Source: Corynebacterium humireducens NBRC 106098 = DSM 45392 (GTDB taxonomy: Bacteria; Actinomycetota; Actinomycetes; Mycobacteriales; Mycobacteriaceae). From it: a stretch of DNA of 64,000 nucleotides. Shown piece after piece: positions 1 through 64,000 of the stretch; positions within the stretch are counted from its first letter, which is position 1, and every line of letters starts with the position of its first letter. Under the pieces are notes generated by a model. That model worked only from the letters and a program-made list of their open reading frames with translations, was not told where the DNA came from and made no database searches. A program made the translations under genes and the position numbers. Location: NCBI RefSeq assembly GCF_000819445.1, contig NZ_CP005286.1, forward strand, positions 1,364,001-1,428,000. Direction: 5' to 3'.

Positions 1-2
1 GC

Positions 3-95
3 ATGATGCTCGAGGCCCCGAACTCCGGGTCCACCGTGCAGAAGGCCCCGGTCCGCTGGTCCGGCATGTCCCCGTACGCGGTGCGGCTGATCTAG
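3..95 (+). CDS. C-terminal end of a probable NlpC/P60 cell-wall hydrolase (partial)
   Basis: An open frame enters from the left edge and stops at 93-95. The visible tail is about 30 residues and includes MLEAPNSGSTV and ends YAVRLI. In NlpC/P60 endopeptidases a similar 'M-EAP-sG' strand and a final 'air' stretch close the catalytic domain. An NlpC/P60 gene also lies upstream of hemH in related corynebacteria. The catalytic Cys and His are outside the window, so the family call rests on the tail and gene order only. The start is not visible. Confidence 0.55.
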   Translation: MMLEAPNSGSTVQKAPVRWSGMSPYAVRLI

Positions 96-133
96 TTCGC
101 GGCCAGTCGTCCGGCCGTCAACCGAAGGGTTGA

Positions 134-139
134 TAGGCT
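134..139 (+). promoter_or_regulatory. -10 box (TAGGCT) of hemH, leaderless start
   Basis: TAGGCT fits the corynebacterial TANNNT -10 pattern and ends 7 nt before the hemH ATG at 147. No Shine-Dalgarno sequence is present between it and the ATG. The transcript therefore probably begins at or next to the start codon. This is inferred from spacing only. Confidence 0.5.
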
Positions 140-146
140 CAGGCAC

Positions 147-1229
147 ATGGCTGATGAACTGAACTTCGACGCCCTCCTCGTCCTCTCCTTCGGTGGTCCC
201 GAAGGTGACGAGGAGGTCGTCCCCTTTCTGGAGAACGTCACCCGTGGCCGCGGCATCCCGCGTGAGCGTCTGGAGAAGGTCGGTGAGCACTACTTCCACT
301 TCGGCGGCGTGAGCCCGCTCAACCGCCTCAACCGGGAGATCATCGGCAACCTGGAGAAGGAGCTGGCCTCCCGCGGGATGGAGCTGCCGGTCTACTTCGG
401 CAACCGCAACTGGCACCCCTTCGGTGAGGACACCGCCGAGCAGATGTCCCGCGACGGCGTGCGTCGCGCCCTCGTGTTCGCCACCTCCGCGTGGGGCGGC
501 TACTCCGCCTGCCTGCAGTACAACGAGGACATCCGCCGGATGATCGCCCACCTCGAGGAGAAGGGGGTGGAGCCGGTCGAGTTCACCAAGCTGCGCCAGT
601 TCTACGACCACCCGGTGTTCGTCCGTCTCATGGCCGACGCCGTCCGCGAGTCCCTGGACAAGGTCCCGGCGGAGCGTCGCGACGCCACCCGCGTCCTGTT
701 CACCGCCCACTCCGTGCCCACCGCCGCCGACGAGGCCGCCGGCGGCCCCGAGGACCCGCACCTCTACTCCCGCCAGGTCGCGGAGGCCTCCCGCCTCATC
801 GCGGAGGCCGCGGGCGTCGACGAGTACGACGTCGTGTGGCAGTCCCGTTCCGGCGACCCGCGCACCCCGTGGCTCGAGCCCGACATCGTCGACCACACCA
901 CTGACCTCGCGGCCGCGGGCGTCACCGCCGTCGTCGTGTGCCCGGTGGGCTTCATCTCCGATCACATGGAGGTCATCTGGGACCTCGACACCGAGCTCGT
1001 CGAGGCCGCCCGCGACCTCGGCACCGACGGCGTCCACGTCGAGCGCACCCGCACCGCCGGCCCCGAGCAGGAGTTCGCCGGCATGGTCGTCGACATCATC
1101 GGCGAGCTCGTCGAGAACTCCGAGCCCGCCTCACTCGGCACCGTCACCGTCCAGGGCTGCACCGTCAACGGCGCGGCCTGCCGCCCGGGCTGCTGTCAGG
1201 TCAGCCGCCCGAACTCGCGCACCGCGTAG
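147..1229 (+). CDS. hemH: Ferrochelatase, coproporphyrin type (HemH/CpfC)
   Basis: This 360-residue protein inserts iron into a porphyrin late in heme synthesis. In actinobacteria the enzyme uses coproporphyrin III rather than protoporphyrin IX. The N-terminus ([12 protein letters not shown]), the central FTAHSVP histidine motif and the [18 protein letters not shown] block with its conserved His-Glu are all present. Cys122 plus C-terminal Cys338, Cys345, Cys349 and Cys350 match the cysteine pattern that holds a [2Fe-2S] cluster in actinobacterial ferrochelatases. The ATG at 147 is chosen because a TAGGCT -10 box sits 7 nt upstream. The last 34 nt overlap the convergent gene on the other strand. 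Confidence 0.95.
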
Positions 1230-1927
1230 GCCACCCCGGCCATCCGCGCGGCGCGGATGTGCCGCCACAGGCCCAGCAGCTGCGGGTCGATGCGGTGGTC
1301 GTTCATCCGGCGGGTGACCGTCTCGATGATCGCCCCCACCCGGTCGGCCCGCGCGAAGAGCTTCGCCGCCCGCCCCGGCACCGCCGCGGGCAGGCCGGGC
1401 GTGTCGTAGAAGTCGGCGAGGGTGCCCACCGTCAGGCGTGGCGACGCCAGCGCGTCGGTCGTGTACCCCGAGGCCATGACCAGCCGCGCCGCCTCGTTCG
1501 TCGCCTGCGTCAGCAGCTCGTCCGCCTCACCCGGGCTCAGCCACGCCGGGGCCGGCAGCGGCCCCTCCTCGACGAACCACTCCCAGTTCCCCTCCGCGTC
1601 CGGGACGAGGATGTGGTGGGTGAGCGGGGCGGCGTCGGCAAGCACGAGGGCCCCGGCACTGCTTACCGACGCCGCCTCCGCCGCCGCGCTCCCCGCCGGC
1701 AGGGCGGGCGCCTCGCCCGGCCCGGAGAGCACCAGACGCAGGGCCGGCTCCTCCCCGTCGAGGCCGACGCTGCGGCGGATGTCCCCGAGGACGTCGACCA
1801 GGCCGTCCGCCCCGAGATCCGCCAGCGCGTCGATGACGTTGTCCGTCGCCTCGAGCCCGTGGAGCCACGCACCCAGCCAGACGGCGGTGTTCTGCAGCGG
1901 GGACCAGACTTCGGCGCGGATATCCAT
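1196..1927 (-). CDS. Conserved hypothetical protein, 243 aa
   Basis: I do not recognise a named family. The ATG at 1925-1927 gives 243 residues starting [12 protein letters not shown]. Reading upstream gives a longer open frame, but the region beyond 1961 is covered by the divergent DUF3097 gene. A TAGACT -10 box (1936-1941, minus strand) lies 8 nt before this ATG, which supports the short form. The protein is Ala- and Leu-rich and soluble-looking, with a Glu/Trp-containing middle ([11 protein letters not shown]) and a basic C-terminal part. No catalytic motif or membrane segment is seen. It converges on hemH with a 34-nt overlap. Confidence 0.75.
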
Positions 1928-1960
1928 GGCGGGGGAGTCTAGCCGATACAGTGGTCGGCC
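1928..1960. promoter_or_regulatory. Divergent leaderless promoter pair, -10 boxes 5 bp apart
   Basis: The minus-strand -10 TAGACT (1936-1941) serves the 243-aa hypothetical and the plus-strand TACAGT (1947-1952) serves the DUF3097 gene. Each lies 8 nt from its start codon. The two hexamers are separated by 5 bp, so each promoter's -35 region falls inside the start of the other gene. Confidence 0.5.
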
Positions 1961-2809
1961 ATGAGCTTCCACGATCCCTACGCCGGCGACATCCTCTCCG
2001 GCCACGCACGTTCCCGCCCCCGCGAGTACCCCAAGGTCGAGGCCACCCCCGGCCTCGTCGTCGAGGTCCGCGGCGACGACTACGTCGGGGCGGTCGTCGG
2101 CTGGGAGCGCACCTACGACGGAGAGTTCGTCCGCCTCGAGGACCGCCGCGGGGTGCAGCGCCTCTTCCAGCTCGTGAACGGCGGCTTCCTCCTCGAGGGG
2201 CAGCCGGTGACACTCATCCGCCACGTCCCGCGCCAGGAGCCCCGGGTCCGGCGCTCGAACTCCGGGTCCCGCCGGGTGGAGAACCTCGAGGCGAAGGTCG
2301 CGGCCCCGTCGCGTATCTGGGTGGAGGGTGTCCACGACGCGGCGATCGTCGAGAAGGTGTGGGGCCATGACCTGCGCGTCGAGGGCGTCGTCGTGGAGTA
2401 CCTCGAGGGCCTCGACAACCTGGAGTCCCGCCTCGCCGAGTTCGGCCCCGGACCCGGGCGGCGCGTCGGCGTGCTCGCCGACCACCTCGTCGAGGGCTCC
2501 AAGGAGACCCGCATGACGCAGACGGTCGGGGAGCACGTCCTGGTCACCGGCCACCCGTACATCGACATCTGGGCGGCGGTGAAGCCGGCGGCCGTCGGCA
2601 TCCGGGCCTGGCCCGAGGTCCCCTACGGCGAGGACTGGAAGACCGGCGTGTGCCGACGACTCGGCTGGTCGGACCCCCGGGAGGGCTGGCACCGCGTCTA
2701 CTCGGCGGTCTCCAGCTTCCGGGACCTCGACTCCACCCTCATCGGCGCGGTCGAGCGTCTCGTCGACTTCGTCACGACGCCCGAGCTCTCCAAGGCCGAC
2801 CTCATGTAG
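1961..2809 (+). CDS. DUF3097 family protein
   Basis: The 282-residue product matches the actinobacterial DUF3097 family. Recognisable stretches are PGLVVEVRGDDYVGAVVGWE near the N-terminus, SRIWVEGVHDAAIVEKVWG and VVVEYLEGLDNL in the middle, and GVLADHLVEGSKE followed by VLVTGHPYIDIWAAVKP. The middle part, with acidic residues after short beta strands (WVEG, LADH), resembles a Toprim-like nucleic-acid fold; that is inference. Function is unknown. The ATG at 1961 follows a TACAGT -10 box by 8 nt. The next gene, nfeD-like, begins 23 nt downstream. Confidence 0.85.
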   Translation: MSFHDPYAGDILSGHARSRPREYPKVEATPGLVVEVRGDDYVGAVVGWERTYDGEFVRLEDRRGVQRLFQLVNGGFLLEGQPVTLIRHVPRQEPRVRRSNSGSRRVENLEAKVAAPSRIWVEGVHDAAIVEKVWGHDLRVEGVVVEYLEGLDNLESRLAEFGPGPGRRVGVLADHLVEGSKETRMTQTVGEHVLVTGHPYIDIWAAVKPAAVGIRAWPEVPYGEDWKTGVCRRLGWSDPREGWHRVYSAVSSFRDLDSTLIGAVERLVDFVTTPELSKADLM

Positions 2810-2832
2810 GGGCAGTTGGTACGTTGGATCCC

Positions 2833-3261
2833 GTGGAGGCAATCGTCTGGTTCATCGCAGCACTCGTCCTCGCCGGCCTCGAGCTGGCGGTCGGGGAGTT
2901 CACCCTGCTCATGCTCGCTGGTGCCGCCCTCGCGGCCGCCGGCGTCTCACTGGCGGGGGCTCCGCTGTGGGGATCCGTGGTGGCCTTCGCCGTCGCGGCC
3001 TTCGCGCTGCTGGTGTTCCTCAAACCCTTCCTGCGCCGCCGCATGGCGGCACCGAAGGCACTGGACACCTCCCCGCAGGCCCTGGTCGGGTCCACCGCGG
3101 TCGTCATCGAGGCGATCGAGGCCCACGGGGGACAGGTACGTCTCGACGGATCCATCTGGTCCGCCCGCTCCCTCGACCCGACCCACACGTTCGCCGAGGG
3201 TGAGCGTGTCTCCGTGATCAGCATCGACGGCGCCACCGCAGTCGTCTGGAAGGAAAACTAG
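2833..3261 (+). CDS. NfeD-like membrane protein
   Basis: This 142-residue protein has two to three N-terminal membrane segments (IVWFIAALVLAGLELAVGEF and the following Ala-rich helices to about residue 60) and a C-terminal OB-fold-like domain (VGSTAVVIEAIEAHGGQVRLDG and WSARS) typical of short NfeD proteins. NfeD proteins partner SPFH/stomatin proteins in membrane microdomains. The next gene, beginning at the very next base, is an SPFH protein. The GTG at 2833 is chosen because TACGTT (2820-2825) lies 7 nt upstream with no Shine-Dalgarno sequence; a TTG at 2824 overlaps that box and is less likely. Confidence 0.88.
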   Translation: MEAIVWFIAALVLAGLELAVGEFTLLMLAGAALAAAGVSLAGAPLWGSVVAFAVAAFALLVFLKPFLRRRMAAPKALDTSPQALVGSTAVVIEAIEAHGGQVRLDGSIWSARSLDPTHTFAEGERVSVISIDGATAVVWKEN

Positions 3262-4491
3262 ATGTCCGGTCTCATACTCCTGGTAGTCCTGCTCGTCTTC
3301 GTCGCCGTCGTCGTCATCAAGTCCATCGCCCTCATCCCGCAGGGTGAGGCGGCGGTCATCGAACGGCTCGGCAGCTACACCCGCACCGTCTCCGGCGGTC
3401 TGACCCTGCTCGTCCCGTTCATCGACCGCGTCCGCGCCCGGGTGGACACCCGTGAGCGGGTCGTCTCCTTCCCACCGCAGGCCGTCATCACGCAGGACAA
3501 CCTGACCGTCGCGATCGACATCGTCGTCACCTTCCAGATCAACGACCCCGCCAAGGCGATCTACGGCGTCGACAACTACATCGTCGGCGTCGAGCAGATC
3601 TCCGTCGCGACGCTGCGTGACGTCGTCGGCGGCATGACGCTGGAGGAGACCCTGACCTCCCGCGAGACCATCAACCGCCGCCTCCGCGGCGAGCTGGACG
3701 CCGCCACCGCCAAGTGGGGCCTGCGCATCAGCCGCGTGGAGCTCAAGGCCATCGACCCGCCGCCGTCCATCCAGCAGTCGATGGAGATGCAGATGAAGGC
3801 GGACCGCGAGAAGCGCGCCATGATCCTCACCGCCGAGGGCCGCCGCGAGTCCGACATCAAGACCGCCGAGGGTGAGAAGCAGGCCCGCATCCTCTCTGCC
3901 GAGGGTGAGAAGCACGCCGCCATCCTCCAGGCCGAGGCCGAGCGGCAGGCGATGATCCTCAAGGCCGAGGGTGAGCGTGCCGCCCGCTACCTGCAGGCGC
4001 AGGGTGAGGCGCGCGCGATCCAGAAGGTCAACGCCGCCATCAAGTCCTCGCAGGTCACCCCCGAGGTGCTGGCCTACCAGTACCTGGAGAAGCTGCCGCA
4101 GCTGGCCGAGGGCCAGGCCTCCACCATGTGGATGATCCCCTCCCAGTTCGGCGACTCCCTCGAGCAGTTCGCCCGGGCCTTCGCCAAGCAGGACGACCAG
4201 GGTGTCTTCCGCTACGAGCCCTCCCACGTCGACGACGAGACCCGCCAGATGGCCGGTGACGAGGACACCGACGACTGGTTCAACACCGCCACCGACCCGG
4301 AGATCGCCGCGGCGGTCGCCGCCGCCACCGCGGTGGCCAACAAGCCCGTCGACCCGGAGCTGCACGAGCTCAAGGCCCAGAAGAAGCCTCCGGCACCAGC
4401 CGCGGAGATCGAGGCCCCGGCCACCCTGGACCCGGTGGAGGACTTCGGCGCCGGGGGCGTCGAGAAGCGTGAGCCCGAGACCGACTACTAG
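3262..4491 (+). CDS. SPFH/stomatin-family (paraslipin) membrane protein
   Basis: The 409-residue product has one N-terminal membrane helix (residues about 2-22). An SPFH domain follows, with landmarks AVIERLGSYTRTVSGGL, FPPQAVITQDNLTVAIDIVV and LRDVVGGMTLEETLTSRE. A long coiled-coil contains four to five repeats of the type AEGE-K/R-A-I-L (residues about 190-250). The C-terminal tail after about residue 310 is acidic and Pro/Ala-rich. Stomatins oligomerise at the inner face of the membrane and act with NfeD proteins. The start abuts the nfeD stop codon, so the pair is co-transcribed and probably translationally coupled. The stop is shared with the convergent gene through a CTAG at 4488-4491. 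Confidence 0.93.
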   Translation: MSGLILLVVLLVFVAVVVIKSIALIPQGEAAVIERLGSYTRTVSGGLTLLVPFIDRVRARVDTRERVVSFPPQAVITQDNLTVAIDIVVTFQINDPAKAIYGVDNYIVGVEQISVATLRDVVGGMTLEETLTSRETINRRLRGELDAATAKWGLRISRVELKAIDPPPSIQQSMEMQMKADREKRAMILTAEGRRESDIKTAEGEKQARILSAEGEKHAAILQAEAERQAMILKAEGERAARYLQAQGEARAIQKVNAAIKSSQVTPEVLAYQYLEKLPQLAEGQASTMWMIPSQFGDSLEQFARAFAKQDDQGVFRYEPSHVDDETRQMAGDEDTDDWFNTATDPEIAAAVAAATAVANKPVDPELHELKAQKKPPAPAAEIEAPATLDPVEDFGAGGVEKREPETDY

Positions 4492-5066
4492 TCCGTGGCA
4501 CCCGCGTTCGCGCGGGTCAGCAGGTTGACCGCCAGGCCCCAGCCGGCGGTCTCCGCCTGCCACCCGGCCGCCTGCAGGCGCTGGGACATCGCCTGCTTGG
4601 AGATGCCCAGCTCCTCGGCGGCCTCATTCTGATTCAGCCCCGAGCGCACCAGTGACGTGGCCTCCCGGCCCTCGATGGTGCGCTTGCTCAGCACATGCCC
4701 CATGAGGGCGAAGACGGCCGCGATGTCCGACTCCAGGGTCGAGGACCCCTTCGGGCTGATCGCCACCTTCACCGTGCCCGCCCGCACCGAACCGCGCAGC
4801 GCCCCGGTCGCGGACGCCCGGGTGTGGTCCTCGTCGGTCGAACCCGGGGCCACGCCGATACCGATGGCCCAGCTGCCGTCCGACAGCAGCGCCATCACCG
4901 TGTCGCACAGGGCGGCGGGGGAGTCCACGACCGCGCAGATGTCCTCGACGCCGAGGATCTCGAACTCACCGACCCCGTTCAGGGTCGACAGCGCTTCCGC
5001 GGAACGACGCACCAGCTGGGCGCGGCGGATCTCCCGTCCCCGGTAGCGTGCATGAATGGCCAACAT
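4488..5066 (-). CDS. HTH-containing DNA-binding protein, 192 aa
   Basis: The N-terminal two thirds resemble a small alpha/beta sensing domain with no membrane segment. The C-terminal part carries a helix-turn-helix of the form GLNQNEAAEELGISKQAMSQ (about residues 142-161), so DNA binding is likely; target and ligand are unknown. The protein resembles SatD-like or MarR-like small regulators, but I cannot assign a family. The ATG at 5064-5066 follows TAGACT (5074-5079, minus strand) by 7 nt, giving a leaderless start. That -10 box covers the stop codon of the upstream TVP38-type gene. The stop shares CTAG with the SPFH gene. Confidence 0.8.
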   Translation of the reverse strand: MLAIHARYRGREIRRAQLVRRSAEALSTLNGVGEFEILGVEDICAVVDSPAALCDTVMALLSDGSWAIGIGVAPGSTDEDHTRASATGALRGSVRAGTVKVAISPKGSSTLESDIAAVFALMGHVLSKRTIEGREATSLVRSGLNQNEAAEELGISKQAMSQRLQAAGWQAETAGWGLAVNLLTRANAGATD

Positions 5067-5076
5067 GGCACATAGT

Positions 5077-5778
5077 CTACGTCACAGACTTGACCGGTAG
5101 TCGATGGTCGACGGCGAGTCCGATGAACCCCGCCACCGCCAACGCCACCGTGAGGCCGATGACCACCGGATCCAGGTCCCCGGCCAGCATGTCCCCCAGG
5201 AACACCGTCACCACCGTGCCCGGAGCCGAACCCGCGAGCGTCGCCACGGTGAACATCCCCAACGGCACGCTCGTCAGCGCCGCCGCATAGTTCATGACCG
5301 AGAACGGCACGCCGGCGATCATCCGCAGGCTCGTCACCGCGAGCCAGCCCCGCTGCTCCAGACGCGCATTGATGCCCGCTACAGCTGGATGCCGCAGCCG
5401 CGGTGCCATCCAGTCACCGAGCAGCCCCCGCACCACCGACAGGCTCAGCGCCGCCGCCACCGTCGTCGCCGACAGAGCCACCAGGACGCCCACCCAGGGG
5501 CCGAACAGGACGCCGCTGGACAGCGTCAGGATCGTCCGGGGCACGGGGAACTGCGTGATGAGTACGTACCCCACCCAGAACAGCCCCAGGAACCACGGAC
5601 CCGCCGCCTCCGCCCACTGCCGCAACGTGGCGATCGACGGCACGTCCACCACCACCGACACCCCCACGAAGGCGATGAGCGCCAGGAGCACCACGAGGCG
5701 GCGCGGCCACGACCAGGCGGCCACCGCGGCGACAGCGTCGCGGACGACGCCGACGACGAACTGCCCGAACTTTCTCAC
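5077..5778 (-). CDS. TVP38/TMEM64 (VTT/DedA-like) membrane protein
   Basis: The 233-residue integral membrane protein has about five to six hydrophobic segments. It carries the VTT-domain signatures QFPVPRTILTLSSGVLFGPW (about residues 75-94) and RMIAGVPFSVMNYAAALTSVP (about residues 152-172). Such proteins are thought to move or flip lipids in the membrane; the substrate here is unknown. A GTG start at 5776-5778 is preceded by TAGACT (5787-5792, minus strand) at 8 nt. The stop codon lies inside the -10 box of the next gene on the same strand. Confidence 0.9.
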   Translation of the reverse strand: MRKFGQFVVGVVRDAVAAVAAWSWPRRLVVLLALIAFVGVSVVVDVPSIATLRQWAEAAGPWFLGLFWVGYVLITQFPVPRTILTLSSGVLFGPWVGVLVALSATTVAAALSLSVVRGLLGDWMAPRLRHPAVAGINARLEQRGWLAVTSLRMIAGVPFSVMNYAAALTSVPLGMFTVATLAGSAPGTVVTVFLGDMLAGDLDPVVIGLTVALAVAGFIGLAVDHRLPVKSVT

Positions 5779-5894
5779 AAGCGGTCAGTCTACGCCCCCG
5801 GGAGCGCAGGTCAGGCAGGGAGTGATGGCCGCGGCGGGGGAGCATCGATACGCTTGAGGGGGACCGTGCACCCGAAGACTCCCGAGGAGACACC

Positions 5895-6317
5895 ATGGCA
5901 GACCTGCGCACCGACCACGGACCCAACCCCTACGTCCTGGACATCGAGGACGTGACCAAGGAGAACGAGGCCTTCCGCGACACCCTGTGGACCGGGCAGT
6001 ACCTCCAGATGACCGTGATGGCCATCCCTGCCGGCGGTGAGATCGGCGCGGAGGTCCACGAGGACCACGACCAGTTCCTCCGCCTCGAGGCCGGAAAGGG
6101 CCGCATCATGATCGGTGACAGCGAGGACAAGCTCGACATCGACCAGGAGGTGGAGGACGACTTCGCGATCTTCGTGCCCGCCGGCAAGTGGCACAACTTC
6201 GTCAACGAGGGCACCGAGACCGTCAAGCTCTACTCCATCTACGCGGCCCCCGACCACAGGCCGGGCACCTACCACGAGACCAAGGAGGACGCGGACAACG
6301 ATCCGCACGAGCACTAG
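5895..6317 (+). CDS. Cupin-domain protein
   Basis: The 140-residue protein is a single small beta barrel. Cupin motif 1 is GAEVHEDHDQFLRLEAGKG (about residues 56-74) with metal-ligand candidates His58, His61 and Glu67. Motif 2 is VPAGKWHNFVNEG with His104. The C-terminus is His/Asp/Glu-rich (EDADNDPHEH). This kind of stand-alone cupin is common in bacteria but its substrate is not known. The start has a good ribosome-binding site (GAGGAG) 6-7 nt before the ATG. A strong hairpin follows the stop. Confidence 0.88.
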   Translation: MADLRTDHGPNPYVLDIEDVTKENEAFRDTLWTGQYLQMTVMAIPAGGEIGAEVHEDHDQFLRLEAGKGRIMIGDSEDKLDIDQEVEDDFAIFVPAGKWHNFVNEGTETVKLYSIYAAPDHRPGTYHETKEDADNDPHEH

Positions 6318-6326
6318 GAGCAACCC

Positions 6327-6360
6327 CGCGCCCCGCCCCCTTCCTGAGGGGCGGGGCGCG
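6327..6360. terminator. Bidirectional hairpin between cupin and abi genes
   Basis: A perfect 13-bp GC stem (6327-6339 with 6348-6360) and an 8-nt loop lie between two convergent genes. Only a short pyrimidine stretch follows on the plus strand. The position just past both stops supports termination for both genes. Confidence 0.75.
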
Positions 6361-6363
6361 TTC

Positions 6364-7335
6364 TCATGACCGCCAGAGCTCGAGCTGCTCCCAGTAGGCC
6401 GGCGCCCCGAGCGACTCGACCGTCAGGGCGAAGGAGGTGGGGAAGCGGCGTAGCAGCTCCGCGGCGGTCGCCGACCAGTTGACCGACGGGTCGATCGAAC
6501 GCATCAGGTAGGCGACGACCGCCAGGGCGTTGTAGGTGCTGAACTTCCGGTCGTCGGAGTCCCGCAGGTGGTCGAGCACGGGGATCTGCCCCAACTTGGG
6601 GCGCGGAGGGGTGTAGAGCAGCCTCCGGTTGAACAGCCGGGCCTGATGGGCGGCCAGGTTGCGCACGTAACTGAGGCTGGCGAGCCAGCTGCCCATCATC
6701 GCCTTCGTGGGGATCCCGAAGGCGGCGGCGACCTCCTCGGCGTCCTCCCGCCGCATCGCGCGGTACAGCACGGAGAGCTGACCCAGCTCGAGGATCTCCG
6801 TCAGGGCCCACACCGGCATCCGGTCGTCGTACTTGCGACGGAAGTGCCGGACGAACCACTCGTCGGAATCCGCCTGCCGCTCCCGCACACCCCTCAGCCA
6901 CTGGGCGTGCTTGCTCGGCTCCCCCGGGTCCGGTGAGGGCATGGAGAAGGACTCGATGAAGTTGTCCGGGTCCTCGTAGGCGAAGGCGGAGATCCGCCCC
7001 AGGACGTAGCCGAGGCGCATGCGCAGCGCCACCTCGATGCGCTCCAGACCGTCGAGGAACAGCAGGCGCAGTTCCCGGTCGAAATCGATGATCTCCTCGG
7101 CGTGGGCGAGTGTGGTGCCGGGGCGGAACACCCCCGACGCCCGACGGTGGATCTCACCGTCGGCGTCCACGTGCTCCTCGAACACCCGGTAGGGGTACAG
7201 GTAACCGATGAGCCGGTAGTAGCCGATGGCCTCCAGGACGAGGCGGGCGCGGGCACGGTCGTCCACCTGCAGGTTCTGCTCCAGCAGACGGTCGACCTGG
7301 GCGTCCACTGTGAGCCAGGGCTTGTCGTACTGCAC
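6364..7335 (-). CDS. Abi family (AbiD/AbiF-type) abortive-infection protein with HEPN motif
   Basis: The 323-residue protein matches the Abi_2 family. It has the family start YDKPWLTVDAQVDRLL, a GYYRLIGYLYPYR block near residue 40, and the late motif SYVRNLAAHQARLFNR. R225-N-x3-H230 is the Rx4-6H motif of HEPN ribonucleases, so a phage-triggered RNA cleavage role is inferred. The GTG at 7333-7335 is preferred: GGAAAGG lies 7 nt upstream, and the protein then begins with the usual 'M-x-Y-x-K-P'. A GTG two codons earlier would leave almost no spacing. It sits beside IS elements and a tRNA gene, which suggests acquired defence DNA. Confidence 0.88.
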   Translation of the reverse strand: MQYDKPWLTVDAQVDRLLEQNLQVDDRARARLVLEAIGYYRLIGYLYPYRVFEEHVDADGEIHRRASGVFRPGTTLAHAEEIIDFDRELRLLFLDGLERIEVALRMRLGYVLGRISAFAYEDPDNFIESFSMPSPDPGEPSKHAQWLRGVRERQADSDEWFVRHFRRKYDDRMPVWALTEILELGQLSVLYRAMRREDAEEVAAAFGIPTKAMMGSWLASLSYVRNLAAHQARLFNRRLLYTPPRPKLGQIPVLDHLRDSDDRKFSTYNALAVVAYLMRSIDPSVNWSATAAELLRRFPTSFALTVESLGAPAYWEQLELWRS

Positions 7336-7341
7336 TGCCAC

Positions 7342-7525
7342 ACCTTTCCGCTCTTCCCGTGAATGGAAAACAGCCCGTACCTGTACGGCATCGGGCTGAC
7401 CATGTTGGTGCCCAACCTAGCACAGGAGAGGGGCTCCCCGGCCGTGACCGTTCCGTGTGACACCGGGGCCCCGAACGAGTCGTCTCGAACTTCGGTGTCA
7501 CACCAAATGGTCAGGGCCTCCCACC
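7342..7525. other. Non-coding stretch between abi and the IS insertion
   Basis: I see no gene here. It holds a small dyad upstream of abi (around 7373-7398), an 11-bp inverted repeat (7455-7465 with 7493-7503), and at 7513-7525 the left arm of a hairpin that was split by the IS1249-like insertion. The right arm of that hairpin is at 10308-10320. Confidence 0.5.
7455..7503. repeat. Inverted repeat, 11-bp arms, 27-nt spacer
   Basis: Arms GTGTGACACCG (7455-7465) and its exact reverse complement (7493-7503) flank a GC-rich spacer that itself contains CGAG-TCGT-CTCG. It may be a terminator, an operator or a remnant of a mobile end. No T-tract follows on either strand. Confidence 0.5.
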
Positions 7526-7533
7526 GCAACCGG
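7526..7533. repeat. 8-bp target-site duplication, left copy (GCAACCGG)
   Basis: GCAACCGG directly precedes the left inverted repeat of the IS1249-like element. The same 8 bp follow the right inverted repeat at 10302-10309. Eight base pairs is the usual duplication size for the IS256 group. Confidence 0.85.
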
Positions 7534-7557
7534 GGGTTAAGCACTAAAAAGTGTGTC
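7534..7557 (+). repeat. Left inverted repeat of the IS1249-like element
   Basis: This 24-bp end is the reverse complement of 10278-10301 with one mismatch. It is separated from its transposase by the nested IS3-family insertion. Confidence 0.85.
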
Positions 7558-7672
7558 CGTGACTCTGCGTAGCCCCAGCACAGTGCCACTAAACCGGGGT
7601 TTAATAGCTGGGCCCGAACCCCGGAAAGTGGACACGGGGATTTCATCAAGATGCGATAGTCAGTGTAGCTAA

Positions 7673-8563
7673 TCAGGCGGCTTCAAAGGCATTCGGCGAG
7701 CGGTAGCCGCACCATGAGTGCAAACGTTTCGTGTTGTACCGGGTGCACCACCGAAACACATCCCGGCGGCACACCAGCTGACTTGGAAAAACAGGCTCAT
7801 CCTGAAGGACTTCCCGCTTCAGTGACGCGTTGAACGACTCCGCCAACGAGTTATCCGCACTCGTCCCGATCGCTCCCATCGACTGGGTGACGCCGAACTG
7901 CTCACACAACCTCCGGTACTGCTCAGAGGTATAAACACTGCCGTGATCCGAGTGGAAAATCGCCCCGTCAAGACTACCTCGGGCCCCGTGGGCCATCGTG
8001 AGGGCTTCTTCGACCAACTCGGTGCGCATGTGGTCGGCGATCGCGAAACCGGTCAACTGCCGCGAATAGCAATCAATAACGGTGGCCAGGTACATATTCG
8101 ACCCGTCCGCGATCGGCAGGTACGTGATATCGCCGACGTAGACCGTGTTCGGCTTGGCTGCGGTGAACCGACGTTTCAACAGGTCCGGGAACTTCGGAAC
8201 CCGTTTCGCAGACACGGTGGTCTTCACGCGGCGTTTTTTCGTGTAGCCGAACAGACCCATCTGCCGCATCAGCCGGGCCGTGCGCTTGTGATTGACCCGC
8301 TGCACAACAACGCCGCCGGCGGAGTTGCCGTCGCTGGAGTTGATAGTCGCAGTCACACGTTTCGCCCCGTAGCAGCCGTTCTCGGCGTTGAAGGTGGTCT
8401 TGATCTGCGCTCCCAGCACCGCGTCGGCGACGAGGCGTTGCTGGCGGGCAGGGGCAGCCGATTTCCAGGCGTAGTACGAGGACCGGTTGATCTTCAGAAC
8501 CTCACATAACCGCTTGACCTCGTAGAAGTCTCGGTGGTCGTCAACAAATCGGAAGCGGTTCAC
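7673..8563 (-). CDS. IS3-family transposase OrfB (DDE integrase core)
   Basis: The protein of about 296 residues has the HTH_21-type N-terminal part (SSYYAWKSA, YGAKRVTATI) and an rve-type DDE core. Catalytic candidates are Asp in VGDITYLPI, Asp in FHSDHGSVYTS and Glu in NSLAESFNASLKRE. It performs copy-out-paste-in transposition, normally as an OrfAB fusion made by frameshifting. The start is a GTG at 8561-8563 (a TTG lies just before it), overlapping the orfA TGA. It appears intact, with no internal stop. Confidence 0.9.
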   Translation of the reverse strand: MNRFRFVDDHRDFYEVKRLCEVLKINRSSYYAWKSAAPARQQRLVADAVLGAQIKTTFNAENGCYGAKRVTATINSSDGNSAGGVVVQRVNHKRTARLMRQMGLFGYTKKRRVKTTVSAKRVPKFPDLLKRRFTAAKPNTVYVGDITYLPIADGSNMYLATVIDCYSRQLTGFAIADHMRTELVEEALTMAHGARGSLDGAIFHSDHGSVYTSEQYRRLCEQFGVTQSMGAIGTSADNSLAESFNASLKREVLQDEPVFPSQLVCRRDVFRWCTRYNTKRLHSWCGYRSPNAFEAA

Positions 8564-8901
8564 CAATTCGTCTCTTCCGCGAAATATTTAGCCGCCTTGC
8601 GCAGGATCTCTCGTTCCTCCCGGAGCTTGGCGTTTTCGCGTTCCAACACGCGGATGCGCTCGGTATCGGAGAGTCCTTCAGCCGGGGTGCGTGCGCTGTT
8701 GGCCGCGGCGACGGGGCTGGCGACTTTCTCGCCGTTGGCGTTGGTTTTGGTGCCGGTGCCGAAGGAGTCGAGCCAGGTGCGCAGGGAGTTGCGGTTGACT
8801 CCGAGATCGGAGGCGATCGCGTTGATCGTTGCTCCGGGAGTCGACTCGTACAACGCCACTGCGTCACGCTTGAACTGCTCGGTGTAGGTCTTGCGTGGCA
8901 T
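8560..8901 (-). CDS. IS3-family transposase OrfA (HTH)
   Basis: The small DNA-binding subunit begins MPRKTYTEQFKRDAV, the classic transposase_8 start. Its helix-turn-helix is around TINAIASDLGVNRNSLRTWL, and a leucine-zipper-like coiled coil (RIRVLERENAKLREEREILRKAAKYF) follows. It recognises the element ends and dimerises with OrfAB. The ATG at 8899-8901 is chosen from the family start; a reading six codons longer is possible. The last bases overlap orfB in another frame. I see no A6G slippery run at the junction, so how the fusion would be made is unclear. Confidence 0.88.
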   Translation of the reverse strand: MPRKTYTEQFKRDAVALYESTPGATINAIASDLGVNRNSLRTWLDSFGTGTKTNANGEKVASPVAAANSARTPAEGLSDTERIRVLERENAKLREEREILRKAAKYFAEETNW

Positions 8902-9050
8902 GGTGGAAAGGTACCTCACTTCCCCAGCGAAATGCTGGTTTCAGCGTGTCCACCATCAAGGGGTCAGGTCCGCTCCCGAACAGCTATTTCCCGCACGTTA
9001 ACCCACCCCGGTGCCGCCTTCTGCTAGGCCCGCTCGATTGGCTGTAAGCG

Positions 9051-10241
9051 GTGACCACAAACCGACCCCGCTGCCCCGTATGCAGCCACACCACCAAGAA
9101 AAACGGCACCACCAGCAAAGGCACCACCCGCTGGCGCTGCACCGACTGCGGACACTCCTTTGTCCGCACCACCCAGCACGACCACCCCCACGCCGCCACC
9201 ATGCGGACCTTCATCACCTGGGTCACCGGCACACAATCCCTGACGGCCCTGGCCGAACACCACGGCCGCCACCGCAACACCCTCAGCCGTCGGATGTCCT
9301 GGTGCTGGTGGATCATCCCACCCTCAGCAGTCGACCCGCACCGCATCCACGACCAGATCTTCCTCGATGCCACCTTCCTGGCCAGCGGCTGCCTGCTCAT
9401 CGCCGCCAGCCGCACCCACATCATCAACTGGACCTGGGCACGCACAGAAACCACCGCCGCCTACCGGGAACTGATCAGCCCGATCCCCGCACCATTGATG
9501 GCTGTCATCGATGGTGGCCAAGGCGCCGCCTCCGCGATCACCTCCACATGGCCGACCACAATCATCCAACGGTGTCTGGTCCACGCCCAACGAGTTGTCC
9601 GCCGCCACACCACCAGCCGGCCACGCACCGACGCAGGGAAAACCATCTACCGTCTGGCCCTGCAGCTGACCCGGATCACCACCCTGGACCAGGCCGCCGA
9701 ATGGACCGCGCACCTCCAGCAGTTCGGTGCCGTCTACCAGGACTGGCTCAACCAGAAGACCACCGTCCAGGACCCGGTGACCCGTCAGTACAAGCAGGTG
9801 TTCACCCATCCACGGGTCCGTGCCGCCTATCATTCGCTGCTGTCGTTGTACCGGCGGAAACTGCTGTTCAACTACCTCCAACCACCTGCCGGGGCCGTGG
9901 ACCCGGACAGGTTCGCCCCGACCACCAACGTCCTGGAGGGCGGGTTCAACGCACCGGTCAAAGAGCTCGCCCGTCGCCACCGCGGACTGTCGCGTCCCCA
10001 TCAACGCACCGTCATTGACTGGTGGCTGTACCTGAAGACACAAACTCCTGACGATCCAGTAGCGATCGCCAGGAGTCAGTCCTGGGGCCAAGTCGCACTT
10101 TCCACGGCGCAGGACTTGGTCAACCACGAAAACACCCGCCCCGACATAAACGGAATCGGTGCCCCTGCAGGCTACGACACTGCGATTGATTCCAGCTACC
10201 AGCACTCCATGGGCATCCAGCAAGGATGGATAGGCCGCTGA
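9051..10241 (+). CDS. IS1249-family transposase (IS256 group)
   Basis: The 396-residue transposase begins with a zinc ribbon (CPVC at residues about 8-11 and CTDC about 30-33). An IS256-type catalytic core follows: Asp in IFLDATFL, Asp in AVIDGGQGAASA, the CLVHAQRV C-x2-H signature, and Glu in NVLEGGFNAPVKE. It catalyses movement of the surrounding IS1249-like element. It reads from a GTG at 9051 and seems full length and undamaged. Its own left inverted repeat is now 1.4 kb further away because of the IS3-family insertion, so its native promoter may be disrupted. Confidence 0.92.
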   Translation: MTTNRPRCPVCSHTTKKNGTTSKGTTRWRCTDCGHSFVRTTQHDHPHAATMRTFITWVTGTQSLTALAEHHGRHRNTLSRRMSWCWWIIPPSAVDPHRIHDQIFLDATFLASGCLLIAASRTHIINWTWARTETTAAYRELISPIPAPLMAVIDGGQGAASAITSTWPTTIIQRCLVHAQRVVRRHTTSRPRTDAGKTIYRLALQLTRITTLDQAAEWTAHLQQFGAVYQDWLNQKTTVQDPVTRQYKQVFTHPRVRAAYHSLLSLYRRKLLFNYLQPPAGAVDPDRFAPTTNVLEGGFNAPVKELARRHRGLSRPHQRTVIDWWLYLKTQTPDDPVAIARSQSWGQVALSTAQDLVNHENTRPDINGIGAPAGYDTAIDSSYQHSMGIQQGWIGR

Positions 10242-10277
10242 CCCGCCTCGTCTGGCCCAGACGACACGCCCGGGCCA

Positions 10278-10301
10278 GACACACTTTTTGGTGCTTAACC
10301 C
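10278..10301 (-). repeat. Right inverted repeat of the IS1249-like element
   Basis: This 24-bp end pairs with 7534-7557 with one mismatch. It lies 36 nt after the transposase stop codon. Confidence 0.85.
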
Positions 10302-10309
10302 GCAACCGG
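10302..10309. repeat. 8-bp target-site duplication, right copy (GCAACCGG)
   Basis: This is identical to 7526-7533. The following TGGGAGGCCCT (10310-10320) completes the right arm of the hairpin whose left arm is 7513-7525. Confidence 0.85.
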
Positions 10310-10330
10310 TGGGAGGCCCTGGAAAGGAGT

Positions 10331-10363
10331 GATGCCGCGGGACATATCCTGTCCCGCGGCATC
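10331..10363 (-). terminator. Hairpin terminator downstream of tRNA-Leu
   Basis: A perfect 14-bp stem (10331-10344 with 10350-10363) and a 5-nt loop lie 7 nt past the tRNA 3' end on the minus strand. Only a short pyrimidine run follows. Confidence 0.75.
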
Positions 10364-10370
10364 ACATCTG

Positions 10371-10456
10371 TGCCCGGAGGGGGACTTGAACCCCCACGTC
10401 CGTTAATAGGACACTAGCACCTCAAGCTAGCGCGTCTGCCATTCCGCCACCCGGGC
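10371..10456 (-). tRNA. tRNA-Leu (anticodon GAG)
   Basis: The 86-nt minus-strand sequence folds as a class II tRNA. It has a 7-bp acceptor stem (one G-U pair), an anticodon stem CTAGC/GCTAG closing the loop TTGAGGT with anticodon GAG, a long variable arm, and the T arm GGGGG-TTCAAGT-CCCCC. Discriminator base A is at 10371 and CCA is not encoded. It reads CUC and CUU leucine codons. The IS-containing patch lies on its 3' side. Confidence 0.95.
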
Positions 10457-10507
10457 TGGGTGTCATTCTCTTTTCTGTGCTCACCCTCTCGGCTGGGCAC
10501 CTGCATT

Positions 10508-10513
10508 ACTGTA
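10508..10513 (-). promoter_or_regulatory. Probable -10 box (TACAGT) for tRNA-Leu
   Basis: TACAGT on the minus strand lies about 50 nt upstream of the tRNA 5' end. A TTGTGT at 10533-10538 could be the -35 with a 19-nt spacer. The rest of the gap up to 10709 holds no gene I can support. Confidence 0.4.
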
Positions 10514-10709
10514 GCCCTACTCATGTGAAAGACACAAATCGGCAGGTCAGAGGCTAGTTACAGGGGTGTAAGAGACACTGTTTAAAGCACTGTTGAGCAC
10601 ACACAGCGCACAAGCGGAGAAACGTCGCTACGGGGAGCCCCGGAGGGCAGCGGGGGAGTGGCGCCGCATTCCCCGGACACCGGGGTGTGATCTCAGGTAC
10701 AACGGGGTT

Positions 10710-11246
10710 ATGAGCAACTACGCAGACGATCCCCGTTTCCCCGGTCCCGACCCGTACGCCCCGCTGAAGGACCTGCCGTCCTTCACCCTGACCTCCCACG
10801 ACCTGCAGAACGGTGACCAGCTGGCAGCCGACCAGTGCGCGCCGCTGAACATCTCCCCGCAGCTGTCCTGGTCCGGTCTGCCGGAGGGCACCAAGTCCCT
10901 CGCGGTGACCTGCTTCGACCCGGACGCCCCGACGGCCTCCGGTTACTGGCACTGGGCGGCGTTCAACATTCCGGTGGAGACCACCAGCCTGCCCAGCGGT
11001 GCAGGCAAGACGGAGGACCTCGGCGTCGGCGCCGTGACCCTGGCGAACGACGCCGGCATGAAGGCCTACTACGGCGCCAACCCTCCGGCGGGCCACGCGC
11101 CGCACCGCTACCTGTATGCGGTGCATGCGGTGGACGTCGAGAAGCTGGACATCGACCCGGACTCCACGGCGACGGTGCTGGGCTTCAACCTTTATTTCCA
11201 CTCCCTCGGCCGTGCCATCCTGTGGGGCTGGTACGAGAACAAGTAG
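10710..11246 (+). CDS. YbhB/YbcL-type PEBP (Raf kinase inhibitor-like) protein
   Basis: The 178-residue protein has the PEBP-fold signatures CAPLNISPQLSWSGLPEGTKSLAV (split by short loops), CFDPDAPTASGYWHWAAFNIP and GHAPHRYLYAVHAVD. The D-P-D-A-P and G-H-x-x-H-R-Y residues line the conserved anion-binding pocket of the family. The bacterial members' role is not settled. The ATG at 10710 is preferred over upstream in-frame codons because the preceding sequence is low-complexity and a TACAAC hexamer lies 6 nt before it. A small membrane-protein gene follows 12 nt after the stop. Confidence 0.9.
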   Translation: MSNYADDPRFPGPDPYAPLKDLPSFTLTSHDLQNGDQLAADQCAPLNISPQLSWSGLPEGTKSLAVTCFDPDAPTASGYWHWAAFNIPVETTSLPSGAGKTEDLGVGAVTLANDAGMKAYYGANPPAGHAPHRYLYAVHAVDVEKLDIDPDSTATVLGFNLYFHSLGRAILWGWYENK

Positions 11247-11258
11247 TCTCTAGAGGCT

Positions 11259-11657
11259 ATGAGCCAAAAGAACTCCCGCCCCGAGCGGACCTTCCGGGTG
11301 CCCCTGGCGCTGCGTGTCGGCGGCGCCTTCATGGCGCTCGCTGTTGCACTGGCCATCTTCGCCGTCGTGGCGGTGTTCCTCGACGGCTGGATGGCCCCGT
11401 TCGCGGTGACGCCGCGTTTCCTCTCCATCCTGGTGGCCGCGGTCATCCTCGGCGCCTTCGCGACGATCCGCGCCGACCAGTCCTCCAGCCGCACGCAGGT
11501 CGTCGCGCTGGCGGTGGCGGTGGCGATCGTCATCTTCTCGCGGTTCATCCCCAATGAGCCGCTGGGCCTCATGGCGCAGTACTGGCTGGCGATGTACGCG
11601 GTGTTCGCGTTCATGTGTGCGCTGATCATCCGGCGCTCGCTCATCCCGAGGCGTTAG
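11259..11657 (+). CDS. Small four-helix membrane protein, unknown function
   Basis: The 132-residue protein starts with a basic cytoplasmic tail (MSQKNSRPERTF). Four hydrophobic segments follow at roughly residues 20-43, 53-70, 80-97 and 105-124, and it ends RRSLIPRR. I do not recognise a family. It is likely co-transcribed with the PEBP gene 12 nt upstream, although TAGTCT (11244-11249) could also give its own start. A strong hairpin follows. Confidence 0.75.
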   Translation: MSQKNSRPERTFRVPLALRVGGAFMALAVALAIFAVVAVFLDGWMAPFAVTPRFLSILVAAVILGAFATIRADQSSSRTQVVALAVAVAIVIFSRFIPNEPLGLMAQYWLAMYAVFAFMCALIIRRSLIPRR

Positions 11658-11668
11658 AAGGCACGAGA

Positions 11669-11700
11669 AAGCCCCCGCGAGTCTCAACTCGCGGGGGCTT
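11669..11700. terminator. Bidirectional terminator between membrane protein and pyrD
   Basis: A perfect 13-bp stem (11669-11681 with 11688-11700) with a 6-nt loop sits between convergent genes, within 12 nt of one stop and 8 nt of the other. A-rich sequence precedes it on the plus strand. Confidence 0.8.
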
Positions 11701-11707
11701 CACTGTG

Positions 11708-12817
11708 TCAGTTGTGCGCCGGGTTGGCCAGCCAGGGCAGGTCCGACCCGATGGCCTCGGTGATGCTGTCCAGGCCGTGGCGGTGGATCTGGTCGGCGAT
11801 GCCGCGGTGGATGTCGCGGATCCAGTCCGGGCCGCCGTAGATGAAGCCGGTGTAGCCCTGCAGGAGGGTGGCGCCGGAGGTGATGCGCTCCCACGCCTGC
11901 TGCGGGGTGGAGATGCCGCCGACGGAGATGAGCACCAGACGGTCACCCACCTTCGCGTGGAGGCGGCGCAGCACCTCGAGGGCGCGGTCGGCGACCGGCG
12001 GGCCGGAGATGCCGCCGGCCCCCATGGCGGCGACCTCGGCGGCCGGGGTGGACAGTCCCTCGCGGGAGATGGTCGTGTTCGTGGCGACGATGCCCGCCAG
12101 GCCCAGGTCCAGGGCGAGGTCGGCGACGGCGTCGACGTCCTCGTCGGAGAGGTCGGGGGCGATCTTCACCAGCACCGGCGTGGTGGTCGACTCCTGGACG
12201 GCCGCCAGGATCGGGCGCAGCGACTCGACGGCCTGCAGGTCACGCAGACCCGGGGTGTTGGGGGAGGAGACGTTGACCACCAGGTAGTCGGCGAGGTCGC
12301 CGAGGAGGGAGGCGGAGCGTCGGTAGTCGTCGACGGCCTCCTCAGCCGGGACGACCTTGGTCTTGCCGATGTTGATGCCGATGACGTCGTCGGAGCGGCG
12401 GCGGCGCAGGTTCTCGGCGGCGACGGCGGCGCCGTCGTTGTTGAAGCCCATCCGGTTGAGGATCGCCTTGTCCGCCGGCAGACGGAACAGTCGGGGGGTG
12501 GGGTTGCCCGGCTGCGGGGAGGCGGTGACGGTGCCCAGCTCGGAGTAGCCGAAGCCGAGGGCGGTCCACGTGTCGGCGGCGGAGGCGTTCTTGTCGAAGC
12601 CGGCCGCCAGGCCCAGCGGGCGCGGGAAGGTGACGCCGAAGACCTCCTGGGAGAGCACCGGGTCGGTGACGGGGACGACCTTGCCCAGCAGACGGTTGAG
12701 CGGTCCGGCGGCCTGGAGCACACCGAGTCCACCGGCGATGAGGCCGTGGATGCGCTCGGGCCGCAGGGTGAACATTCCCTTCAGGGCCAGCTGGTAGGCG
12801 GAGTGGCGCAGAGACAC
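11708..12817 (-). CDS. pyrD: Dihydroorotate dehydrogenase, class 2 (quinone)
   Basis: The enzyme oxidises dihydroorotate to orotate in pyrimidine synthesis and passes electrons to menaquinone at the membrane. The 369-residue sequence has [37 protein letters not shown] and NRMGFNN. Class 2 is indicated by [11 protein letters not shown] (Ser in the catalytic position) and by the N-terminal helical extension. [14 protein letters not shown] and [13 protein letters not shown] hold the FMN phosphate. A GTG at 12815-12817 with AGGAAGGA before it is the start. That ribosome-binding site overlaps the stop of the upstream lipoprotein gene, so the two are coupled. Confidence 0.95.
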
Positions 12818-12831
12818 GTGCGGGGTCCTTC

Positions 12832-13863
12832 CTAGGAGGAGACGTCGGTGATGATCTGGAGGCCGTCGCCGGTGGCGGAGGCGAGGACGAGGGTGCCGTC
12901 GGCGAGCGCGATGACGTTGTGCACGTCGGCGACGGTGTCGAGGGTGACCTTCTCCTCCGGCACGCCGGTGGAGAGGTCGAAGCCGTGCAGGGTGTTGTCG
13001 GCGGTGGTGGAGATCCACGCGAGGTCCCGCTCGCCGTCCCAGGCCACGCCCCAGGGGCTGCCCGCGACGGGGTGGGTCTGGTGGAGGCGCACGACGTCGG
13101 TGGCCGTGTACACGGCGAGCTGGCCGCCGCGGTTGTCGGAGGCGAGGATGACACCGTTGTCGCCGACCGACATCTGCCCGATGCCGAGTCCGACGCGCAG
13201 GGTGCCGCCCTGGCGGCCGTCACGCCAGTGGACGTCCTGGATGGTGGTGCTGGTGAAGTTGGAGCGCACCACGGAGTCCCCGGCGCCCTCGACCGGGACG
13301 GCCACCAGCTGGCTGGTGTGTCCGGCGACGGTGATGGTCTCGACCGGCTCGTCGTTGCCCTGCTCGAAGACGAGCACCTTGCTCTCCTCGGCGGAGCCGA
13401 CGATGAGCTCACCGGTGGAGGTGAGGACGGCGGAGTCCGCCGGTGCAGCGGCGGTGCCCGCGAGGGAACGCTTCTCGACGTCCCCCGTGGCGGCGTCGAC
13501 AAGCAGCACCTCGTCACGGCACGCGAGGACGAAGGTGTCGGCGGAGGCGTTGAGGTCACCGCAGTGGGCGGAGACCTCCACCTCGGTGGCGTCCCCGGCG
13601 CGCAGCTGCTCGAGGGTGCCGAGCGCCAGGGTGGTCCCCGAGCGCAGGCCCAGGACGTCGCCGGCGGCCTCCATGTCGGAGACCTCGGCCCATGCGGCGG
13701 GCAGGTCGAGGACCTCTCCGGCGGGCGTGGTGGACGGGGGTGACACCTCCGCCACGGCGTTCCCGAGGTCGGGGACCTCCGGGTTGGGGCCCACGTTGCA
13801 GGCGACCAGGAGGAGGGAGGTGGCGGTCAGCGCCGCCAGGGCTGTCACACGTCCGGCATTCAC
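12832..13863 (-). CDS. Beta-propeller-like lipoprotein
   Basis: The 343-residue protein begins [23 protein letters not shown]: a lipoprotein signal peptide with lipobox LVAC and lipidated Cys at about residue 22. A Pro/Thr linker follows, then repeated short beta units with Trp, Gly and Asp turns ([51 protein letters not shown]), which looks like a WD40/YVTN-style propeller. It probably sits on the outer face of the plasma membrane. The ligand is unknown. The GTG at 13861-13863 follows TAGGCT (13872-13877, minus strand) by 8 nt. It overlaps pyrD's ribosome-binding site. Confidence 0.8.
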
Positions 13864-13877
13864 GCTTAGTGAGCCTA

Positions 13878-14783
13878 TCAGCGTGACACGTCGTCCAGTG
13901 CCTTGACGATCGCCCGGGGCAGGACCGTGCCCGTCGCGGTGAGCAGCTCGGCGAGCTGCTCGCGGCGGGAGGCGCCGACGATGGCCGAGGCGACGCCGGC
14001 CCGGTCGCGGGCCCACGCCAGGGCGACGACCGCCGGCGGGATGTCCAGGCCGTCGGCGGCGGTGGTGACGGCATCGACGACGGTGTGGGACTTCAGCCCC
14101 AGCCGCGCGTGCACCTCGGCGCGCATGCCGTGGGGCAGGGAGCTGCGGTAACGCCCGGTGAGCACGCCCTGCGCCAGCGGGGCCGCCGCCAGGACGCCCA
14201 CCCCGAGGTGGCGGGCCGCGGGGACGAGCTCCTCCTCGATGTCGCGGTTGAGCAGGGAGTACTCGTGCTGGGTGGCCACGATCCGCGGGGAGGACGTCAC
14301 CGCCAGCTGCCATCCGGCGTAGTCCCGCACGCCGGCGTAGCGTGTGCGACCGGTGCGCACCGCCCAGTCGAGGGTGTCCTGCACCTCGAGCGGCGGGGTC
14401 TTCTCGTCCCAGTAGCCCACCGACCACAGGTCGAGGTGGTCGGTGCCCAGCACGCGCAGCGTCTCGTCGAGCTGCTGCATGAGGGTGCGGCGGGAGCAGT
14501 CGACGCGGCGGCCGACGGGGGAGTCGGGGGCGACGCCCGCGGAGGAGGAGAGGACGTAGGCGGAACGGGGGAGGGCGGCGTCGGCAAGCACGGAGGCGAG
14601 GACCTCCTGGGACCGGCCGTGGCCGTAGGCGGGGGAGGAGTCGATGAGCGTGCCCCCGGCGTCGAGGAACATACGCAGCATGACCTGCGCCTCCTCCTGC
14701 CCGGCGCCGACTCCCCAGGTCCCGGTCCCCAGACCGAGCTCCGAGACGCGCAGACCGCTGGACCCCACCAATCGTTGTTTCAC
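13878..14783 (-). CDS. Aldo/keto reductase-family protein with altered active site
   Basis: The 301-residue protein has the AKR TIM-barrel layout: [24 protein letters not shown] at the start, [20 protein letters not shown] with the conserved Asp and Tyr (about 48 and 53), and the cofactor end [15 protein letters not shown]. The catalytic Lys position reads Ser (YVLSSSAG) and the usual His strand reads LWSVGYWD with no His. It may therefore lack normal reductase activity. The GTG at 14781-14783 gives the typical family N-terminus, with TACTGT (14791-14796) 7 nt upstream. An earlier GTG at 14790-14792 adds three residues and is less likely. Confidence 0.85.
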
Positions 14784-14813
14784 GCTCACCACAGTAGTAG
14801 TAGCGTTGGCCGG
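14784..14813. promoter_or_regulatory. Divergent leaderless promoter pair, -10 boxes 4 bp apart
   Basis: Minus-strand TACTGT (14791-14796) points to the aldo/keto-reductase homologue and plus-strand TAGCGT (14801-14806) points to uppP. Each lies 7 nt from a GTG start codon. Four base pairs separate the hexamers. Confidence 0.5.
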
Positions 14814-15683
14814 GTGAATGACCTGACCGTACTCGCCTCAGCCACCCCGGAGCAGATGTCCTGGCTCCAGGTCGTGGTGCTCTCTGTCGTCCAGGGACTC
14901 ACGGAGTTCCTGCCCGTCAGCTCCTCCGGCCACCTGCGCATCGTCTCCGAGCTGTTCTTCGGCGTCGACGCCGGTGCCTCGTTCACCGCCGTCGTGCAGC
15001 TGGGCACGGAGGCCGCGGTGCTGGTGTACTTCGCGCGGGAGATCTGGTTCATCCTCACCGGCTGGTTCCGGGGCCTGTTCAACCCGGCGGCCCGGAACTT
15101 CGAGTACCGGATGGGGTGGATGGTCATCGTCGGCACCCTGCCGGTGGCGATCATCGGCTTCCTGGGCCGGGACATCATCCGCGAGGGCGCCCGCAACCTG
15201 TGGATCACCGCGACGGTGCTCGTGCTCTTCTCCTTCGTGTTCATCTTCGCGGAGAAGTTCGGCAGGAAGCAGCGCAGCTTCGACGAGCTGACGATGAAGG
15301 ACGCGGTCATCATGGGCCTGGCGCAGTGCCTGGCGCTCATCCCGGGCGTCTCCCGCTCCGGCGGCACCGTCTCGGCCGGTCTGTTCATGAACCTCGACCG
15401 TGAGGTCGCGACCCGCTTCTCCTTCCTGCTGGCGATCCCCGCGGTGCTGGCCTCCGGCCTGTTCTCGCTTCCCGACGCCTTCGCGCCCCAGGCCGGCCAG
15501 GCCGCCTCCGCGCTGCAGCTGGGTGTGGGCACGCTCATCACCTTCGTGCTCGGCTACCTCTCGATCGCGTGGCTGCTCAAGTTCGTCGCCCACCACTCCT
15601 TCGCGTGGTTCGCGGCGTACCGCATCCCGGTCGGCCTGGGCGTCATGGCGCTGCTGGCCCTCGGGGTGCTGCAGCCCTTCTAG
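14814..15683 (+). CDS. uppP: Undecaprenyl-diphosphatase (BacA/UppP)
   Basis: The 289-residue integral membrane enzyme removes a phosphate from undecaprenyl (in this group also decaprenyl) diphosphate so the lipid carrier can be reused in peptidoglycan and arabinogalactan synthesis. The two active-site motifs are present: [15 protein letters not shown] (about residues 27-41) and [10 protein letters not shown] (about 178-187). Seven to eight hydrophobic segments are visible. The GTG at 14814 follows TAGCGT by 7 nt without a Shine-Dalgarno sequence, so the start is probably leaderless. mshC begins 43 nt downstream from its own -10 box. Confidence 0.95.
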
Positions 15684-15726
15684 ACCGGGTAGGTGCCACC
15701 ATCGGGGAGGCGTTAAGGTTGTTGAC

Positions 15727-16965
15727 ATGCTTTCCTGGCCCCATCCTGAAGTCCCGCGTCTCGGCGGCACCCCCGTCCCGCTCGCCCTCCACGACACGGC
15801 GGACGGCGTCGTCCGCCCGGTGGAGGCCCCCGGCGCCGGGGACGCCGGGATGTACGTCTGCGGCATCACCCCCTACGACTCGACCCACCTGGGGCACGCG
15901 GCCACCTACCTGACGTTCGACCTGGTCCACCGCCTGCTGCTCGACCAGGGCCTGGGCGTCCACTACGTGCAGAACATCACCGACGTCGACGACCCGCTCT
16001 TCGAGCGTGCGCAGCGCGACGGCGTCGACTGGCGGGAGCTGGGCACCGACCAGATCAACCTTTTCCGCTCCGACATGGAGGCACTGCGCGTCATCCCGCC
16101 GCGCGACTACATCGGGGCGATCGAGTCGGTCGACGAGGTCATCGAGATGGTGCAGAAGCTTCTCGACGCCGGCGCCGCCTACGTCGTCGACGACGAGTAC
16201 CCGGACGTCTACGCCTCCATCGAGGCGACGGGGAACTTCGGCTACGAGTCCAACTACGACCGCGCGACGATGGAGGAGCTCTTCGCGGAGCGGGGAGGGG
16301 ATCCGGAGCGCGTCGGCAAGCGGGACCCCCTGGACGCCCTGCTGTGGCGTGCCCACCGGGAGGGGGAGCCCGCCTGGGACTCGCCCTTCGGCCCGGGGCG
16401 GCCGGGCTGGCACATCGAGTGCTCGGCGATCGCGACGAACCGTCTGGGGGCGTCGTTCGCCATCCAGGGCGGCGGCAGCGACCTGATTTTCCCGCACCAC
16501 GAGTTCTCCGCGGCGCACGCCGAGGCGGGGCTGGGGGTCGAGCGCATGGCGGGGCACTACGTCCACGCCGGCATGATCGGCCTCGACGGGGTGAAGATGA
16601 GCAAGTCCCTGGGCAACCTCGTCTTCGTGCACCGTCTCACCGCCGCCGGGCACGAGCCGGACGCGATCCGCCTCGGCGTCTTCGCCTCCCACTACCGTTC
16701 CGACCGCGACTGGTCGGACCGGGTCCTCGCCGACGCGGAGGCCCGCCTCGCGGCGTGGCGGGAGGCCTGCGCGCAGCCCGGCACCCTGGCGGGCGCCGAG
16801 GCGCTGGTGGCGGAGCTGCGCACCCGCCTGGCGGACGACCTGGACACCCCCGGGGCGCTCGCCGCCGTCGACGCGTGGACCGTGTCCGACCGGGGCACAG
16901 ACGAGGAGGGGGCCGCTGAACTGGTCCGCACCGCCGCCGACGCCCTGCTGGGCGTGCGGGTGTAG
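15727..16965 (+). CDS. mshC: Cysteine-GlcN-inositol ligase of mycothiol synthesis (MshC)
   Basis: MshC adds cysteine to glucosaminyl-inositol with ATP, the third enzyme of the mycothiol pathway. The 412-residue protein is a shortened cysteinyl-tRNA synthetase relative. It has Cys45 in [17 protein letters not shown] (zinc ligand plus HIGH-like HLGH), IECSAIA and [10 protein letters not shown] (further zinc ligands), and KMSKS at residues 290-294. The missing tRNA-binding C-terminal part and the [10 protein letters not shown] variant separate it from CysS. The ATG at 15727 follows TAAGGT (15714-15719) by 7 nt. The neighbours uppP and a HAD hydrolase match the corynebacterial order. Confidence 0.95.
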
Positions 16966-16989
16966 GCGTTTTCGGGAACAATGTGCACC

Positions 16990-17370
16990 ATGACCATCCG
17001 CGCGGAATTCCAGCAGAACGTCGACGACTTCATCACCGAGCTCACCGAGTTCGCCACCGGCAGCTACCTCAAGGAGGACGAGAAGGAGTTCTGGGACGAA
17101 CCCTTCAACCCGGCCGCCCTCCCGGAGCTGAGGAAGATCCTCGAGGATCTGCTCGACTCCCTCGACGGCCTGCCCGCCGATCCGCCCGGGGAGATGCTGG
17201 TGACGGTGGTGCAGAGGTACGTCGAGAAGCTGGAGACGTACAACCGGAAGCACGACGACGCCGTCCTCGAGCCGGAGGAGACCACCGTGCTCAACGAACT
17301 CATCCATGACGCCTCCGCCGCCACCGGCGCGGACGACGAGGCACTGTCCGAGCTGCCGGAGATCGATTAA
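16990..17370 (+). CDS. Conserved acidic hypothetical protein, 126 aa
   Basis: The small soluble protein starts MTIRAEFQQNVDDFI and is strongly acidic and helical (many Glu and Asp, few basic residues), with no Cys cluster or membrane segment. I do not recognise a domain. An ATG three codons earlier (16981) is possible; the later ATG is preferred because the hexamer AACAAT (16977-16982) lies 7 nt before it, similar to the arrangement at 47481. It lies between mshC and the HAD gene and may be translated with the latter. Confidence 0.7.
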   Translation: MTIRAEFQQNVDDFITELTEFATGSYLKEDEKEFWDEPFNPAALPELRKILEDLLDSLDGLPADPPGEMLVTVVQRYVEKLETYNRKHDDAVLEPEETTVLNELIHDASAATGADDEALSELPEID

Positions 17371-18067
17371 CCCCACACTCACCGCCCCCGCCGCCATCTT
17401 CTGGGACATGGACGGCACCCTCGTCGACACCGAGCCCCTCTGGGAGCAGTTCACCTACGAACTCTCCGAGCTCATGGGTCGCCGCCTCACCCCCGCGCTG
17501 CGGGAGACCACCATCGGCGGCAGCTTCCACCACACCGTCCAGGTGTGCGCGAACCATGCCGGGCTCACCGTCACCGAGGACGATCACCCGCGCTTCCGCG
17601 CGTTCATGAACGAGCGCATGGCGGAACTGATGCGTGCGTCGCTCGCCCCCAATCCGGGGGTCACCGAGCTTCTCGACGACCTGTCGACCCGCGACCTGCC
17701 CATGCTCGTGACCACCAACACCGAGCGTTCCCTGGCGGACCTGTCGATCGCGGCGGTGGGGGAGCACTACTTCTCCGGTTCCGTCACCGGCGACGAGGTG
17801 CCCCGCCCGAAGCCGGCGCCGGACATGTACCTGCGGGCGGCGGAGAAGGTCGGCGCGGACCCGGCGGACTGCCTCGTGTTCGAGGACTCCTTCACCGGCA
17901 TGACCGCGGCCGTCACCGCGGGCTGCCGGGTGATCGGGCTGCCGTGGTACGAGGACACGGTGGTGCCGGAGGGAGTGGTCACACTCGCCTCCCTGCACGG
18001 CAGGAACGATTTTGTGGGGGTGGGGGCGGACACGGTGCTGGACTGGTTCCACCATCTGCAGCGCTGA
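17306..18067 (+). CDS. HAD-superfamily phosphatase-like hydrolase
   Basis: The HAD core is complete: motif I FWDMDGTLVDTEPLW (nucleophile Asp and acid/base Asp), motif II VTTNTERS, motif III Lys in RPKPAPDMYLRA, and motif IV CLVFEDSFTGMTAA. The helical cap between motifs I and II fits beta-phosphoglucomutase or phosphoglycolate-phosphatase-like members; the substrate is unknown. The only ATG before motif I is at 17306, which overlaps the upstream gene by 65 nt and adds a Pro/Arg-rich leader of about 25 residues. A non-canonical ATT at 17366, at the upstream stop codon, would be a neater start. The true N-terminus is therefore uncertain. Confidence 0.85.
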   Translation: MTPPPPPARTTRHCPSCRRSINPTLTAPAAIFWDMDGTLVDTEPLWEQFTYELSELMGRRLTPALRETTIGGSFHHTVQVCANHAGLTVTEDDHPRFRAFMNERMAELMRASLAPNPGVTELLDDLSTRDLPMLVTTNTERSLADLSIAAVGEHYFSGSVTGDEVPRPKPAPDMYLRAAEKVGADPADCLVFEDSFTGMTAAVTAGCRVIGLPWYEDTVVPEGVVTLASLHGRNDFVGVGADTVLDWFHHLQR

Positions 18068-18083
18068 GAGGTGGGGCATGGAA

Positions 18084-18089
18084 TAATGT
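18084..18089 (+). promoter_or_regulatory. -10 box (TAATGT) of the hisE-hisG operon
   Basis: TAATGT ends 6 nt before the hisE GTG at 18096. The six intervening bases are all C, so no ribosome-binding site exists and the mRNA is probably leaderless. Confidence 0.6.
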
Positions 18090-18095
18090 CCCCCC

Positions 18096-18359
18096 GTGAA
18101 GAACTTTGACTCCCTGTTTGCCGAACTCACCGATCGTGCCGCCTCCCGCCCCGAGGGCTCCGGCACCGTGGAAGCCCTGGACAAGGGCGTGCACCATATC
18201 GGCAAGAAGATCATCGAGGAGGCCGGGGAGGTCTGGATCGCCGCCGAGTACCAGTCCGATGAGGAACTGGCCGAGGAGATGAGCCAGCTCATCTACTGGA
18301 CCCAGGTCATGATGGTCGCCCGTGGGCTGACCCCCGACGACATCTACAAGAACCTCTAA
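18096..18359 (+). CDS. hisE: Phosphoribosyl-ATP pyrophosphatase
   Basis: HisE hydrolyses phosphoribosyl-ATP to phosphoribosyl-AMP, step 2 of histidine synthesis. The 87-residue all-alpha protein has the MazG-like metal-binding pattern: [38 protein letters not shown] carries the E-x2-E and E-x3-D/S ligands in pieces. Its length is normal for a stand-alone HisE. hisG follows after 10 nt with its own ribosome-binding site (AAGGAGA), so the two form an operon. The GTG start is supported by the -10 box at 18084-18089. Confidence 0.95.
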
Positions 18360-18369
18360 GGAGACCACC

Positions 18370-19215
18370 ATGATCAAGATCGCCGTCCCCAACAAGGGTT
18401 CACTGTCGGAGGCCGCCGTGGAGATCCTCCGCGAGGCCGGCTACAAGGGCCGCGGCGACAGCCGTGCCCTGGCCGTGTTCGACCGTGCCAACGACGTGGA
18501 GTTCTTCTTCCTCCGCCCGAAGGACATCGCCATCTACGTGGCCAACGGCCGCCTCGACATGGGCATCACCGGCCGCGACCTGGCCCACGACTCCGGCGCC
18601 CAGGTCGACGAGCTGCTGCCCCTCGGCTTCGGAGCCTCCACCTTCCGGTACGCCGCCCCGGCGGACGAGACCTGGACCGTCGAGGACCTGGCCGGCAAGC
18701 GCATCGCCTCGGCCTACCCGAACCTGGTCAAGAACGATCTGGCCGCCCGCGGCATCGAGGCCGAGGTCATCCGTCTCGACGGCGCGGTGGAGATCTCCAT
18801 CAAGCTGGGTGTCGCCGACGCCATCGCCGACATCGTCTCCACCGGCAACACCCTGCGCCAGCAGGGCCTGGCCCCCTTCGGTGAGCCGCTGGTGACCTCC
18901 GAGGCCGTGATCGTCGGCCGCCGTGACCTGGAGCTCACCGCCGAGCACAACCTCGTCCTGCGCCGCATCCAGGGTGTGCTCACCGCGCAGAACTACCTCA
19001 TGATCGACTACAACATCGCCCGCAGCGAGCTCGAGGCCGCCTCCGCCGTCACCCCCGGTCTGTCCGGCCCGACGGTCTCCCCGCTGTCCCGCGACGACAT
19101 GGTCGCCGTGCGCGCCCTCGTGCCGCGCAAGGGCGTCAACACGGTCATGGACCAGCTCGACGAGCTCGGCGCCGAGGCCATCCTGGCCTCTGAGCTGCGC
19201 ATCGCCCGTATCTGA
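18370..19215 (+). CDS. hisG: ATP phosphoribosyltransferase, long form
   Basis: HisG starts histidine synthesis by joining ATP and PRPP, and is feedback-inhibited by histidine. The 281-residue length and the C-terminal ACT-like domain ([31 protein letters not shown]) mark the long, homohexameric form that needs no HisZ. The catalytic domain shows [25 protein letters not shown] and the PRPP loop [22 protein letters not shown]-rich hairpin closes the operon 13 nt after the stop. Confidence 0.96.
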
Positions 19216-19228
19216 CCGCCCGCTTTCC

Positions 19229-19264
19229 CGCCGGCCCCGGACCTGGACTGGTCCGGGGCCGGCG
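19229..19264 (+). terminator. Terminator-like hairpin after hisG
   Basis: A perfect 15-bp stem (19229-19243 with 19250-19264) with a 6-nt loop follows hisG. There is no T-run, so it may need Rho or act only as an mRNA end stabiliser. Confidence 0.65.
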
Positions 19265-19358
19265 ACGTATGGGGACAGTCGGAATGCGCGCTGACTAAGA
19301 TGGGCGGGTGAGACTTTTCTTACATTTCCCCAGTTAGTCGAGTGAGAGGAACCCCACC

Positions 19359-20885
19359 ATGGCGCAGTCCCCGGAGCCCACGGAATCCACGGAGTCCACG
19401 GAACAGCCTGCCGTCAACCCTGACGTTGAGGTGGAGGCTGCAGCCCCCGCCACCACCGTCGCCCGGAAGACCCGCACCGAGGAGGACCTCCTCGGCTACC
19501 TCGAGGTCCCGGCCAACGCCTACTACGGCATCCACACCATGCGCGCGATGAACAACTTCCAGATCTCGCGCACCACGATCAACCACGTGCCGGAGTTCAT
19601 CCGCGGCATGGTGCAGGTGAAGAAGGCGGCGGCGATGGCCAACCGCCGTCTGCACACGCTGCCCGCCAAGAAGCACGAGGCGATCGTGTGGGCCTGCGAC
19701 CAGATCCTCGAGGAGGGTCGCTGCATGGACCAGTTCCCGATCGACATCTTCCAGGGTGGCGCCGGTACCTCGGTGAACATGAACACCAACGAGGTCATCG
19801 CCAACCTCGCGCTCGAGTACCTGGGGGAGGAGAAGGGCCGCTACGACATCATCAACCCCAACGATGACGTCAACATGTCCCAGTCCACCAACGACGCCTA
19901 CCCGACCGGCTTCCGCCTGGGCCTCTACGCGGCACTGTCGACCCTCATCCAGCAGATGGACGACCTGCAGAAGTCCTTCCGCGAGAAGGGCCGTGAGTTC
20001 CAGGACATCCTCAAGATGGGCCGCACCCAGCTGCAGGACGCCGTCCCGATGACCCTCGGCGACGAGTTCAACGCCTTCGCCCACAACCTGGCCGAGGAGC
20101 AGTCCGTCCTGCGCAACGCCGCCGACCGCCTCCTGGAGGTCAACCTCGGTGCGACCGCGATCGGCACCGGCGTGAACACCCCGGCCGGCTACCGCCACCA
20201 GGTGACCGCCACCCTCGCGGAGGTCACCGGCCTGGACGTCAAGTCCGCCCTCGACCTCATCGAGGCGAGCTCCGACACCGGCGCCTACGTCCACGCCCAC
20301 TCGGGTGTGAAGCGAGCCGCCATGAAGCTGTCGAAGATCTGCAACGACCTGCGTCTGCTCTCCTCCGGTCCGCGTGCCGGCCTCAACGAGATCAACCTGC
20401 CGCCGCGCCAGGCCGGTTCCTCGATCATGCCGGGCAAGGTCAACCCGGTCATCCCCGAGGTGGTCAACCAGGTGTGCTTCAAGGTGTTCGGCAACGACCT
20501 CACCGTCGCCATGGCCGCCGAGGCCGGTCAGCTGCAACTCAACGTCATGGAGCCGGTCATGGCCGAGTCCATGTTCCAGTCGATCCGCATCCTGGGCAAC
20601 GCCGCCGTGACCCTGCGCGAGAAGTGCGTGGAGGGCATCACCGCCAACGCCGACGTCTGCCGTACCTTCGTGGAGAACTCGATCGGCATCGTCACCTACC
20701 TCAACCCGTTCATCGGCCACCACAACGGCGACCTCGTCGCCCGTGAGGCCGCGGAGACGGGCCGTTCCGTCAAGGACATCGTCCTCGAGCGTGAGCTCAT
20801 GGACGCCGAGACCCTGGAGCGGGTGCTGAGCAAGGAGAACCTCATGCACCCCGAGTTCCGGGGTCGTCTGTACCTCGATCAGTAG
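19359..20885 (+). CDS. aspA: Aspartate ammonia-lyase (aspartase)
   Basis: Aspartase converts L-aspartate to fumarate and ammonia. The 508-residue protein has the fumarase/aspartase signature [11 protein letters not shown] around residue 350, the active-site block [11 protein letters not shown], and [17 protein letters not shown]. Compared with typical aspartases of about 475 residues it carries an extra acidic, Pro/Thr/Glu-rich N-terminus of about 35 residues. The ATG is well supported by GAGAGGAA about 8 nt upstream. Its position next to hisG is usual in corynebacteria. The following Dcu-type carrier gene suggests that the fumarate enters C4-dicarboxylate exchange. Confidence 0.95.
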
Positions 20886-20898
20886 GCGATAACTGAGA

Positions 20899-20930
20899 GC
20901 CCGGTTGTGTGGAGTTCCACACAACCGGGC
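20899..20930 (+). terminator. Rho-independent terminator of aspA
   Basis: A perfect 14-bp stem (20899-20912 with 20917-20930) with a 4-nt loop is followed by CTTTTTCTTCC. This is the clearest intrinsic terminator in the window. Confidence 0.92.
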
Positions 20931-20985
20931 CTTTTTCTTCCTTCTGGACAGGGTAACGGAAGCATCCGGACAGTATTCTGTTAAG

Positions 20986-20991
20986 TAGTAT
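20986..20991 (+). promoter_or_regulatory. Probable -10 box (TAGTAT) of the Dcu carrier gene
   Basis: TAGTAT lies 26 nt before the ATG at 21018 and after the aspA terminator, so the carrier gene can be transcribed on its own. A small dyad ACAG-N4-CTGT (about 20970-20981) sits just upstream and could be an operator. Confidence 0.45.
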
Positions 20992-21017
20992 CTTCCTTCC
21001 CGAGAAAGTTCCACGAC

Positions 21018-22328
21018 ATGCTCCTGGCACTCCAGATCCTCATCGTCCTGGGCGCCATCTTCCTCGGCGCCCGCCTCGGCTCCATCGCCATCGGATTCGC
21101 CGGTGGCCTCGGTGTCCTCCTGCTCAGCCTCACCGGCATCCCGGTCAGCGCGGAGGGCATCCCCTTCGACGTCATCGGCATCATCATGTGCGTCATCGCG
21201 GCCATCTCCGCGATGCAGCTCGCCGGCGGCATGGACTACCTCGTCCACGTCGCCGAGCGTTTCCTCCGCCGCAACCCCCGCCAGATCACCCTGTGGGCAC
21301 CGGTGGTCACCTGGCTCATGACCGTCCTCGCCGGCACCGGTCACACCGCCTTCTCCACCCTCCCTGTCATCGTCGAGGTGGCGAAGGAGGGCGGCGTCCG
21401 TCCCTCCCGCCCGCTGTCCGTCGCCGTCATCGCCTCCCAGATGGCGATCGTCGCCTCGCCGCTGTCCGCGGCGGTGGTGTTCATGGCCTCCGCGCTCGAA
21501 CCCCGCGGCGTCAGCTACCTCACCCTGCTGGGGATCATGATCCCCGCGACCTTCCTGGCCATCTTCCCGACGGCCCTGCTCACCAACCGGATGGGCCGCG
21601 AGCTGGCCGACGACCCCGTCTACCGCGAGCGCCTGGCCAAGGGGCTCATCCAGCCCCCGGCCGACCGCGGACAGTGGCAGCCGCGCCCCGGCGCGAAGGC
21701 CTCCGTCGGCCTGTTCCTCGCGGCCATCGTCCTGGTCATGCTCTACGCGACGGCGATCTCCGAGCAGGTCGGCCTCCTCAGCGACCCGACCCTGCCCCGC
21801 AACGAGGCCATCATGACCATCATGCTGGCCACCGCCGCGGCGATCGTGCTGCTCACCCGCGTCCCGGCGGACGAGATCCTCAAGACCCAGGTGTTCCGCT
21901 CCGGCATGTCCGCCTCCGTGTGCGTCCTCGGCGTCGCCTGGCTGGGCACGACGATGATCAGCCACTACATCGACGAGATCCAGGTTCTCGCCGGTGACGT
22001 CCTCACCGCCCGTCCCTGGCTGCTCGCCGTCGTCCTGTTCTTCGCCGCCGCCCTGCTCTACTCCCAGGCGGCCACGGCCAAGGCGCTCATCCCGGCCGCC
22101 CTCGCCATCGGGGTGTCCCCGCTCACCGCGGTCGCCGCCTTCCCGGCCGTGTCCGCGCTGTTCATCCTGCCCACCTACCCGACCCTGCTCGCCGCCGTCG
22201 AGATGGACGACACGGGCTCCACCCGCATCGGCCGCCTCGTCTTCGACCACCCCTTCCTCATCCCCGGCACCCTCAACATCACCCTCGCCGTGGTCTTCGC
22301 CTACGGGATCGGCGCACTCCTCATCTGA
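21018..22328 (+). CDS. Anaerobic C4-dicarboxylate transporter, DcuA/DcuB type
   Basis: The 436-residue polytopic protein has about ten to twelve hydrophobic segments. It shows Dcu-family landmarks: LGARLGSIAIGFAGGLGVL, GTGHTAFSTLPVIVEVAKEGGVRPSRPLS (read in two parts), SQMAIVASPLSAAVVFM and the C-terminal PAVSALFILPTYPT. Dcu carriers exchange fumarate, aspartate or malate for succinate during fumarate respiration. Its position after aspA fits import of aspartate and export of fumarate or succinate. Which Dcu subtype it is cannot be told from sequence by eye. Confidence 0.92.
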   Translation: MLLALQILIVLGAIFLGARLGSIAIGFAGGLGVLLLSLTGIPVSAEGIPFDVIGIIMCVIAAISAMQLAGGMDYLVHVAERFLRRNPRQITLWAPVVTWLMTVLAGTGHTAFSTLPVIVEVAKEGGVRPSRPLSVAVIASQMAIVASPLSAAVVFMASALEPRGVSYLTLLGIMIPATFLAIFPTALLTNRMGRELADDPVYRERLAKGLIQPPADRGQWQPRPGAKASVGLFLAAIVLVMLYATAISEQVGLLSDPTLPRNEAIMTIMLATAAAIVLLTRVPADEILKTQVFRSGMSASVCVLGVAWLGTTMISHYIDEIQVLAGDVLTARPWLLAVVLFFAAALLYSQAATAKALIPAALAIGVSPLTAVAAFPAVSALFILPTYPTLLAAVEMDDTGSTRIGRLVFDHPFLIPGTLNITLAVVFAYGIGALLI

Positions 22329-22345
22329 GGAATAGCCTGGGGGTC

Positions 22346-24010
22346 ATGACCGCACCGCTCACGGACGTCGCCATCGCCCAGGCCCACACCCTGGAACCCA
22401 TCACCGAGATCGCCCTCCGCGCGGGAATCCCGCCGGAGGCACTCATCACCTACGGACCGACGAAGGCGAAGGTGGACATCACGCGGCTGCGTCCCGGGCG
22501 GGACGTCGGCAAGCTCATTCTCGTGACGGGCATCTCCCCGACACCGGCGGGGGAGGGCAAGTCCACCGTCCTCATCGGGCTTGCCGACGCCCTCACCCGC
22601 CTCGGACACTCCGCGGCCGCCGCCCTACGCGAGCCCTCCCAGGGCCCCGTCATGGGCATCAAGGGCGGTGCCGCGGGCGGCGGCTACTCGCAGATCGTGC
22701 CGATGGAGGACATCAACCTCCACTTCACCGGCGACTTCCACGCCATCGCCGCGGCGACGAACACGCTGGCGGCGATGGTCGACAACCACGTCCAGCAGGG
22801 CAACGCGCTGGGCATCGACTCCCGCCGCATCGTGTGGCAGCGCTGCCTCGACGTCAACGACCGGTCCCTGCGCAGCGTCATCACCGGACTCGGCGGCACC
22901 GCGCACGGCACCCCGCGGGAGACCGGCTTCACCATCACCGCCGCCTCCGAGATCATGGCCGTCCTGTGTCTGGCCGCCGACCTGCCGGACCTCAAGGAAC
23001 GCCTCGCCCGGCTCACCGTGGCCTTCACCTTCGACGGCACGCCCGTCGCCGCCGACGAGCTCGGGGCGACCGGCGCGCTGGCCGCCCTGATGAAGGAGGC
23101 GATCAACCCCAACCTCGTGCAGACCCTGGGCGGCACCCCCGCCTACGTCCACGGCGGACCCTTCGCCAACATCGCCCACGGCTGCAACTCGCTCATCGCG
23201 ACGCAGGTCGCGCTCCGGCACTCCGACATCGTGCTCACAGAGGCCGGTTTCGGCTCCGACCTGGGGGCCGAGAAATTCTTCGACATCAAAGCCCGCCACG
23301 GCCGCCTCGACGTCAACGCGGTGGTCATCGTCGCCACCATCCGCTCGCTCAAGTACAACGGCGGCCTGCCCCGCACCGACCTCGGGACCGAATCCCTCGA
23401 CCACCTGCGGGAGGGCGTGAAGAACCTGGCGCGCCACGTGGCCAACATCCAGCAGTTCGGCGCCACGCCCATCGTCGCGCTCAACCTCTTCACCGGCGAC
23501 ACCGCCGCCGAACGGGCCTTCCTCCGCGCCTGGGCGAAGGACTTCCACGTCGCGCTCGCCGAATGCGAGGTGTGGGCCCGCGGCGGGGAAGGGGCCGAGG
23601 ACCTGGCCCGCGTCGTCCTCGAGAACCTCTCCCAGGGTTCCTCCCTGCTCTACGACCCGGAGCGTGGCGTCGAGCACTCCATCGAGGTCATCGCCCGTCG
23701 GATCTACCGGGCGGAGAAGATCGAGTACTCGCCGCAGGCCCTGCGCGACCTGGCGGTGCTCAGGGAGAACGGCTGGGACCGGCTGCCGGTGTGCATCTCC
23801 AAGACGCAGTACTCCTTCAGCGACGACCCCACCGCCCTCGGCGCGCCCACCGGACACACCCTCCACGTGCGTCAGCTCATCCCGCGCACCGGCGCCGGTT
23901 TCATTGTCGTGCTCACCGGCGCCGTGATGACCATGCCCGGCCTGCCCGCCCGCCCGGCAGCGGAGGGCATCGACATCGACGACGACGGGCGGATCACGGG
24001 GCTGTTCTAG
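22346..24010 (+). CDS. fhs: Formate-tetrahydrofolate ligase
   Basis: The enzyme uses ATP to attach formate to tetrahydrofolate, feeding one-carbon units to purine and other synthesis. The 554-residue length and the signatures TPAGEGKST (nucleotide loop, about residues 66-74), REPSQGPVMGIKGGAAGGGYSQ (split), TGDFHAI and VATIRSLKYNGG are diagnostic. The ATG at 22346 follows TAGCCT (22333-22338) by 7 nt and is probably leaderless. A likely source of formate is the PFL operon at 51.8-55 kb. The stop is shared with the convergent nuclease gene through CTAG at 24007-24010. Confidence 0.96.
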   Translation: MTAPLTDVAIAQAHTLEPITEIALRAGIPPEALITYGPTKAKVDITRLRPGRDVGKLILVTGISPTPAGEGKSTVLIGLADALTRLGHSAAAALREPSQGPVMGIKGGAAGGGYSQIVPMEDINLHFTGDFHAIAAATNTLAAMVDNHVQQGNALGIDSRRIVWQRCLDVNDRSLRSVITGLGGTAHGTPRETGFTITAASEIMAVLCLAADLPDLKERLARLTVAFTFDGTPVAADELGATGALAALMKEAINPNLVQTLGGTPAYVHGGPFANIAHGCNSLIATQVALRHSDIVLTEAGFGSDLGAEKFFDIKARHGRLDVNAVVIVATIRSLKYNGGLPRTDLGTESLDHLREGVKNLARHVANIQQFGATPIVALNLFTGDTAAERAFLRAWAKDFHVALAECEVWARGGEGAEDLARVVLENLSQGSSLLYDPERGVEHSIEVIARRIYRAEKIEYSPQALRDLAVLRENGWDRLPVCISKTQYSFSDDPTALGAPTGHTLHVRQLIPRTGAGFIVVLTGAVMTMPGLPARPAAEGIDIDDDGRITGLF

Positions 24011-24834
24011 CTCTGCAGGTCCGCCGTCGAGCCCGGCCAGCCCGGGTACTCCGGCGGGGTGCCCCCGAACTCCGGGCACAGGGACTGGAAGGAGCACCAG
24101 CCGCACAGCTTGGACTTCCGCGTGCGGAAACGCCCCGTGGCGCCGTCGGAGGCGATCTTCCCCCACAGGTCGCCGAGGTCACGCTCGAAGTACTCCAGCT
24201 CCTCCCGGGAGGGGGCGAGGAACATCGAGTCGAGGACCTTGAGGTACATCAGCCGCAGCTGGTGGGGGATCACCCCGTACAGGCGCCAGTACACGAGCGC
24301 GTAGAAGCGCATCTGGAACTGGGCGTCGTGGCTGTAGCGGGGGAGCGGCTTCTTGCCGGTCTTGTAGTCGACGACGCGGACCTCACCCGTGGGGGCGACG
24401 TCGACGCGGTCGATGAAACCGCGCACCGGCACGCCGTTGGGCAGGACGGTGTCAACGTACATCTCGACGGCGTGGGCGTCGAAACCCTGCGGGTTCTCCA
24501 TCTCGAAGTAGCCGCGCAGCAGGGAGCGGCACTCGACGAGGAAGTCGAGCAGCGACTCCTCCGGCACCAGTTCCTGCAGCTCCGCGTCGGCGGCGACCAT
24601 CTCCGCCCAGTGCGGCTTGAGCTGCTTCACGGCCGCCGGGTAGGTGCGCTCGTCCCGCGGTTGCGCGTGCATGTACTCGAGAACCGCGTGCACGAGATTG
24701 CCCTTGACCTGCGGCAGCGTCTTCGGCTCCGGCAGGCGGTCGATGGCGCGCAGACGGTAGAGCAGCGGGCACTGCTGGTAGTCGGAGGCACGGGACGGGG
24801 ACAGGGCGAGCGGGCGGGGTGCAGACGTGGTCAT
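24007..24834 (-). CDS. Stand-alone RecB/Cas4-like PD-(D/E)XK nuclease
   Basis: The 275-residue protein matches the RecB-family exonuclease domain. It has an SPSRASDYQQCP start with Cys22, then GNLVHAVLEYM, GFIDRVDV and VVDYKTGKKP (D-x-D-Y-K-T-G, the metal and catalytic residues), with QFQMRFYALVYW as the final helix. Cys244, Cys247 and Cys253 in CGWCSFQSLCPEF complete the four-Cys set that holds a [4Fe-4S] cluster in Cas4/AddB-type nucleases. No helicase is attached, so it is a separate nuclease of unknown role, perhaps in repair. The ATG at 24832-24834 is chosen; TAAGGT on the minus strand lies 10 nt upstream. Confidence 0.88.
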   Translation of the reverse strand: MTTSAPRPLALSPSRASDYQQCPLLYRLRAIDRLPEPKTLPQVKGNLVHAVLEYMHAQPRDERTYPAAVKQLKPHWAEMVAADAELQELVPEESLLDFLVECRSLLRGYFEMENPQGFDAHAVEMYVDTVLPNGVPVRGFIDRVDVAPTGEVRVVDYKTGKKPLPRYSHDAQFQMRFYALVYWRLYGVIPHQLRLMYLKVLDSMFLAPSREELEYFERDLGDLWGKIASDGATGRFRTRKSKLCGWCSFQSLCPEFGGTPPEYPGWPGSTADLQS

Positions 24835-24869
24835 GATGGGCACCACCTTATCCGTGGCAAGCTGGACAC

Positions 24870-26132
24870 ATGAACCAGACTCTCGACTTCCTCGACTTCC
24901 TCGCCGCCAGCCCGAGTTCCTACCACGCCGCGCGCGTGGTCGCCGACCGGCTCATCGACGCCGGCTTCGCCCTCCAGGACGAGACCGACCCGTGGGACGC
25001 CGGCCCGGGCGGTCACGTGCTCGTCCGCGGCGGCGCGGTCATGGCGTGGTGGGTGCCCGAGGACGCGTCCCCGGACTCCGGGTTCCGCATCATCGGCTCC
25101 CACACCGACTCCCCGGGCTTCACCCTCAAGCCGGGCCCCGCACTGTCCTCGGCGGGCTGGTCGCAGGCCAACGTCGAGGTCTACGGCGGTCCGATCCTCG
25201 CCTCCTGGCTGGACCGCGAACTGACCTTCGCCGGCCGGGTGGTGCTGGGTGACGGCTCGGTGCGGCTCGTCGACACCGGCCCCGTCGCCCGTATCCCGCA
25301 CCTGGCGATCCACCTCGACCGCTCCAAGGAGCTCGAGCTCAACCGCCAGCAGCACATGCAGCCGGTGCTCGGCCTCGTCGGGGAGGGGCACACCCCGGTG
25401 CTGGACCTGGTGGCGGAGAAGGCGGGCGTCGAGAAGCAGGACATCGACGGCTTCGACCTCATCACCTGCGACACCCAGCCGGGACAGGTGTTCGGCGCCG
25501 ACGCCGAGCTCATCGCCGCCGGACGCATGGACAACCTCACCTCCGTACACGCCTCGCTGGTGGCGCTGCTCCACGCCGTCGAGTCCGGGGACACGGGTGA
25601 CGACGTCCTCGTGCTCGCCGCCTTCGACCACGAGGAGGTCGGCTCCGCGTCGACGACCGGCGCGGCCGGCCCCATCCTCGAGGACGTGCTCGCCCGGACC
25701 GCGGCCGCCCTGGGGGCGGACCTCGACGCCACCCGCCGGATGTACGCCCGTTCCACCTGCGTGTCGGCGGACGCGGCGCACTCGGTGCACCCCAACTACG
25801 TGGGCAAGCACGACCCGGGCCACCACCCGCTCATCGGCGCCGGTCCCGTGGTGAAGATCAACGCCAACCAGCGCTACGCCTCCGACGCGGAGACCGTCGC
25901 CCGTTGGCGCCGCGCCTGCCGGGCGGCGGGCGTGCCCAGCCAGGACTTCGTGAGCAACAACGCCATGCCCTGCGGCTCCACCATCGGCCCCATCACCGCC
26001 ACCCGCCTGGGCATCCCCACCGTCGACGTCGGTGTGCCGCTGCTGGGCATGCACTCCGCCCGCGAGCTCGCCGGGGTGCAGGACCAGCTGTGGTTCGCGG
26101 AGGCTCTTGAGGCATACTTGATTGGTTCTTGA
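24870..26132 (+). CDS. pepC: M18-family metallo-aminopeptidase
   Basis: The 420-residue cytosolic enzyme releases N-terminal, often acidic, residues from peptides. M18 metal ligands are visible as His in IGSHTDSPG, Asp in AGRMDNLTS, Glu-Glu in AFDHEEVGS and His in LLGMHSARE. The whole fold (N-terminal FLDFLAASPSSYHAA, central LNRQQHMQPVLG insert) is family-typical. The symbol follows usage for the corynebacterial M18 gene. It is divergent from the nuclease gene. trmI follows 22 nt later with its own ribosome-binding site. Confidence 0.93.
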   Translation: MNQTLDFLDFLAASPSSYHAARVVADRLIDAGFALQDETDPWDAGPGGHVLVRGGAVMAWWVPEDASPDSGFRIIGSHTDSPGFTLKPGPALSSAGWSQANVEVYGGPILASWLDRELTFAGRVVLGDGSVRLVDTGPVARIPHLAIHLDRSKELELNRQQHMQPVLGLVGEGHTPVLDLVAEKAGVEKQDIDGFDLITCDTQPGQVFGADAELIAAGRMDNLTSVHASLVALLHAVESGDTGDDVLVLAAFDHEEVGSASTTGAAGPILEDVLARTAAALGADLDATRRMYARSTCVSADAAHSVHPNYVGKHDPGHHPLIGAGPVVKINANQRYASDAETVARWRRACRAAGVPSQDFVSNNAMPCGSTIGPITATRLGIPTVDVGVPLLGMHSARELAGVQDQLWFAEALEAYLIGS

Positions 26133-26154
26133 CCCCTCCCGCTAGGAGCCCCCA

Positions 26155-26991
26155 TTGGCCTACTCCGGTCCCTTCCAGCCCGGTGACCGCGTCCAGCTCA
26201 CTGACGCCAAGCGCAGGCACTTCACCCTCATCCTCAACCCGGGGGAGAAGTTCCACACCCACAAGGGCGAGATCCTGCACGACCAGATCATCGGGATGGA
26301 CGAGGGCTCCGTCATCCAGTCCTCCCTGGGCGCGGACTACCTGCTGTTCCGGCACCTCATGGTCGACCACGTCCTGTCGATGCCGCGCGGCGCCGCCGTC
26401 ATCTACCCGAAGGACTCCGCGCAGATCCTCGTCGAGGGCGACATCTTCCCGGGGGCCCGCGTCCTCGAGGCCGGCGCCGGCTCCGGCGCGCTGTCCATGG
26501 CGCTGCTGCGCGCCATCGGCCCGGAGGGTGAGCTGATCTCCTACGAGATCCGCGAGGACCACCTCGAGTTCGCCGAGTCCAACGTCGACGAGTACTTCGG
26601 CGGCCGCCCGGCGACCTGGGACCCGCGCCTCGGTGACCTCACCCAGGTCACCGTCGAGGACCTTGGCGGCCCCGTCGACCGCGTCATCCTCGACATGCTC
26701 GAGCCGTGGGAGTGCCTCGACGTGGTCAAGGACGTGCTCATCCCGGGCGGCGTGTTCATGACGTACGTGGCCACCGTCCCGCAGCTCATGAAGGTGATGG
26801 AGGGCATCCGCGAGCGCCAGTGCTTCACCGAGCCGCGCGCGTGGGAGTCCCTGGTCCGCGAGTGGAAGGTCGAGGGTCTGGCGACCCGCCCGGAGCACCG
26901 CATGAACGCCCACACCGCCTTCCTCGTGCTCACCCGCCGCCTCGCCGACGGGGTCACCCCGCCGCGCCCGCAGCGCCGCGCGCGCAAGTAG
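26155..26991 (+). CDS. trmI: tRNA (adenine-58-N1)-methyltransferase TrmI
   Basis: The enzyme methylates A58 in the tRNA T-loop. The 278-residue protein has an N-terminal beta domain ([18 protein letters not shown]). The SAM-binding motif is [25 protein letters not shown] (in sections) with [15 protein letters not shown], and the catalytic-side motif is [16 protein letters not shown] start at 26155 is supported by TAGGAG about 9 nt upstream. It lies directly before the arc/pup cluster, the same order as in mycobacteria. Confidence 0.95.
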
Positions 26992-27056
26992 GGGACGGCC
27001 CGGCGCGGGCACCGGGGTTAAACGCCGGGGTTGAACACCGTCAAGGTGGCGAGGGT

Positions 27057-27062
27057 TACAGT
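27057..27062 (+). promoter_or_regulatory. -10 box (TACAGT) of arc, leaderless
   Basis: TACAGT ends 6 nt before the ATG at 27069 with no Shine-Dalgarno sequence between. Two near-copies of a CCGGGGTT-(A/G)AAC unit lie 25-50 nt further upstream (27012-27036) and could bind a regulator. Confidence 0.55.
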
Positions 27063-27068
27063 TGTCTC

Positions 27069-28574
27069 ATGACTAACGCCCAGACCACCGATGCGACCGC
27101 CCTCCGGCGGGAGATCCAGACCCTGAGCAGCCGCAACGCCAAACTCGCGCAACTGCTCAAGTCCTCGCGGGACAAGCTCAAGGATCTGTCCGCCCAGATC
27201 GACGCCCTCGGCGAACCCGCCTCCACGTACGGCATCTTCCTGGAGGGGGGAGTGGGCCGTGACGCCGAGGTGTTCACCGCGGGCCGCCGGATGCGCCTCA
27301 AGGTCTCGCCGGACGTGGCCGACTCCGACCTGGTGCCGGGCTCGCTCGTGCGGCTGGGGGACGGGGCGATCGTCGTCGAGGTCTGCGGTTTCCCGGACAC
27401 CGGTGAGCTGGGCATGCTCACGGAACGTATCGGGGCGGGGCGTGCGCTGGTGGCCAACGCCACGGGCGAGGAACGCCTGGTCCGCCTGGCGGCGCCGCTG
27501 GAGAAGACCGCCCGTGCCGGCGACACCCTGCTGGTGGACACGAAGGCGGGGGTGGCGCTGGAGCGCATCCCCAAGACGGAGGTCTCCCAGCTCTCCCTGG
27601 AGGAGGTGCCGGACGTCTCCTACGCCGACATCGGCGGCCTCGACGAGCAGATCGAGCAGATCCAGGACGCCGTGGAGCTGCCCTTCTCCCATCCGGAGCT
27701 CTACCGCCGCTACCAGCTCAACCCGCCGAAGGGCGTCCTGCTCTACGGCCCGCCAGGCTGCGGCAAGACGCTCATCGCGAAGGCGGTGGCCAACTCGCTG
27801 TCCCGCCGGGTCGGCGACGGCGCCACCAGCTACTTCCTCAACGTCAAGGGCCCGGAGCTGCTCAACAAGTACGTCGGTGAGACCGAGCGTCGCATCCGCC
27901 TCATCTTCGAGCGCGCCCGGGAGCTGGCGGGGGAGGGCCGGCCCGTCATCATCTTCTTCGACGAGATGGAGTCCATCTTCCGCACCCGTGGTTCCGGCGT
28001 GTCCTCCGACATGGAGACCACCGTCGTGCCGCAGCTGCTCACGGAGCTCGACGGCGTGGAGAACCTGGCCAACGTCATCATCATCGGCGCCACCAACCGC
28101 GAGGAGCTCATCGACCCGGCGCTGCTGCGCCCGGGTCGCCTGGACGTGAAGATCCGCGTCCAGCGCCCCACCCGGGACGGGGCGCGCGACATCTTCGAGC
28201 GCTACCTCACCGAGGCGGCGCCGCACGCGGTGCCGGTGGCGGAGTTGATCGAGGTGGGCGTCGAGAAGCTCTTCGAGCAGCGACCCTTCGTGGAGCTCAC
28301 CCTCGTCGACGGTGAGGTGGAGGTCCTCGACTACTCGGACTTCGTGTCGGGCGCGATGATCGCCAACATCGTCGACCGCGCGAAGAAGCTGGCCATCAAG
28401 GACCACCTCGCCGGCGTCAGCGAGGACGGCGTCACGGTCGCGCACATCGAGGAGGCGGTCGCCGCCGAGCAGAACGAGTCCGAGGACCTGCCGAACACCG
28501 CGAACCCCGACGAGTGGTCGCGGATCGCGGGCAGGCACGGCAAGCGTGTCGTCCAGGCGCGAGTGATTGGTTAG
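27069..28574 (+). CDS. arc: AAA ATPase forming ring-shaped complexes (ARC/Mpa)
   Basis: ARC unfolds pupylated proteins. The 501-residue protein has an N-terminal coiled coil (about residues 10-50) that binds Pup, an OB-fold interdomain, and one AAA domain with Walker A GPPGCGKT at residues 227-234, Walker [11 protein letters not shown], and [19 protein letters not shown]. In proteasome-bearing relatives Mpa ends in a Tyr-containing tail that docks on the 20S core. Here the end is [10 protein letters not shown] with no such motif, which fits an organism without a proteasome. In C. glutamicum ARC disassembles pupylated ferritin. dop starts 11 nt after the stop. Confidence 0.95.
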
Positions 28575-28585
28575 GGTGTGACGAC

Positions 28586-30148
28586 ATGAGCAGATTCATG
28601 GGTACGGAAACCGAGTACGGCATCGCGACGCCGTCGGACCCGGGCATCAGCCCGATCCTCACCTCGACGCACGTGGTGGTGGCGTACGCCGCGATGAACA
28701 CCGGCGCGCGCTCCCGCTGGGACTACGAGGAGGAGTCGCCCCTCCGGGACACCCGCGGCTTCGACCTGCGCCGCTACCACACGGTGCCGGTTGTCGACCC
28801 GGACGCGGTGGGCATCGCCAACGTGGTCACCACCAACGGCGCCCGCTTCTACGTCGACCACGCGCACCCCGAGTACTCCTCGCCGGAGGTGTCCAACGCC
28901 TACGACGCGATGGTCTACGACGCCGCCGGCGACGTCATCATGCGCAAGGCCGTCGCGAACGTGCAGGAGCTCTACGAGCAGGGCGTGAGCATCCTCAAGA
29001 ACCACGAGCCGTGCCCGCCGCTGAAGATCTACAAGAACAACGTCGACGGCAAGGGCGCCTCCTACGGTGCGCACGAGAACTACCAGTACTCGCGCCGCAC
29101 CGACTTCGACGTGCTCACGCAGGCGCTCATCCCGTTCTTCGTCACCCGCAACGTCATCATCGGCGCGGGCCGGCTGGGCATCGGCGAGGCCGGCGAGCAG
29201 GACGGCTTCCAGATCTCCCAGCGGGCGGACTACTTCCACCAGGAGATTTCGCTGGAGACGACGCTCAACCGCGGCATCGTCAACACCCGCGACGAGCCGC
29301 ACGCCAACGCCGTCCACTTCCGCCGCCTGCACACCATCGTCGGGGACGCGAACATGTCGCAGACCTCGAACTTCCTCAAGCTGGGCATGACCAAGCTGGT
29401 CATCGACGCCATCGAGAACGACGTCGACTTCTCCGACCTGCGCCTGGTCGACCCGGTGGCGGAGATCAAGCGCGTCTCCCACGACCTCACGCTCACGCAC
29501 CGCCTGGCGCTTCGCGACGGCCGCGAGCTCACCGCCCTGGAGATCCTCGCGGAGTACCGCTCGCGGGTGACCGCCGTCGACGACGTCGACGAGCGCGTCA
29601 TCGCCCTGTGGGGCGAGGTCATGGAACTGCTTGCCGACGACCCCCTGAAGACCTCCCACCTGCTGGACTGGACGGCCAAGTGGTCGCTCATCAAGGGCTA
29701 CCTGGACCGCGGCGTCGACATCTCCGACCCGAAGCTCAAGCTCATCGACCTGCAGTACTCCGACATCGACCCCGCGAAGTCGCTGTACCACGCACTCGTG
29801 CGCAAGGGTCGCATGGTCACCCTCGCCACCGAGGAGGAGATCGCGGAGGCCGCGCAGACCCCGCCGGCCGCTTCCCGCGCGTGGTTCCGCGGTGCCGTGT
29901 CCGCGCGTTTCCCCGACGACGTCATCGCCGCGAGCTGGCAGACGATGATCCTCAGGTACTCCGGCGGCACCGCCCGTTTCCAGACCAACGAGGTGGACAA
30001 GCTCACCCGCGACCACGTCGGTGAGATCATCAACTCGGCGGCCGACACCGACGAGCTGATCGAGAAGCTCACGGCCGTCGACTTCGCGCCGGACCACTAC
30101 GTCACGCACCACAACAAGACGCACGTCAACAAGCCCCACCAGCACTAG
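28586..30148 (+). CDS. dop: Deamidase/depupylase of Pup (Dop)
   Basis: Dop deamidates the C-terminal Gln of Pup so PafA can attach it, and also removes Pup from targets. The 520-residue protein is a carboxylate-amine-ligase-fold relative. It starts MSRFMGTETEYGIATPSDPG and has RFYVDHAHPEYSSPE and NNVDGKGASYGAHENY. Its length and the Dop-type loop insertion region distinguish it from PafA (472 residues, same fold, 1.8 kb downstream). The ATG at 28586 is chosen; it lies 12 nt after the arc stop, so the operon is tight. Confidence 0.95.
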   Translation: MSRFMGTETEYGIATPSDPGISPILTSTHVVVAYAAMNTGARSRWDYEEESPLRDTRGFDLRRYHTVPVVDPDAVGIANVVTTNGARFYVDHAHPEYSSPEVSNAYDAMVYDAAGDVIMRKAVANVQELYEQGVSILKNHEPCPPLKIYKNNVDGKGASYGAHENYQYSRRTDFDVLTQALIPFFVTRNVIIGAGRLGIGEAGEQDGFQISQRADYFHQEISLETTLNRGIVNTRDEPHANAVHFRRLHTIVGDANMSQTSNFLKLGMTKLVIDAIENDVDFSDLRLVDPVAEIKRVSHDLTLTHRLALRDGRELTALEILAEYRSRVTAVDDVDERVIALWGEVMELLADDPLKTSHLLDWTAKWSLIKGYLDRGVDISDPKLKLIDLQYSDIDPAKSLYHALVRKGRMVTLATEEEIAEAAQTPPAASRAWFRGAVSARFPDDVIAASWQTMILRYSGGTARFQTNEVDKLTRDHVGEIINSAADTDELIEKLTAVDFAPDHYVTHHNKTHVNKPHQH

Positions 30149-30176
30149 ACAACCCACAAGAAGGAGCCCGAGAACA

Positions 30177-30365
30177 ATGACCGGACCCCAGTCCCAGATC
30201 TCCGCCGGCGGCGGCAGCGACAACAGCGGCGACGACGCCTTCGAGGCCGGCCAGGCCCAGCTCAACACCACCGGCACCGATGACCTGCTCGACGAGATCG
30301 ACGGTCTCCTCGAGACCAACGCCGCCGAGTTCGTCCGTTCCTACGTGCAGAAGGGCGGACAGTAG
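30177..30365 (+). CDS. pup: Prokaryotic ubiquitin-like protein Pup
   Basis: Pup is the small tag joined to lysines of target proteins. The 62-residue sequence is disordered and Gly/Ser/Gln-rich at the start. Its C-terminal half forms the helix that binds ARC (DDLLDEIDGLLETNAAEFVRSY) and it ends QKGGQ. The final Gln must be deamidated by Dop to give the ligatable GGE end. A strong AAGGAG ribosome-binding site precedes the ATG. It lies between dop and pafA. The proteasome genes prcB and prcA, found at this spot in mycobacteria, are absent. Confidence 0.97.
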   Translation: MTGPQSQISAGGGSDNSGDDAFEAGQAQLNTTGTDDLLDEIDGLLETNAAEFVRSYVQKGGQ

Positions 30366-30371
30366 TCCCTC

Positions 30372-31790
30372 ATGACCTCCCCCGTGTTCGCCCGCCGCAT
30401 CGTGGGCGTGGAAACCGAGTACGGCATCACAGCGGTCGCCGGTGAGGGCGGCAGCTCGCTGACCCCGGACGAGATCGCCCGCTACCTGTTCCGGCCGATC
30501 GTCGACAGGTACGCCAGCTCGAACATCTTCACCCGCAACGGTTCCCGCCTCTACCTGGACGTCGGCTCCCACCCGGAGATCGCCACCGCCGAGTGCGACA
30601 GCCTCACCCAGCTGCTCAACCACGAGCAGGCGGGCGACGTCGTCGTCGACGAGCTGGCCCGTCGCGCGGAGGAGGCCCTGGCCGCCGACCGCATCGACGG
30701 CCGCGTCTACCTGTTCAAGAACAACGTCGACTCGGTGGGCAACTCCTACGGCTGCCACGAGAACTACCTGGTCAGTCGGCACCTGCCGCTGCGGAACCTG
30801 GGCAAGCAGCTCCTGCCGTTCATGATCACCCGCCAGCTCATCTGCGGGGCGGGCATGGTCGGGCGGGCGACGGGCGGCTACCAGCCGGGCTTCGTCATCT
30901 CCCAGCGCGCGGACCAGGTGTGGGAGGGCATCTCCTCGGCGACGACCCGCGCGCGGCCGATCATCAACACCCGCGACGAGCCCCACGGCGACTCGCAGCG
31001 TTTCCGCCGCATGCACGTCATCGTCGGCGACTCGAACATGTCGGAGACGACGTTCGCGCTCAAGGTCGGGGCCACGCTGCTGGTCCTCGAGATGGTCGAG
31101 GCGGGCGTCGCGCTGCCGGACTTCGAGATGCACAACCCGATCGGCCACATCCGCGACATCGCCCGCGACATGACCGGCGGCACCCTGCTCGACCTCAAGG
31201 CGGGCGGCACCGTCACGGCGCTCGAGGTGCAGGAGGCCACCCTCGCCGCTGCGACGCAGTGGCTGGAGGAGCGCCCCGACGAGGGCACCCCGACGGCGGA
31301 GCTGCGCCGCGTCGTCGACCTGTGGACCCGCCAGCTGGAGGCGATCCGCACGCAGGACTTCTCCCGGGTCGACCGCGAGATCGACTGGGTGATCAAGCTC
31401 AACCTGCTCAACCGCTACCGCGAGCGCCTCGGCGAGGACTGGGGGCACCCGAAGCTCGCCCAGGTCGACCTCACCTACCACGACATCCGCCCCGGCCGCG
31501 GCCTGTTCCCGCTGCTGGAGAGCCGGGGCCTGGCCGAGCGCTGGACCACGGACGAGGCGATCCACGCGGCGCGGGACACCGCCCCGGAGACCACCCGCGC
31601 CCGTCTGCGCGGGCAGTTCATCGCGCGGGCGGAGGAGCTGGGCGTGCCCGTCACCACCGACTGGGTGAACCTCAAGGTCAACGAACCGGAGCCGCGCGTG
31701 GTGGAACTTCTCGATCCTTTCGTGCCGGTTGACGCGCGCGTCGACGAGCTCCTGGCCTATCTTGAGGAGAGCGCCGCGGCGCGCGGCTGA
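30372..31790 (+). CDS. pafA: Pup-protein ligase PafA
   Basis: PafA couples the gamma-carboxylate of Pup's terminal Glu to substrate lysines using ATP. The 472-residue protein starts RRIVGVETEYGITA, with the Mg/ATP-binding Glu pair. It has SRLYLDVGSHPEIATAECDS, with the catalytic-region Asp, and KNNVDSVGNSYGCHENYLVSR. The start lies 7 nt after the pup stop, so pup and pafA are translationally linked. The pafB gene follows with an AGGAGG site. Confidence 0.96.
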   Translation: MTSPVFARRIVGVETEYGITAVAGEGGSSLTPDEIARYLFRPIVDRYASSNIFTRNGSRLYLDVGSHPEIATAECDSLTQLLNHEQAGDVVVDELARRAEEALAADRIDGRVYLFKNNVDSVGNSYGCHENYLVSRHLPLRNLGKQLLPFMITRQLICGAGMVGRATGGYQPGFVISQRADQVWEGISSATTRARPIINTRDEPHGDSQRFRRMHVIVGDSNMSETTFALKVGATLLVLEMVEAGVALPDFEMHNPIGHIRDIARDMTGGTLLDLKAGGTVTALEVQEATLAAATQWLEERPDEGTPTAELRRVVDLWTRQLEAIRTQDFSRVDREIDWVIKLNLLNRYRERLGEDWGHPKLAQVDLTYHDIRPGRGLFPLLESRGLAERWTTDEAIHAARDTAPETTRARLRGQFIARAEELGVPVTTDWVNLKVNEPEPRVVELLDPFVPVDARVDELLAYLEESAAARG

Positions 31791-31809
31791 GCTAACGGCA
31801 GGAGGCCCC

Positions 31810-32766
31810 ATGGGCAGGCAGGACAAGGCGGTGCACCGCCTGACCAACCTCGTGTTCGCACTGCAGGAGGCGGACCGGCAGGGCGGGCGCATGCTCACCC
31901 CGGAGTGGATCAGACGGAATGTCGACGGCTACGCCGACAGCACCCAGGAGGCGTTCCAGCGGCGCCTCATCCGCGACATCACCACCCTGGGCCGCGCCGG
32001 CGTGCCCCTCGAGCAGCGCAGTGCCGGCGCCGACGGCGGCACCGCCTACCGGCTGCTCACCGACCGCTACGAACTCCCCGAGGTCTCCTTCACCCCGGAG
32101 GAGGCCGCCGTCCTCGGCATGGCCGGGGACCTGGGGGAGTCGAGCGAGCTCGGCGTGTTCGCCCGCTCCGGATGGACGAAGCTGGCCGCCGCCGGCGTGC
32201 GCCGGGACCTCTCCGAGGCGCCCGTGTTCACCACCGTGAACGACAGCCACCGTCTGTCCGCGGAGGTCCTCAACAACATCCTCACCGTCATCCGCGCGGG
32301 CCTGCGGATGTCCTTCGACTACGTCGCCACGCCCACCTCCGAGCCGGTGCGCCGCACCATGGACCCCTGGGCGCTGGTGCCGCTGCAGGACCGCCTCTTC
32401 CTCGTCGGCCACGACATCGACCGTGACGCACCCCGGTCCTTCCGCGTCCTGCGCATCGCCAAGGTCTACGGCAAGCGCACCCCGGCGACGCACCCCCGCC
32501 CGGAGACGAACCTGCAGGAGGTCGTCGAGAAGTCCCTGCGTGCGCTGCACCAGCGTGTCGACGCCGTGCTCACCATCCCCGAGGGGATGGCCCACGAGCT
32601 CGCCGCCGCCGGTGAGCGCCGGGCGGACGGGCGCACCGAGCTTCTCGACGTCGACCGCACCTGGCTGGCGCGCACCGCCGCCGGCTTCGCCCCGGACGTC
32701 ATCGTCCACGAACCCGCCGACGTGCGCGCGGACGTCATCGCGCTGCTGAAGGGAGTGTCCCGTTGA
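31810..32766 (+). CDS. pafB: WYL-domain transcription regulator PafB
   Basis: PafB and PafC together activate DNA-damage genes independently of LexA in mycobacteria. The 318-residue protein has an N-terminal winged helix (HRLTNLVFALQEADRQGGRMLTPEWIRRNV, read in two parts) and a WYL domain (LRMSFDYVATPTSEPVRRTMDPWALVPLQDRLFLVGHD). An AGGAGG site lies 6 nt before the ATG at 31810. The last four bases overlap the pafC start (TTGA), so the two proteins are made together, as expected for a heterodimer. Confidence 0.94.
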   Translation: MGRQDKAVHRLTNLVFALQEADRQGGRMLTPEWIRRNVDGYADSTQEAFQRRLIRDITTLGRAGVPLEQRSAGADGGTAYRLLTDRYELPEVSFTPEEAAVLGMAGDLGESSELGVFARSGWTKLAAAGVRRDLSEAPVFTTVNDSHRLSAEVLNNILTVIRAGLRMSFDYVATPTSEPVRRTMDPWALVPLQDRLFLVGHDIDRDAPRSFRVLRIAKVYGKRTPATHPRPETNLQEVVEKSLRALHQRVDAVLTIPEGMAHELAAAGERRADGRTELLDVDRTWLARTAAGFAPDVIVHEPADVRADVIALLKGVSR

Positions 32767-33740
32767 CCCGCCACGTCGACTCCTCGACGAAACTCGACCG
32801 CCTCGTCCGGTCGCTCAACCTCATCCCGTACTTCCAGTCGCACCCCGACCGCAGCCTCATGGAGGCGGCGAAGGACCTGGGCCGCGACCCCGCGGAACTG
32901 CAGCTGGAGATCCAGCGCCTGCAGTGCTGCGGCGTGGGCACGTGGCCGGAGGAGCTCGTCGACCTGGAGGCGAGCTGGCAGCGGGTGTCCATCTCCAACT
33001 CCCAGGGCATGGACCGCCCGCTGCGGCTCACGCCGACGGAGGCCGGCGCGCTGCTGCTCACCCTCGAGTCGCTGGAGGCGATGCCGGGGCTCACCGACCG
33101 GGAGGCGGTGCTCTCGGCGGCGGCGAAGCTGCGCTCGATCATGGACTCCGAGGCCGTGGCGATCTTCGACTCGCTGGCGGCCGACGACCCCGCCGAGTCC
33201 ACCCCGCAGGAGATCCTCCGGGAGGCCATCTCCGCCGGCCGCCGCGTGGCCTTCACGTACCGTTCCATCTCCTCGGACACCACCCGCCGCCGGGAGGTCG
33301 ACCCCGCCAAGATCTTCGTCACCGAGGGGGAGACCTATCTCACAGCCTGGGACGGGGAGGCCAGCCAGCACAAGAACTTCCGCGCCGATCGCATGAGTCA
33401 GGTGGAGATCCTTGACCAGGAGGCGTCGCCGCACCTGGAGAAGCTCCCCTTCGACCCGGAGGACCCCTTCGGCTACCGCATGATCGCCCAGCAGGCGGAC
33501 CTGCTCATCCACCCCGAGCACACCTGGCTGGCCGACTATTTCCCCATCACACTGGGCGAATCCGTCCCCGGCGAACCCGTGCCCGCCCGCATGCCCGTCG
33601 GTTCCGAGGGGTGGTTCATCCGCTTCGCCCTCGGACAGTCCGACCGGCTCACGGTGACGGGGCCGGAGGAGCTGGTGGCGAAGGTGCGACGCCGCGCATC
33701 CGCCGCCCTCGCCGCGTATGATGGCACGCCAGACAGTTAG
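32763..33740 (+). CDS. pafC: WYL-domain transcription regulator PafC
   Basis: The 325-residue partner of PafB has the same layout: an N-terminal HTH (DRLVRSLNLIPYFQSHPDRSLMEAAKDLG in sections) and a WYL domain (GRRVAFTYRSISSDTTRRREVDPAKIFVTEGETYLTAWD in sections). The TTG start at 32763 overlaps the pafB stop by 4 nt. Its end is 57 nt upstream of tatA. The pafA-pafB-pafC-tatA-tatC-helY order is the same as in mycobacteria. Confidence 0.94.
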   Translation: MTRHVDSSTKLDRLVRSLNLIPYFQSHPDRSLMEAAKDLGRDPAELQLEIQRLQCCGVGTWPEELVDLEASWQRVSISNSQGMDRPLRLTPTEAGALLLTLESLEAMPGLTDREAVLSAAAKLRSIMDSEAVAIFDSLAADDPAESTPQEILREAISAGRRVAFTYRSISSDTTRRREVDPAKIFVTEGETYLTAWDGEASQHKNFRADRMSQVEILDQEASPHLEKLPFDPEDPFGYRMIAQQADLLIHPEHTWLADYFPITLGESVPGEPVPARMPVGSEGWFIRFALGQSDRLTVTGPEELVAKVRRRASAALAAYDGTPDS

Positions 33741-33796
33741 CGCCGTAGAAGTGCTACCGTTGCCCTGATACACCTGCTCTCCACTGAAAGGCAGTC

Positions 33797-34153
33797 ATGC
33801 CCAACATCGGTCCCACCGAGCTCATCATCATCGTCGTCGTGCTGATCCTGCTCTTCGGCGCCAAGAAGCTGCCGGATGCAGCCCGCTCCCTCGGACGCTC
33901 CATGCGTATCTTCAAGTCCGAGGTCAAGGAGATGAGCAACGACGACCAGCCGCAGCAGCCGCAGGGCCAGATCGCTCCGCCGCAGCAGCCGCAGCAGGGC
34001 TACTGGGAGCAGCCGCAGAACCAGCCGCAGGCACAGCCCCTGCAGCAGCCGCAGAACCCCCAGCAGCAGGGCCAGTACGGGCAGCCGGGACAGCAGTACC
34101 CGCCGCAGGACCCCGGGTACCCGCAGAACCCGCAGCAGCCGAACCAGCAGTAG
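33797..34153 (+). CDS. tatA: Sec-independent translocase subunit TatA
   Basis: TatA polymerises with TatC to export folded proteins with twin-Arg signals. The 118-residue protein has the N-terminal helix [31 protein letters not shown] with the Phe-Gly hinge and an amphipathic helix. Its tail, from about residue 50, is almost only Pro, Gln, Asn and Gly in PQ-type repeats and is unusually repetitive. The ATG has GAAAGG upstream. tatC follows 18 nt later. Confidence 0.95.
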
Positions 34154-34171
34154 GGCAGGTAAGCGTCGACA

Positions 34172-35194
34172 ATGTCCCAGTCCGGTGACGTGACCCGGCG
34201 GCGCCCGCGGCGGAGCAGGAAGAAGAAGTCGCCCACCGGCGACATGTCACTGGTGGAGCACCTGCAGGAGCTGCGCCGTCGCGTCATCATCTCGTTGCTC
34301 GCCCTCCTGGGCGGCACCATCCTCGGCTTCCTCTGGTACCAGCACAGCCCTTTCGGGCTCATGCCACTGGGTGAGATCCTCCGGGGACCCTACTGTGCCC
34401 TGCCGCCGGAGAGCCGCGCGGATTTCACGGGTGACGGCGAGTGCCGCCTGCTCGCGACAGGCCCCTTCGAGATGTTCATGCTGCGCCTCAAGGTCGGTGC
34501 CCTCGCTGGCCTGGTGCTGTCGTCGCCGGTGTGGCTGTACCAGATCTGGGCGTTCATCGTCCCGGGCCTGCACAAGAAGGAGCGTCGCTCCACCTTCACC
34601 TTCGTGTCGCTGGCGGTGCTGCTTTTCGTCGCCGGCGCGATCATCGCCTACTTCGTCGTCCACTACGGCCTGGCGTTCCTGCTCACCATCGGTGACCAGA
34701 CACAGGTCGCCGCGCTGACAGGTGAGCGCTACTACAACTTCCTGCTGGCTCTGCTGCTCATCTTCGGCGTGAGCTTCGAGGTGCCGCTCATCATCGCGAT
34801 GCTCAACATCATCGGCGTTCTCGAGTACGAGACGATCAAGGAGAAGCGCCGGATCATCATCCTCGTGCTCTTCGTGTTCGCCGCGTTCATGACGCCGGGC
34901 CAGGACCCCTTCTCCATGGTCGTCCTCGCCCTGTCGCTCACCCTGCTCGTCGAGATGGCCATGCAGTTCGCGCGTTGGAACGACAGGCGCCGTGAGCGGA
35001 AGCGTCCCGAGTGGATGGACCTCGACGACGACACCGCCTCGCCGCTGAGCAGCGGCCCCGGTGGGCTGGCGGCCCCCGACCCGATCGCAGCCCCGCAGCC
35101 GGTGGAACCCGCCCGCCCGCGCAGCAGCTTCGAGCAGCAGGGGCCGGGAGGCAGCGGCCCCGGCTCCCCGGGCGCCTTCGACGACGTGCTGTAG
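34172..35194 (+). CDS. tatC: Sec-independent translocase subunit TatC
   Basis: TatC is the signal-peptide receptor of the Tat system. The 340-residue protein has six membrane segments and the family motifs MSLVEHLQELRRRVIIS near the start and LLLIFGVSFEVPLIIAMLNIIG. FAAFMTPGQDPFSMVVLALSLTLLVEMAM is read in parts. An Arg/Lys-rich leader of about 28 residues precedes the first conserved motif, and a Pro/Ser/Gly-rich cytoplasmic tail of about 70 residues follows the last helix. A hairpin follows. Confidence 0.95.
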   Translation: MSQSGDVTRRRPRRSRKKKSPTGDMSLVEHLQELRRRVIISLLALLGGTILGFLWYQHSPFGLMPLGEILRGPYCALPPESRADFTGDGECRLLATGPFEMFMLRLKVGALAGLVLSSPVWLYQIWAFIVPGLHKKERRSTFTFVSLAVLLFVAGAIIAYFVVHYGLAFLLTIGDQTQVAALTGERYYNFLLALLLIFGVSFEVPLIIAMLNIIGVLEYETIKEKRRIIILVLFVFAAFMTPGQDPFSMVVLALSLTLLVEMAMQFARWNDRRRERKRPEWMDLDDDTASPLSSGPGGLAAPDPIAAPQPVEPARPRSSFEQQGPGGSGPGSPGAFDDVL

Positions 35195-35200
35195 CACCCC

Positions 35201-35227
35201 ACCCCGTGGCCAGCCTGGTCACGGGGT
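35201..35227 (+). terminator. Terminator-like hairpin after tatC
   Basis: An 8-bp stem (35201-35208 with 35220-35227) extends inward through a G-U pair and CCAG/CTGG. It lies 6 nt after the tatC stop and is followed by GTTGTCGTC, a weak T-content. Confidence 0.6.
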
Positions 35228-35287
35228 GTTGTCGTCGGGGGTGACCGGCATGGGTCACGGGGGCCGGGCGCGCGCCCGCGTTTTCAG

Positions 35288-35293
35288 TAACGT
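35288..35293 (+). promoter_or_regulatory. -10 box (TAACGT) of helY, leaderless
   Basis: TAACGT ends 7 nt before the ATG at 35301. No ribosome-binding site lies between them. Confidence 0.5.
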
Positions 35294-35300
35294 GGATCCC

Positions 35301-38093
35301 ATGAACGGTAACGTCGCCCCCGGCTCCCACCTCGCTGAGTTCGCCTCCCGCTTCTCCTTCCCCCTGGACGACTTCCAGATCCAGGGGTGCCAGGCGGTGG
35401 AGGAGGGCCACGGGGTTCTCGTCTGCGCACCCACCGGTGCCGGCAAGACCATCGTCGGCGAGTTCGCCGTCTCCCTGGCGCTGTCCCAGGGCACCAAGTG
35501 CTTCTACACCACGCCGATCAAGGCGTTGAGCAACCAGAAGTTCCATGACCTGCAGAAGGACTACGGCGAGGACGCCGTGGGCCTGCTCACCGGTGACGTC
35601 TCCATCAACGGCAACGCCGAGATCGTCGTCATGACGACCGAGGTGCTCCGCAACATGATCTACGCCGGCTCGGCCACACTCGACCGGCTCAGTCACGTCG
35701 TCATGGACGAGATCCACTACCTCGCCGACCGGGAACGTGGTGCGGTGTGGGAGGAGGTCATCCTCAACCTCGACGAGTCGGTCAACATCATCGGCCTGTC
35801 GGCCACCGTGTCCAACTCGGAGGAGTTCGGCGACTGGCTGTCCACGGTGCGCGGTGACACGAAGGTCATCGTCACCGACAAGCGCCCCGTCCCGCTGGAG
35901 CAGTGGATGATGGTGGGCCGCAAGATCTACCCGCTCTTCGAGCCGGGCACCGGCGGCCAGGTCAACCGCGAGCTCGAGCACGTCATCTCCCGCATCCAGG
36001 CGGACCAGGCGGAGGAGGGGCGCGCCGACTACGAGTCGGGCCGCGGCTTCCGGGCCCGCGCGGAGGGCCGCCGTTCCGGGATCAAACGTCCCGAGGACCG
36101 CCAGCGCCCGGTCGGTCGCCCCGACGTCATCCGGGTGCTGCAGGGCCGCGACATGCTGCCCGCCATCACGTTCATCTTCTCCCGCGCGGGCTGCGACGGC
36201 GCCCTCCACCAGTGCCTGCGCTCCAACCTGGTGCTCACCGACCACGCGGAGGCGCAGCGCATCGAGGAGATCATCGACGAGGGCGTCGAGGGCATCCCGG
36301 AGGAGGACCTCGAGGTCCTGCAGTTCCCCCAGTGGAAAGCCGCCCTCAAGCGGGGTTTCGCCGCCCACCACGCGGGCATGCTCCCGGCGTTCAAGCACAT
36401 CGTCGAGAAGCTCTTCGTGCAGGGCCTGGTGCGCATGGTCTTCGCCACGGAGACCCTCGCCCTGGGCATCAACATGCCGGCGCGTTCCGTGGTGATGGAG
36501 AAGCTCGTGAAGTTCGACGGCGAGGGGCACGTGGACCTCACCCCGGGGCAGTACACGCAGCTCACGGGCCGGGCCGGACGCCGCGGCATCGACGTCATCG
36601 GGCACGCCGTCGTCCAGTGGTCCCCGGCGATGGACCCGCGGGCGGTGGCGGGGCTGGCGTCGACACGCATGTACCCGCTGATCTCCACGTTCGCCCCCGG
36701 CTACAACATGGCCGTCAACCTGCTCGGCATGATCGGCTTCGAGCCTTCGCTGCGGCTGCTGGAGAAGTCCTTCGCCCAGTACCAGGCCGACGGTTCCGTC
36801 GTCGACGACGTCCGGGAGATCGAACGCGCCGAACACCGCGTGCGCGAACTGCGGACACAGCTTCTCGACGCCATCGGCACCTTCGCCCCACCCACCCGCG
36901 ACGGCGAGGACCCCGCGGAGATGCTCATGGAGTACATGCAGCTGCGCCGCGACCTCAGCGAGGAGGAGAAGGCCTCCCGCGTCCACTCCCTCGAGCAGCG
37001 CCAGCAGGAGACGGTCACCCTGCTGGGCAAGATGCAGCTGGGCGACGTCATCGTCATCCCGGGACGCAAGCACCCGGTGCTCGCGGTCGTGGTGACGCCC
37101 GCGAACCAGACCCGCGACCCCCGCCCCTGGGTGACCACCGAGCAGGGCTGGTCCGGGCGCATCGACGCCTCCTCCTTCCACAACCCGCCGCAGACCATCG
37201 GCCGGATGAAGCTGCCGCGCCGCGTCCTGGACAACCCCCGCCGCAACACCCGCCACATCGTCGACCAGTTCCAGCGCACCCGCTTCAAGCGCCCGAACAA
37301 GATGCGCGAGCGGGCGCGCGTCCGCGACTCCAAGAAGGTCGTCGCCCTGCGCGAGGCCATGCGCAACCACCCCGTCCACTCCTGGCCGGCCACCGACCGC
37401 GAACAGCTCGCCCGGGTGGGGGAGAAGCTGGCCCGCCGCGAGCGGGAGCTGGCGCGGCTCAACGCGCGCGTCGAGAAGGCCACCGACACCCTCGGCCGCC
37501 ACTTCGAGCGCATCATCGGCCTGCTCTCCGAGATGAGCTACGTCGAGTTCGAGGGCACAGGCCCGGACCGTGTCCCGGTGATCACCCCCGAGGGTGAGCT
37601 GCTCTCCCAGATCCACAACGAGTCCGACCTGCTCGTCGCCCAGTGCCTGCGCCGCGGCATCTGGAACGACCTGGACCCGGCGGAACTGGCCGGCGTGGTC
37701 TCGCTGTGCACCTTCGAGAACCGCAAGGGCTTCGGCGGTGAGGCGAACGCCGCCACCGACCGGATGGCCGACGCCATGGACGCCACCGTCCGCATCTGGC
37801 AGGAACTGGCCACCGACGAGAAGCGCCACCGCCTGCCCATCACCCGCGAACCGGAGGCCGGTTTCGCCCTGGCCATGCACCAGTGGGCGGCGGGCGCCCC
37901 GCTCGGCTACTGCCTGGCCGCCGCCGCCGAGTCCGGCGCGGAGATGACCCCCGGTGACTTCGTCCGCTGGTGCCGCCAGGTCATGGACCTGCTCGGCCAG
38001 GTGGCCAAGACGGCGTACACCGACGACGTGCAGGCCAACGCCCGGCGCGCCATCGACGCGATCCGGCGTGGTGTGGTGGCGATCGGTAGCTGA
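35301..38093 (+). CDS. helY: Ski2-like DEAD/DEAH-box RNA helicase HelY
   Basis: The 930-residue ATPase belongs to the Ski2/Mtr4 RNA-helicase group. It has motif I APTGAGKT (residues 43-50), motif II MDEIHYL, motif III GLSATVSN, IFSRAGCDGAL, FATETLALGINMPARSVV and motif VI QLTGRAGRRGID. The C-terminal third (after about residue 560) carries the KOW/arch-like and DSHCT regions. The role is probably RNA remodelling or decay. The start at 35301 is set by TAACGT 7 nt upstream; longer in-frame codons run back into tatC. Confidence 0.93.
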   Translation: MNGNVAPGSHLAEFASRFSFPLDDFQIQGCQAVEEGHGVLVCAPTGAGKTIVGEFAVSLALSQGTKCFYTTPIKALSNQKFHDLQKDYGEDAVGLLTGDVSINGNAEIVVMTTEVLRNMIYAGSATLDRLSHVVMDEIHYLADRERGAVWEEVILNLDESVNIIGLSATVSNSEEFGDWLSTVRGDTKVIVTDKRPVPLEQWMMVGRKIYPLFEPGTGGQVNRELEHVISRIQADQAEEGRADYESGRGFRARAEGRRSGIKRPEDRQRPVGRPDVIRVLQGRDMLPAITFIFSRAGCDGALHQCLRSNLVLTDHAEAQRIEEIIDEGVEGIPEEDLEVLQFPQWKAALKRGFAAHHAGMLPAFKHIVEKLFVQGLVRMVFATETLALGINMPARSVVMEKLVKFDGEGHVDLTPGQYTQLTGRAGRRGIDVIGHAVVQWSPAMDPRAVAGLASTRMYPLISTFAPGYNMAVNLLGMIGFEPSLRLLEKSFAQYQADGSVVDDVREIERAEHRVRELRTQLLDAIGTFAPPTRDGEDPAEMLMEYMQLRRDLSEEEKASRVHSLEQRQQETVTLLGKMQLGDVIVIPGRKHPVLAVVVTPANQTRDPRPWVTTEQGWSGRIDASSFHNPPQTIGRMKLPRRVLDNPRRNTRHIVDQFQRTRFKRPNKMRERARVRDSKKVVALREAMRNHPVHSWPATDREQLARVGEKLARRERELARLNARVEKATDTLGRHFERIIGLLSEMSYVEFEGTGPDRVPVITPEGELLSQIHNESDLLVAQCLRRGIWNDLDPAELAGVVSLCTFENRKGFGGEANAATDRMADAMDATVRIWQELATDEKRHRLPITREPEAGFALAMHQWAAGAPLGYCLAAAAESGAEMTPGDFVRWCRQVMDLLGQVAKTAYTDDVQANARRAIDAIRRGVVAIGS

Positions 38094-38123
38094 GGCGATC
38101 CCGCCTCCCAAGTGCGAGAGGAG

Positions 38124-38201
38124 ATGTTCGGGGTCAATGCCCTCTCGAACCTGCGCCGCCTCCGGGCACCCCGTCTCGACGATGTGGTCTCGACCGTGTG
38201 A
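38124..38201 (+). CDS. Possible 25-residue leader-like small ORF
   Basis: An ATG at 38124 with GAGAGGAG just upstream opens 25 codons (MFGVNALSNL and an Arg/Leu-rich end) to a TGA at 38199. It lies in the 120-nt gap between helY and the convergent protease gene. The spacing to the ribosome-binding site is short and no homology is recognised, so it may be chance. The same gap contains a partial dyad (GTTCG...CGAAC) that could be the helY terminator. Confidence 0.2.
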   Translation: MFGVNALSNLRRLRAPRLDDVVSTV

Positions 38202-38213
38202 AATGCGCCCCCG

Positions 38214-38822
38214 CTAGTACGCCGCGTCCAGCGCCTCCACCGCCGCCCGGATCGCCCGGCGGTGCGGAGCCACCTGCGCGACGGTCGCCAGGCCGGTGTT
38301 CCAGCCGAAGGGGTCGGTGATCATCGACTGCACCGCCACGATCTCCCGGTCGACCAGCACCGGCCCACCCGAGTCCCCCTTAACGGCCCGGGGGTTGTTG
38401 AACAGCACCGCCGCGGAGGTCACCAGCGTGCGCAGGTTCCGGCCCAGCGCGAACGGGGTGCGCCCGAGGACGCGGCCGGTCCGGTGCTGCAGCCTGTGCC
38501 AGCTCTTCCCGAAGCCCTCGGTGACGGTGGGGGCGAGCCAGGGGGCGGGGTGCGTCGACAAGCGGAGGAGCTGCTTCGGCGGGGAAGGGCGGTCGAGGCG
38601 GAGCACCGCAAGGTCGGTGCGCGGGATGCGCACGGCCCCGAGGACCCGGGCGTGGAAGTGCGCGCCGCCGACGCGGATCGGTCCGGAGCGTTCCCGCAGG
38701 AAGTGGGCGCAGGTGAGCACGTACTCGGTGCGGGAGGCGGGCGTGGCCTCCAGGTCGGGGCTGATGAGCACGCCGGAGCAGTAGGCACGGCCGGAGCTGA
38801 GGCGGACGGTGATGGCGGACAC
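38214..38822 (-). CDS. Trypsin-like serine protease, no signal peptide
   Basis: The 202-residue protein is a compact chymotrypsin-fold protease. The catalytic triad is His40 in LTCAHF, Asp70 in TDLAVL and Ser151 in GDSGGP. Trypsin-like proteases are normally secreted, but here the GTG start at 38820-38822 leaves no hydrophobic signal sequence. It follows TACCCT (38831-38836, minus strand) by 8 nt. A cytosolic or non-classically exported protein is inferred; a missed upstream signal peptide is unlikely because the divergent gene starts 29 nt away. Confidence 0.85.
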   Translation of the reverse strand: MSAITVRLSSGRAYCSGVLISPDLEATPASRTEYVLTCAHFLRERSGPIRVGGAHFHARVLGAVRIPRTDLAVLRLDRPSPPKQLLRLSTHPAPWLAPTVTEGFGKSWHRLQHRTGRVLGRTPFALGRNLRTLVTSAAVLFNNPRAVKGDSGGPVLVDREIVAVQSMITDPFGWNTGLATVAQVAPHRRAIRAAVEALDAAY

Positions 38823-38850
38823 GGTGTCCCAGGGTACCTACCATGGGGGC
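38823..38850. promoter_or_regulatory. Divergent leaderless promoter pair, -10 boxes 2 bp apart
   Basis: Minus-strand TACCCT (38831-38836) lies 8 nt from the protease GTG and plus-strand TACCAT (38839-38844) lies 6 nt from the M24 peptidase ATG. Only two base pairs separate them, so both polymerases cannot bind at once. Confidence 0.5.
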
Positions 38851-39960
38851 ATGGCTGATCTCTTTCCCGTCGACGTCTACGACCGGCGCCTCACCCGTGC
38901 CGCTGAACTGTGCCGCGAGGAGGGGTTGGCCGGTCTCATCATCGGCACGGGCCCGGAGCTGGCGTACCTGACCGGTTCGTGGGTGTCGTCCCATGAGCGG
39001 CTCACGGTGCTGGTGATCCCCGCGGAGGGGCGGCCGGTGCTGCTGGCTCCGGCGACGGACATCGGTGACCTGGAGCGTTCGGCGTTGCCGCACCTGGACG
39101 TGGTGGTGCGCGGCTGGGTCGACGGCGATGACGCCCACGCGTGGGCCGCCGCGGTGCTCGACCACGGTCCGGTGGCGCTGGGGTCCTCCCTGACGACGGT
39201 GCACGTGCTGCGCCTGCAGGAGCTTCTCGACGCCCCCACGCTCCCCGCCGCGACCACCCTCAAGGAGCTGTTCATGCGGAAGGACCCCGCGGAGATCGAG
39301 GAGCTGGCATTGGCCGCCGCCGCGATCGACCGGGTGCATGAGCGGGTGCCGGCGCTGCTGCGTCCGGGGCGGACGGAGGCGGCGGTGGCGGCGGATCTGT
39401 CGGCGCTGATCCTCAAGGAGCATGACGTGGTGGACTTCGTCATCGTCGGTTCCGGCCCCAACGGGGCGAATCCGCACCACAGCCACTCGGGTAGGGAGCT
39501 GGTGACCGGTGACGTCGTGGTCGTGGACGTGGGTGGCACCCGTGGTCCGGGCTACCACTCGGACTCGACGCGCACCTACGTCGTCGGGGGTCCCGGGGAG
39601 GCGTCCCGCGAGGTGCGCAACGCCTACCGGGTGCTGCAGGACGCGCACGGGGCGGCGCTGGCGCAGGCCCGCCCCGGGGTGACTGCGGCATCCGTGGACG
39701 CGGCGGCCCGCGAGGTGATCGAGGAGGCCGGCCTCGGGGAGTACTTCATCCACCGCACGGGGCACGGCATCGGCCTGTCGACGCACGAGGAGCCCTACAT
39801 CATGGCCGGGAACGGCCTGGTCCTGGAGCCGGGGATGTGCTTCTCCATCGAGCCGGGCATCTACCTGCCCGGGAAGTGGGGGATGCGCCTGGAGGACATC
39901 GTCGTGGTCACGGACACCGGCGCGGAGTCCCTCACCCGGCAGGAGCGTGAGCTGCGGTGA
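38851..39960 (+). CDS. M24-family Xaa-Pro peptidase
   Basis: The 369-residue cytosolic metallopeptidase cleaves peptides with proline in the second position. It has a creatinase-like N-terminal domain (to about residue 125). The pita-bread domain carries ligands Asp in VVVDVGGTRG, Asp in GYHSDSTRTY, His in HRTGHGIGLSTHE, Glu in SIEPGIYLPG and Glu in RLEDIVVV. The ATG at 38851 follows TACCAT by 6 nt. The next gene overlaps by 4 nt (GTGA). Synteny with the mycobacterial helY region suggests the pepE orthologue. Confidence 0.92.
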   Translation: MADLFPVDVYDRRLTRAAELCREEGLAGLIIGTGPELAYLTGSWVSSHERLTVLVIPAEGRPVLLAPATDIGDLERSALPHLDVVVRGWVDGDDAHAWAAAVLDHGPVALGSSLTTVHVLRLQELLDAPTLPAATTLKELFMRKDPAEIEELALAAAAIDRVHERVPALLRPGRTEAAVAADLSALILKEHDVVDFVIVGSGPNGANPHHSHSGRELVTGDVVVVDVGGTRGPGYHSDSTRTYVVGGPGEASREVRNAYRVLQDAHGAALAQARPGVTAASVDAAAREVIEEAGLGEYFIHRTGHGIGLSTHEEPYIMAGNGLVLEPGMCFSIEPGIYLPGKWGMRLEDIVVVTDTGAESLTRQERELR

Positions 39961-40676
39961 CCGGCGTCCTGCTGCTCGGCGGCACCTCCGAGATCGGCCT
40001 CGAGCTGACCCGCCGTCTCTGCAAGGGGCGCCCGGTGGTACTCGCCGCCCGCCGGGAGACCGACCCGGGCCCGCTTCTCGACGCCGGCGCCACCGCCGTC
40101 CACCACCTCGACTTCGAGGCGGGCGACCTGGGGAGCCACCGGGACGTCGTCACGCGGGCGGTGGAGCTGACCGGGGGAGTGGGCACGGCGGTCGTGGCCT
40201 TCGGCATCCTCGGGGACCAGGCGCGCGCGGAGCGGGACGAGGCGCATGCCGCGGAGATCGCCACGGTCGACTACACCGCCCAGGTGTCGGTGCTGACGGT
40301 GCTCGCCGACGTCATGGAGGCCGGTGAGATCGTCGCGTTCTCGTCCATCGCCGGGTGGCGGGCCCGGCGCGCCAACTACGTGTACGGCTCGACGAAGGCG
40401 GGCCTCGACGCCTTCTGCCAGGGCCTGTCCGACCGCCTGCACGGCAGCGGGCTGCGGCTCATCACGGCGCGGCCCGGTTTCGTCATCGGCTCGATGACGG
40501 AGGGCATGGACCCGGCACCCATGTCCGTCACCCCCGACCAGGTGGCGGAGGCCGTCGCCGCGGAGATCCGCGGGGGCCGCGACAGCACCACGCTGTGGAT
40601 CCCCGGCCGGCTGCGCCTCCTGGCGTGGGTCATGCGCGTGGTGCCGCGGCCGGTGTGGCGGCGGATGCCCCGCTAG
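39957..40676 (+). CDS. DprE2-like short-chain dehydrogenase
   Basis: The 239-residue SDR has the NAD(P) motif LLGGTSEIGLELTRRL, the strand VAFGILGD, catalytic Ser in FSSIAGWRARRANY and Tyr-x3-Lys in YVYGSTKAGLDAF. The GGTSEIG start and RRANYVYGSTKAGLD block closely resemble DprE2, which makes decaprenylphospho-arabinose for the cell wall. The main dprE2 usually lies next to dprE1, which is not here, so this is probably a paralogue with an unknown ketone substrate. Its GTG overlaps the M24 peptidase stop (GTGA). The stop shares CTAG with the convergent gene. Confidence 0.85.
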   Translation: MTGVLLLGGTSEIGLELTRRLCKGRPVVLAARRETDPGPLLDAGATAVHHLDFEAGDLGSHRDVVTRAVELTGGVGTAVVAFGILGDQARAERDEAHAAEIATVDYTAQVSVLTVLADVMEAGEIVAFSSIAGWRARRANYVYGSTKAGLDAFCQGLSDRLHGSGLRLITARPGFVIGSMTEGMDPAPMSVTPDQVAEAVAAEIRGGRDSTTLWIPGRLRLLAWVMRVVPRPVWRRMPR

Positions 40677-41137
40677 CTGCGGCCCGGGAGCAGGGGCGAC
40701 TCGGCGTCGAAGATGAGCCCGAGCGGGGCCAACACGCGCACGACCTGCTCGGCGATGCCCTCGCTGAGCCCCTCGATCTGGATGATCCCGCCCCGGCACA
40801 CGCGCACGGGGGCCTCGATGACGTCGAGCATCCGCGCGATGTGGGTGCTCATCGTGCCCTCCACGAGGCCCGCGCCGAGGGTGACCAGCCCCTCGGACTG
40901 CCCGAGCCAGCCGATCTCGCCCTCCGGGGCGGCCGTGGCGGCCGTGGTGGCGGGGGCGGGGTGGAAGCCGGGGACATCGACACACATGACGCCGTGGAGC
41001 CGCACGCGGCCCTCGAGGGTGACGTGGATGCGGCCGTCACCGTGGTCGTCGGCGAAGGTCGCGAGCGGTTCCCAGCCACCCGGCGGCACCGAGTGGTCGG
41101 CGGGGATGAGGTCGGAGAAGTCTGCGCTGGCGGTCAT
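40673..41137 (-). CDS. Conserved hypothetical protein, 154 aa
   Basis: The soluble-looking protein begins MTASADFSDLIPADHSV. It has a first half rich in short beta strands (RIHVTLEGRVRLHGVMCVDVPGFH) and a C-terminal alpha/beta half (GGIIQIEGLSEGIAEQVVRVLAPLG). I do not recognise a domain. The ATG at 41135-41137 follows TAGAAT (41146-41151, minus strand) by 8 nt. The stop overlaps that of the DprE2-like gene through CTAG at 40673-40676. Confidence 0.7.
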   Translation of the reverse strand: MTASADFSDLIPADHSVPPGGWEPLATFADDHGDGRIHVTLEGRVRLHGVMCVDVPGFHPAPATTAATAAPEGEIGWLGQSEGLVTLGAGLVEGTMSTHIARMLDVIEAPVRVCRGGIIQIEGLSEGIAEQVVRVLAPLGLIFDAESPLLPGRS

Positions 41138-41166
41138 GGGGGGACATTCTAGTTAAGGTGGGGCCC
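41138..41166. promoter_or_regulatory. Divergent leaderless promoter pair, -10 boxes 2 bp apart
   Basis: Minus-strand TAGAAT (41146-41151) is 8 nt from the 154-aa hypothetical's ATG. Plus-strand TAAGGT (41154-41159) is 7 nt from the lipase-family ATG. Confidence 0.5.
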
Positions 41167-42477
41167 ATGGTCGGAAGCCGCTCACCCCGGATCCACCGGG
41201 CCGGTGTGCACGCGGCCACCGCGCGGGCCTGGGTGCCGCTGATGGGCGACGTCGGCAGGGGAGTGGTGCGACGCCTCCGCGGGGGCACGCGCTCGCCGAC
41301 GCGGCCGAGGTTCGCGGACTGGGAGTCCGAGCCCAGCTTCTCCGACGCCACCTGGGTCATCGGCCGTCCGCCCGGCACGCTGCTCGCCTCCGCGCCGATG
41401 CGTCTCATGGGTGGTTCCGGCGGCATCAACCGGGCGACGGCGTGGCGCATCGAGTACGTCACCACCGACGCCCGCGGCCGCACCATCACCGCCACCGGCG
41501 CCTACCTGCACTCGCACAGCCCGTGGCGCGGCGGGGCCCGCCCGGTCATCGCGTTCGCTCCCTCCACGCAGGGCGTCGCGCCGCACTGCGACCCCTCGTG
41601 GTCGATGTCCGTCGGCATGAGCGTCTCCCTGCGCGGGCCGGTCGACGTGGTCGCCTCCTATGAGCTGCCCGCCGTCACCGCGCTGCTGGCCTCCGGTGCA
41701 CACGTCGTGCTCACGGACTACCCGCGTGACCCGGACCTCGGCTGGCAGCTCTACTGCGACCACCCCTCGGGCGGGCACGCGCTCCTCGACGCCGTCCGTG
41801 CCGCCCGTCAGCTCCACCTCCCGGAGTCCGCCCCGGTGGGGTGCTGGGGCTTCTCGCAGGGCGGGGCCGCCGTCGGCTGGGCCCTGGAGTATCCCGGCTA
41901 CGCCCCCGACGTCAGCCCGGTCGCCGCGGTCATCGGGGCGCCGCCCTCGCGTCTCGACGACGTCCTCGCCCACGTCGACGGCTCCCTCGTCACCGGGGTG
42001 CTCTCCTATGCGGTCGCCGGGCTGCTCGTCGTCTCCCCGGAGATCCGCGCCGAGATCCTCACCGCCCTCACCCCGGAGGGCCTGGACCACGTCACCGCCG
42101 ACCTCGCCACCTGCGCCGTCAGTTCCGTGTTCACCTCCGGCTGGCGCGGCACCCACCGCTGGACCCACGCGGGCGTGCCCCTCGGGGAGCTTCTCGACGA
42201 CCTGCCCCACGTCTCCGCCGAGTTCGACGCCCGCCGCCTCGGCTGGGGCACGCCGTCGGTGCCAGTGCTGCTGTGGGGGTCGCGTCACGACGACGTCGTG
42301 CCCGTCGCCCAGGTCCGCGAGCTGCGCGACACCTGGCGCGCCGCCGGGGCCGACGTCACCTGGTACGAGGACCGCAGCCTGCGGGTGCCCGGCCGGACCG
42401 GGGCCAACCACTTCGGTCCCTACTACCGGCACCTCACCCGCAACGTCGGGTGGTTGCTCGATCAACTACGCCGGTAG
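41167..42477 (+). CDS. Lipase-family alpha/beta hydrolase
   Basis: The 436-residue protein matches the secretory-lipase (LIP) family. The nucleophile is Ser230 in GCWGFSQGGAAVG. The Asp is in LWGSRHDDVVPV and the His in GANHFGPYY. The substrate is probably an acyl ester. Unlike many members it shows no clear signal peptide; the N-terminus is basic and only weakly hydrophobic (RIHRAGVHAATARAWVPL). The ATG at 41167 follows TAAGGT by 7 nt; a GTG three codons earlier overlaps that box. fxsA starts 10 nt after the stop. Confidence 0.88.
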   Translation: MVGSRSPRIHRAGVHAATARAWVPLMGDVGRGVVRRLRGGTRSPTRPRFADWESEPSFSDATWVIGRPPGTLLASAPMRLMGGSGGINRATAWRIEYVTTDARGRTITATGAYLHSHSPWRGGARPVIAFAPSTQGVAPHCDPSWSMSVGMSVSLRGPVDVVASYELPAVTALLASGAHVVLTDYPRDPDLGWQLYCDHPSGGHALLDAVRAARQLHLPESAPVGCWGFSQGGAAVGWALEYPGYAPDVSPVAAVIGAPPSRLDDVLAHVDGSLVTGVLSYAVAGLLVVSPEIRAEILTALTPEGLDHVTADLATCAVSSVFTSGWRGTHRWTHAGVPLGELLDDLPHVSAEFDARRLGWGTPSVPVLLWGSRHDDVVPVAQVRELRDTWRAAGADVTWYEDRSLRVPGRTGANHFGPYYRHLTRNVGWLLDQLRR

Positions 42478-42480
42478 GGT
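42475..42480 (+). promoter_or_regulatory. -10 box (TAGGGT) of the fxsA-lnt-ppm1 operon
   Basis: TAGGGT overlaps the lipase stop codon and ends 7 nt before the fxsA GTG at 42488. The next two genes are coupled to fxsA by 4-nt overlaps, so this may drive all three. Confidence 0.5.
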
Positions 42481-42487
42481 GGCTCAT

Positions 42488-43018
42488 GTGCCGTTGATCT
42501 TCGCTGTTTTCCCCGTCCTCATCATCGAGGCCCTCGTCTTCTGGGCCGCCGCCTCCTGGCTCGGCATCGGATGGGCGTTGTTCCTCATGTTCGCCCTCAT
42601 GGCCGTGGGCGTGCTGGCCGCACCCCTGGAGATGCGCCGCGTCGGTGCCCTGGCCGCCCGCCAGAAGGTGACCGCCGGCCGCGTCGCCGGTGATTACGGG
42701 CTCCTCACCGCCGGGGCGATCCTCGCCGGTTCGCCCGGCATCGCCTCCTCGGTGGTGGGACTGCTGCTCATCCTCCCGCCGACCCGTGCCGTGGTGCGCG
42801 GGCTGCTGGCGCGCAAGCTCATGAAGTCGATCGAGGATCTCGGTGTCCGCAGCTTCGAGGCCACCCAGGCGGGCCGCCAGGGGACCAGCTACGGCAGCTT
42901 CACCGACCCTGCCGCGCCGCCCGCCGACCGGCCCGGCCCCACCGGTCCTGCCGAGGTCATCGATGAGGCCGAGATCGAGAAGTGGACCAAGGACATCCGC
43001 CCGGAGGACTTCAAGTGA
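42488..43018 (+). CDS. fxsA: FxsA-family membrane protein
   Basis: The 176-residue protein has the FxsA core: about three N-terminal hydrophobic segments with EALVFWAAASWLGIGWALFLMF, MRRVGALAARQKVTAGRVAGDYGLLTAGAILAGSPG (read in parts) and LLLILPPTRAVVR. The tail is charged and Pro/Asp-rich. FxsA was named from suppression of F-plasmid exclusion of phage T7 in E. coli; its normal role is unclear. The GTG start follows the TAGGGT -10 box. The stop overlaps the lnt start (GTGA). Confidence 0.9.
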   Translation: MPLIFAVFPVLIIEALVFWAAASWLGIGWALFLMFALMAVGVLAAPLEMRRVGALAARQKVTAGRVAGDYGLLTAGAILAGSPGIASSVVGLLLILPPTRAVVRGLLARKLMKSIEDLGVRSFEATQAGRQGTSYGSFTDPAAPPADRPGPTGPAEVIDEAEIEKWTKDIRPEDFK

Positions 43019-44517
43019 TCCTCCTGCTGCGGCTGCTGCTGGCCGCAGCCTCCGGTTTCCTCACCTACACCTCCAATGAGCCGCTCGGCTGGTGGCTGGC
43101 GGGCCTGGTCGGCATGGCCGGGCTCTACGCCGCGCTCATGCCGTGGCGGGGGCAGGGTCCCTCGCTGAGGTCCGGGGCGCTGCTCGGTTTCACCCACGCG
43201 CTGGTGCTCTACCTGTTCATGCTGCCGTGGATCGGCGTGTTCGTGGGCAACCTGCCCTACATCGCCCTCGCCGTGTTCTGCGCCCTCTACGCCCTGGTGA
43301 TGGGCGTCGGGGGCGTCGCCGTCGCCCGCTGGCGCTACGGCGCGCTCGCCTTCCCCTTCGTCTACCTGCTGGTCGAGTGGGCGCGCAGCTCCTTCCCCTT
43401 CGGCGGTTTCGCCTGGGTGCGTCTGGCCTGGGGGCAGATCAACGGGCCGCTGGCCAACCTCGCCGTCTGGGGTGGCCCGGCCCTGGTGAGCCTGGCGACG
43501 GCCGCGGTCGGCGCCGGCCTGGCCGTCCAGTTCCTCCGCCACCGTGGCGTGCGCGTCGCCGGGGCGCTCACGGTCCTGGTGGCCCTCCTGGCGGGCCTCG
43601 TCACCGGCTGGACCGTGGTCGACCGGGACTCGGTGACCGTCGGTGAGGTCCGTGTCGCGGCCGTGCAGGGCAACGTGCCCCGCCTGGGCCTGGACTTCAA
43701 CGCCCAGCGCCGCGCCGTCCTGGCCAACCACGTGAGGGTCACCGAGGAGCTGGCGGGGGAGGAGCTCGACATGGTCATCTGGCCGGAGAACTCCTCCGAC
43801 GTCAACCCCTTCGCCGACCCGGAGGCCGGCGCGCTGGTCAGTCATGCGGTGCGGGCCGTCGATACGCCGATCGTCGTGGGCACCATCACCCGTGACGAGG
43901 TCGGCGACCGCAACACCATGGTCGTCATGGACCCGGAGACCGGCCGCGGTGCACAGCACGACAAGCACTTCCTCCAGCCCTTCGGCGAGTACATGCCGTG
44001 GCGTGACTTCTTCCGCCTGTTCAGCGAGTACGTCGACCAGGCCGGTGACTTCAAGCCCGGCCCGCCGGAGTTCACCGTGCCGGTGCGTGACGTCGTCCTC
44101 GGCGTCGCCACCTGCTACGAGGTCGCCTTCGACCCCGCGCTGCGCACGGCCGTCCGCGACGGCGCCCAGATCCTGTCCACGCCCACGAACAACGCCACCT
44201 TCGGCTTCACCGACATGACCTACCAGCAGCTGGCGATGAGCCGCATGCGGGCGATCGAGGTCGACCGGGCCGTCGTGGTGGCCGCCACCTCGGGGGTCTC
44301 CGCGATCGTCCACCCGGACGGCTCCGTCAGCCAGGAGACCGGGATCTTCGAGTCCGGCAAGCTCGTGGAGACCCTGCCGCTGCGGGATTCCCTCACCCCG
44401 GCGGCACGTTTCGGTGATCGCACCGAATATGCCCTTATAATCCTCGGAGGCATCCTCTTCGCTGCCGCTCTGGTGGGCACCCGCCGACAGACCACCCCCA
44501 AGAAGGAGACTCCGTGA
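43015..44517 (+). CDS. lnt: Apolipoprotein N-acyltransferase
   Basis: Lnt adds the third acyl chain to lipoproteins at the membrane. The 500-residue protein has about six to eight N-terminal membrane segments followed by a nitrilase domain. The catalytic triad is Glu in VIWPENSSD, Lys in QHDKHFLQPFGEYMP and Cys in VATCYEVAFD. One further membrane segment lies near the C-terminus. The GTG start overlaps the fxsA stop and the stop overlaps the ppm1 start, both GTGA. In mycobacteria lnt and ppm1 are fused; here they are two coupled genes. The mature lipoprotein at 12832-13863 is a potential substrate. Confidence 0.94.
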   Translation: MILLLRLLLAAASGFLTYTSNEPLGWWLAGLVGMAGLYAALMPWRGQGPSLRSGALLGFTHALVLYLFMLPWIGVFVGNLPYIALAVFCALYALVMGVGGVAVARWRYGALAFPFVYLLVEWARSSFPFGGFAWVRLAWGQINGPLANLAVWGGPALVSLATAAVGAGLAVQFLRHRGVRVAGALTVLVALLAGLVTGWTVVDRDSVTVGEVRVAAVQGNVPRLGLDFNAQRRAVLANHVRVTEELAGEELDMVIWPENSSDVNPFADPEAGALVSHAVRAVDTPIVVGTITRDEVGDRNTMVVMDPETGRGAQHDKHFLQPFGEYMPWRDFFRLFSEYVDQAGDFKPGPPEFTVPVRDVVLGVATCYEVAFDPALRTAVRDGAQILSTPTNNATFGFTDMTYQQLAMSRMRAIEVDRAVVVAATSGVSAIVHPDGSVSQETGIFESGKLVETLPLRDSLTPAARFGDRTEYALIILGGILFAAALVGTRRQTTPKKETP

Positions 44518-45317
44518 CCAACCCCAGTGACGCGACCCTGGTGATCATCCCGACCTACAACGAGCTGGAGAACCTCCCGCTGATCGTCGGCAGGGTCCGC
44601 GCCGCCACTCCGGAGGTCGACATTCTCGTCGTCGACGACAACAGCCCCGACGGCACCGGTGACAGGGCCGATGAGCTGGCCGCCGCGCACCCCAACGTCC
44701 ACGTCCTCCACCGCGAGGGCAAGGGCGGCCTGTGCGGCGCCTACGTCGCGGGCTTCCAGTGGGGCCTCGAGCGCGGGTACACCGTCCTCTGCGAGATGGA
44801 CGCCGACGGCTCCCACGCCCCGGAGCAGCTGCGCCTGCTTCTCGACGAGATCGACGACGGCGCCGACGTCGTCATCGGCTCCCGCTACGTACCGGGCGGC
44901 AAGGTCGTGAACTGGCCGAAGAAGCGCTGGATCCTGTCCAAGGGCGGCAACATCTACATCTCGCTCATGCTGGGCGCCGGGCTCACCGACATGACCGCCG
45001 GCTACCGCGCCTACCGCCGCGACGTCATCGAGTCCCTCGACCTCGACGAGCTCTCCAACGCCGGCTACATCTTCCAGGTCGACCTGGCGTGGCGTGCCGT
45101 CTCCGGCGGTTTCGACGTCCGCGAGGTCCCGATCACCTTCACCGAGCGGGAGATCGGCGAGTCCAAGCTGGACGGCAGCTTCGTCAAGTCCTCGCTGGCC
45201 GAGGTCACCCGCTGGGGTGTCCGCCACCGCCTCGAGCAGCTGTGTGACATCTTCAGCGTGACCCGCCGCATGTTCCAGCACGAGTACCGCCACTGGAAGC
45301 GCAGCCGCCTGCGCTAG
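44514..45317 (+). CDS. ppm1: Polyprenol-phosphate mannosyltransferase (Ppm1/Dpm1)
   Basis: The enzyme makes polyprenyl-phosphate-mannose, the mannose donor for lipomannan and protein mannosylation. The 267-residue GT2 protein shows VIIPTYNELENLPLIV, VVDDNSPDGTGD (nucleotide-binding Asp pair), EMDADGSHAPEQL (DxD), and DMTAGYRAYRRDV. There is no membrane segment, which fits the split arrangement where Lnt anchors the complex. The GTG overlaps the lnt stop by 4 nt. A hairpin separates it from convergent rbpA. Confidence 0.94.
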   Translation: MTNPSDATLVIIPTYNELENLPLIVGRVRAATPEVDILVVDDNSPDGTGDRADELAAAHPNVHVLHREGKGGLCGAYVAGFQWGLERGYTVLCEMDADGSHAPEQLRLLLDEIDDGADVVIGSRYVPGGKVVNWPKKRWILSKGGNIYISLMLGAGLTDMTAGYRAYRRDVIESLDLDELSNAGYIFQVDLAWRAVSGGFDVREVPITFTEREIGESKLDGSFVKSSLAEVTRWGVRHRLEQLCDIFSVTRRMFQHEYRHWKRSRLR

Positions 45318-45326
45318 AAAACAGAA

Positions 45327-45354
45327 ACTCCCCTCCCGGGGGTGGGAGGGGAGT
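45327..45354. terminator. Bidirectional terminator between ppm1 and rbpA
   Basis: An 11-bp perfect stem (45327-45337 with 45344-45354) with a 6-nt loop. On the minus strand it is followed by TTCTGTTTTC, so it is a good intrinsic terminator for rbpA. Confidence 0.8.
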
Positions 45355-45381
45355 GACGGGGGGACGTCGACAAGCGGGGGA

Positions 45382-45768
45382 CTAGCCCTGCTCAGCCGCC
45401 TCCTGCGCCTGCTGCTCCTTGAGCAGGCGGGAGGCCGCGCGACGGCGCTTGCGGAGGAGCTCGATGCGCTCCTCCAGCAGGACATCCAGCTCCTCGAGCG
45501 TACGACGCTCCAGGAGCATGTCCCAGTGGGTGCGCGGCGGCTTCACCGGCTTGGACTCAACGCCCTCACCCTCGACGAGGGTGCCCAGCTGGCCGTTCTT
45601 GCACATCCACTCCTCGGGGATCTCCGCATCGTCGGCGAACGGGACCTCGTAGATCTCACCGTTCGCGGTGCGGTACTTCACCATCTGGCGCGGAGCAAGG
45701 TCGTGGTCGCGGTCAGTTTCGTAGCTGACGGCACCCATTCGACTGCCGCGGAGTACGCGATCTGCCAT
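45382..45768 (-). CDS. rbpA: RNA polymerase-binding protein RbpA
   Basis: RbpA stabilises promoter complexes with the principal sigma factor in actinobacteria. The 128-residue protein begins MADRVLRGSRMGAVSYETDRDH. It has the core domain with MVKYRTANGEIYEVPFADDAEIP (in parts) and EWMCKNGQ (one Cys of the structural site), a linker with PPRTHWDML, and the C-terminal sigma-interaction helix LEERRTLEELDVLLEER. AAAGGA lies before the ATG. Confidence 0.96.
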   Translation of the reverse strand: MADRVLRGSRMGAVSYETDRDHDLAPRQMVKYRTANGEIYEVPFADDAEIPEEWMCKNGQLGTLVEGEGVESKPVKPPRTHWDMLLERRTLEELDVLLEERIELLRKRRRAASRLLKEQQAQEAAEQG

Positions 45769-45809
45769 TGCGGCATCATCCTTTTCGTTTGTTCACTGGT
45801 AGACGTACC

Positions 45810-45815
45810 ACTATA
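45810..45815 (-). promoter_or_regulatory. Probable -10 box (TATAGT) of rbpA
   Basis: TATAGT on the minus strand lies 41 nt before the rbpA ATG, giving a leader of about 35 nt that carries the AAAGGA site. No convincing -35 is seen. Confidence 0.5.
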
Positions 45816-45875
45816 ACGGACGAGCCGCCCGTTTTGTTCCCGCCAAGACCTCCGGAGATCAGTTATGGTGGTCAC

Positions 45876-46211
45876 GTGACGATATCCCCGACCAATCCCG
45901 CGGTGTCCTGCGCGTGGTGCGGCAAGGAGCTGGTCCTCACCGGCCGCGGCCGCCCCCGGAAGTACTGCAGCAGATCCTGTAAACAGCGGGCATATGAACA
46001 ACGTCAGAGTGTCTCAGGTACCAGTATCCCGGCGGAAGCGGTTATCATTCATCCGGACCGCGCAGCCGCCCTGCGAGACTCACTCTTCGAGCTGCGTTGC
46101 GCGGCTGAAGACGTCGCCACCGCATCTGCGGAGGGCGCCGAACCGGAGGAGATCCGCGTCCTGTGCTCCGAACTCGTGGCACTCGCACGGACGATCGAGA
46201 AGTTGAGGTAA
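45876..46211 (+). CDS. Small zinc-finger protein, 111 aa
   Basis: The protein has one Cys4 finger: CAWC (residues about 12-15) and CSRSC (about 33-37), around GRGRPRKYC, followed by KQRAYEQRQS. This resembles treble-clef fingers that bind nucleic acid. The C-terminal half is helical and acidic. Function is unknown. The GTG at 45876 follows TATGGT (45864-45869) by 6 nt. It is divergent from rbpA. The next gene (YceI) starts 8 nt after the stop. Confidence 0.8.
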   Translation: MTISPTNPAVSCAWCGKELVLTGRGRPRKYCSRSCKQRAYEQRQSVSGTSIPAEAVIIHPDRAAALRDSLFELRCAAEDVATASAEGAEPEEIRVLCSELVALARTIEKLR

Positions 46212-46219
46212 CTACGGGT

Positions 46220-46921
46220 ATGACCACCCAGAACAAGTCCGCCAGCAAGGTCGTCATCGCGATCTTCGTGATCCTCATCGTGGTGCTCGCCCTCGTGGCG
46301 GTCGTGCCGACCCTGCTCGCACTGGCGATGGGCCCCGGCATCAAGACCGAGGGGATGAATTCCCAGGGTGCGAAGCCCGCGACCACCGACGTCAACGGGG
46401 AGTGGCACGTCGCCCACTACCGTGGCCAGAACACCACGTCGGTCGGCTTCACCTTCTTCGAGATCCTGCCGTCGGACCGCCGTTCCACCTCCGGGTCCAC
46501 CCAGGCCGTCGAGGGCTGGGCCACCATCGAGGAGGGCACCCTCAAGGCCGGTGAGGTCGTCGTCGACATGAACGAGATCTCCACCGACAACGAGCGCCGC
46601 GACATCAACGTGCGCAACAAGATCTTCCACACCAACCAGTTCCCGACGGCCACCTTCTCGATCACCGAGCCCGTCGACCTCTCCGAGGTTCCCGGCAACG
46701 GCACCCCCGGAAAGGTGACCCTCACCGGCGAGATGGAGATCCGCGGCGAGACCCGCCCGCTGGTCCACGAGTTCGACGTCCTCCGCGACGGCGACCGCAT
46801 CATCGTCGCCGGTGACGTCCTGATCAACCGCAACGAGTACGGCGTGGAGTCCCCGGAGTTCGTCGCCGCCAAGATCGACGACACGGGTGAGCTGAACATC
46901 CGTCTCGCGCTCGAGAAGTAG
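46220..46921 (+). CDS. YceI-family protein with N-terminal membrane anchor
   Basis: The 233-residue protein has one uncleaved-looking membrane helix (residues about 10-32). An extracytoplasmic YceI lipocalin-like barrel follows: GEWHVAHYRGQNTTSVGFTF, VVVDMNEISTDNERRD, FPTATFSITEP and LTGEMEIRGETRPLVHEFDV. YceI proteins bind isoprenoid-type lipids such as polyprenyl chains or quinones. The gene follows the zinc-finger gene by 8 nt and precedes a small membrane-protein gene by 9 nt, so the three may form an operon. Confidence 0.9.
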   Translation: MTTQNKSASKVVIAIFVILIVVLALVAVVPTLLALAMGPGIKTEGMNSQGAKPATTDVNGEWHVAHYRGQNTTSVGFTFFEILPSDRRSTSGSTQAVEGWATIEEGTLKAGEVVVDMNEISTDNERRDINVRNKIFHTNQFPTATFSITEPVDLSEVPGNGTPGKVTLTGEMEIRGETRPLVHEFDVLRDGDRIIVAGDVLINRNEYGVESPEFVAAKIDDTGELNIRLALEK

Positions 46922-46930
46922 GGGAGCCAC

Positions 46931-47104
46931 ATGAACCCGTCCCGCATGATCCCGGCGATCTGGATCCGCCTCATCGTGATGCTGGTGTTCGGCATCTTCG
47001 TCTCGTGGCAGGGGTACTGGTTCATCGGCATCCTGGCCGGCGTCCTGGTCCTGGTGTCCATCTGGCAGCTCTGGATGGCGTACAGGCAGCGCGGCGGCAG
47101 ATAG
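46931..47104 (+). CDS. Small two-helix membrane protein, 57 aa
   Basis: The short frame opens at ATG 46931 with GGGGAG upstream (7 nt) and stops at TAG 47102-47104. The product starts MNPSRMIPAIWIRL, has two hydrophobic segments (about 8-24 and 29-47) joined by SWQGY, and ends YRQRGGR. The Trp-rich hydrophobic pattern, positive-inside ends and close spacing to the YceI gene support a real gene. No family is recognised. Confidence 0.75.
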   Translation: MNPSRMIPAIWIRLIVMLVFGIFVSWQGYWFIGILAGVLVLVSIWQLWMAYRQRGGR

Positions 47105-47112
47105 GTTTTCCC

Positions 47113-47134
47113 ACGTAAGTTACGTCACAGTGAC
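47113..47134. promoter_or_regulatory. Two adjoining dyads, candidate operator
   Basis: ACGTAA-G-TTACGT (47113-47125) and GTCAC-A-GTGAC (47124-47134) are both perfect odd-length palindromes that share two bases. They lie directly after the small membrane-protein gene. A regulator could bind here, but the protein and target gene are unknown. Confidence 0.4.
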
Positions 47135-47189
47135 GAAACGGGGACGGGTCCGGGGTCACGGAAGAAACGCGGCCACCGGGCCTTTTCGT

Positions 47190-47215
47190 CCCTGAGGCGG
47201 GATATGACCTCAGGG
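47190..47215 (+). terminator. Possible terminator of the YceI operon
   Basis: CCCTGAGG (47190-47197) pairs with CCTCAGGG (47208-47215) across a 10-nt loop, followed by AGATTTCGCTTTTCG. The T-tract is interrupted. Confidence 0.5.
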
Positions 47216-47406
47216 AGATTTCGCTTTTCGACGCCCGGGCGGACCGGGGACATCGCGCCGGCCCGGAGCGCGTGGGACGCGCGGAGCGTCGGCAAGCGGC
47301 CGGGCGCGTCACGGAGGGTCAGGGCGCAGGGACATTGAGCCGAGCCATGCAGGAGGTCCCGGAGACACCGATTCCGGGTGAATCCCCAGCCACCCCCAAT
47401 GCGCCG

Positions 47407-47420
47407 ATAATGTACATTAT
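47407..47420. promoter_or_regulatory. Perfect 14-bp palindrome (ATAATGTACATTAT), candidate operator
   Basis: This AT-rich palindrome with a TGTACA centre stands out in GC-rich DNA, 73 nt before the hydrolase start at 47493. It includes a possible -10 (TAATGT). It resembles dimeric repressor sites such as GntR-type operators, but the regulator is not identified. Confidence 0.45.
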
Positions 47421-47492
47421 GTCATTTCACATCAAGACCCGCCGCCCCACCAGGACCCGGACAGATGCCCGACGAAGTGCAACAATGGGTGC

Positions 47493-48260
47493 ATGCTCTC
47501 CCCGTTGTTCGACTCGCACCTGCACATCATCGACCCCCGGCACCCCCTGGTCCCGAACCGTGGGTTCATCCCGCCACCCTTCTCCGTCGATGACTACGTG
47601 CAGCGGGTCAAGGGGCTCAACGTCATCAGCGGCGCGGTCGTTGCCGGTTCCTTCCACGGTTTCGACACGGGCCACCTGGTCGCGGCGCTCCGGAAGCTCG
47701 GACCGAACTTCGTCGGTGTCGCGCAGGTGCCCGGGGACATCTCCGACTCGGAGATCCTGCGTCTCGACGCCCGCGGCATCCGCGCCGTCCGCTTCAACCT
47801 CGCCCGCTGCGGTTCCGTCACCCCGGAGGCCCTCGACAGCCTCGCCCGGCACGCCTACGACGTGGCCGAGTGGCACGCGGAGCTCTACGTCGACTCCCGT
47901 CATCTCCCCGAGCTCCACGACACGCTGGCGGCCCTGCCGTCGGTGAGCATCGATCACATGGGCATGACCCGGGAGGGTCTCCCCCATCTGCTGCGCCTCG
48001 TGGAGGCAGGCGTGAAGGTGAAGGCCACGGGCTTCGGGCGGCTGGACTTCCCGGCGGTCGACGCGATCCGGGCGATCATGGACGTCGACCCGACGGCCCT
48101 CATGGCCGGCACGGACCTGCCTTCGACGCGCGCCGAACGGCCCTTCGCCGACTCCGACCTGGAGATGCTCCGGGACACCATCGGCCCGGAGCACATGGAG
48201 GCCGTGTTCCACAGGAACGCGGAGGCCCTCTACCTGGACCCCGTGGCGGTCGAGGTCTAG
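47493..48260 (+). CDS. Amidohydrolase-2 family metal-dependent hydrolase
   Basis: The 255-residue TIM-barrel protein starts MLSPLFDSHLHIID with metal ligands His9 and His11. Further landmarks are GAVVAGSFHGFDTGHL, RAVRFNLARCGS, SIDHMGM (His) and LMAGTDLPSTR (Asp). It resembles 2-pyrone-4,6-dicarboxylate lactonase-type enzymes; the substrate is unknown. The ATG follows AACAAT (47481-47486) by 6 nt, a weaker relative of the -10 pattern. The stop shares CTAG with the convergent SRPBCC gene (48257-48260). Confidence 0.88.
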   Translation: MLSPLFDSHLHIIDPRHPLVPNRGFIPPPFSVDDYVQRVKGLNVISGAVVAGSFHGFDTGHLVAALRKLGPNFVGVAQVPGDISDSEILRLDARGIRAVRFNLARCGSVTPEALDSLARHAYDVAEWHAELYVDSRHLPELHDTLAALPSVSIDHMGMTREGLPHLLRLVEAGVKVKATGFGRLDFPAVDAIRAIMDVDPTALMAGTDLPSTRAERPFADSDLEMLRDTIGPEHMEAVFHRNAEALYLDPVAVEV

Positions 48261-48787
48261 TTCTCCTCGGGCATCTGACCGGGCTCCTCGGGGAGCTCGC
48301 GGCCGTAGTGGGCGCACAGGGCCGGGTGGTAGTCCTCCCACCGCAGCGAGTCCGGGTCGCCGCCCTCGAGGGCCACGATGAGGCGGTCGAGGTAGTACTC
48401 CCAGCCGGGGCCGAGGTCGGCGGCCTCGTGGTCGAGGTCGTCGAGACGCTGGCGGAACTCCAGGTCGGTCTCCTCCCCCGCGGCGTTCAGGGTGACGGCC
48501 AGCACCCAGTCCCCTGCCGGGCTCTCCAGGGTGACGGCGAGGGCGGTGGGCGCCTCGCAGTGCTGGATCCGCACGTCACCGGGCTGCTCCGGGGCCTCCC
48601 GGGTGGTGAGGACGACGGTGCCCGTGGCGGGATCGCCCTCGTAGGTGCCGTACCAGGTGCCGAGCAACGCGGGGTCGGTGATCTGGTTCCAGACCGCGTC
48701 GATGACGAAGGGGATACGGCGGGTGATGATCAGCTCGGGGCCGATGACGCCGGTGGACAGGTAACCGGTGGGCTCACGTGTGGTCAT
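48257..48787 (-). CDS. SRPBCC (START/Bet v1-like, AHSA1-type) protein
   Basis: The 176-residue protein has the AHSA1 pattern: ELIITRRIPFVIDAVWNQITDPALLGTWYGTYEGDP (in parts) at the start, a run of beta strands (GDVRIQHCEAPTALAVTLES), and a C-terminal helix with GPGWEYYLDRLIVALEGG. Such proteins bind hydrophobic ligands in a deep pocket; the ligand is unknown. The ATG is at 48785-48787. The methyltransferase-like gene ends 18 nt upstream on the same strand, so the two may be co-transcribed. Confidence 0.85.
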   Translation of the reverse strand: MTTREPTGYLSTGVIGPELIITRRIPFVIDAVWNQITDPALLGTWYGTYEGDPATGTVVLTTREAPEQPGDVRIQHCEAPTALAVTLESPAGDWVLAVTLNAAGEETDLEFRQRLDDLDHEAADLGPGWEYYLDRLIVALEGGDPDSLRWEDYHPALCAHYGRELPEEPGQMPEEN

Positions 48788-48804
48788 GTCCCCATGGTGC
48801 CAGC

Positions 48805-50085
48805 TCAGCGGCGTCCCTGCCGGTTGCGGTGCGTGAGGGTGAACTGGACGGTGTCCAGCATGCCCAGCCGGAACAGGGCCTCACGCAGGGCGAACTGGTA
48901 GATCCACAGGCGTCGGTACGCGATGTCGAAGCCGGCGGCCGCCGCCTCCCGGGTGTGACCCTCGAAGAGGGAGCGCTGCATCGCCAGGGACTGCTCGTGG
49001 TGGCTGCCGACGTGCGTCTGGGCGATGACCCGCAGCCCCGACTCCCGGTCGGCGAGGCGGTGGACGTCCTCGGCCGTCGGGTAGTCCAGGCCCGGCCACA
49101 CGTAGGCGCGTAGCACCCCGAGCGCCTGGCGGGCCACCGGCGACAGCGCGTCCGTGGCCGTGACCGACTGCATGGTGGCGTAGCCGCCGATGGTGAGCAG
49201 CCGGTCAAGTGCCCGGATGTAGCGCACCCGATTGCCCTCGCTGAGCATCTCCAGCTTCTCCACCGACACGATCGCGTCGTAGCTGCCCCGCCACTCGCGG
49301 GGGCCCGGCACCGGCGTGTCGATCACCGAGACGTGCACCGAGGGCTCCACGCCCGCGAGCAGGAGCTGCTCCCCCACCGCCCGCGCCTGCGCGGGGTCCG
49401 CAGTGAGCGTGTCGACGGTCGCCCGCCGGTGCGCCGCCTGGATCGCCACGGCTCCGCCCGAGGTGGCGTACTCCAGCAGATGGGTGCCGGCGGTGACGCG
49501 GGCGGCGTCGAGAAGCATCGTGACGGCGCGGGTCTGCGCGTCGCCGAGATCCTCCCTGTCGACGGCCGCCGGGGCGGAGAACGTGGTCAGGTCAACGAAG
49601 TGTGTGGCGGGGCCGCGCCCGTGGTTGGGCACGGCGGTGCGCACGGTCGTCGGCACGCCCGACGCGAAGACCCCGCCGAAGGCGCTCAGCCCGTCACCGG
49701 AGCTGAGCCGCACCAGTTCCGTGGGCAGCTCACCACCCCCGTACGGGCGGGGCGGCAGCGGCCGTCCCCCGAGCTGCGGGCGGTACCCGGTGGAGATGAG
49801 CGCCTCCAGCACGTCCACGAGCCGCTCCGAACGCCACTCCCCGGCCATGAAACTCTCCGCCAGACCCAGCCAGCCCGATACAGCCAACCGGGGGAAGAGC
49901 GCCTCATGCTCGACGACGAGATCCGGGGTGCCCTCCGGGTCGAGATCCAGCCCGGCGGCCGCGCAGGCCCGCGCGAAACCGGCCTCCGCGACGCGTGCGC
50001 GCAGGTCAACGAGACGCCCGGCGGGGACGTCCGCCACGCCGGGCCACGCCTCCGCGTCGATCGCCGCCAGATGTGGATGTCTCAC
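48805..50085 (-). CDS. Cyclopropane-fatty-acid-synthase-like methyltransferase, altered SAM motif
   Basis: The 426-residue protein follows the CFA-synthase layout. It has a poorly conserved N-terminal domain (to about residue 150), a Rossmann domain, and family-like C-terminal parts SVEKLEMLSEGNRVRYIRALDRLL (in parts), GLDYPTAEDVHRLADRESGL and YRRLWIYQFALREALFRLG. The glycine-rich SAM loop is degenerate: HLLEYATSGGAVAI stands where IGCGWG is usual. It may bind SAM weakly or act in another way. The GTG at 50083-50085 follows TAGGAT (50094-50099, minus strand) by 8 nt. Confidence 0.8.
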   Translation of the reverse strand: MRHPHLAAIDAEAWPGVADVPAGRLVDLRARVAEAGFARACAAAGLDLDPEGTPDLVVEHEALFPRLAVSGWLGLAESFMAGEWRSERLVDVLEALISTGYRPQLGGRPLPPRPYGGGELPTELVRLSSGDGLSAFGGVFASGVPTTVRTAVPNHGRGPATHFVDLTTFSAPAAVDREDLGDAQTRAVTMLLDAARVTAGTHLLEYATSGGAVAIQAAHRRATVDTLTADPAQARAVGEQLLLAGVEPSVHVSVIDTPVPGPREWRGSYDAIVSVEKLEMLSEGNRVRYIRALDRLLTIGGYATMQSVTATDALSPVARQALGVLRAYVWPGLDYPTAEDVHRLADRESGLRVIAQTHVGSHHEQSLAMQRSLFEGHTREAAAAGFDIAYRRLWIYQFALREALFRLGMLDTVQFTLTHRNRQGRR

Positions 50086-50257
50086 AGCGTCCGATCCTAT
50101 CCCCCTCCCCCGCGGGAAACGGGAAGGCGCGACCGACTCCACGCCCGGAACCGGGGTGGCTTCGCAAGTGTGCACTGCCCGGGACTTTGTTCAAACGGGG
50201 AACCATATACGATGGAGCCCGTTGTTTCCCGCGAAGTAGATGAGGAACTCTAATTTC

Positions 50258-51679
50258 ATGACGAACACCCCTTTCCGTCCTGAGGGCGGCCGCCATCACG
50301 TGGTCATCATCGGCTCTGGCTTCGGTGGCCTATTTGCGGCCCAGGAGCTGAAGAACGCAGACGTCGATGTCACCATCATCGACCGCACCAACCACCACCT
50401 CTTCCAGCCGCTCCTGTACCAGGTAGCCACCGGCATCCTGTCCTCCGGCGAGATCGCCCCGTCGACCCGCCAGGTACTCAAGGGCCAGGAGAACGCCAAC
50501 GTGGTCAAGGGCGAGGTGACCGACATCGACCTCGAGCGTCAGGTCGTCACGACCTCCCTCGGCGCCTACACCCGTGAGTTCGAGTACGACTCCCTCATCG
50601 TCGCCGCCGGCGCCTCCCAGTCCTACTTCGGCAACGACCACTTCGCAGAGTTCGCACCGGGCATGAAGACCATCGACGACGCCCTCGAGATCCGCGCCCG
50701 CGTCATCGGCGCCTTCGAGCGCGCCGAACTCGCCAAGGACCCCGCGCAGCGTGAGCGCCTGCTCACCTTCGTCATCGTCGGTGCCGGCCCGACCGGCGTC
50801 GAGCTCGCCGGCCAGCTCGCCGAGCTCTCCCACCGCACCCTCGTCGGCGAGTACTCCAACTTCTCCACCTCCGCCGCCAAGATCCTGCTTCTCGACGGCG
50901 CCCCCCAGGTCCTCCCGCCCTTCGGCAAGCGCCTGGGCCGCACCGCCCAGCGCCAGCTGGAGAAGCTCGGCGTCACCGTCAAGCTCAACGCGATGGTCAC
51001 CCACGTCGACGACAAGACCGTCACCTACAAGTCCATGGTCGACGGCTCCGAGACCACCATCGAGGCCTTCACCAAAATCTGGTCCGCCGGCGTCGCCGCC
51101 TCCCCGCTGGGCCGCCTCGTCGCCGACCAGGCCGGCGTCGAGATGGACCGCGCCGGCCGCGTCATGGTCAACGACGACCTCACCGTCGGCGAGCACCGCA
51201 ACGTCTTCGTCATCGGCGACATGTCCAACTACAAGAACCTGCCGGGCGTCGCCCAGGTCGCCATCCAGGGTGGCCAGTACGCCGCCGAGCAGATCGCCGA
51301 CCAGGTCGCCGGCCGCACCGCCGTCGACGAGCGCCCCACCTTCGAGTACTTCGACAAGGGCTCCATGGCGATCGTCTCCCGCTTCAACGCCGTGGTGAAG
51401 ATGGGCAAGGTCGAGGTCACCGGCTTCATCGGCTGGCTGCTGTGGCTGGCCGTCCACGTCCTCTTCCTCGTGGGCTTCCGCAACCGCTTCGTCTCCATGA
51501 TCAACTGGGGCGTCAACGCGCTGTCCCGCACCCGCTACAACCTGGCGACCACCCGCCAGCAGCTGCACTCCCGTACCGCGCTGATGAAGCTGCAGGCCAT
51601 CACCTCCGAGATCGAGGGCGACACCCCGATCGAGCTGCGTGACACCACCAAGTTCACCGGCAAGAAGGAGCTGCGCTAA
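50258..51679 (+). CDS. ndh: Type II NADH dehydrogenase
   Basis: Ndh-2 oxidises NADH and reduces menaquinone without pumping protons. The 473-residue flavoprotein has an FAD motif VVIIGSGFGGLFAAQEL, an NADH motif FVIVGAGPTGVELAGQLAEL, and QPLLYQVATGILS. VFVIGDMSNYKNLPGVAQVAIQGGQYAAEQI is read in sections. An amphipathic and hydrophobic C-terminal region (GWLLWLAVHVLFLVGFRNR) attaches it to the membrane. The ATG at 50258 is chosen because GAGGAA lies about 10 nt upstream; a codon six residues earlier overlaps that site. A possible -10 TACGAT is at 50208-50213. An intrinsic terminator follows. Confidence 0.95.
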   Translation: MTNTPFRPEGGRHHVVIIGSGFGGLFAAQELKNADVDVTIIDRTNHHLFQPLLYQVATGILSSGEIAPSTRQVLKGQENANVVKGEVTDIDLERQVVTTSLGAYTREFEYDSLIVAAGASQSYFGNDHFAEFAPGMKTIDDALEIRARVIGAFERAELAKDPAQRERLLTFVIVGAGPTGVELAGQLAELSHRTLVGEYSNFSTSAAKILLLDGAPQVLPPFGKRLGRTAQRQLEKLGVTVKLNAMVTHVDDKTVTYKSMVDGSETTIEAFTKIWSAGVAASPLGRLVADQAGVEMDRAGRVMVNDDLTVGEHRNVFVIGDMSNYKNLPGVAQVAIQGGQYAAEQIADQVAGRTAVDERPTFEYFDKGSMAIVSRFNAVVKMGKVEVTGFIGWLLWLAVHVLFLVGFRNRFVSMINWGVNALSRTRYNLATTRQQLHSRTALMKLQAITSEIEGDTPIELRDTTKFTGKKELR

Positions 51680-51702
51680 GCCGCTCCCGCCCGACAACCC
51701 CC

Positions 51703-51742
51703 GAAGAGGAACGAACACGCCCCACCGTGTTCGTTCCTCTTC
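51703..51742 (+). terminator. Intrinsic terminator of ndh
   Basis: A perfect 17-bp stem (51703-51719 with 51726-51742) with a 6-nt loop is followed by TTTTCC. It isolates ndh from the PFL operon. Confidence 0.9.
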
Positions 51743-51785
51743 TTTTCCGCCCTTCCCGCTCGGTGGTCGGCCCTGACCCGGGGGC

Positions 51786-51791
51786 TATAAT
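51786..51791 (+). promoter_or_regulatory. -10 box (TATAAT) of the PFL operon
   Basis: A consensus TATAAT lies 54 nt before the pflB GTG. A leader of about 45 nt would carry the GAGAGG ribosome-binding site at 51833-51838. No clear -35 is visible, which suggests activator control, for example by oxygen status. Confidence 0.6.
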
Positions 51792-51845
51792 CGAGGACAG
51801 TTGTGACATCGACACACACCCCACCACTCCCTGAGAGGTTGACAC

Positions 51846-53933
51846 GTGACCACCGTTATCCCGCCTGTGACCCAGGCCTGGGAAGGCTTCGCTGAGGGGG
51901 CGTGGACCGACACCATCGACGTCCGCGACTTCATCCAGCGCAACTTCACCCCCTACACCGGCGACGCCGCCTTCCTGGCCGGCCCCACCGACAAGACCCT
52001 CCGCACCTGGCAGCACCTGGAGGACAACTACCTGTCCGTCGAACGTGAACGCCGCGTGTACGACGTCGACACCGAGACCCCCGCGGACATCGACGCCTTC
52101 GGTCCCGGCTACATCAGCGAGGACGACGACGTCATCGTCGGCCTGCAGACCGAGACCCCGCTCAAGCGCGCCATGATGCCCTACGGCGGCTGGCGCATGG
52201 TCGAGACCGCCCTCCGCGAGGCCGGACGCGAACCGGACCAGCGCGTCAAGGAGATCTTCACCCGCTACCGCAAAACCCACAACGACGCCGTCTTCGACAT
52301 CTACACCCCCCGCATCCGCGCGGCCCGCTCCTCCCACATCATCACCGGCCTCCCCGACGCCTACGGCCGCGGCCGCATCATCGGCGACTACCGACGCGTG
52401 GCGCTCTACGGCGTCGACAGGCTCATCGCCGACAAGGAGGCCGCCAAGCACGCCGTCCACGACGCCGGCTTCTCCGAGCACTGGGCCCGCTACCGCGAGG
52501 AACACGCCGAACAGATCCGCGCGCTGAAGAAGCTGAAGGTCATGGCGGAGTCCTACGGCTTCGACATCTCCGGCCCCGCCACCACCGCCCAGGAGGCCGT
52601 CCAGTGGACCTACTTCGGCTACCTCGGGGCAGTGAAGTCCCAGGACGGCGCCGCCATGTCCATCGGCCGCCTGTCGAGCTTCCTCGACATCTACATCGAA
52701 CGTGACCTCGCCGCCGGCACCCTCACCGAGGAGGGCGCCCAGGAGCTCATCGACGCACTGGTCATCAAGCTGCGCATCGTCCGTTTCCTGCGCACCATCG
52801 ACTACGACCAGATCTTCTCCGGCGACCCCTACTGGGCGACCTGGTCCGACGCCGGCTTCATGGACGACGGCCGCCCGCAGGTCACCCGGACGTCCTTCCG
52901 CCTGCTGCAGACCCTCCGCAACCTGGGCCCCGCCCCCGAACCGAACATCACCATCTTCTGGGACGACCAGCTGCCGGAGGGATACAAGGAGTTCTGCGCG
53001 GCCATCTCCATCGAGACCTCCTCGCTGCAGTACGAGTCCGACAAGCAGATCCGCGACCGCTGGGGCGACGACGCCGCCATCGCCTGCTGCGTCTCCCCCA
53101 TGAAGGTGGGCAAGCAGATGCAGTTCTTCGGCGCCCGCGTCAACGCCGCGAAGACCCTGCTCTACGCCATCAACGGCGGCCGCGACGAGATGAGCGGCAA
53201 GCAGATCGTCGAGGGGCACTCCCCCATCACCGGCGACGGCCCCCTCGACTTCGACGAGGTGTGGCAGAAGTACGAGGAGATGCTCGACTGGGTGATCAGC
53301 ACCTACGTCGAGGCGCTCAACATCATCCACTGGTCGCACGACAAGTACGCCTACGAGGCCATCGAGATGGCCCTCCACGACTCGGACATCATCCGCACGA
53401 TGGGCTGCGGCATCGCCGGCCTGTCGATCGTGGCGGACTCCCTCTCCGCGATCCGCTACGCCGACGTCTACCCGGTGCGTGACGAGACCGGCCTCATCGT
53501 CGACTACCGCACCGAGGGCGAGTTCCCCGTCTACGGCAACGACGACGACCGCGCCGACGACATCGCCGCGACCATCGTCCACACCGTCATGGCGAAGATC
53601 AAGGAGATCCCGCTCTACCGCGACGCGATCCCCACGCAGTCGGTGCTCACCATCACATCGAACGTCGTGTACGGCAAGGCGACCGGCAACTTCCCGTGCG
53701 GCCACCGGGCGGGCACCCCGTTCGCGCCGGGTGCGAACCCGACGAACGGCGCCGACAACCACGGCATGCTCGCGTCGATGCTGTCCGTCGGCAAGCTCGA
53801 CTACAACGACGCCCTCGACGGCATCTCACTGACCAACACCATCACCCCCTCCGGGCTCGGCCGCACCAAGGACGAGCAGGTTGAGAACCTCGTCGGCATC
53901 CTCGACGCCGGTTTCATCATGGACGAGAACTAG
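51846..53933 (+). CDS. pflB: Pyruvate formate-lyase large subunit lacking the glycyl-radical domain
   Basis: The 695-residue protein converts pyruvate and CoA to acetyl-CoA and formate. It aligns by eye with E. coli PflB from AWEGF/DVRDFIQ-NFTPYTGD to NVVYGKATGNFP and PFAPGANPTNGADNHGM. The catalytic pair is Cys414-Cys415 in IACCVSPMKVGKQ, the true PFL signature rather than a diol dehydratase one. It stops after LVGILDAGFIMDEN, just before the region that would lead to the RVSGYAV radical loop. That loop is encoded by the next gene, 9 nt downstream and in the same reading frame. It therefore needs the small protein in trans. The GTG start has GAGAGG upstream. Confidence 0.93.
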   Translation: MTTVIPPVTQAWEGFAEGAWTDTIDVRDFIQRNFTPYTGDAAFLAGPTDKTLRTWQHLEDNYLSVERERRVYDVDTETPADIDAFGPGYISEDDDVIVGLQTETPLKRAMMPYGGWRMVETALREAGREPDQRVKEIFTRYRKTHNDAVFDIYTPRIRAARSSHIITGLPDAYGRGRIIGDYRRVALYGVDRLIADKEAAKHAVHDAGFSEHWARYREEHAEQIRALKKLKVMAESYGFDISGPATTAQEAVQWTYFGYLGAVKSQDGAAMSIGRLSSFLDIYIERDLAAGTLTEEGAQELIDALVIKLRIVRFLRTIDYDQIFSGDPYWATWSDAGFMDDGRPQVTRTSFRLLQTLRNLGPAPEPNITIFWDDQLPEGYKEFCAAISIETSSLQYESDKQIRDRWGDDAAIACCVSPMKVGKQMQFFGARVNAAKTLLYAINGGRDEMSGKQIVEGHSPITGDGPLDFDEVWQKYEEMLDWVISTYVEALNIIHWSHDKYAYEAIEMALHDSDIIRTMGCGIAGLSIVADSLSAIRYADVYPVRDETGLIVDYRTEGEFPVYGNDDDRADDIAATIVHTVMAKIKEIPLYRDAIPTQSVLTITSNVVYGKATGNFPCGHRAGTPFAPGANPTNGADNHGMLASMLSVGKLDYNDALDGISLTNTITPSGLGRTKDEQVENLVGILDAGFIMDEN

Positions 53934-53942
53934 GAGAACCCA

Positions 53943-54194
53943 GTGTCCACCAAGACCTTCGACGAGCGCATGGCAGACATGAAGGCCGCCCGCGCCGCCC
54001 ACAACATGGAGTCCGGCCTCTACCACGCCAACATCAACGTCCTCGACCAGTCGACCCTCGAGGACGCGATGCACAACCCGGAGAAGTACCCCAACCTGAC
54101 GGTGCGTGTCTCGGGTTACGCGGTGAACTTCGTCAAGCTGACGAAGGAACAGCAGCAGGACGTCATCTCCCGGACCTTCCATCACGGTGCCTGA
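53943..54194 (+). CDS. Autonomous glycyl-radical subunit of PFL (GrcA-like)
   Basis: The 83-residue protein carries the PFL glycyl-radical domain on its own: [39 protein letters not shown] with radical Gly58, and [16 protein letters not shown]. The distance from the Gly to the C-terminus (25 residues) equals that in normal PFL. A charged helical leader of about 22 residues ([20 protein letters not shown]) is not found in fused PFLs. The GTG start has TAGGAGAA 5-6 nt upstream, overlapping the pflB stop. It resembles E. coli YfiD/GrcA, but here it is the only radical domain next to a large subunit without one. The activase start overlaps its end. Confidence 0.92.
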
Positions 54195-55050
54195 GGACGG
54201 CGTCACCGGCGTCGTCCGCCTCTCACCCGAGGAGGGTGACCGGGTCCGGGGCGTCGCCGCGGGTCTCGGCGGCACCGCCGAGGATCTCACCCGTCCCGAG
54301 CTTCTCGACGCCCGCGTCACCGGCGACGTCGCCCTCGTCCACTCCTGGGAGATCGTGACCGCCGTCGACGGGCCGGGGACGAGGATGACGCTGTTCCTCA
54401 CCGGCTGTCCGCTGCGGTGCCAGTACTGTCACAACCCCGACACGATGGAGATGCGCACCGGCACCCTGGAGCGCGTCGAGGACGTCGTCAGCCGCATCAA
54501 GCGCTACCGGCGCATCTTCCGGGTCACGCGCGGCGGGCTGACGATCTCGGGCGGGGAGCCGCTTTTCCAGCTGGCCTTCACCCGGCGGGTGCTGGCGGAG
54601 GTGCATGCGGCGGGGATCCACACGGCGATCGACACGTCGGGGTTCCTCGGGGCGCGTCTGAGCGACGAGGACCTGGAGAACATCGATCTCGTGCTTCTCG
54701 ACGTCAAGGCCGGCGACGAGGCCACCTACCGCGAGGTCACCGGCCAGTCGCTGCAGCCGACGATCGACTTCGGTGACCGTCTCGCCGCGCTGGGCAAGCC
54801 CGTGTGGGTGCGGTTCGTGCTGGTGCCGGGGCTGACGGACGATCCGGCGAACATCGAGCGGGTGGCGGACATCGTCGCCCGCTGGCCGAACGTGGAGCGG
54901 GTGGAGGTGCTGCCCTTCCACAACATGGGGGCCGACAAGTGGCGGGCCCTCGGCCTGCGCTACAACCTGGGCAGCACGAAGCCGCCGACGTCCCGTTCCC
55001 TACGGGAGGCGCGGCAGGTGTTCCGGGACCGCGGGATCGTCACGTACTGA
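54187..55050 (+). CDS. pflA: Pyruvate formate-lyase activating enzyme (radical SAM)
   Basis: The activase uses SAM and a [4Fe-4S] cluster to place the radical on the glycine, presumably Gly58 of the small subunit. The 287-residue protein has [29 protein letters not shown] with cluster ligands Cys74, Cys78 and Cys81 (read in parts). Further landmarks are [31 protein letters not shown] and [12 protein letters not shown]. Compared with E. coli PflA it has about 45 extra N-terminal residues. The GTG at 54187 overlaps the small-subunit stop by 8 nt, so the two are translated together. The 3' end overlaps the convergent HNH gene by 11 nt. Confidence 0.94.
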
Positions 55051-56158
55051 TCAGAGCCATCGCGGAGCGGTCGCGGATCGGGTGGATGTTCCGGCGGGGT
55101 GGCCCGCCGTCCGGTGGGTGGTGGACCACCCCGCCGGGTGCCCTTTCCATCCGGCCGTGGCGGGGCGGGGCGTCCGGGTCGTCGTCGTTGCGGGCGTTGT
55201 GCAGCCGGCACAGCATCGTCAGGTTGCGGATGTTCGTCTCCCCGCCCTCCGCCCAGGCGGTGAGGTGGTGGACCTCGCACTCGGAGGCCGGGGTGGTGCA
55301 CCCGGGGTACGGGCAGACGATCGTCTCCGCGGAGAGGAGGACGCGCTGCTTGAAGTTGGCGAAGCGCTCGTCCCGGTACATGTTCACCCCGCCGTGCACG
55401 GGGTCGAAGATCCCGACGTAGCCCTCGTCGGCCATCGCCTCGGCGACCAGTTCGGCGCCGGTGATGGTGGTGCCGTCGGTGCGGGCGAAGACGGTCTCGT
55501 CGCCCTCCTGCCGGAGCACCTTCGTCGACTCCGGCAGCGGCAGCACGGTGATCACCACCTCGCGGGCGGGCCCGCCACCCCGGGTGTCCAGGAAGGCGTC
55601 GAACATCGCCTGCTCGTAGGTCAGCCGCGGGTCGTCGCGACGGAGCTGGCCGGCCACGGTGCGGATGCCGCCGAGCACGTCGGCGATGACGCGTTCGGGG
55701 CCGGTGACCGTGAAGGTGCGGTTGCCCAGGCCGTCGGTGTTCTTGCCGCCCTTGAGGGCCCGCCGGCCGTAGGCCTTCTTCTCAGCGTCCTCCACCCCGC
55801 GGTTGTACTCGCGCACGCGAGTGGCGGCAGCCCGGTCGATCTCCTCCACCGTGCCGCGCAGGGAGCACAGCTCGACACGCAGCTCCCACGGGGTGACCGC
55901 TGCCCCGCGCAGCAGCTTGCGGGTGTGCTTCTCCACCACACCCAGCGCATCCAGCGACAACCCCACGGCAGCGTCCCGGGCCGCCTTCTGCAGCTTCCGG
56001 TGACGGGTCGGGCCGAAGTACACCCCGGCGAGCTTCTGCCACGCCCCGGCGTCCCGGAAACCCAGCGACGACAGCACGGCGGCGTCCACCGTGCCGGTGG
56101 ACAGGGCCTCCAGCACGGGGACGGCACGCAGGGCCTCGAACGCCGCGATCAGGTTCAT
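55040..56158 (-). CDS. HNH endonuclease / DUF222-type protein
   Basis: The 372-residue protein has an Arg/Ala-rich helical N-terminal DUF222-like domain. A C-terminal HNH motif follows: VCPYPGCTTPASECEVHHLTAWAEGGETNIRNLTMLCRLHNARN, read in parts, with paired zinc Cys, the His-His of the active site and final Cys and His-Asn. Such 13E12-like proteins are numerous and repeated in actinobacterial genomes; their role is unknown, though DNA cleavage is expected. The ATG at 56156-56158 is chosen. The stop lies inside pflA's 3' end. It starts 55 nt from a pair of DnaA-box sequences. Confidence 0.85.
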   Translation of the reverse strand: MNLIAAFEALRAVPVLEALSTGTVDAAVLSSLGFRDAGAWQKLAGVYFGPTRHRKLQKAARDAAVGLSLDALGVVEKHTRKLLRGAAVTPWELRVELCSLRGTVEEIDRAAATRVREYNRGVEDAEKKAYGRRALKGGKNTDGLGNRTFTVTGPERVIADVLGGIRTVAGQLRRDDPRLTYEQAMFDAFLDTRGGGPAREVVITVLPLPESTKVLRQEGDETVFARTDGTTITGAELVAEAMADEGYVGIFDPVHGGVNMYRDERFANFKQRVLLSAETIVCPYPGCTTPASECEVHHLTAWAEGGETNIRNLTMLCRLHNARNDDDPDAPPRHGRMERAPGGVVHHPPDGGPPRRNIHPIRDRSAMALIST

Positions 56159-56212
56159 GCCCCGCACGGTAAACGTGCGACAGGCGCTCGTCGACAAGCA
56201 CCTTCCCGGGCC

Positions 56213-56237
56213 TGTGGATAAACCCCCCTTATCCACA
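56213..56237. promoter_or_regulatory. Inverted pair of perfect DnaA boxes
   Basis: TGTGGATAA (56213-56221) and TTATCCACA (56229-56237) are both exact consensus DnaA boxes in opposite orientation, 7 nt apart. They lie between the HNH gene start and the ctaB terminator. They could bind DnaA (titration or gene control). The pair can also fold as a 9-bp hairpin, so an RNA-level role is an alternative. Confidence 0.55.
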
Positions 56238-56262
56238 AAAAAGCCGCTCCCGGAGGAGCGGC
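56237..56262 (-). terminator. Intrinsic terminator of ctaB
   Basis: On the minus strand GCCGCTCC pairs with GGAGCGGC (56243-56250 with 56255-56262, 4-nt loop) and is followed by six T. It lies 12 nt past the ctaB stop. Confidence 0.9.
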
Positions 56263-56273
56263 GCTTGACAGTG

Positions 56274-57206
56274 CTAGAAGAACGTGGTCGTCCAGCCGAG
56301 CATGGAACCGATCGTCTCCCAGCCGAGGACGGCGTCCACGGAGAGGGCGACGAAGACGAGTGCCAGGTAGTTGTTCGACAGGATGAACAGCTTGAGCGGC
56401 TTGACGTCCTTGCCGGCCTTGACGCCGTTGTGCAGGACGATCGCCATGACGAGGAAGTACAGGCCACCGATGAGGGCACCGGCGAGGTAGATCCAGGAGG
56501 CGGCCGGCACGAGCAGCAGCGTGGTCACGACGGTCGCGACGGTGTACCACACGATCTGGCGGGTGACCTGGACGGGCTTGCGCACGACGGGGAGCATCGG
56601 CACGCCGGCCTTCTCGTAGTCGGCGCGGTACTTCATGGCCAGGGCCCAGGTGTGGGGCGGGGTCCAGAAGAAGATGATCATGAACAGGACGATGGCCTGC
56701 CACCACTGGGCGGGGATGCCCTCGGGCATGTTGTCGGTGATGACGGCCCAGCCGACGAGCACCGGCATACAGCCGGCGGCGCCACCCCAGATGATGTTCT
56801 GCCAGGTCCGGCGCTTGAGCCACTTGGTGTACACGTAGATGTAGAACCAGTTGGTCAGGATGATGAAGAAGGCGGCGAGCCAGGAGTTCGCCAGCAGCCC
56901 CAGCCACAGCACCGAGATGATGAGCAGGGACCACGCGAAGATGGTGGCCTTCCTGTTCGTCACGGTGTGACGGACCAGCGGGCGGGCGCGGGTGCGGCCC
57001 ATCTTCTGGTCGATGTCGGAGTCGGCCACCATGTTGAAGGTGTTGGCCGCTGCGGCGCCCATCCAGCCACCGACGACGGTCAGCAGGATGAGGATGATGT
57101 TGTTCTCGCCACGCTCGGCCTGGAGCATCGCCGGAATCGTGGCTACGAGGAGCAGCTCAATGACCCTCGGCTTCGTCAGCGCAATATAGGCCTTGATTGT
57201 CTCCAA
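56274..57206 (-). CDS. ctaB: Heme O synthase (protoheme IX farnesyltransferase)
   Basis: The membrane enzyme adds a farnesyl group to heme B, making heme O on the way to heme A for the aa3 oxidase. The 310-residue protein has about eight to nine membrane segments. The prenyltransferase motif [24 protein letters not shown] (in parts) carries the first Asp-rich site, and [24 protein letters not shown] the second region. A TTG start at 57204-57206 has GGAGGAA 7 nt upstream. It is divergent from tkt, the usual corynebacterial order. Confidence 0.95.
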
Positions 57207-57574
57207 GAGAAGGTTCCTCCAACGGCAGGTCAGGAAATGTCACCGGATACGCGCACTTGTTGTCGCGTCTACCAGTACCGGTCGGACGGGGACGTCGAAA
57301 AGTTCCCGGCGTACCCCGGACGACGTCTCCGATGAAATAGAATCCAGCCCCGTCATACTAGCGTCCGGACTCGGGCGCGGGACAATCCCCCGCCCAAACC
57401 CATCTATTTCAGCACAGTTCCGAGGGCCGCGGACCATGATCGCCAAACAAGTCACTAAGGTGGTGAGGTGACGTGGACCCCCGGTGCCGGGAACGGGCGC
57501 ACAGACCTCCGCCCCGGCACCGGTTCACGGCCCACCTGAACTCCTTGACGATCAACCTGAAGTGAGGATCCATC
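57207..57574. other. 368-nt divergent intergenic region, ctaB / tkt
   Basis: No convincing gene is seen; short frames on both strands lack start signals and family features. It should hold both promoters. An imperfect GC dyad lies at about 57373-57395. TAGCGT (57359-57364) is a possible plus-strand -10. The tkt ribosome-binding site (GAGGAT) is at 57564-57569. Confidence 0.5.
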
Positions 57575-59671
57575 GTGACCCTGTCGCCCGACACGCAGGC
57601 GCTGACCGAGCGCCGCTACCCCGCCGACTGGACCGAGACCGACACCCGCGCCGTGGACACGGTCCGCATCCTGGCCGCCGACGCGGTGCAGAACTGTGGC
57701 TCCGGGCACCCGGGCACGGCCATGTCCCTGGCACCGCTCGCGTACACCCTGTACCAGCGCGTCCTGGACCATGACCCCAACGACACCGACTGGGTCGGTC
57801 GCGACCGCTTCGTGCTCTCCTGCGGCCACACCTCCCTCACCCAGTACATCCAGCTCTACCTCGGCGGCTTCGGCCTCGAGATGGAGGACCTCAAGGCACT
57901 GCGCACCTGGGACTCCCTGACCCCGGGCCACCCGGAGGTCGGCCACACCCGCGGCGTCGAGATCACCACCGGCCCGCTGGGCCAGGGCCTGGCCTCCGCC
58001 GTGGGCATGGCCATGGCCGCCCGCCGTGAGCGTGGCCTCTTCGACCCGGAGACCCCGGCCGGCGAGTCCCCCTTCGACCACTTCATCTACGTCATCGCCT
58101 CCGACGGTGACCTCCAGGAGGGCGTCACCGCCGAGGCCTGCTCCCTGGCCGGCACCCAGGAGCTGGGCAACCTGATCGTCTTCTGGGACGACAACCGCAT
58201 CTCCATCGAGGACGACACCCAGATCGCCTTCACCGAGGACGTCGTCGCCCGCTACGAGTCCTACGGCTGGCAGACCATCGAGATCGAGGGCGGCGAGGAC
58301 GTCTCCGCCATCGAGGCCGCCATCGTCGCCGCCAAGGCCGACACCACCCGCCCGACCTTCATCCGTCTGCGCACCATCATCGCCTGGCCGGCCCCCAACG
58401 CCCAGAACACCGGCGCCTCCCACGGCTCCGCGCTGGGCGCCGACGAGGTCGCCGCCACCAAGGAGATCCTCGGCTTCGACCCCGAGGTCCACTTCCACAT
58501 CGACGACGAGGTCCTCGCCCACACCCGCCAGCTCTGCGAGCGTGGCGCCGAGAAGCGTGCCGCCTGGCAGGAGAAGTTCGACGCCTGGGCCGCGGCCAAC
58601 CCGGAGAAGAAGGCGCTCTTCGACCGCGTCGTCGCCCGCGAGCTGCCGGAGGGTCTGGCCGAGTCCATGCCGACGTGGGAGGCCGGCGAGTCCGTCGCCA
58701 CCCGTAAGGCCTCCGAGGCCGCCCTGCAGACCCTCGGTGCCGCCATGCCGGAGCTGTGGGGCGGTTCCGCCGACCTCGCCGGCTCCAACAACACCGTCAT
58801 CAAGGGATCCCCCTCCTTCGGTCCGCGGGAGATCTCCACCGACACCTGGTCCGCCGAGCCCTACGGCCGCAACCTGCACTTCGGTATCCGTGAGCACGCC
58901 ATGGGCGCGATCCTCAACGGCATCGCCCTCCACGGCCCGACCCGCCCCTACGGCGGCACCTTCCTCATCTTCTCCGACTACATGCGTCCGGCCGTGCGCC
59001 TCGGCTCCCTCATGGAGTCCGACGTGTACTACGTGTGGACCCACGACTCCATCGGCCTCGGCGAGGACGGCCCGACCCACCAGCCCGTCGAGACCCTGGC
59101 CGCGCTGCGCGCGATCCCGGGCCTGTCCATCCTGCGTCCGGCCGACGCCAACGAGACCACCCAGGCCTGGGCCGCGGCGCTCGAGTACAAGGAGTCCCCG
59201 AAGGGCCTGGCCCTGACCCGCCAGAACATCTCGGTGCTCGAGGGCACCAAGGAGAAGGCCGCCGAGGGTGTCCGCCGCGGCGCCTACGTCCTCGTCGAGG
59301 GCTCCAAGGAGACCCCGGACGTCATCCTCCTGGCCACCGGTTCCGAGGTCCAGCTGGCCGTCGAGGCCGCCCGCACCCTCGAGTCCGAGGGCGTGGCCGC
59401 CCGCGTCGTCTCCATGCCGTGCATGGAGTGGTTCCTCGAGCAGGACGCCGCCTACATCGAGTCGGTCCTCCCGGCCGCCGTCACCGCACGCGTCTCCGTC
59501 GAGGCCGGCATCGCCATGCCGTGGCACCGTTTCACCGGCGCCACCGGCCGCAACGTGTCCCTGGAGCACTTCGGTGCCTCCGCCCCGTTCGAGAAGCTCT
59601 TCGAGGAGTTCGGCATCACCGCCGACGCCGTCGTCGCAGCCGCCCACGACTCCATCTCCGCCAGCAAGTAA
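57575..59671 (+). CDS. tkt: Transketolase
   Basis: The thiamine-diphosphate enzyme moves two-carbon units in the non-oxidative pentose phosphate pathway. The 698-residue protein has [18 protein letters not shown] near the start and SDGDLQEG. The metal and ThDP site is [35 protein letters not shown] carries the conserved catalytic-side Glu. [16 protein letters not shown] and [11 protein letters not shown] follow later. The GTG at 57575 has GAGGAT upstream. tal follows after 29 nt, starting the tkt-tal-zwf-opcA-pgl operon. Confidence 0.97.
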
Positions 59672-59700
59672 GCGACCAGCCGAAAGTAAAGGACCTACCC

Positions 59701-60780
59701 ATGACCCACATCGACGAGCTCGCCGCGCTGGGTACCTCCACCTGGCTCGATGACCTGTCCCGTGACCGCATCACCTCCGGCAACCTGGCCGAACTGATCG
59801 AGTCCAAGTCCATCGTCGGCGTCACCACCAACCCGGCGATCTTCGCCGCCGCCATGAGCAAGGGCGACTCCTACGACGCCCAGATCGCCGAGCTCAAGGA
59901 GTCCGGCGCCGCCGTGGACGAGGCCGTCTACGCCATGTCCGTCGACGACGTCCGCGACGCCTGCGACATCCTCCTGCCTGTCTACGAGCGCACCGGTGGG
60001 CAGGACGGCCGCGTGTCCATCGAGGTGGACCCGCGCATCTCCGCGGACCGCGCCGCCACCATCGCGCAGGCCCGCGAGCTGTGGAACAAGGTCGACCGCC
60101 CCAACGTGATGATCAAGATCCCGGCCACCCCGGAGTCCATCCCGGCGATCACCGACGCCCTGGCGGAGGGCATCTCCGTCAACGTCACCCTCATCTTCTC
60201 GGTCGCGCGCTACCGCGAGGTCATCGCCGCGTACCGCGAGGGCATCCAGCAGGCCGCCGAGAAGGGGCTCGACGTGTCGCAGATCCACTCGGTCGCGTCC
60301 TTCTTCGTCTCGCGTCTCGACGTCGAGATCGACCGCCGTCTCGAGGAGATCGGCACCGAGGAGGCGCTGGCGCTGCGCGGCAAGGCGGGCATCGCCAACG
60401 CCCGGCGTGCCTACGCGGTGTTCCAGGAGATCGGCCGGAAGGATCTGCCGGAGGGCGCCAACGTGCAGCGTCCGCTGTGGGCCTCCACCGGCGTGAAGAA
60501 CCCGGACTACCCGGCGACCCTCTACGTCACCGAGCTGGCCGGCCCGGAGACCGTCAACACCATGCCGGAGCCGACCATCGACGCCGTGCTCGAGCAGGGT
60601 GGCCTCCACGGCGACACCCTGAGCGGCACCGCGGACGACGCGCAGGCCGTCTTCGAGCAGCTGGTGCAGGTCGGCATCGACATGGAGGACGTCTTCGCGG
60701 TGCTGGAGCGCGAGGGCGTCGAGAAGTTCGTGTCCTCCTGGTCCGAGCTGCTCGACTCCATGGAGTCCCGACTGCGCTAG
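59701..60780 (+). CDS. tal: Transaldolase
   Basis: Transaldolase exchanges three-carbon units between sugar phosphates. The 359-residue protein shows [20 protein letters not shown] near the start, the Schiff-base Lys in [16 protein letters not shown], and [36 protein letters not shown] follows later. AAAGGAC lies about 6 nt before the ATG at 59701. It stands between tkt and zwf in the pentose-phosphate operon. Confidence 0.96.
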
Positions 60781-60814
60781 CAGTCCCCTCCCCGACAGGA
60801 AAGGACCTGAGCGC

Positions 60815-62359
60815 ATGCCCCTCCCCGTGACCGGCACCGACGCCTGGATCAACCCGCTGCGGAACACCGTCGACAAGCGGCTGCCCCGCATCGCCGGCCC
60901 CTCCGGCATGGTGATCTTCGGCGTGACCGGTGACCTGGCCCGCAAGAAGCTGCTCCCGGCCATCTACGACCTGGCCAACCGTGGCCTCCTGCCGGCCGGT
61001 TTCACCCTCATCGGTTTCGGCCGTCGTCCCTGGAGCAAACCCGAGTTCGAGGAGTACGTGCGGGAGGCCGTCGAGAGCGGCGCCCGCACCGAGTTCCGCG
61101 AACACGTGTGGGAGCGGCTGGCCGAGGGCATGCACTTCGTCGAGGGCAACTTCGACGACGAGGGCTTCGACCGCCTCGCCGCCACCCTCGCCGAGATGGA
61201 CACCTCCCGCGGCACGGCGGGCAACTGGGCCTTCTACCTGTCGGTCCCGCCGGACTTCTTCACCGCCGTCTGCCACCAGCTGGAGCGCTCCGGCCTGGCG
61301 GAGGCCGGTGAGGAGTCGTGGCGTCGCGTGATCATCGAGAAGCCCTTCGGCCACGACCAGGACACGGCCCGGGAGCTCAACCGGGTGGTCAACGCCGTCT
61401 TCCCGGAGGAGTCGGTGTTCCGCATCGACCACTACCTGGGCAAGGAGACGGTGCAGAACATCCTGGCGCTGCGCTTCGCCAACCAGCTCTTCGACCCGAT
61501 CTGGAACGCGCACTACGTCGACCACGTGCAGATCACCATGGCCGAGGACATCGGTCTCGGTGGTCGGGCCGGCTACTACGACGGCATCGGCGCCGCCCGC
61601 GACGTCATGCAGAACCACCTCCTCCAGCTCCTGGCGCTGGTGGCCATGGAGGAGCCCATCGCCTTCGACCCGGCTGAGCTGCAGGCGGAGAAGGTCAAGG
61701 TCCTGCGCGCGACCAACCCCGTCTTCCCGCTGAACAAGACCACCGCCCGTGGCCAGTACGCGGCGGGCTGGCAGGGCTCGCACAAGGTGCGTGGCCTGCG
61801 TGAGGAGGAGGGTTTCGACCCGGACTCCACCACGGAGACCTACGCCGCCTGCACCCTGGAGATCAACTCCCGCCGCTGGGCGGGCGTGCCCTTCTACCTG
61901 CGGACCGGCAAGCGCCTGGGGCGCCGCGTCACGGAGATCGCCCTCGTGTTCAAGGAGGCGCCGCACCAGCCCTTCCTCGAGGGGCAGACGTCCTCGCTGG
62001 GGCAGAACGCGATCGTCATCCGCGTCCAGCCCGACGAGGGCGTGCTCATGCGCTTCGGCTCCAAGGTGCCCGGCTCCGCGATGGAGGTCCGTGACGTCAA
62101 CATGGACTTCTCCTACGCGGAGGCCTTCACCGAGGCGTCCCCGGAGGCCTATGAGCGGCTCATCCTCGATGCGCTTCTCGACGAGTCCTCGCTCTTCCCC
62201 ACCAACGAGGAGGTCGAGCTCTCCTGGGCGATCCTGGACCCGATCCTCGAGTTCTGGGCTGAGAAGGGCCAGCCCGAGGAGTACGAGTCCGGCACCTGGG
62301 GGCCCGCCTCCGCCGACCGCATGCTGGAACGGACCGGCCGCGCCTGGCGCCGCCCCTGA
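60815..62359 (+). CDS. zwf: Glucose-6-phosphate dehydrogenase
   Basis: The enzyme oxidises glucose-6-phosphate and makes NADPH, the entry to the oxidative pentose phosphate pathway. The 514-residue protein has the coenzyme motif VIFGVTGDLARKKLLPAIYDL, the substrate and catalytic signature RIDHYLGKETVQN, and IIEKPFGHD. The end is family-typical. GGAAAGGA precedes the ATG at 60815. In corynebacteria full activity needs OpcA, encoded next. Confidence 0.97.
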   Translation: MPLPVTGTDAWINPLRNTVDKRLPRIAGPSGMVIFGVTGDLARKKLLPAIYDLANRGLLPAGFTLIGFGRRPWSKPEFEEYVREAVESGARTEFREHVWERLAEGMHFVEGNFDDEGFDRLAATLAEMDTSRGTAGNWAFYLSVPPDFFTAVCHQLERSGLAEAGEESWRRVIIEKPFGHDQDTARELNRVVNAVFPEESVFRIDHYLGKETVQNILALRFANQLFDPIWNAHYVDHVQITMAEDIGLGGRAGYYDGIGAARDVMQNHLLQLLALVAMEEPIAFDPAELQAEKVKVLRATNPVFPLNKTTARGQYAAGWQGSHKVRGLREEEGFDPDSTTETYAACTLEINSRRWAGVPFYLRTGKRLGRRVTEIALVFKEAPHQPFLEGQTSSLGQNAIVIRVQPDEGVLMRFGSKVPGSAMEVRDVNMDFSYAEAFTEASPEAYERLILDALLDESSLFPTNEEVELSWAILDPILEFWAEKGQPEEYESGTWGPASADRMLERTGRAWRRP

Positions 62360-62376
62360 CCTGGAAGGGACCCGAC

Positions 62377-63327
62377 TTGAAGATCGAACTGCCGGACACC
62401 GACACCCGGAACATCGCCGCCAGCCTGCTCGAGGCCCGGGAGCACAACTCCCAGACCACCGGGCGGGTGCTCACCCTCATCGTCGTCGCCGCGCTCGACG
62501 ACGACGTCGACCACATCATCTCCGTCACCCGCGACGCCTCCCACGAGCACCCCGCCCGTGTGCTGGTGCTGCTCACCGGCCGGGAGGACGCTGACTCGCG
62601 TCTCGACGCCGAGGTGCGCGTCGGCGGTCACGCCGGCGCCTCGGAGATGGTCATCATGCGCATCACGGGCGAGATGGTCAACCACCTCGCCGCGGTGGTC
62701 ACCCCCCTGCTGCTGCCGGACACCCCGGTCGTCGCCTGGTGGCCGACCACCGCGCCGGAGAACCCCTCCGGGCATCCGCTGGGCCAGCTGGCGCAGCGCC
62801 GCATCACCAACGCGGACCACCCGGACAGTGAGTCGGTCCTCCGGCTCCGCCGTGCCACCTACGCCCCCGGTGACTCCGACATGGTGTGGTCGAAGATCAC
62901 CGCCTGGCGCGGTATCGTCGCCTCCTCCCTGGACCGTCACCCGCACGAGGACGTGGAGGCCGCCGTCCTCACCGGCCCGGCGGATGAGCCGCAGATCGAC
63001 ATCGCCGCCGGCTGGCTCGCCGACCGCCTCGGTGTGCCGGTCCGCCGGGAGGTGTGTGAACCGGGTAACGACGCCCGGCTCTTCCCCATCCGTCGTCTCA
63101 AGTTCGAACGCGCCTCCGGCCCGGTCCGCGTCGAGGTGCTCGACCACCGGACCGTGCTCGTCGCCCTGCCAGGGCGCCCGGAGTCGCTCGTCGCCATGAA
63201 CGAGCGTTCCGACGCCGACTGCCTCTCCGAGGAACTGCGTCACCTCGACCCCGATCTCGCCTACGCCAACGCTCTGCGCGGACTCACCCGTGTGAAAGGA
63301 ATCAATGGTCACCCTGCGTCGTCCTGA
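62377..63327 (+). CDS. opcA: Glucose-6-phosphate dehydrogenase assembly protein OpcA
   Basis: OpcA is an accessory protein that supports glucose-6-phosphate dehydrogenase. The 316-residue sequence has no enzyme motif. It carries the family blocks TTGRVLTLIVVAALDDDVD, LLLPDTPVVAWWPTTAPENP, SWLADRLG-type IDIAAGWLADRLGVPV, and FERASGPVRVEVLDHRTVLVALPG (in parts). A TTG start at 62377 has GGAAGGGA upstream. Its last 23 nt overlap the start of pgl, indicating translational coupling. Confidence 0.94.
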   Translation: MKIELPDTDTRNIAASLLEAREHNSQTTGRVLTLIVVAALDDDVDHIISVTRDASHEHPARVLVLLTGREDADSRLDAEVRVGGHAGASEMVIMRITGEMVNHLAAVVTPLLLPDTPVVAWWPTTAPENPSGHPLGQLAQRRITNADHPDSESVLRLRRATYAPGDSDMVWSKITAWRGIVASSLDRHPHEDVEAAVLTGPADEPQIDIAAGWLADRLGVPVRREVCEPGNDARLFPIRRLKFERASGPVRVEVLDHRTVLVALPGRPESLVAMNERSDADCLSEELRHLDPDLAYANALRGLTRVKGINGHPASS

Positions 63328-64000
63328 CACCCTGTCCACCCTGCTCGACCAGGCCGCCACGTCGCTCATCGACGTCGTCGCTGCCCTCCAGACCACCGGG
63401 GGCGGTGTCCACGCCGACGGTGTGGCCCGCCTGGTGCTCACCGGCGGCGGCGCCGGCATCGGCCTGCTGGAGCGCGTCCGTGAGCTCGAGGACGCCGACT
63501 CCCGCATCGACTGGTCCCGCGTCCACGTCTTCTTCGGCGACGAGCGCAACGTGCCCGTCTCCCACGAGGACTCCAACGAGGGGCAGGCGCGTACCGCCCT
63601 GCTCAGCCACGTCGACATCCCGGAGGCCAACATCCACGGCTACGGCGCCGACGGCGGCGACATGGAGGACAAGGCCCGCGACTACGAGCGGACCATCGCG
63701 GAGGTGGCCCCCGAGGGCTTCGACATCCACCTGCTCGGCATGGGCCACGAGGGTCACATCAACTCCCTGTTCCCCCACACCGACGCCGTCCGCGAGGCCG
63801 AGCGCCTGGTCATCGCCGTGACCGACTCCCCCAAGCCACCCGCCGAACGCCTCACCCTCACCCTGCCGGCCGTGCGCCGCGCGGAGCAGGTGTGGCTGCT
63901 GGTCTCCGGCGGGAACAAGGCCGAGGCCGCGGCGCAGATCATCGCGCGGGCCAACCCCGAGGACTGGCCCGCCGCCGGTGCCGCGGGCACGGAGGACACC
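63305..64000 (+). CDS. pgl: 6-phosphogluconolactonase (partial, runs off the window)
   Basis: The enzyme hydrolyses 6-phosphogluconolactone to 6-phosphogluconate. The 232 visible codons include VLTGGGAGIGLLERV, HVFFGDERNVPVSHEDSNEGQAR, the family motif FDIHLLGMGHEGHINSLFPH with its catalytic His region, and LTLTLPAVRRAEQVWLLVSG. The ATG at 63305 lies inside opcA's end, with GAAAGGA about 6 nt upstream. The frame is still open at the right edge; only a short C-terminus (about 10-30 residues) should be missing. Confidence 0.94.
   Translation, partial: MVTLRRPDTLSTLLDQAATSLIDVVAALQTTGGGVHADGVARLVLTGGGAGIGLLERVRELEDADSRIDWSRVHVFFGDERNVPVSHEDSNEGQARTALLSHVDIPEANIHGYGADGGDMEDKARDYERTIAEVAPEGFDIHLLGMGHEGHINSLFPHTDAVREAERLVIAVTDSPKPPAERLTLTLPAVRRAEQVWLLVSGGNKAEAAAQIIARANPEDWPAAGAAGTEDT

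Follow-up and report, generated by a model that had tools for sequence, protein, structure and literature searches.

A pyruvate formate-lyase encoded by two genes

The pflB-grcA2-pflA locus of Corynebacterium humireducens very likely encodes a pyruvate formate-lyase (PFL) that is a standing two-subunit enzyme, with the catalytic core and the glycyl-radical domain on separate proteins. The locus lies in a window of 64,000 nucleotides, which is the whole stretch of DNA that was analysed, and its features are collected in Table 1. The large protein contains a PFL-like core with an adjacent catalytic cysteine pair (PF02901, 655 bits), and an alignment of its residues 9-690 with residues 8-693 of E. 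coli PFL equates this pair with C418-C419 of the latter. On its own it remains below the TIGR01255 cut-off (977.7 versus 994.2), and its TAG, near E. coli PFL residue 695, precedes the last strand and the glycyl-radical loop. The radical glycine in the RVSGYAV motif is absent from the PflB chain and is instead found on the small protein, whose alignment with E. coli PFL begins at residue 700, that of the large protein ending at 693. The Pfam Gly_radical domain is divided accordingly, the large protein covering model positions 1-65 and the small one 63-106. The small protein passes the GrcA2 model NF008341 (164.7 versus a cut-off of 145; the match spans 79 of the 80 model positions, 1-79, and takes in the leader) and stays under the cut-off of the GrcA/YfiD model TIGR04365 (87.8 versus 170). 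A dedicated activase, recovered by TIGR02493 with 298 bits (cut-off 231.75), adjoins the PFL genes.

An earlier note on this DNA had described a 695-residue PflB with the cysteine pair, an 83-residue RVSGYAV gene 9 nucleotides further on and an overlapping pflA, and all of this holds, coordinates included; the single frame of the two genes across the TAG and the separate ribosome-binding site and GTG start of the second gene, also claimed there, were confirmed, with AGGAG 6 nucleotides before the GTG. Promoter and terminator scans of window positions 51600-55200 found none. A gene for an HNH-domain protein (55043-56479, minus strand) converges on pflA, and an NDH-2-like oxidoreductase lies upstream, followed farther out by genes for a UbiA-type prenyltransferase and a transketolase.

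Table 1. Features of the split PFL locus in the window
Feature	Position	Strand	Remarks
pflB core (large subunit)	51846..53933	+	695 aa, GTG start, TAG stop, catalytic C414-C415
pflB codons 575-579 (A575, T576, H579)	53568..53582	+	mark split versus near-fused PFLs; candidate leader dock
TAG between the halves	53931..53933	+	near residues 695-698 of E. coli PFL
Shine-Dalgarno AGGAG of the small gene	53932..53936	+	overlaps the pflB stop codon; 6 nt 5' of GTG
grcA2 (small glycyl-radical subunit)	53943..54194	+	83 aa from a GTG start; RVSGYAV carries the radical glycine (G58)
grcA2 leader (residues 1-24)	53943..54014	+	without counterpart in the fused PFLs compared
pflA, PFL-activating radical SAM enzyme	54187..55050	+	8-nt overlap with grcA2

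Gene layout in relatives and other genomic PFLs

To establish whether the split is the usual condition we considered the 80 best named loci related to the window (the best 80 of 584). In 79 of these, which include Corynebacterium, Actinomyces, Rothia, Mobiluncus, Brachybacterium and others, PFL is split at the same place, an agreement that far exceeds chance, the exception being a fused protein (L030) of Corynebacterium sp. Marseille-P4321. The large subunits of the 80 are 80-95% identical to that of the window, and the closest named locus among the matches listed is that of C. pollutisoli (95% identity of the large protein). The search of relatives for a PflB ending at the same point beside a small gene, as proposed in the earlier note, was thus positive in all but one case, and its view that the split is the normal state is borne out by these loci and by the lack of a fused copy elsewhere in the window genome. 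A fused PflB in a close relative, which the note had named as evidence to the contrary, does exist in one of the 80, but it reads as the loss of a stop codon among split rows.

Further sampling placed these loci in a wider context. At the level of the family (301 genomes) the small protein was matched in 18 genomes: the 12 from the window's genus all have short frames (86-163 aa) and the six from other genera are all fused (753-787 aa). The class sample (394 genomes) gave 44 matches at an E-value of 1e-12, of which 40 have frames of 755-1012 aa, and are fused by this length, and three are short frames behind a truncated PFL (two from the window's genus, one from another); the last (L172) comprises just 1,672 bases, lacks a PFL core and is probably a cut contig. 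Hence, over the class as a whole, the fused PFL is commoner than the split one.

The layout was compared across 91 split loci (those left of 101 rows once L030, six far-fused rows and the window's three copies are set aside). All of them have a start codon at the expected place in the small ORF, ATG in 88 and GTG in three; the small protein is 83 aa long in 72, and a Shine-Dalgarno match of 4-6 nucleotides precedes the small gene in 88. The stop of the large gene and the small gene are separated by 9 to 378 nucleotides (median 46). The largest of these spacings, in L097, contains an N and next to it an apparently reversed piece of pflB, and is probably an assembly fault. The small gene occupies the three possible frames relative to the large one in 36, 24 and 31 loci, such that only 36 share a frame. 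In 79 of 81 loci pflA follows downstream on the same strand, at 262 nucleotides or less in 78 and at 1,743 in L062, and in the other two (L038, L058) the contig ends first. The L062 locus, from Actinomyces provencensis, has a second partial copy of the 3' end of the small gene (8945-9022) beside masked sequence, with pflA 1.7 kb from the first copy, perhaps owing to a duplication or an assembly fault.

These data bear on two ways in which the arrangement might be only apparent. That a strain-specific nonsense mutation or sequencing error has broken an ordinary fused pflB, an idea invited by the shared frame of the window's halves with just one TAG and three further codons between them, is ruled out with near certainty by the 79 of 80 split relatives, the 55 of 91 out-of-frame loci and the conserved leader, start and Shine-Dalgarno sequence; the note's judgement that a simple nonsense mutation is unlikely thereby gains strong support from a conserved operon and leader and a mostly out-of-frame layout. 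It is also very improbable that readthrough of the TAG, or frameshifting, yields one fused chain in vivo, although 36 of the 91 loci are in frame and the natural fusion L030 retains both the leader and the Shine-Dalgarno sequence. Since the frames differ in 55 loci, readthrough could not join the halves there, which speaks against the single chain that the earlier note had named as a refutation; moreover, the spacing is highly variable, TAA, TAG and TGA all occur as the intervening stop, and the intergenic stretch is little conserved. Readthrough was therefore rejected.

A further possibility is that the small protein is a spare part of the GrcA/YfiD type for a damaged but intact PFL, with the large protein being a dead remnant. 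This receives some encouragement from the NCBI name of the small protein, autonomous glycyl radical cofactor GrcA2, and from the homology of its radical domain to E. coli YfiD. However, in the window genome, a single 2.68-Mb contig of 100% completeness, the two halves of one PFL are the only Gly_radical proteins, and there is hence no intact PFL that such a part could rescue. Among 16 named genomes searched, 12 yielded the two halves alone and L030 yielded their fusion; in the remaining three the one extra match falls inside an NrdD match; an intact PFL was thus found in none of 15, the 16th carrying the fusion. Together with the high identity of the 80 large subunits and the conserved operon, this makes the spare-part explanation scarcely tenable. 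The absence of another PFL from the window genome instead points to a standing two-subunit enzyme, unlike the GrcA case. The same genome encodes NrdD, the class III ribonucleotide reductase (G000:C1:354245-355936, minus strand), which makes anaerobic growth plausible.

A conserved leader and its candidate dock

The charged leader that the earlier note had reported as absent from fused PFLs could be delimited as residues 1-24 and is conserved in the 91 split loci. It is typified by the motif T-[FY]-x-E-R-[LM]-x-x-M-K-x-x-R, in which R9 is present in 91/91, M13 in 90/91 and R17 in 89/91 loci, with F or Y at position 6 in 91/91; L10 (77/91), K14 (82/91) and E8 (80/91) are less strict. Position 6, R9, L10, M13, K14 and R17 fall on one face of a helix, and E8 lies off that face. 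Across the 72 loci with equal lengths, third codon positions hold 48% of the pairwise differences in the leader, and the conservation of its first and second positions is 0.81 as against 0.41 in the intergenic stretch. This substitution pattern indicates that the leader is under constraint as a protein.

Comparison of 92 split with 47 near-fused PFLs identified eight positions of the core at which the two groups differ. Of these, A575, T576 and H579 are found in a five-residue stretch of a single helix, a clustering seen in 0.4% of random draws, in a test picked post hoc. This helix is the likely dock of the leader. The leader helix may serve for docking, in place of the covalent bond that has been lost. 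An initial set of 38 residues that appeared specific to split PFLs when compared with far-fused ones, including FPSGH, was discarded: only the eight survive against near-fused PFLs, at a looser threshold, and FPSGH is not among them. FPSGH characterizes the subfamily as a whole (FPCGH in the window, residues 616-620, 53691-53705), with TPDGR in its place in far-fused, Coriobacteriia and E. coli PFLs.

AlphaFold2 predictions were made for the natural fusion L030, with a mean pLDDT of 69.8 in the first job and 71.5 in the second. In both the leader was modelled as a helix (726-739) flanked by low-confidence stretches, with pLDDT values for the helix block of 46-53 (first job) and 75-82 (second job). 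Prediction of the radical loop and the last strand was poor.

Origin of the split in Actinomycetes and a second split in Coriobacteriia

The nearest fused relatives come from Cellulomonas, Sanguibacter, Serinibacter and others, are mostly 753-769 aa long and share 74-79% identity with L030 in the region searched. Their junction is a characteristic stretch of 16 residues, or near variants of it, and in the split proteins this is represented by LDAGF with a short tail, a stop, a start, the leader and GLYHANINV. In a 60-row tree the split and near-fused proteins form one subfamily (41 rows, 100/100) separated by a long branch. Within it the 29 split rows and L030 fall on one side of a branch whose support, 67/94.9 (not starred), is not decisive. 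In a FastTree analysis that included the near-fused rows, Timonella (L078) fell outside a group of near-fused and other split rows. This phylogenetic picture suggests that a single fission in Actinomycetes is likely. Within the subfamily the Corynebacterium rows are scattered and the window pairs with Rothia (97/94), suggesting transfer between families.

The fusion L030 (1684-4092) is itself placed among the split rows. Its stop has been lost, the former intergenic stretch is translated, and the leader and Shine-Dalgarno sequence are retained. Retention of the leader together with the A575, T576 and H579 residues is as expected of a secondary fusion, and by this evidence one Corynebacterium has re-fused the genes.

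A second kind of split PFL was recovered from a sample of the phylum (396 genomes, 66 with a match, 30 loci laid out, some weaker short-frame matches being left out). Stand-alone small proteins of another type are present in 21 of the 30 loci; in each of the 20 of these that were analysed further a large protein of 683-767 aa (with the start chosen automatically) is followed 34-210 nucleotides downstream by a small one of 83 aa. Here the cut lies earlier, so that the helix NLVSMIDAY sits on the small protein, and the large protein ends in a tail of its own, which is often acidic and contains cysteine. Two small proteins tested against NF038360 (GrcA3) pass it, with 167 versus a cut-off of 158. 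Named database matches of this type are from Olsenella, Atopobium and Thermophilibacter, from which we take these loci to belong to the class Coriobacteriia; assignment of one family of the sample (f40) to Coriobacteriaceae is a guess. The PDB entry 38lb, a Formate acetyltransferase of 739 aa, aligns with residues 15-727 of a 728-aa large protein of this type (L143), tail included. This nearly full-length match indicates that the PDB already contains a large subunit of the split type; no chain of 38lb was present among the radical-domain matches.

A common origin of the two kinds of split was rejected by a tree in which both types were constrained together (36 of the 60 rows; p-AU 5.25e-42). 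Thus, it would seem that a split PFL arose independently in two lineages of the phylum.

This history admits the explanation that the two-subunit enzyme is real and its division neutral, i.e. that drift fixed the fission and horizontal spread of the operon took it along, with no oxygen-related benefit. We give this about even chances: one re-fusion is known, fused and split forms coexist in one subfamily, and the scattered Corynebacterium rows suggest transfer, but two widespread splits of independent origin that fall at almost the same point of the structure, together with the conservation of the leader, weigh on the other side.

Predicted function of the two-subunit enzyme

In the two-subunit reading, the large subunit would contribute the active-site cysteines and an incomplete barrel; the missing last strand and radical loop would come in trans from GrcA2, together with the C-terminal helix, and GrcA2 would probably dock through its leader and strand. 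The glycyl radical is predicted to be installed at G58 by PflA, probably while the small subunit is docked on the large one. By homology, G58 would then abstract the hydrogen of C415, and the complex would cleave pyruvate to formate and acetyl-CoA as in PFL. We propose, with less assurance, that the small chain is broken at G58 by oxygen and that a fresh 9-kDa subunit could replace it; swapping only the oxygen-cleaved small part, as the earlier note had suggested, is plausible. A more speculative extension, which we regard as doubtful, is that the two splits are a convergent design for surviving oxygen, in which the 9-kDa radical subunit is a disposable cartridge on a stable large subunit and the leader a latch that lets PflA charge only a seated cartridge.

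Published physiology is consistent with a working enzyme. One study reports that Mobiluncus mulieris and Atopobium vaginae secrete formic acid, which is lowered by about 90% with 1 mM hypophosphite, a PFL inhibitor that also slowed growth in those cultures (PMC12208373). The genome of M. mulieris ATCC 35243 encodes only a split PFL, though the strains of the formate study may differ from it. Another study lists grcA (-17.96 fold) and pflB (-14.31 fold) as two genes that fall together in F. vaginae, the newer name of A. vaginae (PMC11979175), and, to go by the two gene names only, this pflB would lack the radical domain. The hypophosphite-sensitive formate of the two species makes it very probable that split PFL is functional.

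That PFL catalysis can be shared between two chains is established for E. coli. In one report, a truncated PFL (tPFL, residues 1-695) combined with YfiD has wild-type activity once activated, with binding undetectable by ITC and a 32-fold lower radical yield (PMC8683613); in another, PflB-G734A forms formate ('++') with GrcA and none without it (PMC12338860). The weak binding and radical formation of tPFL with YfiD imply that a bare split is poor and that natural pairs must have compensated, and the leader is the obvious candidate for what solves their binding problem.

Comparison with known systems

PFL is normally a single chain with both thiyl and glycyl sites, and stand-alone radical domains are viewed as repair parts; here the spare part would be a standing part. 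Many of these bacteria live on people and animals. The natural pair is probably well behaved where tPFL and YfiD bind poorly, and by mixing its two proteins one could study how PFL is activated, how the radical passes from chain to chain and how the enzyme is repaired after oxygen. There is also a consequence for annotation, as two genes of one enzyme carry different names: a genome paper on Varibaculum cambriense reports finding no evidence of PFL in its genome (PMC4177395), although V. cambriense DSM 15806 has the split operon. The small proteins are already known to annotators (GrcA2, GrcA3), the PDB includes a large subunit of the split type, and in a literature search covering mainly CC-licensed papers we found no account of a PFL with a permanently separate radical-domain subunit or of its double origin.

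Among characterized systems, E. coli PflB (TIGR01255; 1H16/2PFL) is one chain of 759 aa, whereas in the window the radical strand, loop and C-terminal helix form a separate 83-aa protein with an extra leader. The locus resembles E. coli GrcA/YfiD (TIGR04365) in combining a stand-alone glycyl-radical domain, PflA and a PFL without a usable radical site; however, YfiD has 127 aa and a different N-terminal half and rescues an intact, oxygen-cleaved PFL, which the window genome lacks. The NCBIfam models that the small proteins pass, NF008341 (GrcA2) and NF038360 (GrcA3), speak of an 'autonomous cofactor' in their names. The engineered tPFL with YfiD is cut at the same position as the window's PFL and is active once activated, but that pair is artificial and poorly bound, whereas the pair in the window is natural (PMC8683613).
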